A stretch of 64,000 nucleotides of DNA from contig JAUMVG010000004.1 of the NCBI GenBank assembly GCA_030530315.1, forward strand, positions 21,730 through 85,729, written 5' to 3'. The notes below the pieces were generated by a model. That model had not been told where the DNA came from. It searched no databases and was given only the letters and a program-made list of their open reading frames with translations. This document shows, piece after piece, positions 1 through 64,000 of the stretch. Source of the DNA: Clostridia bacterium. GTDB taxonomy: Bacteria > Bacillota > Clostridia > Christensenellales > Aristaeellaceae. Numbering within the stretch: the first letter of the stretch is position 1; each line of letters starts with the position of its first letter. A program made the translations under genes and the position numbers.

Positions 1-551
1 GCCGCGGCAGCCTCGGCGGAGGGCCACAGCTCCCCGCCGGCACAGATCAGCCCGGGGACGAGCACCCCCAGGCCCGCCAACGTTGCGCAGGATACCGACG
101 AGGCGCGATTCGGCGACCGCGCCTGCCGTCTCGGGGCGGGGTCCCGGGGCTCCGGCCGTCCCATCCCCAGCCGCGCCGCCGCCCGTGCCAGCGCCCCGCT
201 GCCCGCGAGGCGCTCCCGAAGCTCCGGCAGAAGGAGGTCCCGGCAGAGTCCTCCGACCAACACCACGGCCGCCCCGATGGGCAGGCGCAGGTTGAAGTCC
301 GACAGCGCCGGCCCCAGCGCCCCGGCCACACAGCCCGCCAGCAGCGCCGAGGGGCTCCGTCCCATCAGCAGCGCCGCCGCCAGAAACGCCATGGCAAAGG
401 GGGCCAGCATCGGCACGACCTGCGCCCTGCACAGCAAAAACGCCGTTCCCGCCAGCGCGGTCCAGCCCATCGCCTTCCTCATCAGCTCCGCCGCGTTGTC
501 CCAATCCATCCGCTGCAGCACCGCGCCCGCGGCCCCGTCCCTGTGGAGCAT
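1..551 (-). CDS. SpoIIE-like sporulation membrane protein, N-terminal part (cut by window edge)
   Basis: The reading frame is open from an ATG at 551 to the left edge, giving 183 residues; the C-terminal part lies outside the window. An AGGAGGAGG ribosome-binding site ends 9 bases upstream of this ATG. A second ATG at 558 is out of frame and too close to the site. The protein begins with a short charged segment and then has Ala/Leu/Gly-rich hydrophobic stretches at about 27-110, including APFAMAFLAAALL, followed by an Arg-rich loop and another hydrophobic stretch. This pattern resembles the polytopic N-terminal domain of SpoIIE, the phosphatase that activates sigma F in the forespore. The phosphatase domain that would prove it is not visible, so the call is tentative; an unrelated polytopic protein is possible. 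asnA lies upstream on the same strand. Confidence 0.45.
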   Translation of the reverse strand, partial: MLHRDGAAGAVLQRMDWDNAAELMRKAMGWTALAGTAFLLCRAQVVPMLAPFAMAFLAAALLMGRSPSALLAGCVAGALGPALSDFNLRLPIGAAVVLVGGLCRDLLLPELRERLAGSGALARAAARLGMGRPEPRDPAPRRQARSPNRASSVSCATLAGLGVLVPGLICAGGELWPSAEAAA

Positions 552-639
552 AACCCATTCCTCCTCCTGCGCTCCGCCGGTCCCCGGCGTGGAGCGTGCA
601 ATTATTTATGAGGGAGGGATGGGCGGTAGCACCGCGGAA

Positions 640-722
640 CAATGAAAAAAGCGGTAGCTTTCCCGCCCCCTTTGATACGGGAAAGGACCCCCTCGCCTTT
701 TCCGCGAGGAGGTCCTTTCCCC
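640..722 (-). terminator. hairpins between asnA and the SpoIIE-like gene, probable asnA terminator
   Basis: A strong stem pairs 680-696 with 704-720, with one mismatch. Read on the minus strand it is followed by a second short GC stem (651-666) and six U residues (rc of 645-650). An alternative stem (658-665 with 678-685) overlaps the strong one, so the two are mutually exclusive. The position directly after asnA fits a terminator. Confidence 0.55.
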
Positions 723-742
723 CAATACGATCGATTTTGGAA

Positions 743-1750
743 TTACAGCAGCAATATGCCGTTATCGGCGCAGGTCTGCGCGGTCTCGTCGTCCCAGATG
801 CTGCTCTGTACCTCGCCGATGTGGGCGGTGCCCATCATCAGCATGCACAGGCGGCTCTGGCCGATGCCGCCGCCGATGGTCAGGGGCAGCTCGTCGTTCA
901 GCAGCATCCTGTGGAAGGGCAGCTCGCGCCGGTCGTCGCAGCCCGCGAGGGTCAGCTGGCGGCTCAGGGACTCGGCGTCCACGCGGATGCCCATGCTGGA
1001 GATCTCGAAGGCGCGCCCCAGCACGTCGTTCCAGTACAGTATATCGCCGTTCAGCTCCCAGTCGTCGTAGTCGGGGGCGCGGCCGTCGTGGGGAATGCCG
1101 GACTTCAGCTTGCCGCCGATCTGCATGATCAGCGCCGTGCCGTGCTCTCTGAGGAAGGCGTCCTCCCGCTCCTTGGGCGTCATGCCGGGGTACATGTCCT
1201 CCAGCTCCTGGGTGGTGACGCAGGCCATCCGGCGGCTGAGTTTCACCTTCAGGCGGGGGAATTCCCGGCGCAGGCGGTCGGAGACGTCCGCCACGCAGTG
1301 CACGATCTCCTGGGCGGTGCGCTTGAGGTAGTCCAGGGTGCGGTCCTCCCGGCGGATGATCTTCTCCCAGTCCCACTGGTCCACATAAATGGAGTGGATG
1401 TTGTCCAGCTCCTCGTCCCGGCGGATGGCGTTCATGTCGGTGTACAGGCCGCGGCCCTCGTGGAAATCGTAGCGCTTCAGCGCCAGGCGCTTCCACTTGG
1501 CCAGCGAGTGCACCACCTCGCCGTCGCCGCCCACGGCGGGGATATCAAAGCTGACGGGGCGCTCCACGCCGTTCAGGTTGTCGTTCAGGCCGGATTCCCG
1601 GCGCACGAACAGCGGGGCGGACACGCGGCGAAGGTTCAGCGCGTGGGTCAGCTCCACCTGGAAATTGTGCTTGATGAACTCAATGGCCAGCTGGGTATCA
1701 AAGGTATTCAGAGGCGGCTTGTAGCCCTTCGGGATGGTGATGTGATTCAT
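743..1750 (-). CDS. asnA: Aspartate--ammonia ligase (asparagine synthetase A)
   Basis: The protein makes asparagine from aspartate, ammonia and ATP in the cytoplasm. It has 335 residues, close to the usual length of about 330 for AsnA, and is unrelated to the glutamine-dependent AsnB type. It has the class II aminoacyl-tRNA-synthetase-like fold signature of the family, with the conserved stretch IHSIYVDQWDWEK at about 118-130 and the C-terminal TIGGGIGQSRLCML motif that forms the ATP site. The ATG at 1750 follows an AAGGGGG ribosome-binding site. It is divergent from gdhA, and both genes consume ammonia, so the pair may be ammonia-responsive (inference). A sigma-A type promoter is visible upstream. 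No T-box leader lies in front of the gene. Confidence 0.97.
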   Translation of the reverse strand: MNHITIPKGYKPPLNTFDTQLAIEFIKHNFQVELTHALNLRRVSAPLFVRRESGLNDNLNGVERPVSFDIPAVGGDGEVVHSLAKWKRLALKRYDFHEGRGLYTDMNAIRRDEELDNIHSIYVDQWDWEKIIRREDRTLDYLKRTAQEIVHCVADVSDRLRREFPRLKVKLSRRMACVTTQELEDMYPGMTPKEREDAFLREHGTALIMQIGGKLKSGIPHDGRAPDYDDWELNGDILYWNDVLGRAFEISSMGIRVDAESLSRQLTLAGCDDRRELPFHRMLLNDELPLTIGGGIGQSRLCMLMMGTAHIGEVQSSIWDDETAQTCADNGILLL

Positions 1751-1788
1751 GTCCTTACCCCCTTGCCTGCGTTTTCAATATGCAATAC

Positions 1789-1817
1789 AGTATACACTGC
1801 ATGGTTCGCAAACGCAA
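1789..1817 (-). promoter_or_regulatory. sigma-A type promoter of asnA
   Basis: On the minus strand TTGCGT (rc of 1812-1817) and TATACT (rc of 1789-1794) are separated by exactly 17 bases, about 40 bases upstream of the asnA ATG. Confidence 0.7.
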
Positions 1818-2010
1818 GTTGAATTTTTTTAAATCGATAAATTCATTTGTGTTTTAGGCCATTTTTCATTTCACCTTTTAAAAAAGCATATTATTTCATT
1901 TTTGCGGCATTTTCCTGCATATTCTCCGTGTTTTTGAGAAATTATGCCATGTCGGAATTCATCTTCTATGATTTGTCATATTTGAATTTGCAATTTAACA
2001 GAGAATAATA

Positions 2011-3463
<1,453 letters not shown>

Positions 3464-3492
3464 TCGCCAAATATAAATATCCAAAAATTTTG

Positions 3493-3523
3493 CCCGGGAC
3501 GCGGTTGCGTCCCGGGTTTTTTT
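3493..3523 (+). terminator. gdhA intrinsic terminator
   Basis: A perfect 10-bp GC-rich stem (3493-3502 with 3507-3516) with a GGTT loop is followed by seven T residues at 3517-3523. Confidence 0.93.
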
Positions 3524-3622
3524 CACATGATTGGGAATTCGGAACTTCTTCCGGATCGACAGGTTCTGAAGGAACACGCTGACAATCATTGTTTGGTTCC
3601 GTGTGACAGCGCTTCCTGACGC

Positions 3623-3910
3623 TCACCGCGCATGAAAACCGCGCTCGTCCGGAATCGTCGGAATGCGCTCTTCCTCCATGTGCATGATCCGGACATACAG
3701 CCCATTCCCTATGGCCTGGACCACCCGGTCGATCTGCGCCTCCGTGCCCTGGATCTCCATGGTCACGGAGCCGTCGTACTCGTTGCGCACCCAGCCCGTC
3801 GCGCTGACGGCGTTCGCGGCGCTCTTGGCGCGCCAGCGAAAGCCCACGCCCTGCACGCCGCCGAAAAAGCACATCCGCTTGCGAATCACTTCATCCATGT
3901 TCCCCGACAT
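3623..3910 (-). CDS. acyP: Acylphosphatase
   Basis: This is a small cytoplasmic enzyme (95 residues) that hydrolyses acyl-phosphates. The family signature is clear: GGVQGVGFRWRA at about 17-28 carries the phosphate-binding Arg25, and GWVRNEYDGSV carries the catalytic Asn43. The ATG at 3910 has a GAGAGGAC ribosome-binding site at the right distance; the frame is open 13 codons further upstream without one. The canonical loop has leucine or arginine after the catalytic Asn where this one has glutamate, a conservative family variant. It lies 35 bases downstream of the MBL-fold hydrolase gene on the same strand, so the two may be cotranscribed. Confidence 0.92.
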   Translation of the reverse strand: MSGNMDEVIRKRMCFFGGVQGVGFRWRAKSAANAVSATGWVRNEYDGSVTMEIQGTEAQIDRVVQAIGNGLYVRIMHMEEERIPTIPDERGFHAR

Positions 3911-3945
3911 TTCCAAGTCCTCTCTACTCGTCTGCTGACAGGCGG

Positions 3946-4785
3946 TCACACCTCGACGCTGGTGCGGGGCATCTGGACAAGGCAGTTCACGCCCCTCGCC
4001 TCGCAGGCCTGGGCCAGCTTGAAGAAGACCACCTCCGTCTTCTCCACCAGCCGGGGCATGCCCACGATGGGCCGATCCAGGCGGGAGAAGAAGTTATCCC
4101 AATGAAGCGGGATGACCAGCTTCGGCCGGACCTTATCCATGGTCTCGGCAAAGAACTTTGCCTCGGTCGGTCCGTCGGCCTTGGCGAGGCCCGCCACGCC
4201 CAGGAACAGCACGTCCGCCGTGATGCCGTCCAGCTGCCCCTCAATGTAGTTGAAACTGGGGCGGATCAGGTATTTCCGACCGCCGTTCTCCACCAGGAAA
4301 TCAAAGGAGCCGCCTTCCTTATAGTCCCGCAGCCGCGCCGGCTGGACGAGAGGCGCGTCGATGGTCTGTCCAAGGTCGTTATTCAGAATGGTGGGCTTGG
4401 AGTGCAGCGACGGAATGACGGTGACCCGATAGCCGCCGACTTCGAACACCTCGCCGCCGCAAAACGCCGTCAGCCGGTCCTCCGGCACCCCGCCGCCCCT
4501 CGCCACGTTCAGCGCGGAGGCGGACCCATAGATCACCGCGCCACAGCGGTTGGCGACATGAGGCGCGTCCATCACGTGGTCGTGGTGGGAGTGGGAGATG
4601 AAGATCGCCCGGAGCCGGTCCACGCAGTGGAGGCGGAGCAGTTCATCCACCAGCTTCACGTCCGTCGGCGCGTTGCCGAAGATGTATGTGAACAGCGAGG
4701 GCCGCGTGAAGTGGGCATCGAACAGGACCTGGTCCACCCCATCGTCGAACAGCAGCGTCGTCGTGCCAAAGAAAGTTACCTTCAT
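3946..4785 (-). CDS. MBL-fold metal-dependent hydrolase (UlaG/YtnP-like)
   Basis: The 279-residue protein has the metallo-beta-lactamase fold signature HSHHDH at 65-70, a downstream Ser-Leu-His (IPSLHS) and a C-terminal IPLHWDN that supplies another metal-binding His. These residues bind one or two metal ions for hydrolysis of an ester or phosphoester. The family is too broad to predict a substrate. There is no signal peptide, so it is probably cytoplasmic. The start at 4785 was chosen because GAGGAG precedes it and the fold begins at once (MKVTFFG). The longer frame to 4890 adds an Arg-rich, non-conserved extension. It is followed by acyP. Confidence 0.85.
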   Translation of the reverse strand: MKVTFFGTTTLLFDDGVDQVLFDAHFTRPSLFTYIFGNAPTDVKLVDELLRLHCVDRLRAIFISHSHHDHVMDAPHVANRCGAVIYGSASALNVARGGGVPEDRLTAFCGGEVFEVGGYRVTVIPSLHSKPTILNNDLGQTIDAPLVQPARLRDYKEGGSFDFLVENGGRKYLIRPSFNYIEGQLDGITADVLFLGVAGLAKADGPTEAKFFAETMDKVRPKLVIPLHWDNFFSRLDRPIVGMPRLVEKTEVVFFKLAQACEARGVNCLVQMPRTSVEV

Positions 4786-4910
4786 ATGTTTCGCGCTCCT
4801 CATTGCGTTGCCCGGACATCCCGGCTTTCGCCGGGTCCGAGCCTCGTGATCTGCTGTTATTATAAAACAAAGGCCCGACAAATTCAACACGATGGCCCGC
4901 GATCACCGGT

Positions 4911-4949
4911 AAAAGGCCCGGAGACCGCGTGCTTTGCGGTCCCCGGGCC
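4911..4949 (-). terminator. inverted repeat with minus-strand U run in the 4786-5186 gap
   Basis: A 14-bp stem (4915-4928 with 4936-4949, one mismatch) is followed on the minus strand by four U residues (rc of 4911-4914). It could end transcripts of the SH3 gene at 5187-5690. I see no gene in the rest of the 4786-5186 gap. Confidence 0.55.
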
Positions 4950-5186
4950 GTTTGGAATTGTCTTGAACAACGCATTGCGAAGGAATCATCGGGCGATGAT
5001 TCAGAAAACACCGCAGGGGCACCATAATTGACGCCCGCGGCGGAAGGTCCGCTCCCAGCGGCATTTCTGCCGTCCCTGCGGAGGGATTGCGCAATGCTGT
5101 TTTCTTGAGGCAATCCCTTCATTTATCTATGTCAACCCCGCGCGCGGCGTTTTCTCCGCGCCGGGAGGTTCTCCCGCGCCCGCCGA

Positions 5187-5690
5187 TCAGGCGAACTTCG
5201 CGTACTTCGAGGACACCCAGCCGGTCTTCCCCTTGTAGCTCACCTTGTACCACTTCACGCCCCGCGCGTCCTTCGCGGTCTTCCCCAGGTACTCCGCCTT
5301 CGCGCCCTTCTTCATCGTCGTCGCGATCGCGTAGTCCAGCCCCGCGCCCTTGCGCACGCGCACGTTGCCCGTCGCCTTGATCGTCTCGCCGCTCTTGGTA
5401 TCGCCGGACACATTGCCTTCGACCTGCTTGGTGTACTTCGAGGATACCCAGCCCGTCTTGCCGTTGGTGATGTGGTACCAGATCACGCCCCGCTCATCCT
5501 TCGCGGTCTTGTCGAACTTCAGCGTGGTCCCCTTCGACACGGTGCCCTTGGAGGCGTAATCCAGGCCGGCACCCTTGCGCACGTTCACGTTGCCCGTCGT
5601 CTTGATCTTCCCGTCGGCCAGCGCGGCCACGCTCGCCAGAACCATCACGGCAATCAGCAGAACAGCGATCAGTTTCTTCATCATCTTCAT
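5187..5690 (-). CDS. Exported protein with two bacterial SH3 domains
   Basis: The 167-residue protein starts with a Lys-rich, hydrophobic signal peptide that probably ends after ALA at residue 25. It then has two bacterial SH3 domains (about 29-87 and 106-165), which share the pattern NVRVRKGAGLDY, an acidic/basic strand, and a closing GKTGWVSSKY. Such domains usually bind peptidoglycan peptides or other wall components. No enzymatic domain is present, so it may be a wall adaptor or an inhibitor. The start has AAGGAGG 8 bases upstream. The gene stands alone between hairpin-containing gaps. A related SH3 protein is encoded at 38726-39532. Confidence 0.85.
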   Translation of the reverse strand: MKMMKKLIAVLLIAVMVLASVAALADGKIKTTGNVNVRKGAGLDYASKGTVSKGTTLKFDKTAKDERGVIWYHITNGKTGWVSSKYTKQVEGNVSGDTKSGETIKATGNVRVRKGAGLDYAIATTMKKGAKAEYLGKTAKDARGVKWYKVSYKGKTGWVSSKYAKFA

Positions 5691-5847
5691 GGATTCGTCC
5701 TCCTTCGACTTCGTCTCTGTGTTTTCTGTGTTTCTCTCTTTGATGGCTCAAGTATACCACCCTCATTATCACACATCCGTCACAGATTCCGGCCTTATAG
5801 AGGATTTCCGTATTTTTTTGTTTGCAGGTTTCTTTCAGGGGGAAATG

Positions 5848-6048
5848 AACTGCCAAAAGCCTTCCCCCTTGGGGAAGGTGGCCGAGCGAAGCGAGGTCGG
5901 ATGAGGTTGTCAACCGCATAAGATTGCCCCTTCACCCGCATCATCTGTTCTATTTGTTTCGTCCATGTCGGGACGGCTTTTCTTGGCGGCATGTTTTCCG
6001 AACAAAATCTTCGGCGCTCGCCCACGCTGCGGTCGAGCTGCCTCGATT
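5848..6048. repeat. dispersed intergenic repeat, copy 1 (in gap 5691-6327)
   Basis: The gap between the SH3 gene and the next gene holds no credible ORF. It contains a module at 5848-5915 built around a CCTTCCCC/GGGGAAGG palindrome and followed by an AGCGAAGCGAGGTCGGATGAGG-type tail. A second module at 6006-6048 is identical to 46707-46749. Both modules recur in the 46.5-47.4 kb gap, so this is a dispersed non-coding repeat. Confidence 0.8.
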
Positions 6049-6327
6049 TAATCGTTCGGGCCAACATGCCGCCGCTTATGTGGGGATCTGCGAGATAGGA
6101 ATATTTGGAACGGTAAGGGTTATATGATTGATGTGTTGTGATACAGGAACCAAATAAATCAAGGGGAAAATAGCGAGAAAACTTGCATTGATTGTCCTAT
6201 GGCAGTACCCTCTATCGCTGGTCCCCCAAAACAGCGGCAGGTTCTCCGAAATCCCATTCGAAGAACCTGCCGCCGATCTTCCGTTTTATTTCTCATTCCC
6301 GGCCCGACTCACAGCCTGCAGGTCCGA

Positions 6328-6894
6328 TCAATACTGACGGAGGCTGGAGACCTTGGGCTCCTCCCGGTGCTCGTTGAGCATGCGCTGGATCAGATCCACC
6401 GCGCCGCGGTTGTCGTTCACGCACACGATGTAGCTGCAATCGGTGCCCTTCAGCTCCAGCTGGCTGGCGGGGCGTTTGCGCGCCTCCAACAGCTGGTTCC
6501 AGGCCAAGCTGAACCGCTCGGGCTGCATGCCGGACCGCCCTGTGGTAAAGCCGGAGACGCCCTCGTCGGTCACCAGCAGCGTGTGCTTGCGCAGCCCGGC
6601 GCCCTGGATGGTCGTCACGACGCAGCCGACGATAGCGAACACGCACAGGGCCCAGGTCATGCCGTCGGCCTGCCAGTAGTTGCCAAAGAGCGTCTTGGTC
6701 ACATGGAAGGCGTTGTTGGACGCTTCCGCGTTCAGCATCAGAAAGTATATGCCCATGAACGCCATCAGTATGGCGCTGACGCAGTACATGACCATCTGGC
6801 TCTTGGAGCAGTCGTAGCGCTTGAAGATCTGGGAGCCCTTCTCGTTCACTGCGGGGTTGACCCGGTTTTCATTGACATTGGCATTGTACATCAT
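6328..6894 (-). CDS. Hypothetical membrane protein with two transmembrane segments
   Basis: I do not recognise this 188-residue protein. It has an Asn-rich N-terminus, two hydrophobic segments (about 34-54 and 80-96), and a C-terminal soluble part of about 90 residues with alternating strands (KHTLLVTDEGVSGFTT, FSLAWNQLL). That part is reminiscent of the small PH-like domains found after membrane hairpins in Firmicutes proteins, but I cannot confirm this. The ATG at 6894 has AAGGAGG 8 bases upstream. It is followed by the repeat-filled gap 5691-6327 and preceded by the liv operon, separated by two hairpins. Confidence 0.7.
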   Translation of the reverse strand: MMYNANVNENRVNPAVNEKGSQIFKRYDCSKSQMVMYCVSAILMAFMGIYFLMLNAEASNNAFHVTKTLFGNYWQADGMTWALCVFAIVGCVVTTIQGAGLRKHTLLVTDEGVSGFTTGRSGMQPERFSLAWNQLLEARKRPASQLELKGTDCSYIVCVNDNRGAVDLIQRMLNEHREEPKVSSLRQY

Positions 6895-7019
6895 CGGATG
6901 TTCCTCCTTCGCTCGGGATCGCTTGCGTTCCCTTTGATGACTCTATTGTACATGCCGCGTTTGCCGTTTCGTATTTCACTTTTTCCATGGCATAAAGACA
7001 AGTCTTCCGTATTCATAAA

Positions 7020-7126
7020 CATCCGCCTGCCCCGCGTTCTGCGAGACAGGCGGATGGTATCGGTGAGGGGACAGCTTCTGGACATGCGCGGCTCCCTGCC
7101 CCTCGGATCTGTGGGGGCAGGGAGCC
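7020..7126 (-). terminator. two hairpins downstream of livF
   Basis: A 13-bp stem (7090-7102 with 7114-7126) lies 33 bases after the livF stop codon, and a 10-bp stem (7020-7029 with 7047-7056) follows. On the minus strand the second ends in UUU. Together they probably terminate the liv operon. Confidence 0.65.
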
Positions 7127-7158
7127 GAATGATATGTGCGACAGCGATCGATTCGCGC

Positions 7159-7881
7159 TCAGCGCGCGGTGGAGCCCAGGTAGGCGTCCCGCACGCGCTG
7201 GTCCGCCAGCAGCGCCTCGCCGGTACCGGACATGGTGATCCGGCCGGTCTCCAGCACGTAGGCCCGGTCGGCGCAGCGCAGGGCGGCGTTGGCATTCTGC
7301 TCGATCAAGAGGATCGTGATGCCCTCGCTCTTCAGCTCCCGGATGATGGAGAAGATGTCCTTCACCACCAGCGGTGCCAGGCCCAGGGACGGCTCGTCCA
7401 TCATCAGCAGCTTGGGGCGCGCCATCATGGCGCGGCCCACCGCCAGCATCTGCTGCTCGCCGCCGGACAGGGTGCCGGCCAGCTGCCACTCGCGCTCCTT
7501 CAGGCGGGGAAAGCGCTGGTAGATATCCTCGATGCCGGCCTCGATCTCCTCCTTGTCGGTGCGCAGGTAGGCACCGATCTTCAGGTTCTCCTTGACCGTC
7601 AGGTTGTCGAACACCCGGCGTCCCTCGGGCACCAGGGCGATGCCCTCGGCCACCACCTGCTGGGCATTGAAGGGAATGATGTCCCGGCCCAGGAAGTTGA
7701 TGGCGCCGCTGGCGGTCTTCACCAGGCCCGAGATGGCCCGCAGCGTGGTGGACTTGCCCGCGCCGTTGGCGCCGATCAGAGTGACGATCTGGCCCTGTTC
7801 CACGTCGAAGCTGATGCCCTTGAGCGCCTCGATGCCGCCGTAGTTGACCCGCAGGTCCTTCACCTTCAGCATGCTGCTCAT
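7159..7881 (-). CDS. livF: Branched-chain amino-acid ABC transporter ATPase LivF
   Basis: This is the second ATPase of the Liv importer. The 240 residues are the normal LivF length. Walker A is GANGAGKST (37-45), the signature is LSGGE (138-142) and Walker B ends in MDEP (161-164). The short form without the extra C-terminal segment separates LivF from LivG. Its ATG overlaps the livG stop codon by 4 bases, which implies translational coupling. It is the last gene of livK-livH-livM-livG-livF. Confidence 0.95.
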   Translation of the reverse strand: MSSMLKVKDLRVNYGGIEALKGISFDVEQGQIVTLIGANGAGKSTTLRAISGLVKTASGAINFLGRDIIPFNAQQVVAEGIALVPEGRRVFDNLTVKENLKIGAYLRTDKEEIEAGIEDIYQRFPRLKEREWQLAGTLSGGEQQMLAVGRAMMARPKLLMMDEPSLGLAPLVVKDIFSIIRELKSEGITILLIEQNANAALRCADRAYVLETGRITMSGTGEALLADQRVRDAYLGSTAR

Positions 7882-8783
7882 TGGTCGACCTCCTTTTCCG
7901 CGCCCCGCGCCTCCGCCTTCAGCGGGTCGCGGGCTTCAGGCGGCGCAGCCGATGCGCTCGCCTTCGGGTCTTCCACGGGAAGACCGCTTTCCTCTTCCAT
8001 GCCCAGATAGGCGGCAATGACGGCGGGGTTGTCCTGCACCTCGGCGGGCGTGCCCTCGGCGATCTGCTTGCCGAAGTCGATGACGTAAATGCGGTCAGAG
8101 ATGCCCATGACCAGGTTCATGTGGTGCTCGATCAAAAACACCGTCAGGTCAAACTTCTCCTTGATCTGCTTAATGAACGCGCCCAGCTCTTCGGTCTCCT
8201 GGGGGTTCATGCCCGCCGCCGGCTCGTCCAGCAGCAGCAGGCTCGGGTTCGTGGACAGCGCGCGGGCGATCTCCAGCAGCCTCTGCTTGCCGTAGGGCAG
8301 GCTGGTGGCCATCTCGTCCTTGAGCTCGTACAGGCCCACCTCTCGCAGCAGCGCCTCGGTCTCCGCCCGCATCTTCCTCTCCTCGGCCAGGTTCAGGCGG
8401 AAAGTGGCGGTCAGGAAGTTGCTGGTGCGGCGCAGGTGCCGCGCGGTCAGCACGTTCTCAAACACCGTCATCGACGAAAACAGGCGGATGTTCTGGAAGG
8501 TCCGGGCAATGCCCATCTTCGTGATCTCGTCCGGCCGCTTGCCGGTGATGTCCCTGCCCAGCAGCGTCACCTTGCCCTCGGTGGGGGTGTACACGCCGGT
8601 GACCATGTTGAAGGCGGTGGTCTTGCCCGCGCCGTTGGGGCCGATCAGGGCGACGATCTCGCCCTTGTTGATGTCCATGCTCAGGTCGTTCACGGCCACG
8701 ACGCCGCCGAAGCGCATGGTCAGATGATCGATGTGCAGTACGTTTTCAATCCGCCCTTCGGCAGGATGCTTCATCTCGCTCAC
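7878..8783 (-). CDS. livG: Branched-chain amino-acid ABC transporter ATPase LivG
   Basis: This is the first ATPase of the importer, 301 residues. Walker A is GPNGAGKT (48-55), and it has the LivG-type YGKQRLLEIARAL signature region and LLLLDEPAAGMNP. It starts with GTG at 8783, overlapping the livM stop codon by 4 bases, with AGGAGG upstream. Compared with the usual length of about 255 residues it carries an acidic and Ala/Pro-rich tail of about 39 residues (263-301) with no family counterpart that I recognise. The tail may be an unstructured extension. Confidence 0.95.
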   Translation of the reverse strand: MSEMKHPAEGRIENVLHIDHLTMRFGGVVAVNDLSMDINKGEIVALIGPNGAGKTTAFNMVTGVYTPTEGKVTLLGRDITGKRPDEITKMGIARTFQNIRLFSSMTVFENVLTARHLRRTSNFLTATFRLNLAEERKMRAETEALLREVGLYELKDEMATSLPYGKQRLLEIARALSTNPSLLLLDEPAAGMNPQETEELGAFIKQIKEKFDLTVFLIEHHMNLVMGISDRIYVIDFGKQIAEGTPAEVQDNPAVIAAYLGMEEESGLPVEDPKASASAAPPEARDPLKAEARGAEKEVDQ

Positions 8784-9910
8784 TTAACCTGCGCCTCCTT
8801 TCCTCCGCCCTTCCTGCGCAAGCCGCGTATCAGGTCTGGCAGCTCCCGGGTCCCCATGATGCCCTGGCGGAAGAACAGCACCACGATCATGATGATGATG
8901 GAGAACACCACCAGGCGGAAGCCGTTCCTGAGCAGCGGAACCTCGAACGTGCCGATCATCTGCTTCTGATCCAGGAAGCGCAGCCACCATTCGCTGGCGG
9001 CCACGAACAGGAAGCTGGAGAAGCAGCTGCCCGTCACCGAGCCGATGCCGCCGATGACGACGATCAGCAGGATCTCGTAGGTCATGGCCGTGGTGAAGGA
9101 CTTGGCCTGCACCGTGGTCTGGTACATGGCCAGCATCGCGCCGCCCACCCCCGCGAAGAAGGAGGAAATGCAGAACGCCAGGCGCTTGTGGCTGGCCAGG
9201 CGGATGCCCATGGCCTCGGCGGCGATCTCGTCGTCCTTGATGGCCCGCAGCGCGCGCCCAAAGGTGGAGTTGATCAGCAGTATGATCACCCCGATGCACA
9301 CGCCGGAGATCAAGAGCGGCACCAGCGTGGACAGGTAGACCGTCACCTGGCCGTCCGCGCCGCGGATGTTGAAGTCGTTGAAGGTGGGGAACAGCCGCAG
9401 CATGTTGGAGCCGTTGGTGATCGGGCCCAGCTTGTCCCACTGGAACAGGGCGCGGATGATCTCCGCGAAGCCCAGCGTGGCGATGGCCAGGTAGTCGCTC
9501 TTAAGCCGCAGCACCGGCAGGCCGATCAGAAAGGCGAACAGCGCCGCCGCCAGGCCCGAGAGGATCATGGCGATGAACACCGGCAGCGTGAACTGCACCA
9601 GGCCGCCGTTATAGTACTGGTACACGTCCATCCTGGACAGCACCGGGATGGTGAAAATGCCGTAGACGTAGGCGCCGATCAGCATGAAGCCCGCCTGGCC
9701 CAGGGAGAAGATGCCCGTGAAGCCGTTCAGCAGGTTCATGGAGACCGCCACCAGCGCGTAGGTCGCGCCCTTCTTCAGCACCGTAAAAAGCATGGAGGTG
9801 GCCGGGATGAACTGCTCCGCGACGAATACGGCGACATAGAAGCAGGCGACGATGACCGCCGAGATGATCGTGGCGGAATCGACCTTTTTCCTTGAAATGT
9901 TGTTGCTCAT
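8780..9910 (-). CDS. livM: Branched-chain amino-acid ABC permease LivM
   Basis: This polytopic membrane protein (376 residues) is one of the two Liv permeases. The LivM-specific core is visible: a long N-terminal hydrophobic region, GQAGFMLIGAYVYGI, the coupling region GRALRAIKDDEIAAEAMGI, and a final hydrophobic helix. The start at 9910 was preferred over an in-frame GTG at 9919 because AGGTGAG is placed correctly for 9910 and overlaps the GTG. It begins 10 bases after the livH stop codon. Confidence 0.95.
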   Translation of the reverse strand: MSNNISRKKVDSATIISAVIVACFYVAVFVAEQFIPATSMLFTVLKKGATYALVAVSMNLLNGFTGIFSLGQAGFMLIGAYVYGIFTIPVLSRMDVYQYYNGGLVQFTLPVFIAMILSGLAAALFAFLIGLPVLRLKSDYLAIATLGFAEIIRALFQWDKLGPITNGSNMLRLFPTFNDFNIRGADGQVTVYLSTLVPLLISGVCIGVIILLINSTFGRALRAIKDDEIAAEAMGIRLASHKRLAFCISSFFAGVGGAMLAMYQTTVQAKSFTTAMTYEILLIVVIGGIGSVTGSCFSSFLFVAASEWWLRFLDQKQMIGTFEVPLLRNGFRLVVFSIIIMIVVLFFRQGIMGTRELPDLIRGLRRKGGGKEAQVK

Positions 9911-9920
9911 GCCGCTCACC

Positions 9921-10844
9921 TCACACCTTGTCCGTAATCTTCTCGCCGAACAGGCCCGTGGGCTTGACGGCCAGTATGATGATCAGCAGCGCGAAGGTAA
10001 AGGCATCGGAGAAGGTGGCCAGCCCCAGGGGGCCCGAGATGATGCCCGCCTTGAACAGTATGATGTCCAGGCCCTTGATGATGTTCTCCGCGATGCCGAT
10101 GATGAACGCGCCCACCACCGCGCCCGGGATGGAACCGATGCCGCCGAACACCGCCGCCACAAAGGCCTTCAGGCCCGGCATCGCGCCGGAGGTCTGAATG
10201 ACCGTGGTGTAGTTGGTGAAGTACAGCAGCGACGCCACGCCGGCCAGGAACGTGCCGATGACGAAGGTGGTGGAGATGACCCGGTTGATCTTGATGCCCA
10301 TCAGCTGGCTGGTTTCAAAATCCCTGGAGACCGCGCGCATGGCCATGCCGATCTTGGTGTGGTTGATCAGCTGCACCAGCGCCACCACCAGCGCCAGCGT
10401 CAAAAAGGGCGTGATGATGGTGACCATCTTGGTGGTCGCGCCGAAAATCGTCACCGAATCGGAGATCCACGGGATGGTGGGATAGATCTGGTTCAGGCCG
10501 CCGGTGATGTACAGCACCAGGTTTTGCAGCGTATAGCTGACGCCGATGGCCGAGATCATGGCGCTCATTCGGGGCGCGCTGCGCAGGGGCTTGTAGGCCA
10601 CCCGCTCGATCACAAAGCCGATCAGCGCCGTCAGCGCCAGCACCAGCGGTATGCACAGCCACAGCGGCACGCCGCTGGCCGCCATGTACACCATGATGAT
10701 GCCCGCCACCATGAACACGTCGCCGTGGGCAAAGTTGATGAGGCGCAGTATGCCGTAGACCATCGTGTAGCCGATGGCGATCAGCGCGTACTGTCCGCCC
10801 ACCGATATGCCCGAGAGCAGGTAGGGGAATACGGTGTTCCACAT
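9921..10844 (-). CDS. livH: Branched-chain amino-acid ABC permease LivH
   Basis: This polytopic permease (307 residues) is the partner of LivM. The family stretch INFAHGDVFMVAG lies near residue 37, and the coupling helix region IGMAMRAVSRDFETSQLMGI near residue 160. A good AAAGGAG site precedes the ATG at 10844. It lies 192 bases downstream of livK; the gap holds a hairpin and a palindromic repeat, which could let the binding protein be made in excess over the membrane parts. Confidence 0.95.
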   Translation of the reverse strand: MWNTVFPYLLSGISVGGQYALIAIGYTMVYGILRLINFAHGDVFMVAGIIMVYMAASGVPLWLCIPLVLALTALIGFVIERVAYKPLRSAPRMSAMISAIGVSYTLQNLVLYITGGLNQIYPTIPWISDSVTIFGATTKMVTIITPFLTLALVVALVQLINHTKIGMAMRAVSRDFETSQLMGIKINRVISTTFVIGTFLAGVASLLYFTNYTTVIQTSGAMPGLKAFVAAVFGGIGSIPGAVVGAFIIGIAENIIKGLDIILFKAGIISGPLGLATFSDAFTFALLIIILAVKPTGLFGEKITDKV

Positions 10845-10900
10845 AGTGGGATACTCCTTTATTCAGAGTTTGTTCGAGAGGGAACAGGGAAGAGGGAACA

Positions 10901-11017
10901 GGGAACAGGATTGGCTGCTGCCGCGCTTTCTATTGAAAGGCTCCAAGAGAAATGGCGGCAGCCACTATTCCTGTTCCCCGAATAATGCGACAAACGGCGG
11001 AGGCGTTGGCCTCCGCC
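10901..11017. repeat. palindromic element and hairpin between livK and livH
   Basis: A 9-bp GC stem (10996-11004 with 11009-11017) lies just after the livK stop codon and probably attenuates transcription into livH. Next to it, about 10901-10978, is an imperfect palindrome whose outer arms read GAACAGGA and TCCTGTTC and whose inner arms read GCTGCTGCCGC and GCGGCAGC. A related unit occurs at about 15347-15410. Confidence 0.7.
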
Positions 11018-11036
11018 GAAGAGGGGACGTTACGGA

Positions 11037-12185
11037 TTATTCGACGGTCTGCTCAGCCACGAACACCCAGTCGCCGGTGGCATTGTCGATCTTCTTGACG
11101 AAGGCCGCGTCGCGGATGGCGTCGCCCACCTCGTCGAAGGCGATGGCGCCGGAGACGCCGGTCAGGGTCACGCCCGGCAGCGCCGCCAGGACGGCCGCGG
11201 AGTCGGTGGAGCCGGCGGCCTTCAGGGCCTCGAGGGCGGTGTAGTAGGCGTCATAGCCCATGGCGGACACGGCGGAGATCATGTCGTTGCCGCCATTGTT
11301 GGTCATGGCCTCGGCGTTGGAGTTCAGCCAGGCCTTGAAGCCCTCGTCGAACTCGGGAGAAGCGCCTTCCTGATAGAAGGTGGTGATGATGACTTCCACG
11401 CTGGTGCCCTTGGCGGCCTCGGCCACCACGTTGCTGTCCAGGGTGTCGCCGCCCAGGATCGGGAAGGTCACGCCCTGGCTGGCGGCCTGCTGGATGATCT
11501 GGGTGGAGTAGGCGATGGACACCGGGCAGAAGAACACGTCCGCGGAGTACATGGCCGCGTTGGTCAGGTAGCTGGTGAAGTCAGCGGTGTTGGTGGGGAA
11601 GCTCTCCGCCACGACGGTGCCGCCCAGGCCCTCAAAAGCCTGCTTGAAGTAGGTCACCAGGCCCTGGTCATAGTCGTTGCCCAGCTCGCCCAGGCAGTAG
11701 GCGGTCTTCGCGCCCAGCTCCTTGGCGGCATAGTTGGCAAGGACGGTACCCTGGAAGGGATCCAGGAAGCAGATGCGGAAGTAGTGGCTGTTGCCCGCGG
11801 TGACCTGCGGGTTGGTGCAGGTGACGCCGATGGCGGGGATGTTGGCATCCGCGAAATACTGGGAACCAGCGATGGAGACGCCGGAGCCGTAGCTGCCCAG
11901 CACCACGCTCACGCCTTCGGAGACCAGCTGCTGCGCGGCGGAGGGCGCCTTGTCGGTGGAGGAGCCGTTGTCGGCATAGACCAGCTCGACGTCATACTCG
12001 ACGCCGCCGATCTCGACGGTGGGGGTCTCCTGGTTCGCGTACTGCATGCCCAGGGTCTCCTGCTTTCCGCCAGCGCCGCTGTCGCCGGAGGCGGGCTCAA
12101 ACACGCCGATCTTCACGGTCTCGGCCATGGCGGCCACGGAGAAAACCAGCATCAATGCCAGAACGATTGCCAATACCTTTTTCAT
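11037..12185 (-). CDS. livK: Branched-chain amino-acid ABC substrate-binding protein
   Basis: This is the extracytoplasmic receptor of the Liv importer (382 residues). The signal peptide is MKKVLAIVLALMLVFSVAAMA, followed by VKIGVFEPASGDSGAGGKQ, the typical start of the type I periplasmic-binding fold for leucine/isoleucine/valine. No lipobox cysteine follows the signal peptide, unlike most monoderm binding proteins. The start at 12185 has AAAGGAGG upstream; the frame extends to 12242 across the promoter. It is the first gene of the operon, with its own strong promoter. The exact ligand is inferred from the permease and ATPase partners. Confidence 0.93.
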   Translation of the reverse strand: MKKVLAIVLALMLVFSVAAMAETVKIGVFEPASGDSGAGGKQETLGMQYANQETPTVEIGGVEYDVELVYADNGSSTDKAPSAAQQLVSEGVSVVLGSYGSGVSIAGSQYFADANIPAIGVTCTNPQVTAGNSHYFRICFLDPFQGTVLANYAAKELGAKTAYCLGELGNDYDQGLVTYFKQAFEGLGGTVVAESFPTNTADFTSYLTNAAMYSADVFFCPVSIAYSTQIIQQAASQGVTFPILGGDTLDSNVVAEAAKGTSVEVIITTFYQEGASPEFDEGFKAWLNSNAEAMTNNGGNDMISAVSAMGYDAYYTALEALKAAGSTDSAAVLAALPGVTLTGVSGAIAFDEVGDAIRDAAFVKKIDNATGDWVFVAEQTVE

Positions 12186-12213
12186 GGGAATACCCTCCTT
12201 TTTTGATGTGAAT

Positions 12214-12242
12214 ATTATACATACTTTACTCTGGAAAAGCAA
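12214..12242 (-). promoter_or_regulatory. sigma-A type promoter of the liv operon
   Basis: On the minus strand TTGCTT (rc of 12237-12242) and a perfect TATAAT (rc of 12214-12219) are separated by 17 bases. In the rest of the 12186-12573 gap I see an AT-rich hairpin (12348-12362 with 12387-12399) and no gene. Confidence 0.8.
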
Positions 12243-12474
12243 CCCCTCAAACGTTTATTTTTGCAATATCGTTTCCCTGCCTCTGCGTTCCCTCCACACA
12301 ATTCCGTGAATGGCGGACATTTTCGGCGTATTTTTGCAGATTTACTCCGATAAAAATGCATAATGCTGTTCCATGGCGGACGCCGCTATGCATTTATCGC
12401 CCTTCTTTCACATAAATTCAACTTAAAACCCCCGCTTTTGCCACGGTTTCTTCACGTATAAATATTACAGAATG

Positions 12475-12504
12475 TTGACAATAAGGTGTCGCCTATGGTA
12501 AAAT
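12475..12504 (+). promoter_or_regulatory. sigma-A type promoter of the NlpC/P60 gene
   Basis: A perfect TTGACA (12475-12480) and TAAAAT (12499-12504) have an 18-base spacer, 70 bases before the start codon. Confidence 0.7.
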
Positions 12505-12573
12505 ATATCCAATAGTGGAAAAATAGGAAGTTATACATTGCTTTTTTTCGAGATATGGAGGCGTCTGAAGCTT

Positions 12574-14625
12574 ATGAAACGATGGCTATGCATCGCGCTG
12601 GCACTCTTGTTGTGCGGCACATCAGCTCTGGGAACCCTCTCCCCCGCGCTGGCGGAGTCAGGTGAATCGACGGCCGTCAACGAATCCGTGGATGTGGAGG
12701 CCGCCCCGGCGGAGGACGCCGGCGACACAGGCCTTGTAATAGAGGGAATGGAAAACCCAGAACCCGCTCCGGCAGTCGAGGATATCCAGGCAGCCGAAGT
12801 AATTCCGGCCGAAGCCCCCGCGGAAATCGCGGAGCCGGCGGACGCGGCGATCCTCGCCCCGAACGAGGGCGCCGAGGTCCTCGCCGCCGCGACGGGCATC
12901 CAGCTCAGCAGCAGCGCAATCGCCATCGGCGTCAAGGAGGTCTACACCGGCCTGACCGTCAGCGCCGTTCCGGCGGGCAGCACCCTGCCGGCGGTCACCT
13001 GGCGGACCAGCAACAAAAAATATGTAAAGGTGGACGCCGCCACCGGCAAGATCACCGGTGTCAAGAAGGGCTCCGCCACCGTATACGCCAAGATGGAAAA
13101 CGGCGAGGAGGTCGCCTGCAAGGTCACCGTCAAGAAGGCCCCCAAGAAGGTCTCCGTGAAACCCTCCACGATGGCGCTCAGCGAAGGCGGCATGTCCGGC
13201 CAGCTGGCCGTCAGCCTCACCAAGAAGACCGCCTCCGGCACATTGACCTACACCAGCAGCAACCCCGCTGTGGCCACGGTGGACGCCACCGGCCGGGTCA
13301 CCGCGGTGGGCCCCGGCAAGGCCACCATCACCGTCAAGGCCTTCAATGGAAAGAAGGGCACCTGCAAGGTCTCCGTCATGGCGGCGCCCGCGACGCTCCG
13401 CTTTGACAGCGAGAGCATCAGCATCGCCACGGGCCAGAAGCTGACCCTCAACCCCACGGCGCTGGCCGCGGACGGCAGCGTCACCGAAGCGGCGGTCACC
13501 TACGCTGTCGCCTCCGGTAGCAGCGGGATCATCTCCCTGGACAACATCACCGGCGAGGTCACCGGCCTCAGCAAGGGCGCGGTGGTCGTCTCGGCCGTCA
13601 CCCACAACGGGATCACCTCCCGGGCCACCATCACCGTCTCCGCCGCTCCCACGGCCATCACCCTGAACGCCTCTTCCATCACCGTCGGCGTGAAGGAGGC
13701 CTACACGAACCTGGGCGCGGAGCTGACCGCTCCCGCGGGCGAGACCAGCTGCGCCACGAAGATCACCTGGTCGAGCAGCAACAAGAAGGTCGCCAAGGTG
13801 GATTCCACCGGCAAGATCACCGGCGTCAAGAAGGGCTCCTGCACCATCACCGCCAAGACCCACAACGGCAAGACCGCCAAGTGCAAGGTCACCGTCAAGA
13901 AGGCGCCCTCCAAGGTGACCATCTCCCCCACGAGGGGCTCCCTCTCCCTGGGCCAGTCGAACCAGTTCAAGGTTTCCCTGCCCAAGGGCACGGGCGGCAC
14001 CGTCACCTTCACCAGCAGCAACCCCGCCGTGGCCACGATCGACGCGAACACCGGCGTGGTGACCGCCATCGCCGCCGGCGAGACGACCATCACCGCCACC
14101 GCCTTCAACGGCAAGAAGGCCACGGCCAAGCTGGAGGTCAAGGGCGTGAACGTCTCCCTGCCGGAGACCCACGAGAACGTCGATTCCATCACCACCCAGT
14201 ACAGCCCCAACATGACCAACGCCGAGAAGCTGGAGTACGTGATCTACAGGGCGCAGACCCAACTGGGCAAGCCCTACATCTACGGCAACGGCTACACCAA
14301 GGACGACAATCCCCCCGGGTTCGACTGCTCCGGCCTGGTTTACTGGAGCTTCCTGCGCATCGGCATCAAGCTGAAGGACTCCGCCTACAAGCAGGGCTAC
14401 GACAGCAGCCTGCCCAAGATCTCCATCACTGAGCTGAAGCGGGGCGATGTCGTCTGCTTCGACACTAACATTAATGATAACGACCTGAGCGATCACACCG
14501 GCATCTACCTGGGCGGCGGCAAGTTCATCCACGCCTCCTCCAGCGGCAGCACGGTCATCATCAGTTCCCTGGCCAAAGGCTATTACAACCGCGCCTTCTC
14601 CTGGGGCCGCCGGGTTCTGAACTGA
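12574..14625 (+). CDS. Secreted wall hydrolase: five BIG_2 Ig-like domains plus NlpC/P60
   Basis: The 683-residue protein has a signal peptide (about 1-27), an acidic Pro/Ala/Glu linker to about 107, five bacterial Ig-like group 2 domains (about 108-194, 195-272, 273-359, 360-447 and 448-525), and a C-terminal NlpC/P60 domain (about 550-683). The catalytic residues are visible: Cys585 in DCSGL, His641 in DHTGIYLG and His653 in FIHASS, the triad of cysteine endopeptidases that cut peptidoglycan stem peptides. Domains 1+2 and 4+5 are close copies, with GKITGVKKGS in 1 and 4 and SSNPAVAT in 2 and 5, so a two-domain unit was duplicated. The start at 12574 has GGAGG 11-12 bases upstream and gives a clean signal peptide. 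The gene has its own promoter and terminator. Confidence 0.93.
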   Translation: MKRWLCIALALLLCGTSALGTLSPALAESGESTAVNESVDVEAAPAEDAGDTGLVIEGMENPEPAPAVEDIQAAEVIPAEAPAEIAEPADAAILAPNEGAEVLAAATGIQLSSSAIAIGVKEVYTGLTVSAVPAGSTLPAVTWRTSNKKYVKVDAATGKITGVKKGSATVYAKMENGEEVACKVTVKKAPKKVSVKPSTMALSEGGMSGQLAVSLTKKTASGTLTYTSSNPAVATVDATGRVTAVGPGKATITVKAFNGKKGTCKVSVMAAPATLRFDSESISIATGQKLTLNPTALAADGSVTEAAVTYAVASGSSGIISLDNITGEVTGLSKGAVVVSAVTHNGITSRATITVSAAPTAITLNASSITVGVKEAYTNLGAELTAPAGETSCATKITWSSSNKKVAKVDSTGKITGVKKGSCTITAKTHNGKTAKCKVTVKKAPSKVTISPTRGSLSLGQSNQFKVSLPKGTGGTVTFTSSNPAVATIDANTGVVTAIAAGETTITATAFNGKKATAKLEVKGVNVSLPETHENVDSITTQYSPNMTNAEKLEYVIYRAQTQLGKPYIYGNGYTKDDNPPGFDCSGLVYWSFLRIGIKLKDSAYKQGYDSSLPKISITELKRGDVVCFDTNINDNDLSDHTGIYLGGGKFIHASSSGSTVIISSLAKGYYNRAFSWGRRVLN

Positions 14626-14643
14626 TTTCAAAACAGCATATCT

Positions 14644-14669
14644 CCCCGCGCACATGCGCGGGGATTTTT
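14644..14669 (+). terminator. terminator of the NlpC/P60 gene
   Basis: A perfect 8-bp stem (14644-14651 with 14656-14663), an ACAT loop and five T residues at 14665-14669. Confidence 0.92.
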
Positions 14670-14730
14670 ATTACCATTCCATCGAGAATTCCTCCTCCGT
14701 CCCCTTCCGCCGCATCGCGAAAACTCCCAA

Positions 14731-14760
14731 TTACAGATCCCCCGACTCCGCCGGTATAAT
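14731..14760 (+). promoter_or_regulatory. sigma-A type promoter of the DUF4234 gene
   Basis: TTACAG (14731-14736) and a perfect TATAAT (14755-14760) with an 18-base spacer. Confidence 0.65.
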
Positions 14761-14848
14761 AAAGCCAAGTTGAGGGGCGCGAGCGAGCGGCGCGAGACCG
14801 AACGGTCGGTTCGGCGCCGCCGGCCCCGACAAAAATGGAGGTATCATC

Positions 14849-15295
14849 ATGAAAACCAATCGCAGCCTGTTGAAGTTCATTCTCCTCACCGCCATCACCT
14901 TCGGGATCTACGGCCTGTACTTCTATCACAGCTATGCCAGGGACATGAACATCGTCTGCGCGGGAGACGGGAAGCACACCCGCGGCCTGCTGGCAGTGAT
15001 CGTGTTTACCTTCCTGACCTTCGGCATCTACGGCTTCGTCTGGATGTACGGCGTCGGCGAGCGCATCTCCATGAACTGCCAGAAGCGGGGCATCCCCAAC
15101 AACACCACCGGCTCCTCCGTGCTGCTGTGGAACCTGCTCGGCGCGCTGATCATCGTCGGCCCCTTCGTGGCCCTGCACCAGATGCTGGAGGGTCTGAACA
15201 AGCTGTGCGCGGACTACAACCGCACCCACGGCACCGTTCCCGCCGGGAACGCCGTCTCCGCTGGCAACCCCACCGTAGTAATTAATAACTATTGA
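14849..15295 (+). CDS. DUF4234 family membrane protein
   Basis: The 148-residue membrane protein has three hydrophobic segments (about 8-26, 47-68 and 88-108). The segment FGIYGLYFYHSYARDMN and a second FGIYGFVWMYG are characteristic of the DUF4234 family. No biochemical function is established for the family. The C-terminus is a short hydrophilic tail. The ATG has ATGGAGG about 10 bases upstream. The gene is preceded by its own promoter and is probably monocistronic. Confidence 0.82.
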   Translation: MKTNRSLLKFILLTAITFGIYGLYFYHSYARDMNIVCAGDGKHTRGLLAVIVFTFLTFGIYGFVWMYGVGERISMNCQKRGIPNNTTGSSVLLWNLLGALIIVGPFVALHQMLEGLNKLCADYNRTHGTVPAGNAVSAGNPTVVINNY

Positions 15296-15346
15296 TTTTA
15301 TCGATTTCCTTCCTACTTTTACAATCCAAATCCAACCGGAAAACCC

Positions 15347-15410
15347 AGGGAACAGGAATTGCTGCTGCCGCGCTCATTCCGCAACGTCGGAACAGAGGCG
15401 GCGGCAGCTG
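15347..15410. repeat. palindromic repeat related to the livK-livH element
   Basis: The GGAACAGGA and TGCTGCTGCCGC arms seen at 10901-10940 recur here, again facing a GGCGGCAGC arm. It lies in the 15296-15594 gap, which contains no gene that I can support. Confidence 0.55.
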
Positions 15411-15500
15411 TTTTTGTCCTCCCCCACTTTCCCCGTTGCCGTCACCCCCTGTACTTCCTGCTTGTCCCACGTTTCCTGTCGTTCTCCGGCATTCTGACTG

Positions 15501-15542
15501 TTGCCTGTTGCCTATTGCCTATTGCCTGCTGCCTGTTGCCTC
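15501..15542. repeat. six tandem copies of a 7-base unit (TTGCCTR)
   Basis: Units TTGCCTG, TTGCCTA, TTGCCTA, TTGCCTG, CTGCCTG and TTGCCTC follow one another without gaps, 53 bases upstream of the -35 box of the cyst(e)ine transporter leader. Confidence 0.9.
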
Positions 15543-15594
15543 TCGCTCTTCCCTGTTTCCCTATTATCGCACTAACGAATTAACACACTGCGCA

Positions 15595-15623
15595 TTGACA
15601 GTCCCCGTCCGCAGCGCTATACT
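15595..15623 (+). promoter_or_regulatory. consensus sigma-A promoter of the permease/ATPase unit
   Basis: A perfect TTGACA (15595-15600) and TATACT (15618-15623) have a 17-base spacer. Transcription would start near 15630, about 27 bases before the leader ORF. Confidence 0.88.
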
Positions 15624-15656
15624 TTTTCATATCATAAGGCAAGGGAGGCATGGCGC

Positions 15657-15743
15657 ATGACGGCGAGAATCGGCCTGCGCGTGGGTGTGGCTGCGTGTTG
15701 TATGGCATCCTGCTTTGCCATGCCCGGACGCCGCCCGCAATGA
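15657..15743 (+). CDS. Cys-codon leader peptide A (28 codons)
   Basis: This short ORF begins with ATG at 15657, 8 bases after an AAGGGAGG ribosome-binding site. An earlier ATG at 15650 is too close to that site. It encodes 28 residues with adjacent Cys14-Cys15 (TGT TGT at 15696-15701), then Met, and Cys19 (TGC). A small hairpin (15702-15707 with 15716-15721) begins immediately after the two TGT codons. A GC-rich intrinsic terminator follows 17 bases after the stop codon, and the permease genes follow that. Promoter, ORF, cysteine codons and terminator form the layout of a ribosome-mediated attenuator sensing Cys-tRNA. The same layout and the same 28-codon length occur again at 18091-18177. 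The mechanism is inferred. Confidence 0.72.
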   Translation: MTARIGLRVGVAACCMASCFAMPGRRPQ

Positions 15744-15759
15744 TACATTCCTCGCACAT

Positions 15760-15785
15760 GAGCGGCCCGAAGGGGCCGCTCTTTT
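15760..15785 (+). terminator. attenuator terminator A
   Basis: A perfect 9-bp stem (15760-15768 with 15773-15781), a GAAG loop and TTTT at 15782-15785. It lies between the leader peptide and the first permease gene, so readthrough must be controlled for the operon to be expressed. Confidence 0.88.
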
Positions 15786-15902
15786 CATAACCCAACGCCC
15801 GCACGCGCTCCCGGCGCGGCGGCATAGCATAGACCGGGGCAGCTCCCGTACCCGCCCGGACACCGGCGCGGGCATCCGACGAACTCCGAAAGGACTGAAC
15901 CC

Positions 15903-16577
15903 ATGGATTTCGACTTTATCCAGCGCTTCGTGCCCATGTACGTCAAGGCCGCGGAGCTGACGCTGCGCATCGGCGCCATCGGCATACTGCTGTCGCTGGC
16001 TGTGGGCGTGCTCTGCTGCCTCACGCGGTACTTTCGCGTGCCGGTGCTGAGGCAGGTCGCCGCTGCCTACATCGAGCTGGCGCGGAACACGCCGCTGCTG
16101 GTCCAGCTGTTCTTCCTGTACTTCGGCCTGCCGAAGGTGGGCGTCAAGCTGAGCGCGGAGGCTTGCGCCATCACGGGCCTGACGTTCCTGGGCGGGGCCT
16201 ACATGGCGGAGGCGCTGCGCAGCGGCCTGGAGGCGGTGGACAAGGCGCAGGCGGAGTCCGGCATGTGCCTCGGGCTGACCACGCTGCAAAACCTGCGGTT
16301 CGTGATCCTGCCCCAGGCGCTGGCCACGGCCATTCCCGCCATCGGCGCCAACGCCATCTTCCTGATCAAGGAGACCAGCGTGTTCAGCGCCGTGGCCCTG
16401 GCGGACCTGATGTACGTCGCCAAGGACCTGATCGGCATGTACTACAAGACGGACGAGGCGCTGCTGATGCTGACGGTGGCCTACCTGGCGCTGCTGCTGC
16501 CGCTCTCCATCGCCTTCTCGCTGTTGGAAAGGAGGCTGCGCTATGCAGGATTTGGTAATTCTGTTCAGGGGCAATAA
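15903..16577 (+). CDS. Polar amino-acid ABC permease, subunit 1 (probable cyst(e)ine importer)
   Basis: The polytopic permease (224 residues) belongs to the HisM/GlnP family. The N-terminal part has the family stretch AAYIELARNTPLLVQLFFLYFGLP, and the coupling loop is EAVDKAQAESGMCLGLTTLQ followed by LPQALATAIPAIGANAI. An AAAGGA site precedes the ATG. It is the first structural gene behind Cys-codon leader A, and the second permease overlaps it by 35 bases. Cyst(e)ine as substrate is inferred from the leader and from the CjaA-like binding protein at 18291; the permease sequence alone does not decide among polar amino acids. Confidence 0.9.
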   Translation: MDFDFIQRFVPMYVKAAELTLRIGAIGILLSLAVGVLCCLTRYFRVPVLRQVAAAYIELARNTPLLVQLFFLYFGLPKVGVKLSAEACAITGLTFLGGAYMAEALRSGLEAVDKAQAESGMCLGLTTLQNLRFVILPQALATAIPAIGANAIFLIKETSVFSAVALADLMYVAKDLIGMYYKTDEALLMLTVAYLALLLPLSIAFSLLERRLRYAGFGNSVQGQ

Positions 16578-17211
16578 CCTGCGGCGGCTGCTGGGCGGCC
16601 TCGGCGTCACGCTGAAGCTTTCGCTGGTGTCCGTGGCGCTCTCCATCGCCCTGGGCCTGGTGGTCGGCACGCTGATGACGCTGAAGAACCCCGTGCTGAA
16701 GGCCTTCTTCCGGCTGTGGCTGGAGACGGTGCGCATCGTTCCCCAGCTGGTGCTCCTGTTCCTGGTCTACTTCGGCCTGGCGAAGGCCTTCAACCTGCAA
16801 ATTTCCGGCGAGACCGCCGCGGTGGCGGTATTCACCTTCTGGGGCGCCGGAGAGATGGGCGACCTGGTACGCGGCGCCATCACCTCCATCCCCGTCCACC
16901 AGCGGGAGAGCAGCGCGGCCCTGGGGCTAACCCGGGCCCAGTGCTGGCGCTTCGTGCTGCTGCCCCAGGCGGCCCGGCGGCTGGTTCCCCAGGCCATCAA
17001 CCTGACCACCCGCATGATCAAGACCACCTCCCTGGTGATGCTGATCGGCGTGGTGGAGGTGCTGAAGGTGGGCAGCCAGATCATCGACGCCGCCCGCTAC
17101 GACGCCCCCCAGGGCGCGATCTGGGTCTACGCCGCCGTGTTCTTCCTCTACTTTATCGCCTGCTGGCCCATCTCCCTGGCGGCGGGGCGGCTGGAAAAGA
17201 AGTGGAGCTGA
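16543..17211 (+). CDS. Polar amino-acid ABC permease, subunit 2 (probable cyst(e)ine importer)
   Basis: This is the second permease of the same family (222 residues), partner of the preceding one. It has ETVRIVPQLVLLFLVYFGL and the coupling region HQRESSAALGLTRAQCWRFVLLPQA, typical of GlnP/ArtQ-like subunits. The ATG at 16543 lies inside the end of the first permease gene and has AAAGGAGG 7 bases upstream, so the two are translationally linked. The ATPase gene follows after 28 bases. Confidence 0.9.
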   Translation: MQDLVILFRGNNLRRLLGGLGVTLKLSLVSVALSIALGLVVGTLMTLKNPVLKAFFRLWLETVRIVPQLVLLFLVYFGLAKAFNLQISGETAAVAVFTFWGAGEMGDLVRGAITSIPVHQRESSAALGLTRAQCWRFVLLPQAARRLVPQAINLTTRMIKTTSLVMLIGVVEVLKVGSQIIDAARYDAPQGAIWVYAAVFFLYFIACWPISLAAGRLEKKWS

Positions 17212-17239
17212 CTTTTCACAATAATCTGGAGTGATGATC

Positions 17240-18004
17240 ATGAATGACAAGCCCATCCTCGAGGTCAGGCACCTGCGCAAGCACTTTGACGGCACCGGCG
17301 TGCTGGAGGACGTGTCCTTCGCCATGCGCGAGGGCGAGGTCATCGTCGTGGTGGGCCCCAGCGGCTGCGGCAAGTCCACGCTGCTGCGATGCATCAACGG
17401 CCTGGAGCGCCCCGACGACGGCGAGATCCTGCTGGACGGCGCGCGCATCGACGGCGCGGCGGACCTGGTGAAGGTGCGCCGGCAGGTGGGCATGGTGTTC
17501 CAGAGCTACGATCTGTTCCCCCACATGGACGTGATGGGCAACCTGACCCTGGGGCCCGTCCAGGCCCTGAAGCAACCCCGCGCCCAGGTGGAGGCCGAGG
17601 CGGAGAAGGCGCTGGCCCGGGTGGGCCTGGCGGACAGGGCCCACGCCCTGCCCCGGCAGCTCTCCGGCGGCCAGAAGCAGCGCGTCGCGCTGGTCCGGGC
17701 CATGCTGATGCACCCGAGGCTTTTGCTGCTGGACGAAATCACCGCCGCCCTGGACCCGGAGATGGTCCGGGAGGTGCTGAACGTGGTGCTGGACCTGGCC
17801 CGCGACGGCATGACCATGCTGATCGTCACCCACGAGATGCGCTTCGCGGAAGCCGTCGCCGACCGGGTGATCTTCCTGGAGGGCGGCAGCGTACTTGAGG
17901 ACGCCCCGCCGGCGCGGTTCTTCCATGCGCCGGAGACCGACCGCGCCCGCCAGTTCCTGGCCTCCTTCGAGTTCGACGCGGTGCGCCAGGTCCCGAAAGA
18001 TTAA
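17240..18004 (+). CDS. Polar amino-acid ABC transporter ATPase (probable cyst(e)ine importer)
   Basis: The GlnQ/TcyC-type ATPase has 254 residues. Walker A is GPSGCGKST (39-47), the Q-loop FQSYDLFPHMDV lies near 86-97, the signature is LSGGQKQR (140-147), and Walker B is LLLLDEITAALDPE. Three starts are close together (GTG 17231, ATG 17234, ATG 17240). The last was chosen because GGAG at 17228-17231 then has proper spacing. It ends the first transcription unit; the binding-protein unit starts with its own promoter 16 bases after the stop codon. Confidence 0.93.
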   Translation: MNDKPILEVRHLRKHFDGTGVLEDVSFAMREGEVIVVVGPSGCGKSTLLRCINGLERPDDGEILLDGARIDGAADLVKVRRQVGMVFQSYDLFPHMDVMGNLTLGPVQALKQPRAQVEAEAEKALARVGLADRAHALPRQLSGGQKQRVALVRAMLMHPRLLLLDEITAALDPEMVREVLNVVLDLARDGMTMLIVTHEMRFAEAVADRVIFLEGGSVLEDAPPARFFHAPETDRARQFLASFEFDAVRQVPKD

Positions 18005-18019
18005 AAAACGGTAAACCCA

Positions 18020-18048
18020 TTGACAACCTCCTTCGCCCGGCATATAAT
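18020..18048 (+). promoter_or_regulatory. consensus sigma-A promoter of the binding-protein unit
   Basis: A perfect TTGACA (18020-18025) and a perfect TATAAT (18043-18048) have a 17-base spacer, 42 bases upstream of leader ORF B. Confidence 0.92.
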
Positions 18049-18090
18049 GTCCACAACCAACCGGAATGATAGGTAAAAGGAGGCGGTCTC

Positions 18091-18177
18091 ATGACCCGCA
18101 GCAACGCGAACCACCGCATGTGTTGTATGTGCCGTCAGCGCCGCCCTGTGCCTGTCGGTTCTGCCGTCGTGTCCTGA
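18091..18177 (+). CDS. Cys-codon leader peptide B (28 codons)
   Basis: An ideal AAAAGGAGG site sits 7 bases before the ATG at 18091. The ORF encodes 28 residues with Cys11-Cys12 (TGT TGT), Met13 and Cys14 (TGC), followed by an Arg-rich stretch. Three cysteines in four codons is very unusual for a 28-codon ORF. It matches leader A in length, in starting Met-Thr and in the CCM cluster, but the rest has diverged. A terminator lies 29 bases after its stop codon and the cysteine-receptor-like gene follows. A role as a cysteine-sensing attenuator is inferred from this arrangement. Confidence 0.78.
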   Translation: MTRSNANHRMCCMCRQRRPVPVGSAVVS

Positions 18178-18206
18178 TTGGGGCCGAGGGGAGATATAAC
18201 CAGACG

Positions 18207-18249
18207 GAGCGGAATGGACGGCGCTGGCCGGCATTCCGCTCTTTCTGTT
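18207..18249 (+). terminator. attenuator terminator B
   Basis: A perfect 10-bp stem (18207-18216 with 18232-18241) is followed by TTTCTGTTT. The loop is 15 bases. The 3' arm (18232-18238) is also complementary to 18062-18068 near the 5' end of the transcript, a possible alternative pairing. Confidence 0.85.
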
Positions 18250-18290
18250 TATATAATCACTCTGATTTTCATTGAAAGGGAGAAATCATC

Positions 18291-19112
18291 ATGAAGAAGC
18301 TGTTTGCATTGATTCTGGTTCTGGCCATCGCCCTGATCCCCGCCGCCCTGGCAGATGCCCAGGCGCGCAACCTGGATGAGATCGTGGAGAGCGGAAAGCT
18401 GACCATCGGCGTATTCTCCGACAAGAAGCCCTTCGGATATGTGGACGAGAACGGCGAATACCAGGGCTACGACGTCTACTTTGCCCGCCGCCTGGCGGAG
18501 GACCTGGGCGTGGAGCTGGAGCTGGTGAGCGTGGACGCCCCGAACCGCGTGGAGTACCTGACCAGCGCGAAGGTGGACATCATCCTGGCGAACTTCACCG
18601 TCACCCCCGAGCGCGCCGAGGTCGTCGACTTCGCCCTGCCCTACATGAAGGTGGCCCTGGGCGTAGTGAGCCCGGACGACGCCCTGATCACCGACATCGA
18701 GACCCTGCGGGGCAAGACCCTGATCGTCTCCAAGGGCACCACCGCCGAGACCTGGTTCACCGCCAACGAGCCCGACGTGAACCTGCTGAAGTTCGACACC
18801 TACACCGAGACCTTCAACGCCCTGCTGGACGGCCGCGGAGACGCCCTGTCCACCGACAACACCGAGGTGCTGGCATGGGCCCTTGAGAACCCCGGCTTCA
18901 CCGTGGGCATCGAGACCCTGGGCAGCCTGGACACCATCGCCCCCGCCGTGCAGAAGGGCAATGACACCGTGCTGGCCTACATCAACAAGGAGATCGAAAA
19001 GCTGGCCGATGAGCAGTTCTTCCACGCCGACTACGAAGCGACCCTCAAGGAGGTCTACGGCGACGCGGTCGATCCCGACAACCTGGTGGTCGAGGGCGGC
19101 GTCATCGACTAA
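18291..19112 (+). CDS. Cyst(e)ine-type ABC substrate-binding protein (CjaA-like)
   Basis: The 273-residue protein has a signal peptide (MKKLFALILVLAIALIPAALA) and the family 3 solute-binding fold. The sequence closely follows, as I recall it, the cysteine receptor CjaA of Campylobacter: GVFSDKKPFGYVDENGEYQG, NRVEYLTSAKVDIILANFT, ALPYMKVALGV, SKGTTAETWFT and RGDALSTDN. The ANFT and TTAETWFT segments form the ligand pocket in this family. There is no lipobox Cys after the signal peptide, so membrane anchoring is unclear. It is expressed from its own promoter behind leader B, which permits higher levels than the membrane subunits. Confidence 0.9.
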   Translation: MKKLFALILVLAIALIPAALADAQARNLDEIVESGKLTIGVFSDKKPFGYVDENGEYQGYDVYFARRLAEDLGVELELVSVDAPNRVEYLTSAKVDIILANFTVTPERAEVVDFALPYMKVALGVVSPDDALITDIETLRGKTLIVSKGTTAETWFTANEPDVNLLKFDTYTETFNALLDGRGDALSTDNTEVLAWALENPGFTVGIETLGSLDTIAPAVQKGNDTVLAYINKEIEKLADEQFFHADYEATLKEVYGDAVDPDNLVVEGGVID

Positions 19113-19144
19113 GCCGGCAGAGCGCAGGCCGGCAGTGTCGGCAG

Positions 19145-19255
19145 CCATCTGCTACCGCTTTTGAGCGCAGTGCGCTCAACCCCTTTTGCTGCCGCCTTGA
19201 GCGCAGTGCACTCAACCCCAATTGCTACCGCCTTTGAGCGCAAGGCCCTCATCTT
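19145..19255. repeat. three tandem degenerate repeats of about 36 bases
   Basis: Each unit reads GCTxCCGC, a few T residues, then a GAGCGCAGTGCGCTC-type palindrome and CAACCCC. The third unit is degenerate. A fourth, isolated copy occurs at 59123-59157. They lie in the 19113-19424 gap, in which I see no gene. Confidence 0.8.
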
Positions 19256-19278
19256 CTTTTACTGCCGAACTGTGCTGC

Positions 19279-19392
19279 CATCCGGGCCGCCCGTAGATCA
19301 TGGGCGGCCCGGATGCGTTGGAACAGCGTGAGAGAATTGAAGTTCTCTCGATAACAATTCCCGGCGCTTCTGATTCATGCGCCGGGAATTGT
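19279..19392. terminator. two strong inverted repeats between convergent genes
   Basis: A perfect 14-bp stem (19279-19292 with 19302-19315) and a second perfect 14-bp stem (19354-19367 with 19379-19392) lie between the binding-protein gene and the convergent DUF2284 gene. Neither has a good U run, but the position suits bidirectional termination. Confidence 0.6.
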
Positions 19393-19424
19393 CGTGGGTT
19401 CAGATTTGATTTTCCCTTGTTCCT

Positions 19425-19964
19425 TCACTCCAGCAGGAAGCAGCTGGTATAGGCGATGGCCTGGGGACCGTAGTAGTACTCCATGCCGTTGGCCTTGCAG
19501 GTGTCCACCACCAGCATGCCGTAGGCCTCCATGGAGGACACCCGCTTATCGGGAAAGCGGCAGGGCGCGTCGGGATAGGTGCACTTGGCGCAGCGGACGC
19601 AGGTGCCCGCTCCCAGCGCCAGCAGGTTCGGCCACTGCTCCAGCAGCTTCTCATGCAGCTCGGTGAAGTGGCGCTTGTGCTCGGCCTCAGCCTCCATCAT
19701 GCCCTCGAAGTCCAGGGAGTCCTCCACCTCCCCCACCGTCTGCACCAGTATGCCCGCGCGATAGCGGCCCACCTGTTCGCGCAGCGCCGGCAGCTCCCCG
19801 CAGGCGGGCGGACAGCTCCAGTTTTTGCCATAGGCGCCGCAGGTATTGGCGGCGCACATGTCCCGCACCTCGTCCCTGAGCACGATGGTGGCCGCGTCCA
19901 GCGGTGCGACGTGGGTGAAGCCCACCTCCGACGCCAGCGCCTCGAGGCGTTCAAAATCCAGCAT
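19425..19964 (-). CDS. DUF2284 family cysteine-rich (metal-binding) protein
   Basis: The 179-residue soluble protein has two cysteine clusters: about 37-55 (CAANTCGAYGKNWSCPPACG) and about 121-135 (CVRCAKCTYPDAPC). Both are conserved features of DUF2284, a family predicted to bind metal or an iron-sulfur cluster and often found near corrinoid methyltransferase genes. A run of GGGGGG precedes the ATG. It follows the RACo-type activator gene after 125 bases and is probably in the same unit. That context suggests a role in redox activation of corrinoid proteins, but the sequence does not prove it. Confidence 0.85.
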   Translation of the reverse strand: MLDFERLEALASEVGFTHVAPLDAATIVLRDEVRDMCAANTCGAYGKNWSCPPACGELPALREQVGRYRAGILVQTVGEVEDSLDFEGMMEAEAEHKRHFTELHEKLLEQWPNLLALGAGTCVRCAKCTYPDAPCRFPDKRVSSMEAYGMLVVDTCKANGMEYYYGPQAIAYTSCFLLE

Positions 19965-20089
19965 GCGAATCCCCCCCTGTCATGATCATCCCGGCCGGCG
20001 GCGGCAGTGCCGCGCTGCGAACCTGGCGCGTCAAGCCGTCCAACGCCCATCCTCCGCCCGCCGTCGCGCCGGGCGGTTTGCCATTCGTG

Positions 20090-21805
20090 CTATTCGTCCT
20101 CGTCGTCGTCCCCGAAGTTCAGCTGCTCCACGAATTCCTCCTGGAACTCCGGCAGCGTGGCCAGCTCCAGGAACTCGGTGCTCTGCGCCAGCTCCGCCGC
20201 CTGGGCCCACGCCCCGGCGTCCGTCAGCGCCAGCTGGGCCCCGGCCCCGGCGGCGTTGCCCACCGGCACGATGGCCTGCCGCAGCTCAGCGGGCAGCAGC
20301 CCGATGGCGCAGGCGCTGTCCGGGTTGATGTAGTTGCCGAAGGCCCCGGCGATGTCCACCTCTTCGATCTGGTCGATCTGAACGCCCAGGCGTCCGGCCA
20401 TCAGACGCAGGCCCGCGGCCATGGCCGCCTTCGCCAGCTGCACCTCCCGAATGTCCTTCTGGGTCAGGTACACGCCGGTATCCCCGATGTCGAACCGGTC
20501 GCCATCCTCCAGCCGGCCCGTGGCGTCGATGTCACCCCTGGCCAGCAGCGCCGCCACCAGGTCCACCAGGCCGGAGCCGCACAGGCCCTTCGCCGCGCCC
20601 TCGCCGATCACATGCCAGCGCAGCGCGCCTTCCTCCAGCCAGAAGTGGTCGATGGCGCCGTCCGCGCCACGCATGCCGCAGGCGATCTTCGCCCCCTCGA
20701 AGGCGGGGCCCGCCGCGGTGGAGCAGGCGACGCGCCGGTCGCGATTGCCCAGCACCAGCTCGCCATTGGTGCCGATGTCGATCATCAGCGTCAGCTTCTC
20801 CCGGTTCAGCCAGTCGCCGCTGAGCAGGCAGGCCACGGTGTCCGCGCCGACGAAGCCGCCGATCACCGGCAGGGCGAACAGCAGCGCCTCAGGATGGGCG
20901 TGCAGCCCGTATTCCGACGCCCTGAGCGTCAGCGGGCCGCTGACGGTGGGGTTGTAGGGCGCCTTCACCAGCGAGTCCGGGGCGATGCCCAGGAACAGGT
21001 GGTGCATGGCCGTGTTGCCCGCCAGGGAGACGGCGTACACCCGCTCCCAGGAGACCCCGGCTTCGGTGCACATCCGCCGGATCAGCGCGTCCAGCGCGCC
21101 CCTGGCGCACTCGGCCAGCGCCTCCACCCCGTTGTTCAGCGCCCAGTCCGCCCGGGAGATCACGTCCCCGCCGTACTGCGCCTGGGGGTTGCGCATGCCC
21201 TCGGCCACGGGCACGTCCCTCCCGTTCACGTGGATCAGGTAGCCCGCGATGGAGGTGGTGCCCAGGTCGAAGGCCGCCATGTAAACCTCCGGCGGATCGG
21301 CCCGCACCTCGAGCACATGCCCGTCGCTCACCACGGCCCACACCTCGCCCCGGCGCGCGGCCAGCAGCCTGCCCAGTCCGGCGCAGACCGCCAGGTTGAC
21401 CTCCCGCGCCGGACGGCCCTGCGCGTCCAGCGCCGCCGCCAGGCGGTCCCAGTCGGAGGCCCGGTCGCCCTTCTCGCAGGGCGGCACCGTCAGCTTCACG
21501 GCCCGGACCATCGGGTTCCAGCGGCGGACGGGCTCGCCCGCGCCGTCCATCAGCACGCGAAGGCGGCCGCTCTCCGGCAGCCGGACCTCCAGGTCGCCCT
21601 GCACCGCCGTCTGGCACATGATGGCCTCCCGCCAATCTGCCTCGCCTGGCGCGCGGACCTCGCAGGCGCACTTGCCGCAGGTCCCCCTGCCCCCGCAGGG
21701 CGCGTCCGTGGGTAGGCCCGCCGCAATGCGGGCTTCGAGCAGCGTCGTCCCCGCCCGAACGGCGACCTCCCGGCCTTCGGGTTCAAACCGCACCTTGTAA
21801 TCCAT
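20090..21805 (-). CDS. RACo-like ATP-dependent reductive activator of corrinoid protein
   Basis: The 571-residue protein has an N-terminal plant-type [2Fe-2S] ferredoxin domain with ligands Cys37, Cys43, Cys46 and Cys64. A linker follows, then a large C-terminal ASKHA-type ATPase domain with FDLGTTSIAGYL near 190, IDIGTNGELVLG near 345 and AGAFGNYIN near 495. The family (RACo, RamQ-like) uses ATP to return inactive Co(II) corrinoid to Co(I) for methyl transfer. The very acidic C-terminus is unusual. It has its own probable promoter and lies 240 bases downstream of the methyltetrahydrofolate methyltransferase gene. DUF2284 follows. It indicates that a corrinoid methyltransferase system is active here. 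Confidence 0.92.
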   Translation of the reverse strand: MDYKVRFEPEGREVAVRAGTTLLEARIAAGLPTDAPCGGRGTCGKCACEVRAPGEADWREAIMCQTAVQGDLEVRLPESGRLRVLMDGAGEPVRRWNPMVRAVKLTVPPCEKGDRASDWDRLAAALDAQGRPAREVNLAVCAGLGRLLAARRGEVWAVVSDGHVLEVRADPPEVYMAAFDLGTTSIAGYLIHVNGRDVPVAEGMRNPQAQYGGDVISRADWALNNGVEALAECARGALDALIRRMCTEAGVSWERVYAVSLAGNTAMHHLFLGIAPDSLVKAPYNPTVSGPLTLRASEYGLHAHPEALLFALPVIGGFVGADTVACLLSGDWLNREKLTLMIDIGTNGELVLGNRDRRVACSTAAGPAFEGAKIACGMRGADGAIDHFWLEEGALRWHVIGEGAAKGLCGSGLVDLVAALLARGDIDATGRLEDGDRFDIGDTGVYLTQKDIREVQLAKAAMAAGLRLMAGRLGVQIDQIEEVDIAGAFGNYINPDSACAIGLLPAELRQAIVPVGNAAGAGAQLALTDAGAWAQAAELAQSTEFLELATLPEFQEEFVEQLNFGDDDEDE

Positions 21806-21837
21806 GGCACATCCCCCATCCGATTACACTTTCCACC

Positions 21838-21866
21838 ATGATAGCACATCCCGCAAAAAAAGCCAA
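21838..21866 (-). promoter_or_regulatory. possible promoter of the RACo-DUF2284 unit
   Basis: On the minus strand TTGGCT (rc of 21861-21866) and TATCAT (rc of 21838-21843) have a 17-base spacer and lie 33 bases before the RACo ATG. Confidence 0.5.
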
Positions 21867-21901
21867 CCACCCATGCGCTGCACGCGGCCCGAAATGCGCC
21901 G

Positions 21902-21967
21902 CAGGGGCGCCGATGCGCGTCCGCCGGAGGCGAAAACCTCTCGGCGGGCGATCCATCGTCGCCCCTG
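21902..21967. repeat. long imperfect hairpin upstream of the RACo gene
   Basis: Outer arms 21902-21909 and 21960-21967, middle arms 21911-21915 and 21954-21958, and inner arms 21921-21930 and 21937-21947 nest into one extended hairpin with a CGAAAA loop. It occupies the gap between the methyltransferase and RACo genes and may end one transcript or stabilise an mRNA end. Confidence 0.75.
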
Positions 21968-22045
21968 TGATCGGCCGGATCCAGTCTCCGCCCGAGGCCG
22001 GTTCTCCGGTCCCGACGGCGGGCCGGGCGGCTGCCCTCAGCAGAA

Positions 22046-22855
22046 TCAGTCCTTCTTCGGGCCGAACAGGCCCTCGCGGTAGGCGGAGATGTATTCCATG
22101 CAGTAGTCGTCCAGGCCCAGCAGCGCCTCGGTGGCGAAGATGACGCCCATCATGTCCCGGTTGGTCGGGTCGAGGATCGCGCTGTCCAGGCCGGCCTTCA
22201 TCGCCAGAACCGTGAAGCCCAGGTTCACCATCTTGCGCACCGGCAGGTTGAAGGAGATGTTGGAGACCGCCGCGGTGATGTGGATGCTGGGATAGCGCTC
22301 GCGCACCGTGGAGATGACCTCCTCGTTGGTCTCGATGCCGTTTTCGGAGGTGCAGAGCATCTCCACCAGCGGGTCGATGTGCAGGCGGCTGGGGCTGATG
22401 CCGTATTCCTTGGCCTTGGCCATGATCTTGTCAAACACCTTCAGGCGGTCGTCGGCGTTCTTCGGGATGCCGGTGTCGTCCGAGCACAGGGCGATGCACT
22501 GCCAGCCCGGATTCTCCTTCATGATCGGGAAGATCACGTCGATCTTGTCGCCCTCGCCGGACACGGAGTTGAACAGGCCGGGCTTCTTGCAGAACTTGTA
22601 GGCCTCGGCCAGCACCCGCGCGCTGGGGCTGTCCACGGAGATGGGCAGGTCGCTGACCTCCTGGATGCAGTCGATCATCCACTTGAGGGTCTCCACCTCC
22701 TGGGCCTCCGGCACGGAAGCGCAGCAATCGATGAAGGTCGCGCCGGCCTCTTCCTGGATGCGGGCGCGCTCCTTGATGAACTCCGCGTCGCGGCGCGCGA
22801 TGGCGTCGGCCACGGCGGGAATGGAACCGTTGATCTTTTCACCGATGATAATCAT
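22046..22855 (-). CDS. Methyltetrahydrofolate:corrinoid methyltransferase (MtgA/AcsE family)
   Basis: The 269-residue pterin-binding TIM-barrel protein begins IIIGEKINGSIPAV, as expected for methyltransferases that move a methyl group between a corrinoid protein and tetrahydrofolate. Further family features are ISVDSPSARVLAEAY, NSVSGEGDKID, RLHIDPLVEML and SNISFNLPVR. The length matches stand-alone MtgA and AcsE proteins, and there is no B12-binding domain. The gene sits between the rhamnose-mutarotase-like gene and RACo on the same strand. In this setting it would pass methyl groups released from a substrate to folate (inference). Confidence 0.92.
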   Translation of the reverse strand: MIIIGEKINGSIPAVADAIARRDAEFIKERARIQEEAGATFIDCCASVPEAQEVETLKWMIDCIQEVSDLPISVDSPSARVLAEAYKFCKKPGLFNSVSGEGDKIDVIFPIMKENPGWQCIALCSDDTGIPKNADDRLKVFDKIMAKAKEYGISPSRLHIDPLVEMLCTSENGIETNEEVISTVRERYPSIHITAAVSNISFNLPVRKMVNLGFTVLAMKAGLDSAILDPTNRDMMGVIFATEALLGLDDYCMEYISAYREGLFGPKKD

Positions 22856-22894
22856 AGCGCTGTCTCCTTTGATTCGTAATGATGGTTCTGCCTG

Positions 22895-23221
22895 TCAGTC
22901 GAGGTGGTAGATCTCCTCCATGTCCGACCAGAATTCGCCCTCCTTGCGGTCCTCCAGGGGCTGCATCAGGGGCTTGACCACGTCCCACCACGCCTGGGTG
23001 TTGGGGTCGGCGGCCATCTTGGCCATGTCCGCGTCGAAGTCGTCACCGTCGTACTCAAAGTAGGCGAACAGCCAGTCGCCGCGGCTGTAAATGGAGTAGT
23101 TCTTCAGGTGGCACTCCTTGATCATTTCGTTGACGCCCGGCATCGGGTTCGCGTGCCACTTCTTGTAGGCCTCTAACCCGTCCGGCTTGACCCTGATCAT
23201 CTGACCGAAACGCAGCAGCAT
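22895..23221 (-). CDS. rhaM: L-rhamnose mutarotase family protein
   Basis: The 108-residue dimeric alpha/beta-barrel protein belongs to the family that interconverts alpha and beta L-rhamnose. LEAYKKWHANPMPGV places Tyr19 and His23 where the E. coli enzyme has its catalytic Tyr and His, and WLFAYFEYDG and the WW pair near the C-terminus are conserved. The start at 23221 has GGAGG 8 bases upstream; the frame remains open to 23296. It lies in the order ABC importer, UroD-like methyltransferase, this gene, MtgA-like gene. Rhizobial rhamnose operons also place the mutarotase directly after the transporter. The sugar may be a rhamnose derivative. Confidence 0.88.
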   Translation of the reverse strand: MLLRFGQMIRVKPDGLEAYKKWHANPMPGVNEMIKECHLKNYSIYSRGDWLFAYFEYDGDDFDADMAKMAADPNTQAWWDVVKPLMQPLEDRKEGEFWSDMEEIYHLD

Positions 23222-23264
23222 ATCACATTCCTCCATATCCTGTCCACTAACCTGCGGGAGGCAT

Positions 23265-23289
23265 CGGAGGGGGACAGAGTCCCCCTCCG
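23265..23289. repeat. perfect inverted repeat between the UroD-like and mutarotase genes
   Basis: An 11-bp perfect stem (23265-23275 with 23279-23289) with a 3-base loop, just after the UroD-like gene. It has no U run. Confidence 0.75.
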
Positions 23290-23295
23290 AATACA

Positions 23296-24342
23296 TCAGT
23301 ATATCTTTCCCGCCTCTTCAAACAGCGCCTTCACGTTCTCCGGCGGCACGTCGGCCTGCAGGGCCTCGTGGCTGGGCGAGATGATCAGGCCCGTGGGGAA
23401 GATGGAGCGCAGCTCGCGCACCTTGGCGGCCACCTGTTCGGGCGTGCCGAAGGGCAGCAGGTCCTGGGTGTCCACGCCGCCGCAGAAAGCCACCTTGCCG
23501 TAGAACTTTTCCTTCAGGTTGTCCGGCTGCATACCCGCGGCCTTGGCCTGGATGGGATGGATGGCGTCCACGCCCGCCTCGATCAGCAGCGGGATGGCGT
23601 CCACGATGCTGCCGCAGGAGTGGTACACGATCTTCACGCCGTAGCTGTGGGCGATCTCGATCAGCTTCTTCGCGCCGGGAATGACGAACTCACTGACCAG
23701 CTTCGGGCTGATCATCAGGCCGCGCTGGCTGCCCACGTCGTCGCCAATCAGCAGGGCGTGCACCTTGCCCTTGGTGGCCTCCAGGAAGATGCGCAGCGCC
23801 TTCTCGTAGAAGGCCACGATGTGGTCGTCCACGTAGTGCACCATCTCCGGCTCGGCGACCATGTTCATCAGGGCCGTCTGCATGCCGAAGGCGGCGCAGG
23901 TGTCCTGGAAGTGGCAGGCCCACAGCATGCCCATGACCGTCTTGCCCTCGGGAGCCTCGTCCACCAGCTTGCGGCACAGCTCCGGGTCGATGTACTTCTC
24001 CGGATCCGGCCAGGGGAAGTTCACGGCCTCCACGTCCTCCAGGTCCTCGCACTGGGCAAAGCAGCCGTCCGCCGTCAGCGTGCGGTGCTCGGTGTCCACG
24101 TTGGTGCCGTTCATGTACCAGTCAAACGCCGCGAAGATGGCGTTGCAGGTCGGGGAATGATAGGGAATTTCCACCGCGTAGAAGTCGTCGCCGACGACCT
24201 TCTTCAGCTCGCTGGTGCTTTCCACGCCGTAATACTTGCAGAGCTTCTCCGCTTCCGCAGGCGTCGGGTCGCCCATCCAGCAGGCGGGCCGGTCCACCGG
24301 CTCATAGGCGATGGTCTTGTAGAATCTCTCCAGGCTGTTCAT
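23296..24342 (-). CDS. UroD/MtaA-family methyltransferase linked to the sugar transporter
   Basis: The 348-residue protein has the uroporphyrinogen-decarboxylase-like TIM barrel used by corrinoid methyltransferases and related enzymes. Visible features are RPACWMGDPTPAEA near the N-terminus, YHSCGSIVDAIPLLIEAGVDAI near 243-264, AFCGGVDTQDLLPFG and the C-terminal SPSHEALQADVPPEN. The His-Ser-Cys and the later His could form a zinc site, but the clear HxC...C pair of MtaA/MtbA is not complete. It differs from haem UroD, and no haem genes are near. It starts with a good GGAGGAG site 80 bases after the permease gene. A role in demethylating the imported compound is inferred from MtgA and RACo downstream. 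Confidence 0.85.
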   Translation of the reverse strand: MNSLERFYKTIAYEPVDRPACWMGDPTPAEAEKLCKYYGVESTSELKKVVGDDFYAVEIPYHSPTCNAIFAAFDWYMNGTNVDTEHRTLTADGCFAQCEDLEDVEAVNFPWPDPEKYIDPELCRKLVDEAPEGKTVMGMLWACHFQDTCAAFGMQTALMNMVAEPEMVHYVDDHIVAFYEKALRIFLEATKGKVHALLIGDDVGSQRGLMISPKLVSEFVIPGAKKLIEIAHSYGVKIVYHSCGSIVDAIPLLIEAGVDAIHPIQAKAAGMQPDNLKEKFYGKVAFCGGVDTQDLLPFGTPEQVAAKVRELRSIFPTGLIISPSHEALQADVPPENVKALFEEAGKIY

Positions 24343-24422
24343 AACGAAGCTCCTCCCGTTTTCATATATTTACTGTGTTTTGTTTTCAGCTCAGGGCCCC
24401 ATTTCCGTCGCTTTGCGGGGCC

Positions 24423-25436
24423 TCACGCCTTCTGGGGCTTCTTCGCCCGCGGCAGCTTCAGCCCGAACAGGCCGCCCTGCCCCATGCGGGTGTTCAGCAC
24501 CAGCACCACCAGCAGCAGGCCGCCCCAGATGAGGCTGGCGTAGTAGGTGTTCAGGTTCGGGAACATGTTCACGCCGGTGGCGATGATCTGGATGGTGACG
24601 ATGGCGATCAGCACATTGCCGATCTTGCCCATGCCGCCGTCCGGCAACACGCCCGCCAGCACCAGGATCAGTATGCAGCGCATCACGTAGGAGGTGCCGT
24701 AGTCGGCCTTGGCGCTGGCCATGGTGTTCACCATCAGCAGGCAGCCGATGCAGCAGATCACGTCGCAGAGCACGTAGGTGCCCACCACCATGCGCTTGGT
24801 GTTGATGGCGGAGAACTGGGCCGCCTTGATGTTGGTGCCCACCATGTACAGCTTCTCGCCATACACGGTGTGGTTCAGCAGGAACCAGCACAGGGCGAAG
24901 ATCAGCAGGAAGATCAGCAGCGGCACGGGCAGGAAGCCCATGAGGTACTTGTGGCCGATCTCCGTGTACAGGGCCGGCAGGCCCTTGACGGTGTTGCCGC
25001 TGGTGAGAGCCACGGACAGGCCCGTCCAGACCAGCTGCATGGCGATGGTGGCCATCACCGGCGGGATGTCCAGCTCGCTGACCAGCAGGCCGTTGATCAG
25101 CCCGCCCACCACGGCGATGCCCAGAGCGATCAGTATGCCCACCAGGATCACGCCGCCGGCGGGACTGTCGGCGTGGGCGGCCATGTACTGCACGGCCATG
25201 ATGGTGGCGAAATCGCCCAGGGCCATGAAGGACATATCCATCTTACCGCAGATGAAGCAAAACATCAAGCCCAGCGTCACCACGCCGTACTCCGGGAACT
25301 GCATGGCGATGCCCAGCCACACGTCGCCCTTCCACAGCATCGCGCCCTTCAGGACCGTGAAGAACAGCAGCACCACAGCCATCAGGCCCAGCAGCATAAA
25401 GGTATAGCTGTGCTTTTCAAGCGTCTTCGATTTCAT
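24423..25436 (-). CDS. Sugar ABC permease 2 (RhaQ/RbsC family)
   Basis: The polytopic permease has 337 residues with about ten hydrophobic segments. The family stretches GLMFCFICGKMDMSF, GGLINGLLVSELDIPPVMATIA and YMVGTNIKAAQFSAINTKR match the RbsC/RhaP/LsrC branch of ABC permeases. It starts 13 bases after the first permease gene, with AAGGAGGG upstream. Two different permease subunits, as here, are typical of rhamnose (RhaP/RhaQ) and autoinducer-2 (LsrC/LsrD) importers rather than ribose importers, which use one. Confidence 0.92.
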   Translation of the reverse strand: MKSKTLEKHSYTFMLLGLMAVVLLFFTVLKGAMLWKGDVWLGIAMQFPEYGVVTLGLMFCFICGKMDMSFMALGDFATIMAVQYMAAHADSPAGGVILVGILIALGIAVVGGLINGLLVSELDIPPVMATIAMQLVWTGLSVALTSGNTVKGLPALYTEIGHKYLMGFLPVPLLIFLLIFALCWFLLNHTVYGEKLYMVGTNIKAAQFSAINTKRMVVGTYVLCDVICCIGCLLMVNTMASAKADYGTSYVMRCILILVLAGVLPDGGMGKIGNVLIAIVTIQIIATGVNMFPNLNTYYASLIWGGLLLVVLVLNTRMGQGGLFGLKLPRAKKPQKA

Positions 25437-25449
25437 TGCGTCGCCCTCC

Positions 25450-26469
25450 TTAATGCTTCTGGCGCTTGGCCTGCAGGGCCGACACGGTGACGCCGACCAG
25501 AATCACCAGGCCGTTGAAGAACTGCTGCCAGTAGGTGTCGATGCCCAGGATCAGCATGGAGTTGGAGACCAGGGAAATGATGCCCACGGCCACCACGGTC
25601 CCGAACACCGTGCCCTCGCCGCCGTAGATCGAAGCGCCGCCCAGGATCACGGCGGGGATGATGGTCATCTCCTTGCCCACCATAGCCTTGGGAATGGACT
25701 GGCTCTCCATGCACACGCGGATCATGCCGATGAAGCCCGCCAGCGCGCCCACCGCGGAATACAGCAGGAACTTGGTGCGCTTGACATTGTAGCCGGCGCG
25801 CTCGGCGGAGACCTCGTTGCCGCCGATGGCGTACAGCGCCCGGCCGAACATCGTCTTGTTCAGTATGAACGACACGATGGCGCACAGCGCGATCAAAAAC
25901 AGCACCATGGCCGACAGGGTGAAGCGGATGCCGCTGGCCGGGTCGGCGCTCTGGAAGATATACAGCTTGCCGAAGGCCTTAAAGCCCTCGGGCAGCGTGG
26001 AGGTGATCTCCTTGAGCTTCAAGAGGCCCATGGAGATGCCGGTGAAGAAGGTCTGCGTGCCCAGGGTGACGATCATCGTGTTCAGCTTGAAGTTGGCAAT
26101 GATCCAGCCGTTCAGCATGCCCAGCACCCAGCCGATGGCCATGGCCAGCAGCAGGCCCGCGATGGGGCTGCTCTGGCACCAGCCGTTGTTCAGGCACAGC
26201 GTGGTGGTCAGCGAGTAGGACAGGGCCGCGATGGCCGGGAAGGACAGGTCGAAGCCGCCGGAGATCATGACCACCAGCGAGCACATGGCGAACATGCCAT
26301 CCACCACCATCGTGCGCAGCACCGTGACGTTCAGGCGGGTGAACACCCCCGGCAGCGCGATCAGCTTGCCGCCCGAGCGCACCTGCACCAGCCCGATCAG
26401 CAGGATCAGCACGATGAGCATGTAGAATTCAGTCCTGCGCGTCATGCGCTTCAGCTTTGCCGTATTCAT
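25450..26469 (-). CDS. Sugar ABC permease 1 (RhaP/RbsC family)
   Basis: The polytopic permease has 339 residues. MISGGFDLSFPAIAALSYS, GMLNGWIIANFKLNTMIVTLG and the coupling region YAIGGNEVSAERAGYNVKR are family markers. AAGGAGG precedes the ATG. It follows the duplicated ATPase gene by 12 bases and is followed by a second, diverged permease. The heteromeric permease pair supports a rhamnose- or AI-2-like importer. Confidence 0.93.
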   Translation of the reverse strand: MNTAKLKRMTRRTEFYMLIVLILLIGLVQVRSGGKLIALPGVFTRLNVTVLRTMVVDGMFAMCSLVVMISGGFDLSFPAIAALSYSLTTTLCLNNGWCQSSPIAGLLLAMAIGWVLGMLNGWIIANFKLNTMIVTLGTQTFFTGISMGLLKLKEITSTLPEGFKAFGKLYIFQSADPASGIRFTLSAMVLFLIALCAIVSFILNKTMFGRALYAIGGNEVSAERAGYNVKRTKFLLYSAVGALAGFIGMIRVCMESQSIPKAMVGKEMTIIPAVILGGASIYGGEGTVFGTVVAVGIISLVSNSMLILGIDTYWQQFFNGLVILVGVTVSALQAKRQKH

Positions 26470-26481
26470 GTCCGCGCCTCC

Positions 26482-27966
26482 TTATCGAATGATGTCGAGG
26501 ATGTTGTCCTCGGTGATCCTGTCGCCGGTCATCTCGCCCACCAGCCGGCCGTCCTTCATGACGATCACCCGGTTGCAGTTGACCACCACCTCCGCCAGGT
26601 CGTCGGAGATGATGATGACCGCCAGGCCCTGGTTCGCCAGCTCGTGCACCAGCGCGTGGATGTCCTGCTTGGCGCCGATGTCCACGCCCACGGTGGGGCC
26701 GTTGAGGATCAGCACGTCCAGGTCGTTGTTCAGCCACTTGGACAGCACGATCTTCTGCTGGTTGCCGCCGGAAAGGGTGGAGGCGTGCTTGTGGGCGTCG
26801 TCGGTGGCGATGGAGAACTTGCCCACCCATTCGTTGGACTTGTCGAACAGCTCGTCGTGGCGGATGGTGCCCAGCGCCCGGGTCAGCTGCTTCAGCGACG
26901 ACAGCATGATGTTGTCGGCGATGGGCTGCCTGAGGCACAGGCCCTCGGTCAGCCGGTCCTCCGGCACGTAGCCGATACGCAGCTTCTGGGCCTGGATCGG
27001 GGAGGCGATCTTCACCGGCTTCCCGTTGAGCGCAATGGTGCCCCCATCCACCTTGCCCAGGCCGAACAGGCTCAGGGCCAGCTCCGTGCGGCCGGAGCCC
27101 AGCAGGCCCGTGATGCCCAGGATCTCGCCCTTGCGCAGCTCGAAGCTGACGTCCTCGTACTTGCCCTTCCAGGTCAAATGCTCCACCTGCAGCACGGGCT
27201 TTTCGGAGATGTTGGTGGGCACGAAGTAGTCGTCCACCAGCTCGCGGCCGGTCATGTAGTAGGTGAAGTCGCGCTTGGTCAGGCTCTTCGTCTCGCCGGA
27301 GTACACGTTTTTGCCGTTGCGCATGATGCACACGTCGTCGGAGATCTCGAAGATTTCCTCCGTCTTGTGGCTGATGAACATGATGGCGATGCCGGAATCC
27401 CGCAGCTGGCGCACCGTCTTGAACAGCGCGTCGACCTCCTTCTTGGTCAGGGCAGTGGTGGGCTCGTCCATGATGATCAGCTTGGCGTTGAACAGCAGCG
27501 CGCGGCAGATGGCCACCAGCTGCTTGTCCGCCACGGAGAGGTCGCCCATCTTGGCGTACAGGTCGATGTCGTAGCCGATCTTGGAGAGGGCCTCCCGGGC
27601 CGTCTGCTCCCAGCGCTTCCGGTTGACGATCTTCCTGCCCGCGGTGATTTCGCTGTTGATGGCCAGGTTTTCCATGACCGTCAGGTTCGGGAAGATGGAC
27701 AGGTCCTGATAGATGACCTGTATGCCCAGGCGCGTGGCCTCGGCAGGAGTGATGTGGTGGATGGGCTGGCCCTCGAAGTAGATCTCGCCGGCGTCGCGGG
27801 TATACACGCCGGAGATGATCTTCACCAGGGTCGACTTGCCGCACCCGTTTTCGCCGGCCAGGCACATGACCTTGCCGGGCCTGACCGCGAAATTGACGTT
27901 GTCCAGCGCGTGCACGCCGCCAAAGCGCTTGTCAATCCCGGTCATTTGAAGCAGGTATTCGGACAT
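26482..27966 (-). CDS. Sugar ABC transporter ATPase with two ABC domains (RhaT/RbsA family)
   Basis: The 494-residue protein has two fused nucleotide-binding domains. The first has a full Walker A (LAGENGCGKST near 35-45) and MDEPTTALTKKEV. The second begins ITGLLGSGRTEL near 278 and has a degenerate Walker A, as is normal in this family, with LSGGNQQK near 394. AAGGAG lies upstream of the ATG. It follows the binding-protein gene after 156 bases that contain two strong palindromes. Confidence 0.95.
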   Translation of the reverse strand: MSEYLLQMTGIDKRFGGVHALDNVNFAVRPGKVMCLAGENGCGKSTLVKIISGVYTRDAGEIYFEGQPIHHITPAEATRLGIQVIYQDLSIFPNLTVMENLAINSEITAGRKIVNRKRWEQTAREALSKIGYDIDLYAKMGDLSVADKQLVAICRALLFNAKLIIMDEPTTALTKKEVDALFKTVRQLRDSGIAIMFISHKTEEIFEISDDVCIMRNGKNVYSGETKSLTKRDFTYYMTGRELVDDYFVPTNISEKPVLQVEHLTWKGKYEDVSFELRKGEILGITGLLGSGRTELALSLFGLGKVDGGTIALNGKPVKIASPIQAQKLRIGYVPEDRLTEGLCLRQPIADNIMLSSLKQLTRALGTIRHDELFDKSNEWVGKFSIATDDAHKHASTLSGGNQQKIVLSKWLNNDLDVLILNGPTVGVDIGAKQDIHALVHELANQGLAVIIISDDLAEVVVNCNRVIVMKDGRLVGEMTGDRITEDNILDIIR

Positions 27967-27999
27967 GGCTGCATTGCTCCTTGCTTATAGTTTCGTAAC

Positions 28000-28087
28000 C
28001 GCTGATGGCGTCCCGGCACGGTGCGCCGCGACCCCATCAGCGTTCACGTCAGTTACATGAACGAGGCAGGGAAATTTCCCTGCCTCG
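28000..28087. terminator. two palindromes between the binding-protein and ATPase genes
   Basis: A perfect 26-base palindrome (28062-28087) lies 35 bases after the binding-protein stop codon, and a 9-bp stem (28000-28008 with 28034-28042) follows. They probably cause partial termination or mRNA stabilisation, so that the receptor is made in excess. Confidence 0.7.
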
Positions 28088-28122
28088 CTCGGTTTCGGGA
28101 TTCGAGGCTTGTAATATTTCAA

Positions 28123-29124
28123 TTAGAAGCCGAAGGACTCCCAGTTGTCCACGGTGACCGCCAGGTAGCCGTCGCCATAGATGAAATCCTTGCCCTTGCC
28201 GTTGTCGGCGATGTGCACGGAGTGATAGCCTTCCTCGAGCAGGTCGGTGCCTTCCTCGATCTTCTCAACCTGGCCGTCGAACAGCGCCATGGCGCAGTTC
28301 AGCTGGACCTTCGCGGTAACGGAAGCGTCCCACAGGGCGACGGACTTCAGGGTGCCGCTGATCAGATAGTCGGAGACCTCGGCGGGCATGGCCACGGAGA
28401 TGGCGAACATCTGGCCGGTCAGGCCCATCTCCTCAATGGCGCGGGCAGCGCCGGGAGCGTCGAAGGAGCCGGTGCCCAGAATGCCCTTCAGGTTCGGATA
28501 CTTCTCCTTCAGCTGCATGGTCAGGTTGTAAGCTTCCTGAGCGTCGGAGTTGTCCTCAACGCGCTTGTCGTCCACCAGCACCATGTTCGGATAGGCTTCC
28601 TCGGCGCGGGCCACGGCGGCGTCCGCCCAGTTGTTCTGGGACTCCATGGTCATGGAGCCGACCATGGTGATGTACTCGCCCTCTTCGCCCATCTGAGCGG
28701 CCAGCTCGTCCATCAGGAAGGCGCCCAGGCCGGCCTCGTCGAAGGCCTCGATGTCATAGTCGATGTTCTCCATGCCGGAGGCCTCGGTGGCGATGACGAT
28801 GATGCCCTTCTCGCGGGCCTGCTTGCAGATCTCCTCGCAGGCGTCGGGATCGTTGGGGGAGAAGCACAGGATGTCGATGCCCTGGTTCACCAGGTCGGTC
28901 ATGATCTGGACCTGCTCCGCGGCGTCCACGGTGGTGCCGCCCTTGTAGATGACGTCGATGCCGTTGTCCGCGGCCCACTGCTCAACGCCCTGCTGCACGT
29001 GATCCCACCAGGGCTGGCCGATGACCTTCGGCACGTAGGCGATCCTCGGGGCGCCCTCGGCGACTGCGGCAACCAGCGACAGGATCATCATGATGGCCAG
29101 AACTGCTGCGACGATTTTCTTCAT
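28123..29124 (-). CDS. Sugar ABC substrate-binding protein (RhaS/LsrB-like)
   Basis: The 333-residue receptor has a signal peptide (MKKIVAAVLAIMMILSLVAAVA) and the type I periplasmic-binding fold. The start APRIAYVPKVIGQPWWDHVQ, GGTTVDAAEQVQIMTDLVNQ and CFSPNDPDACEEICKQA resemble the RhaS/LsrB group (rhamnose or AI-2) more than ribose receptors. There is no lipobox cysteine. The ATG at 29124 has AGGAGG upstream. It is the first gene of the importer operon and is divergent from an AraC-type regulator. The ligand cannot be read from the sequence; the mutarotase suggests a deoxyhexose or a methylated derivative. Confidence 0.9.
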   Translation of the reverse strand: MKKIVAAVLAIMMILSLVAAVAEGAPRIAYVPKVIGQPWWDHVQQGVEQWAADNGIDVIYKGGTTVDAAEQVQIMTDLVNQGIDILCFSPNDPDACEEICKQAREKGIIVIATEASGMENIDYDIEAFDEAGLGAFLMDELAAQMGEEGEYITMVGSMTMESQNNWADAAVARAEEAYPNMVLVDDKRVEDNSDAQEAYNLTMQLKEKYPNLKGILGTGSFDAPGAARAIEEMGLTGQMFAISVAMPAEVSDYLISGTLKSVALWDASVTAKVQLNCAMALFDGQVEKIEEGTDLLEEGYHSVHIADNGKGKDFIYGDGYLAVTVDNWESFGF

Positions 29125-29513
29125 GGTCTGTTTCCTCCTAACTTTTATATAATCCCCGCTCTCGGCGGAAATCATCTCGTCCGGCGCGGGCCGATCCGCC
29201 CGCACATTATTAAATCCTTAACCCAATGATAGCAAACAAGGTTTGAAAATACTATAGACATTTCTAAGATGAAACTGTATAATTTTAAGGTGTTGGGGGT
29301 CACACCCGGTGATCCTCTACCGAGTTTGCTTTATGCAACTTAATTTCAACAATCTGCGATATTTGCGCAATTCGCCGGTCTGAATTCTCAAATCCCGCGT
29401 TTTATCGGCCCGGACAAGGTTAAGAAACACCGCCGGTACCCCGGGCATCGATCGGGTCTGGGCGGCGCGAAGAGAGCGAATTTGTATATTTTTGATGCCG
29501 GAGGTGGAGCGGC
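29125..29513. promoter_or_regulatory. divergent regulatory region between the importer operon and the araC-type gene
   Basis: The AT-rich stretch 29215-29300 probably holds the importer promoter: TATAGT on the minus strand near 29255, without a good -35 box, as expected for an activator-dependent promoter. I cannot define operator repeats with confidence. Confidence 0.45.
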
Positions 29514-30413
29514 GTGCGGAAGAACTACTACGCGGACGACCTGCAGAACAACATCGTGGGCACCTGTCCCCATGAGTTTTTTTACATCGCGCCCCAGGAG
29601 ATCGACCCCAACAACCTCTATATCCAGGTCAACCGGGCAGGCATCGCCATGCAGACGCCCTCGGACTTCCTCATCACCCGGGACGACACCTACCCCTACA
29701 GCATGATCCACTGCGTGCTCCACGGCCAGGGCTCGGTCTCCACCCGGGGGCACACCCACGCCGTGCACGCCCGGCAGGCCTTCGTGCTGACCAGCAACGA
29801 GGGGCACATGTACTCCTCCGATCCCCGGGACCCCATGGGCGTGGTGTGGGTGGAGTACGCCGGCGGAAACAGCGCCCAGCTGACCTCCCACATACTGGAT
29901 TTGGGCGGCCCCGTGTACGACGGCCCTGTGTTCACCGACGTGGTCAACCTGTTGACCTCCATACTCTACCAGCCCCGGCAGGACGGCCCCGCCATCAGCC
30001 TGCTGCTGTACAACACGCTGATCACGCTGTGCAAGCAGGTGGACGTGGAGGCCAGCGGCCGCTCCGTGAACCACGAGATTTTGAAGTACATCGACGAGAA
30101 CATCGACCACCGGCTGACGCTGACGGAGATCTCCCAGGTGTTCGGCTACCATCCGGCCTACTTCTCCAGCCTGTTCTCCCGGACGACCGGCGTCACCTTC
30201 TCGAAGTACGTGATGAACCGCAAGATCAGCCACGCCTGCTACCTGCTGGAGACCACCGGCTGGTCCGTGGAACGCATCGCCCAGGAGCTGGGCTTCTGCG
30301 ACATCAGCCACTTCATCCAGCGCTTCAAGCACCTCAAGGGCGTCACCCCCATGGCCTACCGCGCCGGCAGCGTGCTCTACCAGAAAAAGCTGGTGGGCCG
30401 GAAGAAATACTGA
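29514..30413 (+). CDS. AraC-family transcriptional regulator
   Basis: The 299-residue regulator has an N-terminal cupin-like sensor (about 20-160; IHCVLHGQGSVSTRGHTHAV, ARQAFVLTSNEGHMY) and a C-terminal double helix-turn-helix (about 200-299) ending FIQRFKHLKGVTPMAYR, the AraC signature. The start is GTG at 29514 with GGAGGTGG 6-7 bases upstream. It is transcribed away from the sugar importer operon and is the likely activator of it, with the imported sugar or a product as effector (inference). Confidence 0.93.
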   Translation: MRKNYYADDLQNNIVGTCPHEFFYIAPQEIDPNNLYIQVNRAGIAMQTPSDFLITRDDTYPYSMIHCVLHGQGSVSTRGHTHAVHARQAFVLTSNEGHMYSSDPRDPMGVVWVEYAGGNSAQLTSHILDLGGPVYDGPVFTDVVNLLTSILYQPRQDGPAISLLLYNTLITLCKQVDVEASGRSVNHEILKYIDENIDHRLTLTEISQVFGYHPAYFSSLFSRTTGVTFSKYVMNRKISHACYLLETTGWSVERIAQELGFCDISHFIQRFKHLKGVTPMAYRAGSVLYQKKLVGRKKY

Positions 30414-30451
30414 CCTGGCCGGAAGAAGTGTCGACGCAGGCGCATATCCGG

Positions 30452-30480
30452 TTGCAATTCCCGTCGCGATGCACTATAAT
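30452..30480 (+). promoter_or_regulatory. sigma-A type promoter of the dCMP deaminase gene
   Basis: TTGCAA (30452-30457) and a perfect TATAAT (30475-30480) with a 17-base spacer. Confidence 0.8.
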
Positions 30481-30520
30481 AATAGAATAAACGGACATAA
30501 TCCACAGAGGAGGGACGCGC

Positions 30521-30985
30521 ATGGACAAGTGGGACGCGCGGTTCATGGAGCTGGCGGGGGTCATCGCCCAGTGGGCCAGCTGCTACAAGCCGAACCGGAA
30601 GATCGGCGCGGTGATCGTGAAGAACAAGCGGATCGTGACCACGGGCTACAACGGCGCGCCGGCGGGCATCAAGACCTGCGTGGAGCGGGGCGAGTGCCTG
30701 CGGGAAAAGCTGGGCATCGCCTCGGGCACCCACCACGAGATCTGCTATGCCGTGCACGCGGAGCAAAACGCCATCATCCAGGCGGCGCGGCTGGGCAGCA
30801 GCATCGACGGCGCCACGCTGTACTGCACCCACCAGCCCTGCGTGCTGTGCGCGAAGATGATCGTCAACTCCGGCATCACCCGCGTGGTCTACCAGGAGGG
30901 CTACCCCGACGAGTTCTCGCTGCAAATGCTCAAGGAGGGCGGCGTGGCCCTGGAGCGCTACCAGCCGGAGGCGAAGGACGACTGA
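30521..30985 (+). CDS. dCMP deaminase family protein (ComEB-like)
   Basis: The 154-residue zinc-dependent deaminase probably converts dCMP to dUMP for thymidylate synthesis. The catalytic motif HAE (79-81, in VHAEQN) and PCVLC (106-110) supply the zinc ligands and the proton-shuttling Glu. The insertion GECLREKLGIASGTHHE is typical of the dCMP deaminase/ComEB group and absent from cytidine deaminases. GGAGGG lies upstream of the ATG. Its own promoter precedes it. An inverted repeat (30992-31003 with 31042-31053) follows the stop codon, before the peptidase gene. Confidence 0.93.
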   Translation: MDKWDARFMELAGVIAQWASCYKPNRKIGAVIVKNKRIVTTGYNGAPAGIKTCVERGECLREKLGIASGTHHEICYAVHAEQNAIIQAARLGSSIDGATLYCTHQPCVLCAKMIVNSGITRVVYQEGYPDEFSLQMLKEGGVALERYQPEAKDD

Positions 30986-31100
30986 GCCGGGCCCCCGCGG
31001 CGCCTTGGCGCGACACGCACGCTCAGAACCCCCTCGGCCCCGCGCCGCGGGGGTCTCGCAAGCCCATGGATTCAATTAAACTAACTGAGGAGAATCGCCC

Positions 31101-32147
31101 ATGAATACCCAACGCATTGAAAAGGTCATCGAAAACATGCACGCCTGCGGGCTGAACCAGCTGATCGTCACCAGCCCCGCCAACGTGTTCTATCTCACCG
31201 GCGTGTGGTGCGAGCCCTTCGAGCGCATGCTGGCGCTGCACGTGAAGGACGACGGCACGCTGAAGCTGTACGCCAACAGGATGTTCGCCCTCCAGGGGCT
31301 GACAGACGTGCCCATGGTGGAGTACGAGGACACGGACGACTGCATCGCCGTGCTGGCCCCGGACATGCTGCCCGGCACCCTGGGCATCGACAAGACCTGG
31401 CCCAGCCACTTCACCATCCGGCTGATGCAGCAGCGCCCGGACATCCGCCCGGCCCTGGGCAGCCAACCGCTGGACGACGCCCGCCTGACCAAGGACGCCG
31501 AGGAGTTGGAGCTGATGCGGACCAGCTCGAGGATGAACGTGGAGGTCTGCACCCGGATCGGCCAGGCCCTGAAAGAGGGCGTCACCGAGAAGGAGATCCA
31601 GTCCCTCTACAACAAGATCGCCCTGGAGCTGGGCGCGTCCGGCCCCAGCTTCACGCCGCTGATCTGCTTCGGCAAAAACGGCGCCGAGCCCCACCACGAC
31701 AGCGACAGCACGCCCCTCAGGCAGGGCGACACCGTGATCATGGACGTGGGCCTGCTGTGGAAGCACTACTGCAGCGACATGACCCGCACCGTGCACTTCG
31801 GCGAGGTCTCCGACGAGCAGAAGCGGGTGCACGACATCGTCACCGCCGCCAACCGCGCGGGCATCGCCGCCTGCCGCCCCGGCGTGAAGATGAAGGACAT
31901 CGACCGCGCCGCCCGCAAGGTGATCGAGGACGCCGGCTACGGCCCTTACTTCACCCACCGCACCGGCCACGGCATCGGGCTGGACGAGCACGAGTTCCCG
32001 GACTGCTCCTCCGTCAGCGAGACCATCACCCGCCCCGGCATGATCTTCTCCATCGAGCCCGGCATCTACCTGCCCGGCAAGTTCGGCGTGCGGGTGGAGG
32101 ACCTGGTGGTCATCACCGAGGACGGCTGCGAGGTCATCACCTGGTGA
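31101..32147 (+). CDS. pepQ: Xaa-Pro aminopeptidase/dipeptidase (M24 family)
   Basis: The 348-residue peptidase cleaves bonds involving proline. The N-terminal creatinase-like domain (about 1-130) is followed by the pita-bread catalytic domain. All five metal ligands can be placed: Asp215, Asp226, His290 (RTGHGIGLDEHE), Glu319 (IEPGIY) and Glu333 (RVEDLV). It is cytoplasmic, with no signal peptide. The ATG has a GAGGAGAA site. It follows the dCMP deaminase gene by about 115 bases with a GC-rich inverted repeat in between. PepQ and PepP cannot be separated from sequence alone. Confidence 0.94.
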   Translation: MNTQRIEKVIENMHACGLNQLIVTSPANVFYLTGVWCEPFERMLALHVKDDGTLKLYANRMFALQGLTDVPMVEYEDTDDCIAVLAPDMLPGTLGIDKTWPSHFTIRLMQQRPDIRPALGSQPLDDARLTKDAEELELMRTSSRMNVEVCTRIGQALKEGVTEKEIQSLYNKIALELGASGPSFTPLICFGKNGAEPHHDSDSTPLRQGDTVIMDVGLLWKHYCSDMTRTVHFGEVSDEQKRVHDIVTAANRAGIAACRPGVKMKDIDRAARKVIEDAGYGPYFTHRTGHGIGLDEHEFPDCSSVSETITRPGMIFSIEPGIYLPGKFGVRVEDLVVITEDGCEVITW

Positions 32148-32164
32148 ATTAAAGCGCAGGCAAA

Positions 32165-32206
32165 AGCCCCGGCCGAATCGCGCGATCCGGCCGGGGCTCT
32201 GTTTCT
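32165..32206 (+). terminator. terminator of the peptidase gene
   Basis: An 11-bp GC-rich stem (32165-32175 with 32188-32198) is followed by a T-rich stretch CTGTTTCTTT. Confidence 0.85.
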
Positions 32207-32288
32207 TTCGGCTCTTCACAGAAGATCGCGAATAACCCGAAAGATCCAAGCATTGTCTGTTTCAACGCTACCGGCAGGCAAAACACAC

Positions 32289-32358
32289 AGATCCTTCGCT
32301 CCGCTCAGGATGACTGCGAATTGAAGCCCTGTCATCCTGAGCGAAGCGAAGGATCTGT
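32289..32358. repeat. large inverted repeat with 27-base arms
   Basis: Arms 32289-32315 and 32332-32358 are inverted copies with one mismatch. The unit TCATCCTGAGCGAAGCGAAG is a sequence I recognise as recurring between genes in many Firmicutes genomes. Confidence 0.85.
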
Positions 32359-32438
32359 ACATATATCGGCTGACTGTATAGCGTTTATTCCCGCAGTTTT
32401 CCGTGAAGAGCCTTTCCTGCGCCTGTTTATGCTGTCCG

Positions 32439-33971
32439 TCAGTTCTCCGCCGAGCCCTGCGTCCAGCACGTGGGGCACTGGCTCAGCCCTGCCACCAGGG
32501 CGTTCACCAGTATGCCCGGGGTGGCGTTGGTCATGCCGGAGCAGGTGGCGTAGGAGTGATAGTAGGGGTTGCCGGTCTCGGAGAACACGGTCATCTCCGC
32601 GTTGGCGCAGCACACCGGGCAGGGCGGGCGGTTGCTGCGGAGCATGTCCGACAGCAGCACCTGTTCGGCGTCCTTCATGCCGGAGCAGGTGGGGTTCACG
32701 TGGTAGTAGGTCCCCTTGGGCGTGGCATAGACATAGTAGCCGGAGACCGCCGCCTGCTCGGTCTCGTCTTCGCCGCCGATGCAGGTGGGGCAGCGCTTCT
32801 TGCCCAGCACCCGCGCCTCGGCGTAGGTCACATGGCTGGCGTTGCGCATGCCGGAGCACTCGTCGTCCACGTGGTAGTAGGTGCCGTCCACCGTGCAGAA
32901 CACTTCCTTGGCCGCGTTGGCGCAGCAGGTCGGGCAGGCGGCGCGCCCCATCAGCAGGGCGTCCTTCAGGCCCACCTGGTGAGCGGTGCCGCCAATGTCG
33001 CTGCAGTCCTCCTTGGTGTGGAAGTAGCTGTTATAGGACGAGCAGTACACCTGGAGGCCGCTGCGGTCCTCGGTGGAGGCGTTGACGAACACCAGGTCCC
33101 AGGTGCCGTCGCTGTACTGACTGGCCAGGCAGTAGGGGCAGGCCATCAGGTTGTTGTCGATGGCGGCGTTCCGGGAGGTCTTAATGACGGTGCTGTTGGC
33201 GGGGATGGACGAGCAGCTCTCCTGCTGGTGATAGTAGGGGATGCCCTCAATCACGTACACCGCGTTGGCCTCGTCCACCTCCTCGTTGGTCAGCAGCGAC
33301 GCCACCTCGGCGGCGGGCTCCTCCTCGACGGGGGCCTCTTCCTCCTCCGCGGGGGCCTCGGTGGCCGCGGCCGCGCCCACGGGCTGGGGCGTGATGGTGG
33401 TATCGCTGCGGGGCCGGAAGGGCCGCACCACCAGCAGCACCAGCAGTATGGCCACCCACAGCAGAGAGATCACCGTCAGGGCCGCGTTGGTGCTCTGGCT
33501 GTAGCGCCGCCTGCGCCACAGCAGCCAGATGCCCAGCGGGGGCAGCAGGAACAGCAGCAGCCAGGTCACCCAGTCGTTTTCATCCATGTAGCGCAGGGCG
33601 CTTCCCAGGGCCCCGTCGGGATACTCCGGCTCCCCGACGTACTCCGTGTCGCCGTAGTAGGGCTCCCGGTCGTATTCCTCGTCGTAGGGATAGCCGTCCT
33701 CGTCGTAGCCGTAGGCCTCGTCATAGCCGTAATCGTCGTCGTAGCGGCTGCCGCCCTCGTAATCGTCCTCGTAGCCGTAGTCGTCGTCGTAATCGTCCTC
33801 ATACAGGTCGTCGTCATAGGGCGCCTCATAGCCCTCCGGCATATAGGGGTCGTCCCCGTCATAGGGCGTCTCATATCCGCCGGGCATGTAGGGCTCCTCG
33901 CCCTCATAGCTGGAGAGCAGCTCCTCGCGCCGCTTCCCCGAATTCAAACCGCCTATGCGCAACAAGGCCAT
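32439..33971 (-). CDS. Membrane protein with Tyr/Asp-rich cytoplasmic tail and five His-Cys repeats
   Basis: The 510-residue protein has an N-terminal region (about 10-130) extraordinarily rich in Tyr, Asp and Glu, two adjacent hydrophobic segments (about 137-153 and 166-186), an acidic linker, and five repeats from about 243 to the C-terminus. Each repeat follows the pattern Y-[YF]-H-x4-C-S-x2, about 20 residues, then C-P-x-C. This gives one His and three Cys per repeat, a plausible zinc site. The spacing resembles the small His-Cys module found at the ends of secreted nucleases and in Ada-like zinc domains. I do not know a protein with this overall architecture. The start at 33971 was preferred to a GTG at 33980 because AAGGGG is correctly spaced. 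It is monocistronic. Confidence 0.8.
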   Translation of the reverse strand: MALLRIGGLNSGKRREELLSSYEGEEPYMPGGYETPYDGDDPYMPEGYEAPYDDDLYEDDYDDDYGYEDDYEGGSRYDDDYGYDEAYGYDEDGYPYDEEYDREPYYGDTEYVGEPEYPDGALGSALRYMDENDWVTWLLLFLLPPLGIWLLWRRRRYSQSTNAALTVISLLWVAILLVLLVVRPFRPRSDTTITPQPVGAAAATEAPAEEEEAPVEEEPAAEVASLLTNEEVDEANAVYVIEGIPYYHQQESCSSIPANSTVIKTSRNAAIDNNLMACPYCLASQYSDGTWDLVFVNASTEDRSGLQVYCSSYNSYFHTKEDCSDIGGTAHQVGLKDALLMGRAACPTCCANAAKEVFCTVDGTYYHVDDECSGMRNASHVTYAEARVLGKKRCPTCIGGEDETEQAAVSGYYVYATPKGTYYHVNPTCSGMKDAEQVLLSDMLRSNRPPCPVCCANAEMTVFSETGNPYYHSYATCSGMTNATPGILVNALVAGLSQCPTCWTQGSAEN

Positions 33972-34161
33972 GTCGTTCACCCCTTGTGATGGTCATACAG
34001 ATAAAACTCCGCGTATCATTATAACATACGCGGAGTTTGTTTGGCGTAAAGTCGCAATTTGATAACGCAAAAGCCCGTTGGCCGTCAATCGCGGGCCACA
34101 TTTCAAGGATTTGCGGGCAGAACGCGTTCCCGCCCGGCAAGCCGGCCGGCGGTCAAGGAGG

Positions 34162-35508
34162 TCACAGGCCGTTGTCCCGTCGGTCGAGCAGCCGTCCCCA
34201 GCTGTCGTAGAGGGAGAACACGTCGGTCTTCTTCTTGTTGACGACCTTCTTGTCGTCCCACAGCAGATCGAAGTCCCCGTCGGTGGAGTTGGTGCCCACG
34301 GCCAGATAGGCGCCCGGTTCGAGGACCGCGCCCTGGGACGGGAAGGCGTACAGCTCGTTCCCCCGGTCGGAGCAGAGATAGCAGCCGGCCAGGTCGACGG
34401 CCTCGGCGGCGCTGCTGCCCAGCACGATCCGGTCGTCGGAGGCGTCCACCTCCGCGATGTACACGCCGGAGACCGCCGGCGCGCCGAAGGGCACGTCCTG
34501 GACCGAGGCGACGCCGCCGGACAGCGTGACCAGCAGCCCCAGGCTGCTGTCCTGGGTCACGACGACCCGGCTGCCCGCCGCCTCCAGGCGGCTGACCACG
34601 CCGGGATCCGGCGTCCCGGGCTTCTCCTGGCTGTCGGTGGAGATCAGCGCCAGCTGCGCGCCCGCCGCCCGGGCAAGGGCCTCGCTGGTGGTATCGTCGT
34701 CGCCGTGGTTCGGCACCTTCAGTACCGCGCAGGACAGGTCGTCGCCATAGCCCAGCAGCTCCGCCTCCTCCGGCAGCTCCATGTCCCCGGTGAACAGCAT
34801 CCGGCCCTCGGCGCTCTCCAGCAGCATCACCAGGGAATTGTTGTCGTCCTTGTCCTTGTACAGCGACGCCGGGGCCAGCACCTTCAGCACCGCGCCGGTG
34901 TCCCCCAGGGGGATCTCGTCGCCCCGCCGGAGCCACCGCACCTCCGCGCCCACGGCCGCCGCGGCCTTCGCCACGGGGTGCTTTTCCGCCTTGACGCCGG
35001 TGTACATGGCGGAGGCGCACCAGTTCTCCACGCCGATCTGCGGCATCTCGCCGCCACCCCCGGCCAGCCAGGTGAGGCCGCCGGTGTGGTCGTCGTCGGT
35101 GTGGGTGATGAACACCGCGTCCAGCCGCGGCTCGCCGCCCGCCGACATCAGCTCCAGCGCCTGGCTGACCCGGCCCAGGGCCCAGGGCTTGCCGGTGTCG
35201 ATGAGACACAGGTATTCCCCCACCCGCAGGACCAGCGCGTCGCCCTTGCCCACGTTCACCGCCAGGAGCTGCACCGCCGCGTCGCCTGTCAAGGCGTCCA
35301 CCCCCTCCGCATCGCTGGCTGGGACCTCCCCGGCCGGCTGGTCGGTCTCAACGGCCTGGGCCGCCCCCGCTTCTTCCGGCACGGCGGTCACGGCCGCCTC
35401 CGGCACAGCCGTCGGAACGGCCTCGTCCGCCGCCCGCCGTCCGCCCCCGCAGCCGGCCAGGGCCAGCGCCAGCAGGGCGAGCAGCGCGATCATCACTGCG
35501 CGCTTCAT
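34162..35508 (-). CDS. Lipoprotein with ComEC-like MBL domain and C-terminal lamin-tail domain
   Basis: The 448-residue protein has a clear lipoprotein signal (LALAGC, Cys20), a Pro/Ala/Glu linker, a metallo-beta-lactamase domain (about 78-335) and a C-terminal beta-sandwich of about 100 residues. The MBL core shows LAVNVGKGDALVLRVG, HTDDDH (136-141), FTGDMELPEE and VPNHGDDD, the layout of the ComEC extracellular domain and related secreted nucleases. The C-terminal part (YIAEVDASDDRIVLGSS to FSLYDSWGRLLDRRDN) fits the lamin-tail domain often fused to secreted nucleases. It is probably membrane-anchored outside the cell and may degrade nucleic acid or another phosphoester; the substrate is inferred. 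Confidence 0.85.
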   Translation of the reverse strand: MKRAVMIALLALLALALAGCGGGRRAADEAVPTAVPEAAVTAVPEEAGAAQAVETDQPAGEVPASDAEGVDALTGDAAVQLLAVNVGKGDALVLRVGEYLCLIDTGKPWALGRVSQALELMSAGGEPRLDAVFITHTDDDHTGGLTWLAGGGGEMPQIGVENWCASAMYTGVKAEKHPVAKAAAAVGAEVRWLRRGDEIPLGDTGAVLKVLAPASLYKDKDDNNSLVMLLESAEGRMLFTGDMELPEEAELLGYGDDLSCAVLKVPNHGDDDTTSEALARAAGAQLALISTDSQEKPGTPDPGVVSRLEAAGSRVVVTQDSSLGLLVTLSGGVASVQDVPFGAPAVSGVYIAEVDASDDRIVLGSSAAEAVDLAGCYLCSDRGNELYAFPSQGAVLEPGAYLAVGTNSTDGDFDLLWDDKKVVNKKKTDVFSLYDSWGRLLDRRDNGL

Positions 35509-35554
35509 GGAATCACCTCCGGGTCAGGACAGGTCGAAAACACTTCTCGTTCAC

Positions 35555-36145
35555 TCACGCCCGCCGCGCCCGGATGACGTGGAAACCGGAGCCCCGATCG
35601 ATCACCTCGGCGTCGCCGTAGAACTCCTTCAGGTACTTCAGCGCCGAAGGCGCGCCCTGCTGCTTGCGAATGACGATGTACAGCGCCCCGCCGGGCTTCA
35701 GGAAGTCCCGGGCCAGGGCGAACAGCCCGTAGATCACGGCCTTGCCCGCCCGGATGGGCGGATTGGTGACGATGGCGTCAAACGCCCCCTCCACCGCCGC
35801 GAAGCCGTCCCCCTGGACCACCTCGGCCCGTACGCCGTTGGCAGCCAGGTTGCGCCGGGCCAGGTCCACCGCCCGCTGGTTGATGTCCGTCATGACGATC
35901 TCCAGCGCCGGATACCTGGCCCCCAGGGCCACGCCCACCGCGCCCCAGCCGCAGCCCAGGTCCAGCACCCGGCCCGACAGCTCCGGCAGCGCGTCCAGCA
36001 GCACCTCCGTGCCGCGGTCCAGCCCGTCCCGGGAGAACACCCCGGCATCGGTGGTAAAGGTCAGCTCCTGCCCCAGCGCCCGCAGCGCGACCTGGCGCTC
36101 GTCGTGGCCGGAGGTGGGGTTTTCGGTGTAGTAATGCTCAGACAT
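35555..36145 (-). CDS. Class I SAM methyltransferase, RsmC-like
   Basis: The 196-residue methyltransferase has the Rossmann motif LDLGCGWGAVGVAL near 63-76 and the catalytic NPPI near 128, which in RsmC and related enzymes marks methylation of an exocyclic amino group of guanine in 16S rRNA. YTENPTSGHDERQV and FTTDAGVFSRDGLDRG at the N-terminus are typical of the short clostridial RsmC-like proteins. The ATG at 36145 is 8 bases inside the end of the pseudouridine synthase gene, with AGGAGA upstream. A role in rRNA modification fits its neighbour. Confidence 0.88.
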   Translation of the reverse strand: MSEHYYTENPTSGHDERQVALRALGQELTFTTDAGVFSRDGLDRGTEVLLDALPELSGRVLDLGCGWGAVGVALGARYPALEIVMTDINQRAVDLARRNLAANGVRAEVVQGDGFAAVEGAFDAIVTNPPIRAGKAVIYGLFALARDFLKPGGALYIVIRKQQGAPSALKYLKEFYGDAEVIDRGSGFHVIRARRA

Positions 36146-36887
36146 GTCCATTCTCCTGTTGTTGTAAGCTCGGTTCGTCCATGCCGCACAGCGCCAGCAG
36201 GCCCCGGGCCTCTTCCCCGGTCAATTCGCGCCACTCCCCCGGTCCCAGCGCCGGATCGAGGGTCACGCAGCCGATGCGCAGCCGCTCCAGGGCGATCAGC
36301 GGATGGCCGACGGCGGCAAACATGCGCTTGACCTGGTGAAACTTGCCCTCCGTCAGCATAACGTCCGCCGTGGAGGTCTCCTCCGACGCCTCCAGGATCT
36401 CCAGCCGGGCGGGCTTCGCCGTGAAGTCCGACAGCTCGATTCCCCCGGCGAAGGCCTCGGCCTCCGCCACCGTCAGCCGCCCCTCGCACCGGGCGCGGTA
36501 CAGCTTTTCCGCCTTCCAGCGGGGGGAGATCAGCCGGTGGGCCAGCTGGCCGTCGGTGGTCAGCAGCACCAGGCCCGTCACATCCCGGTCGAGCCGACCC
36601 ACAGGGCCCAGTCCACGGCGGCGCAGCGCCTCCGGCAGCAGGTCCAGCACGGTGGGCAGCCGCCGGTCCTCGGTGGCCGTGATGACGCCCGCGGGCTTGT
36701 TCAGCATGATGTGCAGCGGCCCGACCGGTACCGGCCCGCCGCCGTCCACCTGCACCAGCTCTGGCGCCACCTGGGCCCCGGGGTCCCGCGCCGTCCGGCC
36801 GTCCACCCTGACGCGCCCGGCCGCGATGGCCTTTCTCGCCTCGCTGCGGGTCATCCCCGTCAGCGACACCGCCTTGTCCAGTCGCAT
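36138..36887 (-). CDS. RsuA/RluB-type pseudouridine synthase
   Basis: The 249-residue protein has an N-terminal S4 RNA-binding domain (about 1-50; LDKAVSLTGMTRSEARKAI) and the catalytic domain with GRLDRDVTGLVLLT, where Asp100 is the nucleophile. KPAGVITATED and TEGKFHQVKRM are also conserved. It converts uridine to pseudouridine in rRNA (16S for RsuA or 23S for RluB; not decided). The start at 36887 has GAGGAG upstream; the longer frame to 36989 is not conserved. It overlaps the RsmC-like gene, so both are made from one transcript. Confidence 0.93.
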   Translation of the reverse strand: MRLDKAVSLTGMTRSEARKAIAAGRVRVDGRTARDPGAQVAPELVQVDGGGPVPVGPLHIMLNKPAGVITATEDRRLPTVLDLLPEALRRRGLGPVGRLDRDVTGLVLLTTDGQLAHRLISPRWKAEKLYRARCEGRLTVAEAEAFAGGIELSDFTAKPARLEILEASEETSTADVMLTEGKFHQVKRMFAAVGHPLIALERLRIGCVTLDPALGPGEWRELTGEEARGLLALCGMDEPSLQQQENGHV

Positions 36888-37020
36888 TTTTCGCTCCTCA
36901 AATTTCCAGATTTTTCCAGTTTGACATCCGCCGCCCGCGTCCTGTGACAAACATTTCCGGCGGCGTGTGGCGCAACCTGTGGTCGTCACTGCGCGTCTTA
37001 TTCCCGCAAACGCGCTGAAC

Positions 37021-37316
37021 CGCCGGCGAATGCCGGCTGGTATAAGAGTGGGTTTCTAAAATGAGACATGTGCAGTTTCGAGTGGATTGGGCTGCATTTC
37101 AGGACGATTTCCCGGTGCCGCGTCCCAATCCATAGGATTGTGACGTCGGCAGTCGGCCAAAAGCCGACCGACAAACCTGAAGGTTTGTCGCCTTGCAGGC
37201 TTAGTGGCGCTATAGCAGTCGCGCCACTGCCGAAGGCAGGCGCGACCAGCCCGCGCTGGAATCCAAAGGATTCGCGCGGCGCTGCCGCCGCTTCCGCGTC
37301 GCGGAGTAGCGGCGGT
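37021..37316. repeat. array of back-to-back palindromes
   Basis: The 36888-37444 gap has no gene. It holds at least six hairpins in a row: 37021-37034, 37155-37170, 37171-37192 (perfect 10-bp stem), about 37202-37229, 37253-37279 and about 37285-37316. The regular head-to-tail arrangement is not that of a single terminator. Confidence 0.8.
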
Positions 37317-37444
37317 GCGTAAAAGTCAAGGGAAATCAACGCAGAAATGCAGTTCAAGACGCCGAAAATGCATCTTGGTGAATATAGAAACACACTCTAG
37401 TATAAAACGAAACCCGTCGGGCGTCAAGACAGGGAGGAATGGTC

Positions 37445-38635
37445 ATGAGGCAGAATCATCACACCGATCGAAAGGGCTTCGCGGCACGGAACAAGCGCAT
37501 TCGCCGCGCCGCTCTGGCCGCGCTGGCGCTGTGCCTGCTCTGCGCCGCGACCGCGGGGCTGATCCACGGAAACATCCCTGCCCGGATCGCGCCGGAGTCC
37601 GCCAACGACACGGCGGCCCGCTCCCCGGAGGCGGCGCAGGCTTCAGACGCCGCCGATGCCGCGCCGACGTCCACCGCCGCGCCTGTGACGACCGCCACCC
37701 CGAAGCCCACCGCGCAGCCCACGCCGGAGCCCGAGTCGGAGGCCGTTCCGGAGCCGGCAAAGCTGCCGGTCTACTATCGGGGCGACGCCGGCGCGAAGCG
37801 CATCGCCATCACCGTGGACGACTGCTACCAGGTCGCCAACCTGCGCAGGATCGTGAGCTACGCCGAAGCCGCCGGCGGCAGACTGACGCTGTTCCCCGTG
37901 GGCGAGAACCTGTCCAAGCCGGGCATGCCCGCGCTGCTGCGGCGCTGCGCCTTCGAGCTGGGCTATGAGATCGAAAACCACACCTACAGCCACGCCCGCA
38001 TCTTCCGGCTGCCGGAGGAGGAGATGGCCGGCGAGATCTGGCGGCAAAGCGCGGCGCTGAACCGGGCGCTGAACGCCGACTACCGGCAGCACTTCCTGCG
38101 CCTGATGGGCGGCGACGGCGAAACCGACCTGCGCATCCACGACTACCTGGACCAGCTGGGCTACCGGGGCATCGCCAAGTGGAGCGTCTCCGGCTCGGAC
38201 TCGGACCTGGCCCAGATCAAGCGGAAGCTGGCCCCGGGGCAGATCTACCTGTTCCACACCACCGACGGCGACACCGCCAAGCTGCGCGCCTTCATCCCCT
38301 GGGCCGTGGCCCAGGGCTACGAGCTGGTGACGATGAACGCGCTGCTGGGCCTGCCGGAGAACGAGGTCTCCCCGCTGAGCGAGCGGACCATGCCCGCGCC
38401 CCGGACCTGCGCCGGCGACGACCACACCCTCAAGGTGGGCGAATACACCTGGACTGCCCTGCGGCTCCAGGACAGGCTGCGCAAGCTGGGCTACCTGACC
38501 ATGAGCGGCCCCTCCACCGGCTACTACGGCGCCCGGACCGCCGCCGCCGTCGCCGCCTACCAGCGCAGCCGCGGCCTCAAGGCCACCGGCAGGGCCGACG
38601 CCGCCACCCAGAGGCTGCTGCTGGGCAGGACATGA
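37445..38635 (+). CDS. Polysaccharide deacetylase with C-terminal peptidoglycan-binding domain
   Basis: The 396-residue protein has an N-terminal membrane anchor (about 20-40), an Ala/Thr/Pro linker (about 50-105), a NodB-type deacetylase domain (about 118-310) and a PG_binding_1 domain (about 320-396, ending GRADAATQRLLLG). The metal site is visible: Asp125-Asp126 in TVDDCY and HTYSH at 179-183. Such enzymes remove acetyl groups from peptidoglycan or other wall sugars outside the cell. The ATG at 37445 was chosen over 37439 because GGAGG at 37433-37437 then has normal spacing. A hairpin (38671-38678 with 38697-38704) lies between this gene and the convergent SH3 gene. Confidence 0.92.
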   Translation: MRQNHHTDRKGFAARNKRIRRAALAALALCLLCAATAGLIHGNIPARIAPESANDTAARSPEAAQASDAADAAPTSTAAPVTTATPKPTAQPTPEPESEAVPEPAKLPVYYRGDAGAKRIAITVDDCYQVANLRRIVSYAEAAGGRLTLFPVGENLSKPGMPALLRRCAFELGYEIENHTYSHARIFRLPEEEMAGEIWRQSAALNRALNADYRQHFLRLMGGDGETDLRIHDYLDQLGYRGIAKWSVSGSDSDLAQIKRKLAPGQIYLFHTTDGDTAKLRAFIPWAVAQGYELVTMNALLGLPENEVSPLSERTMPAPRTCAGDDHTLKVGEYTWTALRLQDRLRKLGYLTMSGPSTGYYGARTAAAVAAYQRSRGLKATGRADAATQRLLLGRT

Positions 38636-38670
38636 AGCGTCGGGAGCTGTCATGCCAAACCCATAGACAA

Positions 38671-38704
38671 GCCGCCCCCTTGCGGTCGTCTGCAAAGGGG
38701 CGGC
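38671..38704. terminator. bidirectional hairpin between convergent genes
   Basis: An 8-bp perfect GC stem (38671-38678 with 38697-38704) separates the deacetylase and SH3 genes. The T runs on either side are short. Confidence 0.6.
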
Positions 38705-38725
38705 TTCTCGTTGATTCGCATTTCG

Positions 38726-39532
38726 TCAGCCGGTGTAGGTGGACCAGTCGATCTCGCTCACCGCGCCGTTCTGCAGCCACAGGTTGACGCAGGAATCGTG
38801 GCCGTTCCCGTCCGCGAAGCCGGCGTTTGACTGGGCCCGATGCTCGTAGACGATGCCGTTCATGCCCGACAGGTAATCCAATCCCGCCGCTTCCAGGCAG
38901 GCTTTGGCCTCGGACTCGGACATGCCGATGGTCACGCCAAACACGGCGTAGCCCGCGCCAAAGACCACGATGCTCTCGACGCTCTGGTTTCCGGCGAGGA
39001 TCATGGCGTCGTTGTAATACTGGTTGGGCACCTCGGACACCACCTCTCGATAGGAGGTCAGGCCGATCTCATCGGCGGAGCCCGCCAGGTCCGCCTGGTA
39101 GTACACGGAGAGCTCCAGCGCGCCGGGGGCCTGCGTGGGATCGCCGCCCTGGAGCGTGCCCCCGAAGGAGATCCAGTTGTCCGGGACGGGCGCGGCCGTG
39201 AGCTCGGGCAGCGGCACCGCGGTGGGCTTGGGCGTGGGCGTCACCGCCGGCGCGGCGGTCTCGCCCCGCAGCTCTGAGTAGCGGGAGGACACCCAGCCCA
39301 TGCGCTTGCCGGCGCTCACCTTGTACCAGGCGACGCCGCGGTCGTCCACGCTGGTCTCCCCCAGGTACTGGAAGGAGTAGCCGGTGGGATAGCTGTCGAT
39401 CTTGTCGTAGCTCAGCCCCGGGCCCGTGCGCAGCCAGATGTTGCCCGTGGCGCGCACCTCCGCCTGGGCGGCGGCGCAGATCAGCGTCAGGACCAGCGCC
39501 AAGGCGATCAGCCTGCTCAGAATTTTCTTCAT
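38726..39532 (-). CDS. Exported SH3-domain protein with an unknown C-terminal domain
   Basis: The 268-residue protein has a signal peptide (about 1-24), one SH3 domain (about 25-84; NIWLRTGPGLSYDKI, closing RMGWVSSRY), a TPTPKPT linker and a C-terminal domain of about 150 residues that I do not recognise. That domain contains FGVTIGMSESEAKACLEAAGL, a pattern seen in small exported proteins that bind wall or protein partners. The single SH3 domain is related to those of the protein at 5187-5690. The start at 39532 has GAGGAGG upstream. It is monocistronic. Confidence 0.82.
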   Translation of the reverse strand: MKKILSRLIALALVLTLICAAAQAEVRATGNIWLRTGPGLSYDKIDSYPTGYSFQYLGETSVDDRGVAWYKVSAGKRMGWVSSRYSELRGETAAPAVTPTPKPTAVPLPELTAAPVPDNWISFGGTLQGGDPTQAPGALELSVYYQADLAGSADEIGLTSYREVVSEVPNQYYNDAMILAGNQSVESIVVFGAGYAVFGVTIGMSESEAKACLEAAGLDYLSGMNGIVYEHRAQSNAGFADGNGHDSCVNLWLQNGAVSEIDWSTYTG

Positions 39533-39661
39533 CGGTATGCCTCCTCTGCTTCGGTAGGTCGTCAATTTCAAAAATCTTCCGCCAGCGGTATAATTTGCGC
39601 GAAATGGCCCATGATAATAGCATCACGCCGGAACACCGGCTGGAAAAGGAGATGGATAACC

Positions 39662-39874
39662 TTGCTGGATCGCACTTCTCTGGTGCTGAACATCATCGGC
39701 GGCATCAACTGGCTGCTCGTGGGCCTGTTCCGCTTCGACCTGGTGGCCTATCTGTTCGGCGGGCAGGCGGCGACGGTCAGCCGCGTCATCTACACCATCG
39801 TGGGCGTGGCCGCGCTGTGGTGCATATCGCTGCTGTTCCGCGAGCGCGCCGGCGCGGCGGACGAGATCCGCTGA
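39662..39874 (+). CDS. DUF378 family small membrane protein
   Basis: This 70-residue protein has two transmembrane segments. LDRTSLVLNIIGGINWLLVGLF is the hallmark of DUF378. Function is unknown. The likely start is TTG at 39662, about 10 bases after AAGGAG, which gives the usual family length. An ATG at 39652 is out of frame, and an upstream in-frame ATG at 39611 adds a non-conserved Arg-rich extension and has no site. Confidence 0.85.
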   Translation: MLDRTSLVLNIIGGINWLLVGLFRFDLVAYLFGGQAATVSRVIYTIVGVAALWCISLLFRERAGAADEIR

Positions 39875-39892
39875 GCCGCCCCTGTCGAGCGT

Positions 39893-39924
39893 GCCGGAGC
39901 CGTCATCGCGGCTCCGGCCTTTCA
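39893..39924. terminator. terminator between DUF378 and mntP
   Basis: A perfect 9-bp stem (39893-39901 with 39910-39918) followed by CTTTCAT; it sits between two convergent genes. Confidence 0.75.
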
Positions 39925-40515
39925 TATTCCCCACAGGCTCCGGACGAAGATCTCGAGCCCGATGAAGATCAGTATCGCGCCGCCCAGCACGGAGGCCTTT
40001 CCGGCCAGTCGTGTGCCGAAGCGCCGACCGATCCTCAGCCCGCCGATGCATATCGCGAACGTCACCGCCGCGATGATCGCCGCGGCCCCAAGCGCCTGGG
40101 CCGCGCCGTAATCCGAGATGGTGAAGCCCACGGACAGGGCGTCGATGGAGGTGGCCACCCCTTGGGCCAGCAGCGTGCCGCCGCCCAGTCGGGCGCCCTC
40201 GCCGCCGTCTTCCTCGCGCCGGGAGAGACCCTCGGCCAGCATCTTGCCGCCGATCCAGCCCAGCAGCGCCAGGGCGATCCATGGGATCACCCGCTGGAAG
40301 GCCTCGAAGGCCTCGGCAATGGTGCGCACGCAGGCCCAGCCCACCACCGGCATCAAAAACTGAAATCCGGCGAAGGTTCCGGCGATGCCCGCCATGCGGC
40401 CGCGTCCCATGCCGGGGTCGTTCAAACCGTTGGCCGTGGACACCGAAAAGGCGTCCATCGCCAGGCCCACGCCCAGCAGCGCGCTGTTGGCGACAAAGAC
40501 AAGGCCTTCGTTCAT
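39922..40515 (-). CDS. mntP: Manganese efflux pump MntP family protein
   Basis: The 197-residue membrane protein has six hydrophobic segments. AMDAFSVSTANGL near 20 and SIDALSVGFTISD near 128 are the twin metal-binding motifs of the MntP (DUF204) family, which exports Mn(II). The ATG at 40515 was taken over an in-frame GTG at 40527 because the GGAGA site is too close to the GTG. I looked for the yybP-ykoY Mn riboswitch in the 40516-40763 gap and did not find its consensus. Confidence 0.9.
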   Translation of the reverse strand: MNEGLVFVANSALLGVGLAMDAFSVSTANGLNDPGMGRGRMAGIAGTFAGFQFLMPVVGWACVRTIAEAFEAFQRVIPWIALALLGWIGGKMLAEGLSRREEDGGEGARLGGGTLLAQGVATSIDALSVGFTISDYGAAQALGAAAIIAAVTFAICIGGLRIGRRFGTRLAGKASVLGGAILIFIGLEIFVRSLWGI

Positions 40516-40763
40516 GCTGCAATCCACTCTCCAAGCCGCGCCGCCGCGGGTGATTCACGGCGCGCCGCCGCGCTGCCTGCACGACCAGTCTATGCCGCGC
40601 GCGGGCGCGTTATCGCTCCGAAGCGGCCCTTGGTCGGTCCGCCATCACCATTATTCTACAATAGAAAGCCGGTCGGGTCAACCTCGTCCGGGATGCCCGC
40701 CCCAAAATACGGCCTCGGCCGTCCCGGCACCGCTCCGCCCGCGACGGCGAGGGCCAGAAGAGT

Positions 40764-41930
40764 TCAACCTTCGGCAGGACAGCGGCCCCTCAGAAACGCC
40801 TCGATCACCGCGGCATGCACCGCCGCCGCGGTCACCACGGCGCCGTCGCTCGGGAGGAACGCCGTGCTGTGCAGCGGCAGGGCGCAGCCCGCGCCGACGT
40901 GGTAGAAGCTGCCCGGCTTTTCCAGCAGCAGCTCGCCAAAGTCCTCCGTGGTCATGGTGGGCGCGTCGATCACCTTCACGGCCCCTTCGCCCAGCGCCGC
41001 GCGGGCGGCGCGCTCCACGAGTCGGGTCATGGCGTCGTCGTTCACCACGCCGGGGTAGCTCTCCCGCAGCGCCACCTCCGCCGTCGCGCCCCAGGCCGCC
41101 GTCACCGCGTCCACGGTCTCCCGGAACAGCGCCTTCACGGCCCGCCGCGCGTCCGGCCCCAGGGTGCGGATGATCCCCGCCAGCTCCGCCCGGTCGGCGA
41201 TGGCGTTCTCCGCCGTACCGGCGTGGAGGGTGCCCACGGACACCACGCAGCGCTCGCCGGGCAGCCGCTCGGGCAAGCGGATCAGCGCCGCCGCCAACTC
41301 CGCCGCCGCGCCCAGGGCGTCGATGCCCTGCTCCCGCACCGCGCCGTGGCTGCTCATGCCGCGCACGATCACGCGGAAGGTGTCCGACGCCGCGTAGAAC
41401 TTGCCGTAGCGCACGCCGACGCAGCCCTCGGGCAAATCGGGCGCCACATGAGCCCCGAACACCGCGTCCACGCCCTCCAGCGCGCCGGCCTCGATCAGCC
41501 GCCGCGCGCCGCCCCGGCCCTCCTCGTCCGGCTGGAAGAGGAACACCACCGCGCCGGGAAGGTCCTCCCGCCGCTCCGACAACAGCTTTGCCGCGCCCAG
41601 GGCGGCGGCCATGTGCACGTCGTGGCCGCAGGCGTGCATGACCCCCGGCGTTTCGGAGGCGAAGTCCGCGCCGGTGGCCTCCGTCAGCGGCAGGGCGTCC
41701 ATGTCCGCCCGCAGCGCCGCCGTCGGCCCGGGCCGCCCGCCCTCCAGGCGGGCGATCACCGCCGTGTCCAGCAGCCGCCGGTGGGGCAGGCCGAGCCCGT
41801 CCAGGACCGCCTCGATCCGTGCCGCCGTGGTGAATTCCCGGTTTCCCAGCTCCGGCTGCCGGTGAAATTCCCGGCGCAGCGCCGCCAGCTCTTCGCCGAG
41901 CGCCCGGGCTCTATTGAGGATGCCTTCCAT
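40764..41930 (-). CDS. M20 amidohydrolase, probable N-acetyl-diaminopimelate deacetylase
   Basis: The 388-residue zinc peptidase-like enzyme has HACGHDVHMAAAL (99-111) and PDEEGRGGA near 137, supplying metal ligands and the catalytic Glu. In this position, as the last gene of dapA-dapB-dapH, it most likely removes the acetyl group from N-acetyl-LL-diaminopimelate, the job of YkuR (DapL) in Bacillus. By sequence alone it could also act on hippurate or IAA conjugates. GGAGGCAGGAC precedes the ATG. It begins 81 bases after dapH. Confidence 0.88.
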   Translation of the reverse strand: MEGILNRARALGEELAALRREFHRQPELGNREFTTAARIEAVLDGLGLPHRRLLDTAVIARLEGGRPGPTAALRADMDALPLTEATGADFASETPGVMHACGHDVHMAAALGAAKLLSERREDLPGAVVFLFQPDEEGRGGARRLIEAGALEGVDAVFGAHVAPDLPEGCVGVRYGKFYAASDTFRVIVRGMSSHGAVREQGIDALGAAAELAAALIRLPERLPGERCVVSVGTLHAGTAENAIADRAELAGIIRTLGPDARRAVKALFRETVDAVTAAWGATAEVALRESYPGVVNDDAMTRLVERAARAALGEGAVKVIDAPTMTTEDFGELLLEKPGSFYHVGAGCALPLHSTAFLPSDGAVVTAAAVHAAVIEAFLRGRCPAEG

Positions 41931-42011
41931 GTCCTGCCTCCAATGTTCAAAGGACCGATCTGCCGCAATGCGGCAAACCGGTCCGAATCGATTGCGAACC
42001 TCCCGACGCGC

Positions 42012-42704
42012 TCACAGGTTCCTCAGCGCCGCCTCCAGGGCGGTCTTCTGGGTGGTGCCCGCGTCCTTTTCCTTGATGACCCGGGCAGGGCAGCCGGCGA
42101 CGACCATGTTGGCCGGCACGTCCTCCACCACCACGGCGCCCGCGGCGACCACCGCGCCCGCGCCCACGCGCACGCCCTCGATCACCACGGCATTCGCGCC
42201 GATCAGCACGCCGTCCTCCACCACCACTGGCTTCGCGGAGGCGGGCTCGATCACGCCGGCCAGCACCGCGCCGGCGCCCACGTGGCAGTTCTTGCCCACG
42301 GTGGCCCGACCGCCCAGCACCGCGCCCATGTCGATCATGGTGCCCTCGCCGATGATCGCGCCGATGTTGATCACTGCGCCCATCATGATCACGGCGTTCG
42401 CGCCGATGGTCACGTTCTCGCGGATCAGCGCGCCGGGCTCGATGCGGGCGGGAATGCCCTTCATGTCCAGCAGCGGCACGGCGCTGTTGCGCCGGTCGTT
42501 CTCGATCACGATGTCTTCGATGCTGTCCCGGTTCGCCTCCAGGATCGGCGCGAGCTCGGCCCAGTCGCCGAACACGATCTTGTCCCCCGCGCCGAACACC
42601 TTCGCGGCGCCGTAGTCGACGGGGCTCTTTTCCTTGACATACAGCTTCACCGGCGTCTTCTTCGGGGCGGTGGCGATGTAGTTGATCAGCTCCTGCGCAT
42701 TCAT
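42012..42704 (-). CDS. dapH: Tetrahydrodipicolinate N-acetyltransferase
   Basis: The 230-residue left-handed beta-helix acyltransferase has many hexapeptide repeats ([50 protein letters not shown]). The N-terminal domain [20 protein letters not shown] is specific to the acetylase branch (DapH/YkuQ). It transfers acetyl from acetyl-CoA to tetrahydrodipicolinate. ATG 42704 was preferred to a GTG at 42713 because of the GGAG spacing. It is separated from dapB by 312 bases of palindromes. Confidence 0.95.
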
Positions 42705-42730
42705 GGTTTCCACTCCTTATACTTTACATA

Positions 42731-42890
42731 GCAACTATTCAGTCAAAGACTGAATAGTTGCCTTCGGACGGGGGAGCAAGCTCCCCCGCCGAGACCACCC
42801 CCTCCAGGTTTTCCTGAAATCCCGAGGGATTTCCGGGCGGAAAACCTGCAAAGGTTGGCATTTTCGCTCTGATCGTCAGGCTTCTCGGCG
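42731..42890. repeat. palindrome cluster between dapB and dapH
   Basis: The 42705-43016 gap contains a perfect 14-bp stem (42731-42744 with 42748-42761), a 7-bp stem (42770-42787) and a nested hairpin spanning about 42815-42850. No gene is visible here. Confidence 0.75.
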
Positions 42891-43016
42891 CAAAAATGCC
42901 CTCGTTCCCGCCGTACACGCCACCGGGAACGATTGTACATCAGAGGGGCTCTGCCCCTCCGATACCTCCCTGCATGTTTGTTGAGGGAGATTGAGTTGCT
43001 TTGTTCTGTGAACAGT

Positions 43017-43751
43017 TTATCCCTCGATGATGCTTCGCATGTCGTAGAGGCCGGGGGCCTTCCCCGCCAGGAAGGCGGCGGCGGCCAGCGCGCCCCGGGC
43101 GAACAGCGAGCGATTCTCCGCCTCGTGCTTCAGGGTGATGGTCTCGCTGCCGGAGGCGATGATGATCTCGTGGGTGCCCACCTCGCCGCCGTAGCGCAGC
43201 GAGTGGATGCCGATCTCCTTGGGCGAGCGCTTGCCGTATTCGTGCCGGCCCACCACCAGCTCCGCCTCGGGCCGGACCTCGCAGATCCGCCGCGCCAGCA
43301 GCAGCGCCGTGCCGCTGGGCACGTCCAGCTTCTGGTTGTGGTGGCGCTCGATGATCTCGATATCCGCCTCCGGGAACATCGCCGCCGCGCGACGCGCCAG
43401 GTCCGCCAGCAGCGCCACGCCGATGGACATGTTCGCCGACAGGAACACGGGGATGGCCTTCGCGGCCTCGCGGATCAGCGCCAGCTCATCCTCGGTCTGC
43501 CCCGTGGTGGCGATGACCGCCGGCAGGGCGCGCCGGACGCAGTAGTCCATCACCTGGGCCGTGGCGGCGTGGTTGGAGAAGTCCACCACCACGTCCGCCG
43601 GGCCGTCGTACTGCCCCAGGGCGCTCAGGCCCTCGCCCTCGCCGAAGCGCGCGTCCACTTTGGCTGCGACCCTGTGCGCCCCGGACTGTTCAATGGCCTC
43701 GGCCAGTATCCGGCCCATGCGGCCGTTCGCGCCGTTGATGATAATATCCAT
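43017..43751 (-). CDS. dapB: 4-hydroxy-tetrahydrodipicolinate reductase
   Basis: The 244-residue NAD(P)H-dependent enzyme makes the second step of the diaminopimelate pathway. The nucleotide motif NGANGRMGRIL lies at 6-16. The catalytic region ERHHNQKLDVPSGTA has His137-His138 and Lys141. GRHEYGKRSPKEIGIHSLR closes the substrate site. The start at 43751 has GGAGG upstream. dapA is upstream, separated by 136 bases. Confidence 0.96.
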   Translation of the reverse strand: MDIIINGANGRMGRILAEAIEQSGAHRVAAKVDARFGEGEGLSALGQYDGPADVVVDFSNHAATAQVMDYCVRRALPAVIATTGQTEDELALIREAAKAIPVFLSANMSIGVALLADLARRAAAMFPEADIEIIERHHNQKLDVPSGTALLLARRICEVRPEAELVVGRHEYGKRSPKEIGIHSLRYGGEVGTHEIIIASGSETITLKHEAENRSLFARGALAAAAFLAGKAPGLYDMRSIIEG

Positions 43752-43887
43752 GGCATAGCCTCCGTATCCGGAAGAGTCGAAGTGTGTTCCAGCCGGGCCT
43801 GAGCGCGCCCCTGTCCGCCTGAACAGGAATCCCATTTCCGCCCTTTCAGCTCCACACTCTTCACTCTAAACTCTCAACTCTAAACTC

Positions 43888-44775
43888 TCAAACCAGCCCC
43901 TGCTCCGCCATCAGGGCGCGCAGCTTCTGCCAGTGGGCCTCCTCCATGGGCGTCAGGGGCAGGCGCAGGATGTTCTCGCACCAGCCCATGGCCGCCATGG
44001 CCGCCTTGACGGGGATGGGATTCACCTCGCTGAACAGGGCCTGGATCAGCGGCAGCAGCGCGCACTGCATCCGTGCGCTGCCGGCCACGTCGCCCTCGAA
44101 GAAGCGGTGGCACATCCGGGAGGTCTCGGCGGGCAGGAGGTTGGACAGCACGGAGATCACGCCGCTGCCGCCCATGGACAGCACCGGCACCACCTGGTCG
44201 TCGTTGCCAGAGTAGATATCCAGCTTGTCCCCCACCAGGGCCGCGGTCTCCACGATCTTGGAGATGTTGCCATTGGCCTCCTTGATGCCGACGATGTTGG
44301 GGTGGTCGGCCAGCGCCAGGTAGGTGGCGGGCTCGATGTTCACGCCGGTGCGGGAAGGCACGTTGTAGAGGATGATGGGCCTGTCCACCGCGTCGGCGAT
44401 GGCGGTATACATGGCCACCAGGCCCTTCTGGGTGGCCTTGTTGTAGTAGGGCGTGACCACCAGCAGCGCATCCGCGCCAGCCTGGCAGGCAAAGCGGGAC
44501 AGGGTGACGGCGCGGCGGGCGTCGTTGGAGCCGGTGCCCGCGATGATGGGCACGCGGCCGGCGGCCCGCTCCACGGAGTAGCGGATGGCCTCCTGGTGCT
44601 CGTCGTAGGTCAGCGTGGAACCCTCGCCGGTGGTGCCGGCGATCACCAGGGCGTCGATGCCCTGGTCGATCTGCCAGTCGATCAGCTTGCCAAAGGCGGC
44701 GTAGTCGATCCCATCGTCGGTCAGCGGCGTGATCAGCGCCGTGGCGGCGCCGCGGAATACGGTGTTCTTCTTCAT
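43888..44775 (-). CDS. dapA: 4-hydroxy-tetrahydrodipicolinate synthase
   Basis: The 295-residue TIM-barrel aldolase condenses pyruvate with aspartate semialdehyde. GTTGEGSTLT near 47-56, Tyr137 in ILYNVPSRTG and the Schiff-base Lys165 in GIKEANGN are all present. It is the first gene of the operon, with a lysine riboswitch and terminator in the 5' leader, so transcription should fall when lysine is abundant. Confidence 0.96.
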   Translation of the reverse strand: MKKNTVFRGAATALITPLTDDGIDYAAFGKLIDWQIDQGIDALVIAGTTGEGSTLTYDEHQEAIRYSVERAAGRVPIIAGTGSNDARRAVTLSRFACQAGADALLVVTPYYNKATQKGLVAMYTAIADAVDRPIILYNVPSRTGVNIEPATYLALADHPNIVGIKEANGNISKIVETAALVGDKLDIYSGNDDQVVPVLSMGGSGVISVLSNLLPAETSRMCHRFFEGDVAGSARMQCALLPLIQALFSEVNPIPVKAAMAAMGWCENILRLPLTPMEEAHWQKLRALMAEQGLV

Positions 44776-44844
44776 GTTCTTTCACCTCGCGCGTTATTTC
44801 CTCTTATTGCAATCGCTCCGCGCGGCGGCATCCGGTTATTTGCT

Positions 44845-44879
44845 AAAAACAAACAGCCAATGCGCGCCGCATTCGCTGT
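44845..44879 (-). terminator. riboswitch-controlled terminator upstream of dapA
   Basis: On the minus strand ACAGC pairs with GCTGT and AATGCG with CGCATT around one mismatch (44853-44879), followed by a U-rich run UUGUUUUU (rc of 44845-44852). Confidence 0.8.
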
Positions 44880-44940
44880 GTCCTTGTCAAAATCAGCCCC
44901 GGAACCGGGAACACGCCCCGGCGGGGAAAGGCACAATTAA

Positions 44941-45102
44941 TACATAGCGCTCCACAAACGCGGCAGTCAAACGGATATTGTCCGTTTGCCCAGACGAAGC
45001 CCGCCCTCTCCATCTTCGGCAGCGGCCCCTTTCACGGCTGGCAACGGCTTTGCGATGCCTTGCACCAGCGCTAATGATGACAGCTGCGCCTCTATCCTTT
45101 AA
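44941..45102 (-). ncRNA. lysine riboswitch (L box)
   Basis: On the minus strand the leader reads GGATAGAGGCGC at the 5' end, then AGCGCTGGTGC, GAAAGGGGCCGCTGCCGAAG in the core, and a 3' strand ending CTGCCGC...GTGGAGCGCTATG. These are the conserved elements of the L-box aptamer, and GGATAG pairs with CTATG to close P1. It is followed by an intrinsic terminator and dapA, so lysine binding should terminate the dap operon transcript. Confidence 0.92.
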
Positions 45103-45125
45103 TTGCAATATTCGGTTGTGCTGTC

Positions 45126-45154
45126 ATGCTATCACAAAAAAACAGCGCTGTCAA
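45126..45154 (-). promoter_or_regulatory. promoter of the dap operon
   Basis: On the minus strand a perfect TTGACA (rc of 45149-45154) and TAGCAT (rc of 45126-45131) have a 17-base spacer. They lie just upstream of the L box. Confidence 0.75.
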
Positions 45155-45281
45155 TCCCGCCCGCCGCCTATTATGGGCCGCATTCGGCAAAATAACCGTA
45201 TTTTCGCACACTGTTTACAAGAGTGTCTACGGCATGTCCGCATCTTTATGCGCATACGATTGCATGTAAAGCATTTTTAAC

Positions 45282-45310
45282 TTGCATTTCAAAGGCGCAG
45301 ACCGTATAAT
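45282..45310 (+). promoter_or_regulatory. promoter of the argD-like gene
   Basis: TTGCAT (45282-45287) and a perfect TATAAT (45305-45310) with a 17-base spacer. Confidence 0.78.
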
Positions 45311-45358
45311 CATTGTATATTTATAAATACGCTATCCTGCGCAAGGGAGGCTTTATCC

Positions 45359-46525
45359 ATGACCCATTGGATGAACACCGACAAGACCTACGTGGCGAAC
45401 ACCTATGCCCGCTTCCCCGTGGAGCTGGTTTCCGGCAAGGGCTCGCTGCTGACCGACGCCGACGGCAAGAGCTACATCGACATGGGCTCGGGCATCGCGG
45501 TGAACGGCTTCGGCGTCGCCGACGACGCCTGGATTCAAGCCGTGACGGAGCAGCTGGGCAAGCTGCCCCACGCCTCCAACCTGTACTACACCGAGCCGTG
45601 CGCGCTGCTGGCCCAGCTGCTGTGCGAGCGCACCGGCATGAAGAAGGTATTCTTCGGCAACTCCGGCGCGGAGGCCAACGAGTGCGCCATCAAGGCGGCC
45701 CGCAAGTATTCCGCGGAGGCGAAGGGTCCCGGGTGCTACACCATCGTGACCTTGAAGAACAGCTTCCACGGCCGCACGCTGGCCACCCTCTCCGCCACCG
45801 GCCAGGACCACTACCACGAGCTGTACCAGCCCCTGGTGCCGGGCTTTGAATCCATCGAGAAGGGCGACCTGGACGCGCTGAAGGCCATCGACCGGGAGAA
45901 GGGCGTGGCCGGCATACTGATCGAGTGCGTGCAGGGCGAGGGCGGCGTGGTGCCGCTGGAGGCGGACTTCGTCCACGCCCTGGCGGACTACGCCCACGAA
46001 AACGGCATCCCCCTGATGGTGGACGAGGTGCAGACCGGCAACGGCCGCAGCGGCGCGCTCTATTCCTACATGACCTTCGGCATCCAGCCGGACATCGTGT
46101 CCACGGCCAAGGGCCTGGGTGGCGGCCTGCCCATCGGCGCCTGCCTGCTGGGCGAGCGGGTGCAGAACGCGCTGGGCCCCGGCGACCACGGCTCCACCTT
46201 CGGCGGCAACCCCGCCGCCTGCGCCGGCGCGCTGAGCATCATGCGGCGCATGGACGACGCTCTGCTGGAGGGCGTGCGCCAGCGCAGCGCCTACGTCTTC
46301 GAGGCCCTCACCGGCGCTCCGGGCGTCGAATCCGTCTCCGGCCTGGGCCTGATGATCGGCATCAAGACCGTCAAGCCCGCCAGAGAGGTGGTCAATAAGT
46401 GCATCGAAAACGGCGTGCTCTGCCTGACCGCCAAGGACCGCGTGCGGCTGCTGCCCGCGCTGAACATCCCCATGGATCAGCTGAAGCAGGCCGTCGAGAC
46501 GATCAAGGCCGCCTGCGCCGAGTGA
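45359..46525 (+). CDS. argD: Acetylornithine-type class III aminotransferase (possible N-acetyl-DAP aminotransferase)
   Basis: The 388-residue PLP enzyme has FFGNSGAEANECAIK near 98-112, FHGRT near 136, the DEVQTGNGRSG segment near 222-232 and the cofactor Lys251 in STAKGLGGGLP. The sequence matches acetylornithine aminotransferase. No arginine genes lie nearby. It is divergent from the dap operon, which lacks the N-acetyl-aminoketopimelate aminotransferase. ArgD-type enzymes are known to act on the analogous succinyl-DAP intermediate in other bacteria, so it may fill that step here (inference). Confidence 0.9.
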   Translation: MTHWMNTDKTYVANTYARFPVELVSGKGSLLTDADGKSYIDMGSGIAVNGFGVADDAWIQAVTEQLGKLPHASNLYYTEPCALLAQLLCERTGMKKVFFGNSGAEANECAIKAARKYSAEAKGPGCYTIVTLKNSFHGRTLATLSATGQDHYHELYQPLVPGFESIEKGDLDALKAIDREKGVAGILIECVQGEGGVVPLEADFVHALADYAHENGIPLMVDEVQTGNGRSGALYSYMTFGIQPDIVSTAKGLGGGLPIGACLLGERVQNALGPGDHGSTFGGNPAACAGALSIMRRMDDALLEGVRQRSAYVFEALTGAPGVESVSGLGLMIGIKTVKPAREVVNKCIENGVLCLTAKDRVRLLPALNIPMDQLKQAVETIKAACAE

Positions 46526-46679
46526 TCGTTTGATTTGTGCTCCGATTTGTCCGGATGTTTCGGGCGGGAGGCATGTGCCTCCCGCCCGCTATATGTGTTT
46601 ATTGTCCCTTTTTACTGAACAGATGGTCGTTCTTCGCACGCATCGTAACATCTTCTTGTCATGTTCCATGTCGGGACGT

Positions 46680-47185
46680 TTTTTTGCGGCGGATTCCCGG
46701 CACAAGAATCTTCGGCGCTCGCCCACGCTGCGGTCGAGCTGCCTCGATTAAAAAGTGCCGGAGAATTCCGCCGCCTTTCATTGAGGAACAGCGATAGAGA
46801 AACTGCCAAAAGCCTTCCCCCTTGGGGAAGGTGCAGGATGTTGACAAAGTCAACAGACTGGAGGCCGCTGAAAGAGTCTGCAAGGCAAGGCGGCAAGCCT
46901 GCAAAAAAGGGAGTTTACCCGGTCGTAAATGACCGCATTTTGCAGGCGCTGCCAACGCAGCAAGCAAGAATCCCACCTACTTTTCTTCAATCAGGTGGGA
47001 TTCCTGCGATTGCGGGCTTTGTCAGCGGTCTGAGCCTTCCCCCTTGGGGAAGGTGGCCGATCGAAGCGAGGTCGGATGAGGTCGTTACCCGCATAAGAGT
47101 GCTACTTCACTTACACCGTTTGTTCTCTCGCTGCGTTCCATGTCGGAACGTTTTTTTCGACGGCTTCCCCGCTGATTGTCGCCGT
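46680..47185. repeat. mosaic of dispersed intergenic repeats (gap 46526-47368)
   Basis: No gene is supported in this 843-base gap. The stretch 46707-46749 is identical to 6006-6048. The stretches 46801-46833 and 47033-47082 repeat the CCTTCCCC/GGGGAAGG palindrome module of 5848-5915. A phrase CATGTCGGGACG or its variant, followed by T runs, occurs near 46671, 47142 and 5966. Between them, 46834-47030 carries further inverted repeats. Confidence 0.82.
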
Positions 47186-47368
47186 ACTACGCTTGTTTGC
47201 CCGGCGACAATCACACGGAAAACATGCCGCCGGGAAAACACGTCCCCCGGTCTCCCTTATACCTCATCTCTTTTCCCTTCACCCTCGCCTCAATTTCCCC
47301 TTGCAAAAGCCGCCCACATCCCCTATAATGATCGAAACCCACATTTCATTCGGACAAAGGAGCGCGCC

Positions 47369-48550
47369 ATGCAATACAGAATCAATCCCAAAAACGGCCA
47401 GTCCCTCTCCGCGCTGGGCTTTGGCTGCATGCGCTTCACCAAGCGCGGCGCCGCCATCGACCAGGAAAAGGCCAACAAGGAGCTGGCCCTGGCCCTGGAG
47501 AAGGGCGTCAACTACTTCGACACCGCCTACATCTACCCCGGCAGCGAGGTGTGCCTGGGCAACTTCATCCAGGCGTACCACTGCCGCGACAGGCTCAACA
47601 TCGCCACCAAGCTGCCCCAGTACCGGGTCAAGCGCATCGAGGACGCCACCCGCTTCTTTGACGAGGAGCTGGCCCGCCTGCAGACCGACCACGTGGACTA
47701 CTACCTGATGCACATGCTCAACGACGCCAAGAGCTGGGAGCGGCTGTGCCAGCTGGGCATCCGGGAGTGGATCGCCGAGCGCAAGGCCTCCGGCGCCATC
47801 CGCAACATCGGCTTCTCCTTCCACGGCGGCACGGCGCAGTTCAAGGCGCTGGTGGACGCCTTCGACTGGGACTTCTGCCAGATCCAGTTCAACTACATGG
47901 ACGAGCACAGCCAGGCCGGCATCGAGGGGCTCAACTATGCCCACGAGAAGGGCCTGCCCGTCGTCATCATGGAGCCCCTGCGGGGCGGGCGGCTGGCGGG
48001 CGGCCTGCCCCAGGCGGCCCGGAAGGAGTTCGAGGCGGCGACACCCCGGCGCAGCCCCGCCGACTGGGGCCTGCGGTGGATCTGGAACCACCCCCAGGTG
48101 ACGGTGGTGCTCTCCGGCATGAACGACGTCAGCCAGGTGGAGGAGAACTGCCGCGTGGCCAGCGAGGCCATGCCCGTGTCCCTCAGTTCCCAGGAGCTGG
48201 CCCTGTTCGACCGGGTGCTGGCCGCCATCCATAAGGGCGTCCGGGTGGGCTGCACCGGCTGCGGCTACTGCCAGCCCTGTCCCAGGGGCGTGGATATCCC
48301 CACCTGCTTCGCCGCCTATAACGTCAGCTACTCCGACGGCATGATCAACGGCATGCGGGAATACATGATGTGCACCACGCTGCGCAAGGTGCGCAGCAAC
48401 GCCGGCCTGTGCGTCAAGTGCGGCAAGTGCGAGCAGCACTGTCCCCAGCACATCGACATCCGCAACCAGCTGGACAACGTGAAGAAGCGGCTGGAAAACC
48501 CGGCCTACAAGGTGGCGGCCTGGGTCGCGCCGAAGATCCTGAAGTACTGA
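47369..48550 (+). CDS. Aldo/keto reductase with C-terminal 4Fe-4S ferredoxin motifs
   Basis: The 393-residue protein has an N-terminal aldo/keto reductase barrel (about 1-280; YFDTAYIYPGSE near 52, IRNIGFSFHGG near 145). The C-terminal part has two cysteine clusters, GCTGCGYCQPCP and LCVKCGKCEQHCP, typical of the COG1453 subfamily. The [4Fe-4S] clusters may pass electrons to the reductase site. The substrate is unknown. The ATG at 47369 has AAAGGAG upstream. The frame stays open far upstream through the repeat mosaic, which I regard as non-coding. Confidence 0.9.
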   Translation: MQYRINPKNGQSLSALGFGCMRFTKRGAAIDQEKANKELALALEKGVNYFDTAYIYPGSEVCLGNFIQAYHCRDRLNIATKLPQYRVKRIEDATRFFDEELARLQTDHVDYYLMHMLNDAKSWERLCQLGIREWIAERKASGAIRNIGFSFHGGTAQFKALVDAFDWDFCQIQFNYMDEHSQAGIEGLNYAHEKGLPVVIMEPLRGGRLAGGLPQAARKEFEAATPRRSPADWGLRWIWNHPQVTVVLSGMNDVSQVEENCRVASEAMPVSLSSQELALFDRVLAAIHKGVRVGCTGCGYCQPCPRGVDIPTCFAAYNVSYSDGMINGMREYMMCTTLRKVRSNAGLCVKCGKCEQHCPQHIDIRNQLDNVKKRLENPAYKVAAWVAPKILKY

Positions 48551-48570
48551 TTTTCCCCGGCGATACCGTT

Positions 48571-48685
48571 CCCGCCGCGTTGACCTAAAGACGCGGCGGG
48601 ATTATAAGATAGAGCGGTAAACTCTCCATTACATCGCAAAGCCGCCGTCCCTAAGTTTTGTCGGGGGCGGCGGCTTTATTTTTTG
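48571..48685. terminator. terminators between convergent genes
   Basis: A perfect 10-bp stem (48571-48580 with 48591-48600) and a second longer stem (about 48638-48651 with 48663-48676) followed by TTATTTTTTG lie after the reductase gene. The second can act as its terminator. Confidence 0.75.
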
Positions 48686-48688
48686 TTC

Positions 48689-49693
48689 TTACCTTTGCAG
48701 CCCGCACAGCGCCTCGTGCACGGCCAGCAGGTTCGCCGGGTCGGTGTCCAGCGGGATCTCGCAGCCCGCGGCCACGATGCTGTTTTCAGCCATCTCCGCG
48801 CAGCGCACCGACGCTTCGCGGACATCCTCGGGCGTGCCGTACAGCGCCACGGTCACCGGGTTGAAGTTGCCGCAGACGCAGCCCTTGCCCCGCATCAGTT
48901 CGCCGGCACGGGCCATGTCCACCATGTGGTCGCAGTCCAGGATGTCGGTGCCGGTCTGAGTGATCCGATCCAGGATCGGGTTGATGTTGCCGCACACGTG
49001 CAACTTCACCCGCGCGCCCGCGCCGTGGATCGCCTCGATCATGCGCCGCTCGTACTCAAAGGCGAACTCGTCAAAGAGCCTCGGCCCGATCAGCGAGGCG
49101 GCGGCGTCACCGACGCCGATGATCTCCGCGCCCTCGGCCACCTGCGCCAGAGCGAACTTCAATTCCAGCTCGTAGCAGTAGTCCAGCAGCTCCCGGGCGG
49201 CCTCCGGCTCCTCCATCAAAAACATCAGGAAGGGCTGCACGTCCATGAAGTTGCACGCCGCGGCGAAGGCGCCCTCGACCCAGCCTACCACCGGGGCCTC
49301 GCCCCGGGCGGCCTCCTTCAAAACCCGCACGGATTCGATCCGGTCGCTCATGGCGGGGCCGTCCCAGGGATCCACCAGCTTCAGCTTGGACAGGTCGGAC
49401 GCCTCGCGGATGAAGGGCACCGGGCAGTAGGGCACGCCCTTCTCCGGCACGACCACCTCCGCGCCCACGTCGCCGGGCTCCCGCACGGAGTCAGAGATCG
49501 TCCACAGGCAGTCCAGGCCGTACCGCTCATAGCAGCGCAGCATGCCCTCGGCCAGCAGCCGGCCGTTGCGGATGACCTGCCCGTAATGGTGGCCGGTCTC
49601 CCGGGCGGCGAACAGCATGACGATGTTCATGTTCGGGGGACGGTCCACCGGCTTGCCCTCGATGCGATTCATCATTCGTTCGTAGGCGTTCAC
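48689..49693 (-). CDS. UroD/MtaA-family corrinoid methyltransferase
   Basis: The 334-residue TIM-barrel protein belongs to the methylcobamide methyltransferase group. The zinc ligands expected for the MtaA/MtbA type are visible: His and Cys in KLHVCGN near 238-244 and a later Cys in VAAGCEIP near 312-319. That pattern is complete here, in contrast to the UroD-like protein at 23296-24342. The start is GTG at 49693 with GGGGGAGAG upstream. It is at the end of a minus-strand run that includes late cobalamin genes. The methyl acceptor is unknown. Confidence 0.87.
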   Translation of the reverse strand: MNAYERMMNRIEGKPVDRPPNMNIVMLFAARETGHHYGQVIRNGRLLAEGMLRCYERYGLDCLWTISDSVREPGDVGAEVVVPEKGVPYCPVPFIREASDLSKLKLVDPWDGPAMSDRIESVRVLKEAARGEAPVVGWVEGAFAAACNFMDVQPFLMFLMEEPEAARELLDYCYELELKFALAQVAEGAEIIGVGDAAASLIGPRLFDEFAFEYERRMIEAIHGAGARVKLHVCGNINPILDRITQTGTDILDCDHMVDMARAGELMRGKGCVCGNFNPVTVALYGTPEDVREASVRCAEMAENSIVAAGCEIPLDTDPANLLAVHEALCGLQR

Positions 49694-49757
49694 ACTTCTC
49701 TCCCCCTCTGTATTCGCGGTTTCACGAAAAACGAGCTTCCAAATGCCCTTTTATGTA

Positions 49758-51137
49758 TCAGAACCCGTCGGCGATCCGCCGGGCCACGTAGACGCCGCTG
49801 GCGCTGGCGTGGCTCAGGGAGTGGGTCACGCCGCTGCCGTCGCCGATGACATACAGCCCCTTGTGGCATGTCTCCAGATTGCGGTCCAGCTCCACCTCCA
49901 TGTTGTAGAACTTGACCTCCACGCCGTAGAGCAGCGTGTCGTCGTTGGCGGTGCCGGGGGCGATCTTGTCCAGGGCGTAGATCATCTCGATGATGCCGTC
50001 CAGTATGCGCTTGGGCAGCACCAGGCTCAGGTCGCCGGGGGTGGCCGCCAGGGTGGGCTTCACCGTGCCCTCGTCGATGCGTTTCTGGGTGCTTCGGCGT
50101 CCCCGCTCCAGGTCGCCGAAGCGCTGCACGATGGCCCCGCCGCCCAGCATGTTGGACAGCCGCACGATGCTCTCGCCGTAGCCGTTGCTGTCATGGAAGG
50201 GCTCGGAGAAGTGCTTGGACACCAGCAGGGCGAAGTTGGTGTTGTCGGTCTTGCGGGCCTCGTCCTCAAAGCTGTGGCCGTTGACGGTGACGATGCCGTT
50301 GGTGTTCTCGTTGACCACGATGCCCCGGGGATTCATGCAGAAGGTGCGCACGTGATCCTCGTACTTCTCCGTGCGATAAACGATCTTGCTCTCGTACAGC
50401 TCGTCGGTGATGTGGGCGAAGATCACGGCAGGCAGCTCCACCCGCACGCCCAGGTCCACGCGGTTGGACTTGGTGCCGATGCCCAGCTCTCCGCAGACCT
50501 TCTCCATCCACTTGCTGCCGCTGCGGCCCACGGACACCACGCACCGGCGGCACTCGGCGGCCCCGCCTTCCCAGCGCACGCGGAAGCCCTCGTCCGCGCC
50601 GACGACCTCGATGCCGTCCACCTGGGTGTTGAAGAAGAAGTCCACCCTGTCCTTCAGCGCCTCGAACAGGTTTCCCAGCACCACGTAGTTGATGTCCGTG
50701 CCCAGGTGGCGCACGCTGGCCTCCAGCAGCGTCAGCTTGTTCTGCATGCACAGCTTCTTGAACCGGGTGCCCGCGGTGGAATACAGCGCCGTGCCCTCGC
50801 CGCCGTTGGCGACGTTGATCTGGTCCACGTAGTGCATCAGCTCCATGGCCTCGTCCCGGCCGATGTACTCGTACAGCGTGCCGCCGAAGTCATTGGTGAT
50901 GTTGTACTTGCCGTCGGAGAAGGCGCCCGCCCCGCCAAAGCCGTTCATGATGGCGCAGCTGGGGCACTTGATGCAGGCCTTCACCTTTTTCCCGTCGATG
51001 GGGCAGCGGCGCTTGTCCAGGGGATTGCCGGACTCGAACACGGCCACCTTCAGGTCGGGCCGCTTCTGGGTCAGCTCCCAGGCGGAAAAGATGCCGCCCG
51101 GGCCCGCCCCGATGATGATGACGTCATAATGCTTCAT
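49758..51137 (-). CDS. FAD-dependent dehydrogenase (COG2509 type)
   Basis: The 459-residue flavoprotein has an N-terminal dinucleotide motif VIIIGAGPGGIFSAWEL and, near 47-68, a cysteine-containing stretch RRCPIDGKKVKACIKCPSC. This Cys-rich insert is typical of the COG2509 group of uncharacterised FAD-dependent dehydrogenases and may hold a cluster or redox disulfide. The C-terminal YVIGDGSGVTHSLSHASASG closes the FAD site. Reaction unknown. It lies between cbiB and the methyltransferase gene in a run of same-strand genes. Confidence 0.88.
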   Translation of the reverse strand: MKHYDVIIIGAGPGGIFSAWELTQKRPDLKVAVFESGNPLDKRRCPIDGKKVKACIKCPSCAIMNGFGGAGAFSDGKYNITNDFGGTLYEYIGRDEAMELMHYVDQINVANGGEGTALYSTAGTRFKKLCMQNKLTLLEASVRHLGTDINYVVLGNLFEALKDRVDFFFNTQVDGIEVVGADEGFRVRWEGGAAECRRCVVSVGRSGSKWMEKVCGELGIGTKSNRVDLGVRVELPAVIFAHITDELYESKIVYRTEKYEDHVRTFCMNPRGIVVNENTNGIVTVNGHSFEDEARKTDNTNFALLVSKHFSEPFHDSNGYGESIVRLSNMLGGGAIVQRFGDLERGRRSTQKRIDEGTVKPTLAATPGDLSLVLPKRILDGIIEMIYALDKIAPGTANDDTLLYGVEVKFYNMEVELDRNLETCHKGLYVIGDGSGVTHSLSHASASGVYVARRIADGF

Positions 51138-51205
51138 ATGTTGATACCTCCGGGGATACAGCCCGTCCTTTGGGCCTGATTGTCGATATTATTGGTTGTC
51201 TGCGT

Positions 51206-52165
51206 TCACCCGATCAGCAGGCCGATGGCGGCGATGATCGCCAGCATCAGTCCCGCCGAGGCGAACATCAACAGGTTCGTCCTGCGGATGTCCGCGCCCT
51301 CCGGCGGGCGCAGGTTGTCGCCGATGGTGGGTTTATGCACGGTCTTGCCGAAGTATTCGTGGTCGCCGCCCAGCTGCACGCCCAGCGCCCCCGCCGCGGC
51401 GGACTCGCTCCAGGCGCAGTTGGGAGACAGGTGGTTGGCGTGGTCCCGCCGCACGGTGCGGAAGGCGCGCGCGCCGTCCAGCCCCAGCGGGAAGGCCGCC
51501 AGGCACATCAGCAGCGCCGTGATCCGCGCGGGCACGTAGTTCCACACGTCGTCCGCCTTCGCGGCGAACCAGCCCACGTCCCGGTACTTCTCGTCCAGGT
51601 AGCCGATCATGCTGTCCAGCGTGCTGGCGGCCTTGAAGGCCATGCCCAGCACCGGCCCGCCCAGGGCCAGGTAGATCATCGGGGAGATCACGCCGTCGGT
51701 GAGGTTCTCCGCCACGGTCTCGATGGTGGCGCAGAGGATCTCCCGCCGGGAGAGATTCGCGGTGTCCCGGCCCACGATGCGGCCCACCCGCTTTCTGCCC
51801 GCCTCCAGCGACTCCTCCAGGGCCCGCCGCACGCCCTCGGCCTCGTCGGCCAGGTTCCGGGCGGACAGGCACATCCAGCTGATCAGCGCCATGCCGATGA
51901 AGCGGGGCCAGAAGCCCAGCAGACCCAACAGGTACAGCGCCAGCGCCGTGGCGCAGGCTGTCACCAGCACCGTGGACACGGCAACCAGCACGGCACTGCG
52001 GCGCAGGGTGCGGGAAGTGGGATTGTCCCGCTTCGCCCACTTTTCCGCGAAGGATATGTACTTTCCAATCAGCCGCACCGGGTGGTAGAACCACTCCGGA
52101 TCGCCGACGATCAGGTCGATGAGCGCCCCGACCAGCAGGGCGAGGATGTGGGTTGGCATATGCAT
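51206..52165 (-). CDS. cbiB: Adenosylcobinamide-phosphate synthase
   Basis: The 319-residue membrane protein attaches (R)-1-aminopropanol-2-phosphate to adenosylcobyric acid. LIVGDPEWFYHPVRLIGKYI at the N-terminus and AWSESAAAGALGVQLGGDH near the C-terminus are CbiB/CobD hallmarks. There are several membrane segments. The ribosome-binding site is weak. Its substrate is supplied by CobQ and by the threonine-phosphate decarboxylase encoded upstream. Confidence 0.95.
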   Translation of the reverse strand: MHMPTHILALLVGALIDLIVGDPEWFYHPVRLIGKYISFAEKWAKRDNPTSRTLRRSAVLVAVSTVLVTACATALALYLLGLLGFWPRFIGMALISWMCLSARNLADEAEGVRRALEESLEAGRKRVGRIVGRDTANLSRREILCATIETVAENLTDGVISPMIYLALGGPVLGMAFKAASTLDSMIGYLDEKYRDVGWFAAKADDVWNYVPARITALLMCLAAFPLGLDGARAFRTVRRDHANHLSPNCAWSESAAAGALGVQLGGDHEYFGKTVHKPTIGDNLRPPEGADIRRTNLLMFASAGLMLAIIAAIGLLIG

Positions 52166-52210
52166 CTGTACTGATTTGCCGGGGCTTCGGCCCGCGCCAG
52201 CCGTCGCAAA

Positions 52211-52702
52211 TCAGCCTTTCTCCTTCCGTTTCTCTCTCAAAATCCGATAATAGGCGAATGTCCCGTCCTCGCCCGTCTGCTCAAAGCCCACCTTCTCCAA
52301 TACGTGGCGGCTGCGGGCGTTGGTCAGCAGGGCGTCGGCGCAGAGCGCGGGAATGTCCAGCACGTCGAATGCATACCCAATCGCCAGCCTTTCCGCCCGG
52401 GTGCCGTAGCCCCGGTCCTTGCAGGCCGCGTTCTTCATGGAGATGCTCAGGGTCGCGCGGGCGTGGGGCTCGATGTCCCGGAGGATCAGCTCCCCGACCA
52501 TCTCGTCCCCGTCCATGACGGCGAAGCACAGCCGGTTTCGCTCGGCCTGCCGGCGAACGTAGCGGTCGACCCATTCCGGGTCGTAGACAAACGCCGCATA
52601 CCGGCTCCTGTCCGCGCACAGGTCCGGGTCGCTCTGGTATTCCCGAAAATAGGCGTGGTACATCGCCTCCGTCATGGGCGTCAGGCGAACGTCCGCGCTC
52701 AC
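52211..52702 (-). CDS. GNAT family N-acetyltransferase
   Basis: The 163-residue protein has the GNAT fold: acceptor region YDPEWVDRYVRRQ, strand MDGDEMVGELILRDI, the acetyl-CoA loop DRGYGTRAERLAIGY near 97-111, and NARSRHVLEKVGFEQTG near 128-144. It resembles RimJ/RimL-type acetyltransferases. The GTG at 52702 overlaps the cobQ stop codon by 4 bases, so it is coupled to cobQ. A function in cobalamin metabolism is not evident. Confidence 0.87.
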   Translation of the reverse strand: MSADVRLTPMTEAMYHAYFREYQSDPDLCADRSRYAAFVYDPEWVDRYVRRQAERNRLCFAVMDGDEMVGELILRDIEPHARATLSISMKNAACKDRGYGTRAERLAIGYAFDVLDIPALCADALLTNARSRHVLEKVGFEQTGEDGTFAYYRILREKRKEKG

Positions 52703-54213
52703 TCCTCGCCCCTCAGGATCCGGTACACCCTGTCCATGTCCAGGCTCTCCCGCACGACCCTGGCCAGCACATCGAACTGCTCCTCGCGGTAGGCGGCCAT
52801 GTTGACGGCGGCCTGCTCGGCGGAGACGGGTTCCTCCGGCAGCCCCTTCAGCGCCCGGGCGCGGCGCACCACGGCGTCCGCAAGCGTGCCGTCGTCGAAC
52901 AGCCCGTGCAGGTAGGTGCCCAGCACGTTGCCCGCGGCGTTGCAGGCGCCGTCGTTGTCGCCGTTCTTCATCCAGAACCGGCAGCCCGGGCCGAAGGTGT
53001 TCGCGCCGGAATGGATCTCGTAGCCCTCGATCCGCGCGCCGCTCAGCGGGGCCAGCCAGTCCGGCCCGCCGCCCAGCAGCTCTCCCTCGGCCTGCACGGT
53101 GCGCTTCTCCGGGTGGAAGGCGACCTCCATGTCCAACAGGCCCAGGCCCGCCACTTCGGGCGCGGCGGACTCCACGCCGTGGGGATCCCGCAGCACCTGG
53201 CCCAGCATCTGGTAGCCGCCGCACACGCCGATGAGCAGCTTCCCGGCCCGGGCATGGCGCACGATGGGGGCGATCATGTCCCGGTTGCGCAGGTCGATCA
53301 AATCGTCGATGGTGTTCTTCGTGCCGGGAAGGATGATGACGTCCGCGCCCTCGAAATCCCGGGGCCTCGTGGCGTACTTCAGCGTCACCCCGGGGTGCAG
53401 CGAGAGCGCCTGGAAATCCGTGAAGTTTGAGATGTGCTTCAGCCGCGCCACGGCCACGGTGATCTCGCCCCGGCCGCTGACCGCGCTGAAGCGCTCGGAC
53501 ACGCTGTCCTCGTCCTCAATGTCGGCGTCCGTCCAGGGCACCACGCCCACCACGGGAATGCCCACCTTCTCCTCGATCATCTGAAGGCCGGGCTCCAGGA
53601 TCTTCACGTCGCCCCGGAACTTGTTGATGATCATGCCCTTGACGCGGGCGCGCTCCTCCTCATCCAGCAGCATGATGGTGCCGTACAGCGAGGCGAACAC
53701 GCCGCCCCGGTCGATGTCGCCCACCAGCAGCACCGGCGCGTCGGCGGCCCCGGCCATCCACATGTTGACCAGGTCGCCCTCCTTCAGGTTGATCTCCGCG
53801 GGGCTGCCCGCGCCCTCGATCACCACCACGTCGACCTTCGACTCCAGGCTGTCGTAGGTGTCCTTCACCAGCTTGCGCAGGTTGGGCTTGTAATGGTGGT
53901 ACTCCACCGCGCTCATGTTGCCCAGGGGCCGGCCCATGGCGATGACCTGGCTCTTGCGGTCGCTGGTGGGCTTGAGCAGGATCGGGTTCATCTCCACGCT
54001 GGGCTCGATGCCCGCCGCCTGGGCCTGGACCACCTGGGCGCGGCCCATCTCCAGCCCCTCCTTCGTGGCGAAGCTGTTCAATGCCATATTCTGGCTCTTG
54101 AAGGGCGCGACCTTGAATCCGTCTTCCTTAAATATGCGGCACAGCGCCGCGCAGAGCATGGACTTGCCCACCGACGAGCCCGTGCCCTGGAGCATGATGA
54201 CCTTTCCTCGCAT
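52699..54213 (-). CDS. cobQ: Cobyric acid synthase
   Basis: The 504-residue enzyme amidates positions b, d, e and g of adenosylcobyrinate a,c-diamide with glutamine and ATP. The N-terminal dethiobiotin-synthetase-like ATPase has QGTGSSVGKS at 9-18, and the C-terminal glutamine amidotransferase domain has GVCGGYQMLG with the catalytic Cys and LGTYLHGLFDDG with the His. Length is normal. The start at 54213 follows the DUF3795 gene by 4 bases. Confidence 0.96.
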   Translation of the reverse strand: MRGKVIMLQGTGSSVGKSMLCAALCRIFKEDGFKVAPFKSQNMALNSFATKEGLEMGRAQVVQAQAAGIEPSVEMNPILLKPTSDRKSQVIAMGRPLGNMSAVEYHHYKPNLRKLVKDTYDSLESKVDVVVIEGAGSPAEINLKEGDLVNMWMAGAADAPVLLVGDIDRGGVFASLYGTIMLLDEEERARVKGMIINKFRGDVKILEPGLQMIEEKVGIPVVGVVPWTDADIEDEDSVSERFSAVSGRGEITVAVARLKHISNFTDFQALSLHPGVTLKYATRPRDFEGADVIILPGTKNTIDDLIDLRNRDMIAPIVRHARAGKLLIGVCGGYQMLGQVLRDPHGVESAAPEVAGLGLLDMEVAFHPEKRTVQAEGELLGGGPDWLAPLSGARIEGYEIHSGANTFGPGCRFWMKNGDNDGACNAAGNVLGTYLHGLFDDGTLADAVVRRARALKGLPEEPVSAEQAAVNMAAYREEQFDVLARVVRESLDMDRVYRILRGEE

Positions 54214-54217
54214 AGCT

Positions 54218-54631
54218 CTACTCACCTGTCGATCGGGGACACCGGCGGGCATCGCCCTCCAGGTTTTCCCGCTTTTCAAAGAACGCCCTTTGCAGCGCCT
54301 CCAGCTCCTCCGGGGCGCAGGCGGCCTCGCAGCCGGGGCGGAAGGCCTCTGTGGCGCGGAAGCACGCCTCGATTTTCGGGCAGGGGTACTCCGGGCACCG
54401 CCCGCAGTGGGCGACGCCCCGCTCCGCGACGCACCCGGCGATGCCGTAGCGGCACCAGTTCTCCGGCCTGCAGCCGGGGCATGCCATCTCCTCGGCGGTG
54501 GCCACGTGGTCCCGGTAGCCGATCCTCATCCACAGCTCGGCGGTCCTTTGCAGGGCCTCCTCCGCCTTCGGGAGGTGCCGCGGACAGGCCGCGCAGTCGT
54601 TGCCGCAGGCGGCAATGATCTTCCCATTCAT
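54218..54631 (-). CDS. DUF3795 family cysteine-rich protein
   Basis: The 137-residue protein carries about 16 cysteines, including CGNDCAACP near 9-17, CPGC near 51 and CGRCPEYPCPK near 75-85. It matches the DUF3795 family, whose function is unknown; metal or cluster binding is likely. The start at 54631 has GGAGG upstream and overlaps the cobD stop codon by 4 bases. Insertion between cobD and cobQ suggests a link to corrinoid handling, but this is only context. Confidence 0.85.
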   Translation of the reverse strand: MNGKIIAACGNDCAACPRHLPKAEEALQRTAELWMRIGYRDHVATAEEMACPGCRPENWCRYGIAGCVAERGVAHCGRCPEYPCPKIEACFRATEAFRPGCEAACAPEELEALQRAFFEKRENLEGDARRCPRSTGE

Positions 54632-55623
54632 CGCAACAGCCTCCCCAACGCCTCGATCAGCCTCGCGTTCTCCGCCTCCGTGCGCACGCACAGCCGCACG
54701 TGGCCGTGGGTCAGTCCCGGGAACATGCCGCAGGGACGGATGAGGATCTTATCCTGTCTCAAGCGCTCGATCACCGGCCGCATGTCCCGCCCGAAATCGC
54801 ACAGCAAAAAGTTGGCTTTGGAGGGACAGACCCTCGCGCCCAGCCCCGCAAGCGCCGCCGCGAAGGCCGCCCGCCGGTGGTCGTTCAGCGCCCGGATCCG
54901 CTCGAAGTCCGCCCCGTGCCCCGGCAGCGCCTCGGCCACGGCCTCGGCCACGCAGTTGATCCGCCAGGGCAGCAGTCCGTCGGACAGCCACGCAATCAGT
55001 TCCGGCTTCGCGGCCAGATAGCCCAGCCGGATGCCGGGGATGGCCAACACCTTGGTGAGCGACCCCAGCACCACCAGGTCGCGGCTCGCCACCAGGTCCG
55101 CCACGCTGTGCTCCGGGCAGTATTCGATGAAGGCCTCGTCCACCACCAGCAGGCCGCCCGCGGCCTCGACGCGCTCCAGCAGCCCGATCACCGACTCCCG
55201 GTCCATGGCCTCGCCGGTGGGGTTGTTGGGATTGCATATCCAGAGTATGTCTCCGCGCTCAAAAGCATAATCCCGCAGTTCATCCCGCGCGATATCCAGG
55301 TGAGGATCGCACAGGCGGCCATACTCCTGGAAGGTGGGCTGGGCGATGACGCGCCTGCCCGGCACGAAGCTCGCCAGCGCCGCCGCCTCGATGCCTCCCG
55401 AGGTGACCAGCACGCTGTCCTCGGGCAGGCCAAGGTGCGCAGCCATGCCCGCCCGGGCCCCGCGCCCCCGCAGATCGGGATAGTAGCGGGCGCGCCGAAG
55501 CCCCGTTGACAATGCGTTCAGCACCCAATCGGGCGGGCCCTCGGGGTTCAGGTTGGCGGAAAAATCCAGATACTCGTCCGGGGAAGCCCCCTGCCATACG
55601 TCACCGCCGTGCACCACCGTCAT
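54628..55623 (-). CDS. cobD: L-threonine-O-3-phosphate decarboxylase (class I/II aminotransferase fold)
   Basis: The 331-residue PLP enzyme makes (R)-1-aminopropanol-2-phosphate for CbiB. It begins VVHGGDVW and FSANLNPEGPPDWV, which is characteristic of CobD. The PLP Lys191 lies in SLTKVLAIPGIRLGYL, and NPNNPTG near 131-137 is conserved. It is a relative of histidinol-phosphate aminotransferase, but no histidine genes are nearby. Its ATG overlaps the cobB stop codon by 4 bases. Confidence 0.93.
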   Translation of the reverse strand: MTVVHGGDVWQGASPDEYLDFSANLNPEGPPDWVLNALSTGLRRARYYPDLRGRGARAGMAAHLGLPEDSVLVTSGGIEAAALASFVPGRRVIAQPTFQEYGRLCDPHLDIARDELRDYAFERGDILWICNPNNPTGEAMDRESVIGLLERVEAAGGLLVVDEAFIEYCPEHSVADLVASRDLVVLGSLTKVLAIPGIRLGYLAAKPELIAWLSDGLLPWRINCVAEAVAEALPGHGADFERIRALNDHRRAAFAAALAGLGARVCPSKANFLLCDFGRDMRPVIERLRQDKILIRPCGMFPGLTHGHVRLCVRTEAENARLIEALGRLLR

Positions 55624-56885
55624 AGAAACAACCTCTCTGCCAATTCCGGCCGGCCGAAGAAATGGATGTGGGGATAGCCGGCCAGCACGTTTTTATACAC
55701 ATAGCCCTCCCGGTAGCGCTTCTCGCCCTTGGCCACCTCGAAGCGGGTGTCCATGGATTCGACAGGCGTCACCACCGAGTGATGGAACTCGTGGGCCGGG
55801 AAGGCGTAGCCGTCCCGATCGGACACGGTGACGTAGCCGAAGCGCTGCAGCCGGCTCGTCATCTCCCAGCGCAGCGGGATCGCGCCGATCATCGCCAGGT
55901 ACAGCATACCGCCGCACTCGGCGTAGACCCGCAGCCCGCCCTCGACGGCGTCCCGCACCGATCGGGCCATGGCCGCATTCGCCTTCAGCCGATCCTCGAA
56001 CACCTCCGGGAAGCCTCCCGGCAGGTACAGCGCGTCCAGCCCCTCCGGCAGCGCCGAATCCTCCAGCGGCGAGAACGGTGCAAGCTCCGCCCCCATGCCC
56101 CGCAGGGCGATTAGGTTCGCCTCGTAGGTGAAGGAAAAGGCGGCGTCCTTCGCGAGGCCGATGCGCAGGCCCGAAAGGCGCTGCGGCCAGTCCAGCGCCG
56201 GTTCGGGGACGGCCTCCGCCCGGGAGGCCACCCGGCGCAGCGCGTCCAGGTCGATGTGGATCAGGTCCGCCGCCCGGTCGATCTGCGCGCGCACCTCGGG
56301 CCGCTCCTCCACCGGCACCAGCCCCAGGTGGCGGTCCGGCATGTGCAGGCCCGCGTCCTTGGGCATCCAGCCCACGCAGGGCAGGCCGATGCCCGCCATG
56401 GCCTCACGGACCAGGTCGAAGTGCCGCTCGCCGGAGACCCGGTTCACCAGCGCCCCGGCGATGGTGTTGTCCGGGCGGTATTTCATAAAGCCCAGGGCCG
56501 TGGCCGCCGCGCTGGCGGCGCTGCCGGAGGCGTCCACCACCAGCACCACGGGCGTGCCGGTGTGCTTCGCCAGGGCATAGGCGCTGCATTGGGTGCCGCC
56601 GCCCAGGCCGTCGTAATAGCCCATGGCGCCCTCGATCACCGCGATGTCCGCACCGGCGCTGCCCAGGCCCAGTATGCGCCCCACGCTCTGAGGCGCGCAG
56701 AGCCATTCGTCCAGGTTGTGGGAGGGCCTGCCACAGGCCACGCGATGGAACCCGGGATCGATGTAATCCGGGCCGGACTTGAACGGCGCCACCGCCATCC
56801 CCCGCCGTCGCAGCGCCGCCATCAGCGCCAGCGACGCCGTGGTCTTGCCGCAGCCGCTGCTGATTCCCGCCAGCATGATCCGCAT
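55620..56885 (-). CDS. cobB: Cobyrinic acid a,c-diamide synthase
   Basis: The 421-residue enzyme is a glutamine-dependent amidase of the cobalamin pathway (CobB/CbiA). The ATPase domain has AGISSGCGKTTAS at 5-17 and KSGPDYIDPGFH near 36-47. The amidotransferase domain has YAECGGMLYL with the catalytic Cys and HIHFFGRP at the end. GGAGGGGG lies upstream of the start at 56885. It is the first gene of the cobalamin run. The leader is only about 65 bases, too short for a cobalamin riboswitch. Confidence 0.95.
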   Translation of the reverse strand: MRIMLAGISSGCGKTTASLALMAALRRRGMAVAPFKSGPDYIDPGFHRVACGRPSHNLDEWLCAPQSVGRILGLGSAGADIAVIEGAMGYYDGLGGGTQCSAYALAKHTGTPVVLVVDASGSAASAAATALGFMKYRPDNTIAGALVNRVSGERHFDLVREAMAGIGLPCVGWMPKDAGLHMPDRHLGLVPVEERPEVRAQIDRAADLIHIDLDALRRVASRAEAVPEPALDWPQRLSGLRIGLAKDAAFSFTYEANLIALRGMGAELAPFSPLEDSALPEGLDALYLPGGFPEVFEDRLKANAAMARSVRDAVEGGLRVYAECGGMLYLAMIGAIPLRWEMTSRLQRFGYVTVSDRDGYAFPAHEFHHSVVTPVESMDTRFEVAKGEKRYREGYVYKNVLAGYPHIHFFGRPELAERLFL

Positions 56886-56955
56886 GTCCAGTCCCCCTCC
56901 CCGCGCCCTTTGGCGCGGCATCCTTGTTCTCTTTGCGGCGCAAAACACCAAGATA

Positions 56956-56985
56956 AGTATAGCACAACTGCCGCCCCGGTTACAA
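56956..56985 (-). promoter_or_regulatory. promoter of the cobalamin gene run
   Basis: On the minus strand TTGTAA (rc of 56980-56985) and TATACT (rc of 56956-56961) have an 18-base spacer. Confidence 0.65.
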
Positions 56986-57087
56986 GTATTCGGGGCAGCG
57001 CAATATCGCTCCAATGCCCGCCTGGCCGCGCCTTTTCGCCGTCCCTGGGCCCATCATGAGTTTTATACTATTGAAATACTTTTGTAA

Positions 57088-57115
57088 TTGTCGTTCAAAA
57101 ACTATGCTGTATAAT
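57088..57115 (+). promoter_or_regulatory. promoter of the beta-propeller gene
   Basis: TTGTCG (57088-57093) and a perfect TATAAT (57110-57115) with a 16-base spacer. Confidence 0.65.
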
Positions 57116-57164
57116 GAAATATGATAAAATTTCGACATTTTTTGGATGATAGGATGACAGACCG

Positions 57165-59123
57165 ATGAGCACGAGCAACACCAAGGGACGCAAGACCAAT
57201 GCCAGAAAGGCGCCGCCGGCTGCGGGCATCCAGCGCGGACGCCGCCGCCTTAACAGGAAGCATTCCCAGGCGCGCCGGGCAATCAACGTGGTGGCGGCCT
57301 CCGCCTGCATACTGGCGGTGATCGGCGGCGGCGCTCTGCTGGCCATCTCCTCCCTTTCTCCGAAGCCGGTCCCGGCCGGTCCGGAGGTCGAGATCGCGGC
57401 CCCGGCCCTGGGCACGCTGGAGGTGGGCCAGGGCAGCGGCAGCGACGTGATGACGGCCATCGTGGAGGCCCCGACGGCCACGGCCACGCTGGCGCCCACG
57501 GACATCCCTGCCACGGAGGTTCCCGCCACGGAGGTCCCGGCGACGCCGGCTTCCACCGCCACGCTTGAGCCCGCGCCGGACCCGGAGCAGAAGCCGGACG
57601 ACAGCCTGGCATCTTCCGTCTATCACCAGATGGCGGCCCCGGGCGCGGAATACGCGGATCCGGCGGTGAACAACCTGGTGAGCACCACGGAGGTATTCGC
57701 CGAGGAAGGCGCAAGCAGCGTATTCACCACTGCCGAAGGGCAGATCCACATGGGCTCCTCCGCCCAGTACGCCACGCTGGAGGGCGTGACCACCTTCCGG
57801 GGCAGCAACTACCGGGACGGCGGCGGCTACGGCGTCATTCCCGACAACCCCTCCCACCTGCTGGTGGCCTGGAAAAAGCGCATTCACGGCCTGGACGAGT
57901 GGTCCGGCGTGGGCTGGACCGGCCAGGCGAGCGTGGTGCGCTGGCCCGCGGACCTGCGCGCCCAGATGAACATCAACCGCGCCAAGAAGGCGAAGGAGGG
58001 CCTGACCGAAGTTATCTACGCCACGCTGGACGGCCACATTTACTTCCTGGACCTGACCGACGGTGAGGAGACCCGCAAGGCCATCAATATCGGCGCGCCC
58101 ATCAAGGGCAGCCTGGCGGTGGATCCCCGGGGCGTGCCGCTGCTGTACTGCGGCCAGGGCATCTACGACGTGGGCGGCAAGCGCGTGGCCTGCGGCACCC
58201 GGATCTGGAGCCTGATCGACCAGAAGCAGCTGTACTTCATCAACGGCAAGGATTCCCACGCCTACCGCAAGTGGCAGGCCTTTGACTGCTCGCCGCTGGT
58301 GGACGGCGACTCCGACACCATGATCACCGCCGGTGAAAACGGCGTGCTCTACAAGGTGAAGCTGAACACCCAGCAGTACACCGGCGCGGTCACCGTGGAC
58401 CCCAGGGTCACCCGCTACGTCTACCAGCAGACCGCCGGCGGCAAGGTGGGCACGGAGAACTCCATCGCCGTCTACAACAACTACGTCTACTTCGCCACGA
58501 ACATCGGCATCATCCAGTGCGTGGACCTGAACGACATGCATCTGGTCTGGAGCTTTGACGCCAAGGACGACATCGACGCCTCCCTGGTGATCGAGCCCGA
58601 GTCCGACGGCGTGGTGGCCCTGTATGCCAACAACGAGCTGGATAAGCGCGGCCACAACGGCACCTGCCAGATGTTCAAGCTGAACGCCCTGACCGGCGAG
58701 CTGCTCTGGAAGCGGGATTCCGACCCCATCCGCCAGAACGACGACAACGGCGGCGGCGGTTTCGCCACTCCCGCCGTGGGCAAGCGGGATCTGTCGGGCC
58801 TGGTCTTCTTCCACATCTGCCGCACCAAGGACACCCACGGCATGCTGTACGCCCTGGACAAGCAGACCGGCGAGACCGTCTGGTCCAAATCCCTGGGCAC
58901 CTACGGCTGGTCTTCCCCCACCTGCCTGTACACCGCCTCCGGCAAGGGCTACGTGCTGGTGGGCAGCTCCAGCGGCAAGCTGCGCCTGCTGGACGGCCTC
59001 ACCGGGAGCATCGCCGCCGAGGTGGAGCTGAAGGGCAACATCGAGGGCACGCCCGCCGTGTTCGACGACATGATCGTCGTGGGCACGCGCAGCAGCATCA
59101 TCTACGGCATCCGCATCTGTTGA
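57165..59123 (+). CDS. Membrane-anchored PQQ-like beta-propeller protein
   Basis: The 652-residue protein has a basic N-terminus, one transmembrane segment (about 39-62), a Thr/Pro/Ala linker (about 68-150) and a large beta-propeller of PQQ-like repeats (about 200-652). Repeats show the YATLDGHIYFLDL and MLYALDKQTGETVWSKSLGT patterns seen in BamB-like and PQQ-dehydrogenase-like propellers. Residues that would bind PQQ cannot be identified, so an enzymatic role is doubtful; a scaffold or sensor on the outer face of the membrane is more likely. An AGGATG site precedes the ATG. It has its own promoter. Confidence 0.85.
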   Translation: MSTSNTKGRKTNARKAPPAAGIQRGRRRLNRKHSQARRAINVVAASACILAVIGGGALLAISSLSPKPVPAGPEVEIAAPALGTLEVGQGSGSDVMTAIVEAPTATATLAPTDIPATEVPATEVPATPASTATLEPAPDPEQKPDDSLASSVYHQMAAPGAEYADPAVNNLVSTTEVFAEEGASSVFTTAEGQIHMGSSAQYATLEGVTTFRGSNYRDGGGYGVIPDNPSHLLVAWKKRIHGLDEWSGVGWTGQASVVRWPADLRAQMNINRAKKAKEGLTEVIYATLDGHIYFLDLTDGEETRKAINIGAPIKGSLAVDPRGVPLLYCGQGIYDVGGKRVACGTRIWSLIDQKQLYFINGKDSHAYRKWQAFDCSPLVDGDSDTMITAGENGVLYKVKLNTQQYTGAVTVDPRVTRYVYQQTAGGKVGTENSIAVYNNYVYFATNIGIIQCVDLNDMHLVWSFDAKDDIDASLVIEPESDGVVALYANNELDKRGHNGTCQMFKLNALTGELLWKRDSDPIRQNDDNGGGGFATPAVGKRDLSGLVFFHICRTKDTHGMLYALDKQTGETVWSKSLGTYGWSSPTCLYTASGKGYVLVGSSSGKLRLLDGLTGSIAAEVELKGNIEGTPAVFDDMIVVGTRSSIIYGIRIC

Positions 59124-59157
59124 GCGCAGGGCGCTCAACCCCAATTGCTGCCGCGGT
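59123..59157. repeat. isolated copy of the 36-base GAGCGC repeat
   Basis: The GAGCGCAGGGCGCTC palindrome, CAACCCCAATT and GCTGCCGC match the units at 19145-19255. It starts at the end of the propeller gene. Confidence 0.8.
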
Positions 59158-59202
59158 TGGGCAGAGGATTCTTGGCACAATTGCATACGGCCTTCACAAC
59201 GA

Positions 59203-59238
59203 CGATTTCCAGCGCCACTGATTCAAGCGCTGGAAATC
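59203..59238 (+). terminator. hairpin with CTGATTCA loop
   Basis: A perfect 12-bp stem (59203-59214 with 59227-59238) is followed by TTACTTTTC. The loop contains CTGATTCA, as does the loop of the unrelated stem at 19354-19392. I see no gene in the rest of the 59124-59586 gap. Confidence 0.7.
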
Positions 59239-59586
59239 TTACTTTTCTATGGAAGCTGTTTCTGATCCGTAGTACAGGGATCAGACGGAGATCTTTCTCC
59301 CATCACAACGCGCCGCGGTCCCTTCCCGCTGGAAGCCGCCCGTCACAAACAGGATATTTCAACATGTATTCCGCCCGAAACCCCGATTGCCGTTGCCAGC
59401 CCTAAAACCTTCACAGTTTGTTTTAAAACGCCGGCCTGTTTTTCATGTTCGTTTAATGTTTTCAGGTTAAAATTGGTGCAATCAAACCGGGCGCATGTTC
59501 CCAAGTGCGCCTTGCGCGCAAAGCGCGCAGCCCGGATCCCGCTCCCATTGGAAGGGGAACCGCCGCAGAAAGGACGTTGAACCACT

Positions 59587-60614
59587 ATGAGCAAGAACGG
59601 CAAGCCCCGCAAAAAGCGCATCCTCAGGAAGATACTGCTCTTCCTGGTCCTGCTGCTGGTCCTGGGCGGCGTCGGCCTGTACGCCTATCTCTCCCTGAAG
59701 GTGGAATACACCGTCACCTACGACAGCTACACCGCCACCACGGGCAGCATCTCCAACGCCCTGAGCTTCAGCGGCAACCTGAGCCTGGTGGACAGCGCCT
59801 CCTACACGGCCAACGGCTCCGGCACGGTGCGCACGCTGTACGTGGCCGCCGGGGACGACGTGAAGGAGGACCAGAAGCTGCTGCGCCTGTCCACCGGCCA
59901 GACCGTCACCGCCGACTTTGACGGCCGGGTGAACGTGCTGAGCGTGGAGGAGGGCGACGAGGTGTCCCAGGGCGACGCCCTGGTGCAGATCGCGGACTTC
60001 TCCCAAATGAAGGTGGCCTTCCGCGTGGACGAATACGACATCGGCGAGGTCAGCGTGGGCCAGGCCTGCACCGTGACGGTCACCGCCCTGGAGCGGACCT
60101 TTGAATCCAGGGTGGACGCCATCGACTACATCTCCTCCTCCAACGGCAACGTGGCCTACTACACCGCCACGGCCTACGTGGACGTGGACGAGGGCGTGCT
60201 GCCCGGCATGCAGGTCACCGTCACCATCCCCTCGGAGGTAGCGGAGAACGTGGTCATCCTGAAGGTGGACGCCCTGAGCTTCGACTTCACGAACCAGGCC
60301 TTCGTCTGGATGCGGGACGAGGCCGGCGAGCTGACCCAGGTCTACGTGACCACCGGCGTGAGCAACGGCAACTACATCGAAATCGCCGAGGGCCTGCAGG
60401 ACGGCGACGTGGTGTACGCCGAGGCAAAGAGTGATCAGAGCGCCGCAGACGTGTTCGCGGGCATGTTCTCCAGCCAGCGGTTTAACGAGTCCGGCGGCCC
60501 GGGCGGCGACATGGGCAACCGGCCCGGCGGCAATAACGGCGGCGGCAGCAACGGCGGCGGCAACTGGTCCGGCAGTGGCGACGGCAGCCGAAGCCGCCCG
60601 GAGAGGGGCAACTG

Positions 60615-60615
<1 letters not shown>
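59587..60615 (+). CDS. MacA/HlyD-family adaptor protein of an ABC exporter
   Basis: The 342-residue protein has a cytoplasmic basic N-terminus, one transmembrane segment (about 13-37), lipoyl/barrel-sandwich strands (SASYTANGSGTVRTLYVAAGD and TADFDGRVNVLSVEEGDEV) and a beta-barrel region, but no long coiled-coil hairpin. The C-terminus (about 300-342) is a Gly/Asn/Ser-rich low-complexity tail. It would link the MacB-like transporter to its substrate or wall partners. The ATPase gene starts within its stop codon. Confidence 0.88.
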
Positions 60616-61347
<732 letters not shown>

Positions 61348-61355
<8 letters not shown>

Positions 61356-62559
61356 ATCGATCAAGGCCACCATCATCATGATCGGCGAGTGCGTGAAGAT
61401 GTCGCTGTCCAACATCATGGGCAGCCGCGTCCGCTCCTTTTTGACGGTGCTGGGCATACTGATCGGCGTGGCCGCGGTCATCGCCCTGATCACCACCGTG
61501 AACGGCTTCTCCGGCTCCCTGACCAACTCCTTCAGCGAGCTGGGCGCCGGCACGCTGACGGTCACCGTCACCGGCAGCGACCTGAAGTCCGGCCTGTCGC
61601 CGGAGGACCTGAATACCCTGTCCGCGATGGACATCGTGGAGGGCGTTACCCCCAGCGTGACCCTGACCGCCCGGGTGTCCCGGGGCGGCAGCTACGAGGA
61701 CAGCATCAACGTCTCCGGCAAGAACGCCTACTACTTCCGCCAGAACGACGACGCCCTGACCCGGGGCCGCGCCATCAACTTCACCGACGAGGACAACAAG
61801 ACCCACGTGTGCCTCATCAGCCCGGACATGGTGGAGGAGTTCTTCTACGGCATCGACCCCATCGGCGAGAGCCTGTACGTGAACGGCATCCCCTTCCTGG
61901 TGGTGGGCCTGCTGGACGAGGACAGCGACACCAACATCGCCACGCTGTTCACCGGCACCCCGGACATCCTGGTGCCCTACACCACGGCGATGAAGCTGAA
62001 CAACGTCAACGTCATCACCTCCTTCACCGTGTACCTGGAGGACGGCGTGGATTCCGAGGACGCCACCGACGCCCTGGAGGCCGAGCTGGACGCCATGTTC
62101 AGCTTTGAGGAGGACTGCTACAGCATCCTGAACATGTCCAGCATCGAGGAGACCATGAAGACCATGCTGGAAATGGTCAGCTCGCTGCTGGCGGGCATCG
62201 CCTCCATCGCCCTGGTGGTCGGCGGCATCGGCATCATGAACATGATGCTCACCACCGTCACCGAGCGCACCACGGAGATCGGCCTGAAGAAGGCGCTGGG
62301 CGCCATCCCCTGGCAGATCCAGATGCAGTTTTTGATCGAATCCTTCCTGCTGTCGGTCATCGGCGGCGCGCTGGGCATCCTGCTCGGCCTACTGCTGTCG
62401 CTGATCCTCTCCAGAATCCTGGGCACCACCTTCGTCGTCTCCCCGGGCGCCATTGCCCTGGGGGCGGGCTTCTCCGCCGCCGTGGGCATCATCTTCGGCT
62501 GGGCCCCGGCCCGAAAGGCCAGCAAGCTGAACCCCATCGACGCGCTGCGTTCGATGTGA
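61348..62559 (+). CDS. MacB/FtsX-type ABC transporter permease
   Basis: The 403-residue permease has one N-terminal membrane segment (about 30-52), a large extracytoplasmic MacB-type domain (about 55-260) and three C-terminal segments (about 275-395). [21 protein letters not shown] and [13 protein letters not shown] are family signatures. In Gram-positive bacteria such exporters move peptides, bacteriocins or signals, or act as stress-response systems. No substrate gene is recognisable next to it. Confidence 0.94.
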
Positions 62560-62605
62560 CCCCGATCCCCCTTCCCCCCACGCCCCAAGTCAGGAGGTCA
62601 TCACC

Positions 62606-63763
62606 ATGAAATTCACTCGCAAAGCACTGCCGGCCCTCCTCATCGCCGCCCTGCTGCTGGCGCCTGTGGCGCTGGCGGAGACCATCACGCTGAACGGCAC
62701 CGTGACCGCCAGCGAGACCCACGAGATCTACGCCCCCATCGGCGGCACCGTGGCCCGGGTGGCGGTGGAGTCCGGCGAGCGGGTCAGCGCCGGGGACGTG
62801 CTGGTCAGCCTGTCCACCACGAAGGTCTACGCCGACGAGAGCGGCACCGTCACCGGCGTCTTCGGCCAGCCCGGCGATTCCGCCGAGACCATCTCCGGCC
62901 GCTACGGCGCGGTGATGTACATCGAGGGCGAGAGCGTCTACACCATCGACGCCTCCACCGAGAACGCCTACAACTCCACGGACACCAAGTTCGTCCACGT
63001 GGGCGAGAGCGTCTACCTGAGCTGCTATTCCGACGGCAAGCACACCGGCACCGGCGTGATCACCGCCATCCAGGGCACCGACTACACCGTGAAGGTGCTC
63101 TCCGGCGAGTTCCTGGTAGGCGAGACCGTGAACGTCTACCGCGGTGACAAGAGCACCGCCTCCATGCGCATCGGCCGCGGCGATCTGACCCGCGCGAACC
63201 CCACCGCCGTCTCCGGCAGCGGCAGCATCGTGTCCTTCGCCGTATCCGCGGGAGACGAGGTCCAGCGGGGCGACCTGCTCTTCGAGACCCTGGACGGCGC
63301 CTTTGACGGCCTGTACATGAGCGGCAGCGACATCGCCTCGGACATCGACGGCATCGTCTATCAGGTCAACGCCCAGCAGGGCAGCCCCATCCAGAAGGAC
63401 AGCGTGGCCGCCGTGCTGTACCCCGCCGACGCCATGCGCATCGAGGCCAAAATCGAAGAAGCCAGCCTGAGCGACATTGCCGTGGGCGACCCGGTGAGCG
63501 TCGAGCTGGTCTGGAACCAGGACGACGAGATCACCTACCCCGGCACGATCTCCATGATCTCCGCCGTGGCGGACGCCTCCGCCGCCTCCGGCATGGACGC
63601 CGGCGAAGCGGCGGTGACCTACACCGTGTACATCGACTTCACCCCCGACGCCAACACCCGCTACGGCATGAGTGCCGTGGTGACCACGCTGGAGGACGAT
63701 GAGCCGGAGGACGCGGCCGAAGAGGTGACGGACTATGAAGCAGCTGAAGCGCCTGAGGACTAA
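62606..63763 (+). CDS. Second adaptor-like (HlyD-family) exported protein
   Basis: The 385-residue protein has a signal peptide (about 1-24) instead of a retained anchor, then the lipoyl-type pair (SETHEIYAPIGGTVARVAVESGERVSAGDV and IVSFAVSAGDEVQRGDLLFET) and a barrel domain ending in an acidic tail. No coiled-coil hairpin is visible. It follows the permease gene by 46 bases, with AGGAGG upstream, so it belongs to the same cassette. Two adaptors for one MacB-like transporter is unusual. It may assemble with the first adaptor or act on its own. Confidence 0.85.
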   Translation: MKFTRKALPALLIAALLLAPVALAETITLNGTVTASETHEIYAPIGGTVARVAVESGERVSAGDVLVSLSTTKVYADESGTVTGVFGQPGDSAETISGRYGAVMYIEGESVYTIDASTENAYNSTDTKFVHVGESVYLSCYSDGKHTGTGVITAIQGTDYTVKVLSGEFLVGETVNVYRGDKSTASMRIGRGDLTRANPTAVSGSGSIVSFAVSAGDEVQRGDLLFETLDGAFDGLYMSGSDIASDIDGIVYQVNAQQGSPIQKDSVAAVLYPADAMRIEAKIEEASLSDIAVGDPVSVELVWNQDDEITYPGTISMISAVADASAASGMDAGEAAVTYTVYIDFTPDANTRYGMSAVVTTLEDDEPEDAAEEVTDYEAAEAPED

Positions 63764-64000
63764 GCGGCTGCTCTGCCTGGTCCTGGCGGGGCTGATGGCG
63801 CTGGCCGCGGTCACCGCCGGCATCGCCGCCGCGACGGCCGCCTCCGCCGACGAGGTGGAGGGCGGCGCCACCGACGCGCCCGAGGTCACTCCCACCCCGA
63901 CACCCGCGCCGGATACCACCGACGCGCCCGAGGTCCCTCCCACCCCGACACCCCCGCCGGCGCGCCCCCACGCGCCCGCGGCCCCGGCGGCGCCGGGCGG
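63735..64000 (+). CDS. Exported Pro/Thr-rich protein, truncated by the window end
   Basis: An ATG at 63735 lies inside the end of the second adaptor gene, with GAGGTG upstream. The first 88 residues show a basic start, a hydrophobic signal or anchor (about 10-36), then a proline/threonine-rich stretch. Its DNA contains two copies of a 36-base unit, 63870-63905 and 63918-63953 (period 48), which encode TDAPEVTPTPTP and TDAPEVPPTPTP. The remaining part is outside the window, so no function can be assigned. Translational overlap suggests it belongs to the export cassette. Confidence 0.7.
   Translation, partial: MKQLKRLRTKRLLCLVLAGLMALAAVTAGIAAATAASADEVEGGATDAPEVTPTPTPAPDTTDAPEVPPTPTPPPARPHAPAAPAAPG

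Follow-up and report, generated by a model that had tools for sequence, protein, structure and literature searches.

The window analysed here, a stretch of 64,000 nucleotides from a Clostridia bacterium, carries the genes of an amino-acid ABC importer in two groups, each of them preceded by a short open reading frame (ORF) with adjacent cysteine codons, and the question raised by this locus is how these two leaders, A and B, act on the genes behind them. We propose that each leader is very likely a ribosome-mediated transcription attenuator reading the charging of tRNA-Cys. This proposal draws on features visible in the DNA: the anatomy of the leaders, their conservation, the covariation of a terminator, the geometry of the leader B antiterminator, and the recurrence of the design at orthologous importers and at cysK.

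Consistent with an earlier note on this DNA, a promoter, a ribosome-binding site, a 28-codon ORF and a terminator were located for each of the two leaders (Table 1). Promoter-like sites with at least 9 matches number 8 between positions 12000 and 22000, against 1.6 expected from shuffles. The adjacent Cys codons are codons 14 and 15 in leader A (15696-15701) and codons 11 and 12 in leader B (18121-18126). The further Cys codons that the note had listed, Cys19 of leader A (15711-15713) and Cys14 of leader B (18130-18132), are both present in the window, but relatives do not conserve the third Cys of leader A. In the window, 121 bases separate the terminator A hairpin from the start codon of its gene and 43 bases separate the terminator B hairpin from that of the binding-protein gene. 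Terminator B folds at -31.7 kcal/mol and its tail, UUUAUAUAA, is a mediocre U tract, which is weak in the window's subclade; it is missing from the terminator scan because the scan accepts only unbroken stems with a loop of 3-8. As the note had also suggested, the binding protein behind leader B is CjaA-like: its closest match is CjaA (1xt8, E 4e-84), whose ligand is cysteine according to PMC4178425. By homology, the products of the importer genes and of cysK are predicted to serve cysteine uptake and synthesis.

Table 1. Features of the two leaders and of the importer genes in the window (SD, Shine-Dalgarno sequence)
Feature	Position	Strand	Basis	Remark
Promoter A, TTGACA-17-TATACT	15595..15623	+	motif scan, 11/12 matches	kept in most aligned relatives' rows
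SD of leader A, AAGGGAGG	15641..15648	+	sequence	
Leader ORF A, MTARIGLRVGVAACCMASCFAMPGRRPQ	15657..15743	+	sequence, ORF list	28 codons / 87 bases
Leader A region 1, GGCTGCGT	15689..15696	+		abuts the Cys codons; would pair with region 2 if ribosome-free
Leader A region 2, ACGCCGCC	15728..15735	+		common to the 1:2 hairpin and the proposed antiterminator
Intrinsic terminator A	15760..15785	+	terminator scan (lists 15760-15781), folding	9-pair stem, UUUU
Permease 1, amino-acid ABC importer	15903..16577	+	homology	BPD_transp_1, PF00528
Permease 2, same ABC importer	16543..17211	+	homology	
Importer ATPase	17240..18004	+	homology	PF00005
Promoter B, TTGACA-17-TATAAT	18020..18048	+	motif scan, 12/12 matches	
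SD of leader B, AAAGGAGG	18076..18083	+	sequence	
Leader ORF B, MTRSNANHRMCCMCRQRRPVPVGSAVVS	18091..18177	+	sequence, ORF list	28 codons / 87 bases
Antiterminator B, 5' strand	18138..18156	+	folding	inside the leader ORF, directly 3' of a Cys-stalled ribosome
Antiterminator B, 3' strand	18203..18224	+	folding	overlaps the terminator B 5' arm
Terminator B	18201..18255	+	folding, covariation	18201-18247 plus U-rich tail
Substrate-binding protein, CjaA-like	18291..19112	+	homology	PF00497

From this anatomy we infer that cysteine is the signal, that the ORFs are translated and that the ribosome is coupled to the polymerase. Briefly, a ribosome would translate the short leader ORF directly behind RNA polymerase. 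When Cys-tRNA is plentiful, it would pass the Cys codons, reach the stop codon and cover the segment between the two, so that the terminator hairpin could form and transcription would end before the importer gene. When Cys-tRNA is scarce, the ribosome would stall on the adjacent Cys codons and the freed downstream segment would form an antiterminator with the terminator's 5' arm, letting the polymerase continue, behind leader A, into the permease and ATPase genes and, behind leader B, into the gene of the binding protein.

A short Cys-Cys ORF upstream of the importers of close relatives, for which the note had suggested looking, was recovered for leader B in 18/18 same-genus loci having the orthologous importer, as well as in a single locus from another genus (19/19 altogether), and for leader A in 14 of the 16 same-genus loci whose upstream DNA could be read. 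Leader A is absent from two same-genus loci (G021 and G027) and from G033, and no orthologue of the importer's binding protein was seen in 10 of the 28 genomes of the genus. Relatives keep the Shine-Dalgarno sequence, the promoter, the Cys-Cys pair and the terminator, while the remaining peptide drifts; at the second Cys codon, TGT/TGC is the sole variation among 14 A and 18 B leaders. The view that selection holds both the cysteine cluster and the ORF length was thus sustained for the Cys-Cys pair, but selection on length was ruled out by the 16-28 codons found in relatives (16-28 for leader A, 21-28 for leader B), and since lengths vary in this way the identical 87-base lengths are a coincidence of this strain. 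The distances from the start to the Cys codons (39, 36 or 30 nt in A; 30, 27, 24 or 18 nt in B) change by whole-codon steps, partly by construction because the ORFs were sought in frame.

The RNA structures of leader B were compared across these relatives. Both sides are changed in 15 of the 24 pairs of terminator B, and 0/500 shuffles did as well. In 19/19 leaders the stalled state shows more pairing of the terminator arm with upstream RNA than the stop state does, and the energy of the stalled state beats that of shuffled upstream sequence (at most 5 of 100) in 15/19, whereas by arm pairing only 3/19 beat shuffles. Antiterminator B is paired in 89.6% of cells, against at most 43.7% when slid. 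Its doubly changed pairs show modest covariation (67 of 500 shuffles reach the observed number) and, over five covariation measures, 14, 67, 32, 306 and 37 of 500 shuffles reach the observed values; covariation was also looked for in the 1:2 structure of leader B and none was seen. These results support an antiterminator whose geometry would fit stalling on the Cys codons and which would be mutually exclusive with the terminator. They bear as well on translational attenuation, in which a stalled ribosome would instead alter how accessible the downstream start codon is, a mechanism reported for cysteine genes of M. smegmatis in PMC13236596. That precedent notwithstanding, both the covariation of the terminator and the presence of a U-tailed hairpin between the ORF and the gene in each leader, 121 (A) or 43 (B) bases ahead of the start codon, argue against such control here, and we consider it highly improbable.

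For leader A, 13/14 leaders have more pairing of the terminator arm with upstream RNA when the ribosome is stalled than when it is at the stop, the leader A of G024 responding the wrong way. The antiterminator of leader A is nevertheless putative: by energy it is better than shuffled sequence in just 1/14 leaders and no better, thus without statistical support, in the other 13, and by arm pairing it beats shuffles in 3/14, among them the window's own leader (1/100), and is no better in 11/14. In this shuffle test, hand-set terminator stems replaced the wrong hairpins that automatic folding had chosen for 7/14 A leaders (G007, G010, G012, G016, G019, G020 and G025). Pair counts for leader A are weak because the A2 alignment loses register in one subclade (G007, G010, G012, G016, G020 and G025). 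The layout of ribosome-mediated transcription attenuation read by the earlier note is therefore borne out by conservation and by the leader B antiterminator, and is not matched by the antiterminator energies of leader A.

The note had regarded S-box or T-box control as usual for a clostridial cystine importer. No match to the T-box covariance model (RF00230) was obtained in the window or adjoining the importer in 52 loci, at a cut-off of 93 bits, high enough that weak T-boxes could be missed, and none to the SAM riboswitch or S-box model (RF00162) over the same window and loci. With 0/52 loci and the window free of an adjoining Rfam match, a T-box or S-box as the controller was rejected. Elsewhere in the fetched loci, one T-box lies more than 3 kb upstream of a permease (L093:275-521) and one SAM match lies downstream of a binding-protein gene (L075:6800-6898).

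Orthologous importers across Clostridia, the window's genus included, were searched for Cys-dense upstream ORFs (uORFs), defined by at least 3 Cys in 5 codons and a Shine-Dalgarno match of at least 4. Such uORFs precede permease 1 in 15/70 regions and the binding protein in 19/80, against maxima of 2 and 3, respectively, in 100 dinucleotide shuffles; minus the nine loci of the window's genus, 13/62 permease and 10/71 binding-protein regions have them. By this dense-uORF measure Cys is the commonest of the 20 residues in both region sets and Arg is second (11 and 15), the shuffle control covering Cys alone. By the criteria used, a Cys leader is lacking at most of the orthologous importers that were fetched. 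Where present in other Clostridia, including three Anaerocolumna strains with complete chromosomes (L087, L101 and L102), the Cys-run leaders are of the same design with unrelated peptides, the Cys run being the sole shared part. Folding of distant leaders covered 24 loci hand-picked for Cys-dense or Cys-Cys ORFs, 20 of which entered the shuffle test; of the other four, L065 and L112 had a chosen hairpin within or overlapping the ORF, L077 had one that started inside it, and L063 was left out without a stated reason. A covariance model built on six Clostridial leaders (R1) recovers the three source genomes tried and gives four weak extra matches (E 0.1-0.7); its search of 391 genomes of the class gave no match, with only 8 candidates scored per genome in the 20 genomes listed.

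Four genomes of the genus, that of the window among them with its third leader, also have a Cys-run leader before cysK, and 4/4 of these leaders beat shuffles by energy. At cysK such leaders are confined to 4 of the 15 loci read within the genus, and 3 of those 4 genomes have no importer orthologue. Counted over the returned loci only, not every paralogue, Cys-dense uORFs lie within 400 bases of cysK in 2/29 loci of relatives and in 0/23 of distant leader-bearing genomes, and within 400 bases of cysS in 0/28, a single cysS locus (L166) having one within 1500 bases. For cysE the count is 0/26 within 400 bases and 0/26 within 1500 bases, the latter being the better measure because the matched domain often begins well inside the gene. 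This distribution bears on a constitutive or non-cysteine device, in which the hairpins would do no more than tune how much binding protein is made relative to permease, the short ORFs being accidental. Binding-protein genes of importer operons are often expressed above the other genes, as this reading would have it, and the poor statistics of the leader A antiterminator would suit it too. We nevertheless hold it to be the least probable of the explanations weighed here, in view of the Cys-Cys codons kept in 14/16 (A) and 19/19 (B) loci, of Cys-dense uORFs that are far above shuffles and were not found adjoining control genes, and of their recurrence in other Clostridia and at cysK.

The composition of the leader peptides themselves was then considered. 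Within 4 codons of the Cys runs, Met makes up 77 of 381 non-Cys residues, compared with 60 of 842 at other positions, the count resting on 12/14 A and 12/18 B leaders (near-duplicates omitted), 11 of the other-genus type, 16 distant ones and 3/4 from cysK. Since these rows are related by descent, the p-value of 1e-10 is too small. B-type and distant leaders account for this enrichment, which leader A and the cysK leaders do not show and which would be compatible with a dual sensor of Cys and Met. A Cys-rich nascent peptide might itself be the sensor, as an arrest peptide responding to a thiol-reactive signal, a metal or the redox state, in place of the supply of charged Cys-tRNA. Metals are bound by Cys clusters, and this Met enrichment could be taken in the same sense, as could the C-terminal half of leader B (CCMCRxRRPMPCR), which is similar over much of the genus. 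However, a one-base deletion found in the window strain and in G023 shifts the frame after RRP while the RNA is still alike, so that in these two it is the RNA, not the peptide, that is conserved. The leaders across Clostridia share nothing of the peptide but the Cys run, and the homology of the downstream genes also points to cysteine itself. A peptide sensor is consequently quite improbable in our view, and a reading of Cys-tRNA charging is preferred.

Attenuators of the trp, his, leu and ilvB type have the same parts as the leaders described here: a promoter, a short ORF with cognate codons, an antiterminator competing with an intrinsic terminator, and an amino-acid gene behind. Here, by contrast, the residue is cysteine, the targets are an importer (two leaders at one locus) and cysK, and the host is a Clostridium-like Firmicute. 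Another likeness, compared by description, is the uORFC-8-2 motif, an in silico prediction upstream of cysS in Rhodobacterales which, according to PMC8632094, has tandem Cys codons (usually 14-15) in a short ORF with an intrinsic terminator behind it; that motif belongs to Alphaproteobacteria and to cysS, the gene that gave 0/28 within 400 bases here, whereas the present leaders precede an importer and cysK. Short Cys-run ORFs before cysteine genes are also described in mycobacteria and other actinobacteria (PMC1262725, PMC4633059, PMC13236596), but these are leaderless or without recognised terminators and translation attenuation is reported for them. Unlike the leaderless mycobacterial uORFs, the present leaders have a promoter-to-ORF spacer, a Shine-Dalgarno sequence and an intrinsic terminator. 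The source cited for translation attenuation of the M. smegmatis cysteine genes is reportedly Canestrari 2020. The His leader peptides of hisS/hisZ in Bacilli (PMC2965389) likewise illustrate leader-peptide attenuation in place of T-boxes within Firmicutes, with histidine and synthetase genes instead. A cysteine-codon attenuator at a Clostridial importer or at cysK was not found described in the literature searched. Similar devices are already known, or predicted, in other bacteria, but none was found described for the rumen Clostridia to which the window belongs.

Firmicutes are commonly described as regulating their amino-acid genes by T-boxes, riboswitches and protein regulators. In the window's genome, the importer permeases, the binding protein and cysK each have their own leader. 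It is possible, although we lean somewhat against it, that attenuation at Cys (perhaps Cys and Met) codons is a widespread and repeatedly re-invented control of sulfur amino-acid acquisition in Clostridia. The polymerase of Bacillus subtilis is reported to outrun ribosomes, and the leaders therefore bear on transcription-translation coupling in Firmicutes: widespread attenuation, if true, would imply that ribosomes closely trail RNA polymerase in these Firmicutes, at least over leaders. Because the Anaerocolumna strains with complete chromosomes carry the leader, attenuation is testable. Finally, Clostridial cysteine attenuators would tell what a class of unannotated short ORFs senses, would support the substrate of an importer from its regulator, and would provide a natural reporter for cysteine starvation among anaerobes of the gut and rumen.

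The genes downstream of leaders A and B, two Cys-codon ORFs preceding permease 1 and the binding-protein gene respectively, encode two permeases, an ATPase and a family-3 binding protein. The latter was said in the earlier note to resemble CjaA, and its closest solved structures are indeed 1xt8 (E 4e-84, 285 bits) and 2yjp (E 5e-78, 266 bits), which are CjaA and a gonococcal cysteine receptor, respectively; the third-ranking structure reaches 125 bits. None of the NCBIfam equivalogs scored above its cut-off against the importer proteins and the substrate is therefore assigned by homology. According to the accessible text of PMC4178425, CjaA binds cysteine and its direct role in import was unproven at that time. 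Both leaders have the promoter, SD, Cys-codon ORF and terminator hairpin that had been described (sequence, scans and folding); terminator B was absent from the simple terminator scan and was recovered by folding. Text resembling the CTGTTGC repeat of the window is also found upstream of leader A in a relative (G012).

Leader elements and neighbouring features (window positions; L numbers, retrieved DNA loci)
Feature	Position	Basis or detail
CTGTTGC tandem heptamer	15498-15541	6.3 copies, immediately upstream of promoter A
Promoter, leader A	15595-15623	sequence
Leader A ORF	15657-15743	SD AAGGGAGG; Cys14-Cys15 and Cys19
Terminator A	15760-15781	terminator scan
Promoter, leader B	18020-18048	sequence
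Leader B ORF	18091-18177	SD AAAGGAGG; Cys11-Cys12-Met-Cys14
Terminator B, large hairpin	18201-18247, then UUUAUAUAA	folding
36-base tandem repeat	19150-19267	3.2 copies, GAGCGCAGTGC(G/A)CTC palindromes, downstream of binding-protein gene
Lysine riboswitch	44937-45102, minus strand	Rfam, 73.9 bits
Third Cys-run leader, window's genome, before cysK	L177:1269-1503, contig C114	own promoter and terminator; also L175, L176, L171

The proposed check for Cys-Cys short ORFs in close relatives came out positive. Among 60 relatives searched, 28 genomes (own genome counted) belong to the window's genus; 18 of these carry a binding-protein orthologue (89-100% identity) and 10 distant paralogues only, and one more genome of the family (G033) has an orthologue at 73%. 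In the DNA around all 19 orthologue loci, a leader B type short ORF with Cys-Cys and SD lies upstream of the binding-protein gene (19/19), and leader A is present in 14 of the 16 same-genus loci (of 18) with readable DNA upstream of permease 1. It was not found there in G021 and G027, both same-genus, or in G033: in G021 its place is taken, about 0.1 kb upstream of permease 1, by a PLP enzyme gene of Cys/Met metabolism (PF01053), closely followed by the importer operon (L034:1425-2723), and in G027 by a different gene. The residues ahead of the Cys pair are freely variable and the ORFs span 16-28 codons (A) or 21-28 codons (B), whereas the second Cys codon varies solely between TGT and TGC. 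Of the two features suggested earlier to be held by selection, the Cys pair is therefore conserved and ORF length is not conserved. In the window strain and G023, a 1-base deletion 3' of the Cys cluster alters the C-terminal peptide of leader B relative to other relatives; despite this, the RNA at the site is still like theirs.

The stalled state was modelled with the ribosome front edge 12 nt beyond base 1 of the first Cys codon, an offset corresponding to the bacterial ribosome footprint. When leader B is folded in this state (RNA from the ribosome edge to the terminator loop), an antiterminator forms between the ORF tail and the terminator 5' arm, its first pair lying exactly 4 nt beyond the ribosome edge in 14 of 18 same-genus B leaders (0-5 nt in the others). 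A ribosome at the stop codon would free this arm, whose mean pairing with upstream RNA falls from 0.72 in the stalled state to 0.18 in the stop state (a drop seen in 19/19). Because a longer free stretch pairs more on its own, the shuffle control is important: at most 5 of 100 upstream shuffles matched the stalled-state energy in 15 of 19 leaders, a level met by arm pairing in only 3 of 19. Over an 18-sequence alignment, terminator B shows changes on both sides in 15 of 24 pairs, with four of five covariation measures unreached by any shuffle. In the antiterminator, 89.6% of cells are paired (27-44% when slid) and double-sided changes occur at 5 of 17 pairs, a number reached by 67 of 500 shuffles. 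A third structure, joining the Cys codons to RNA beyond the stop, shows 96% pairing and, varying on one side only, has no covariation support.

We infer an antiterminator for leader A also. Here GGCTGCGT, adjoining the Cys codons, is able to base-pair with ACGCCGCC close to the stop, which has the terminator arm AGCGGC as an alternative partner. In 13/14 leaders stalling leaves this arm more sequestered; the sequence is GC-rich and the shuffle test consequently weak, leader A being better than shuffles in only 1/14 by energy and in 3/14 by pairing, the window's own leader being one of these three.

The cysK leader of the window's genome (L177) has the promoter TTGACA-17-TATACT, then ...CHMSRCCCRGRKPRFSCL. 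The closing codons of this ORF, stop included (TTTCTCCTGTCTGTAA), are complementary to TTACAGGAGATT, which lies partly ahead of and partly within the terminator ACAGGAGATTCGCAAGGGATCTCCTGT-TTTTTT. Among 17 cysK loci inspected singly (15 same-genus), four have a Cys-run leader, namely this one and those of G003, G006 and G009, three genomes without an importer orthologue; 11 same-genus loci are without it. These leaders are better than shuffles in 4/4 by energy and 3/4 by pairing. Cys-dense uORFs (at least three Cys in five codons, SD match of at least 4) were absent within 400 bases upstream of cysS (0/28), cysE (0/26) and cysK of distant leader-bearing genomes (0/23), and from 11 paralogous binding-protein loci. 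Widening to 1500 bases gave one at the control genes, a short ORF (MKQCCEPCEPQLL...) upstream of cysS in G042 (L166).

Beyond the genus, we took 80 of 382 loci with related binding proteins, nine of which (L050-L058) belong to the window's genus and overlap the same-genus set. Within these 80, SD-led Cys-dense uORFs lie upstream of permease 1 in 15/70 regions (at most 2 in 100 dinucleotide shuffles) and of the binding protein in 19/80 (at most 3 in 100), or 13/62 and 10/71 without the nine; most of the orthologous importers examined have no Cys leader by the criteria used (e.g. Blautia, Faecalicatena, Treponema). Cys leaders with unrelated peptides occur in Anaerocolumna (L087 ...SCCCMN, L101 ...SCCCMCIFC, L102 ...NCCCMCIFC), Herbinix (L060, L074), Peptoniphilus (L118) and further Clostridia (L090, L094, L097, L126); in L101 and L102 the final codons and stop (ACGGAATAA) match ATTCCGT preceding the terminator arm. 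Among 20 out-of-genus leaders folded (14 before permease 1, 6 before the binding protein), 19 show greater sequestration of the arm in the stalled state, and 11 are better than shuffles by energy (6/14 and 5/6) and 5 by pairing. In the consensus structure of six Anaerocolumna-type leaders (L101:3372-3501, L102:3464-3596), the terminator 3' arm is paired to the Cys codons, possibly a further alternative structure. Met accounts for 77 of the 381 non-Cys residues lying up to 4 codons from the Cys run, against 60 of 842 elsewhere (all groups, rows related by descent); it is about three times commoner there in B-type and distant peptides, and leader A and cysK leaders show no such excess.

Rfam T-box or SAM elements were not found beside the importer in the window or in 52 loci. 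On this comparative evidence, the leaders very probably act by ribosome-mediated transcription attenuation through their Cys codons, a predicted mechanism with good support at leader B and at the cysK leader and less at leader A; the patchy distribution of the cysK leader slightly reduces our confidence. The closest precedents found, as far as the accessible text of each source goes, are the in silico motif uORFC-8-2, with tandem Cys codons ahead of Rhodobacterales cysS (PMC8632094), actinobacterial Cys-run ORFs without terminators (PMC1262725; PMC4633059; PMC13236596) and His leaders of Bacilli (PMC2965389). PMC3862929 was rejected, its accessible text dealing with serine codons in B. subtilis. 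Our literature search, with subscription papers mostly outside its scope, found no cysteine leader attenuation for Clostridia or for a cysteine importer. This type of attenuation is already known; given the cysK leader, one design stands before both uptake and synthesis genes in the window's genome.
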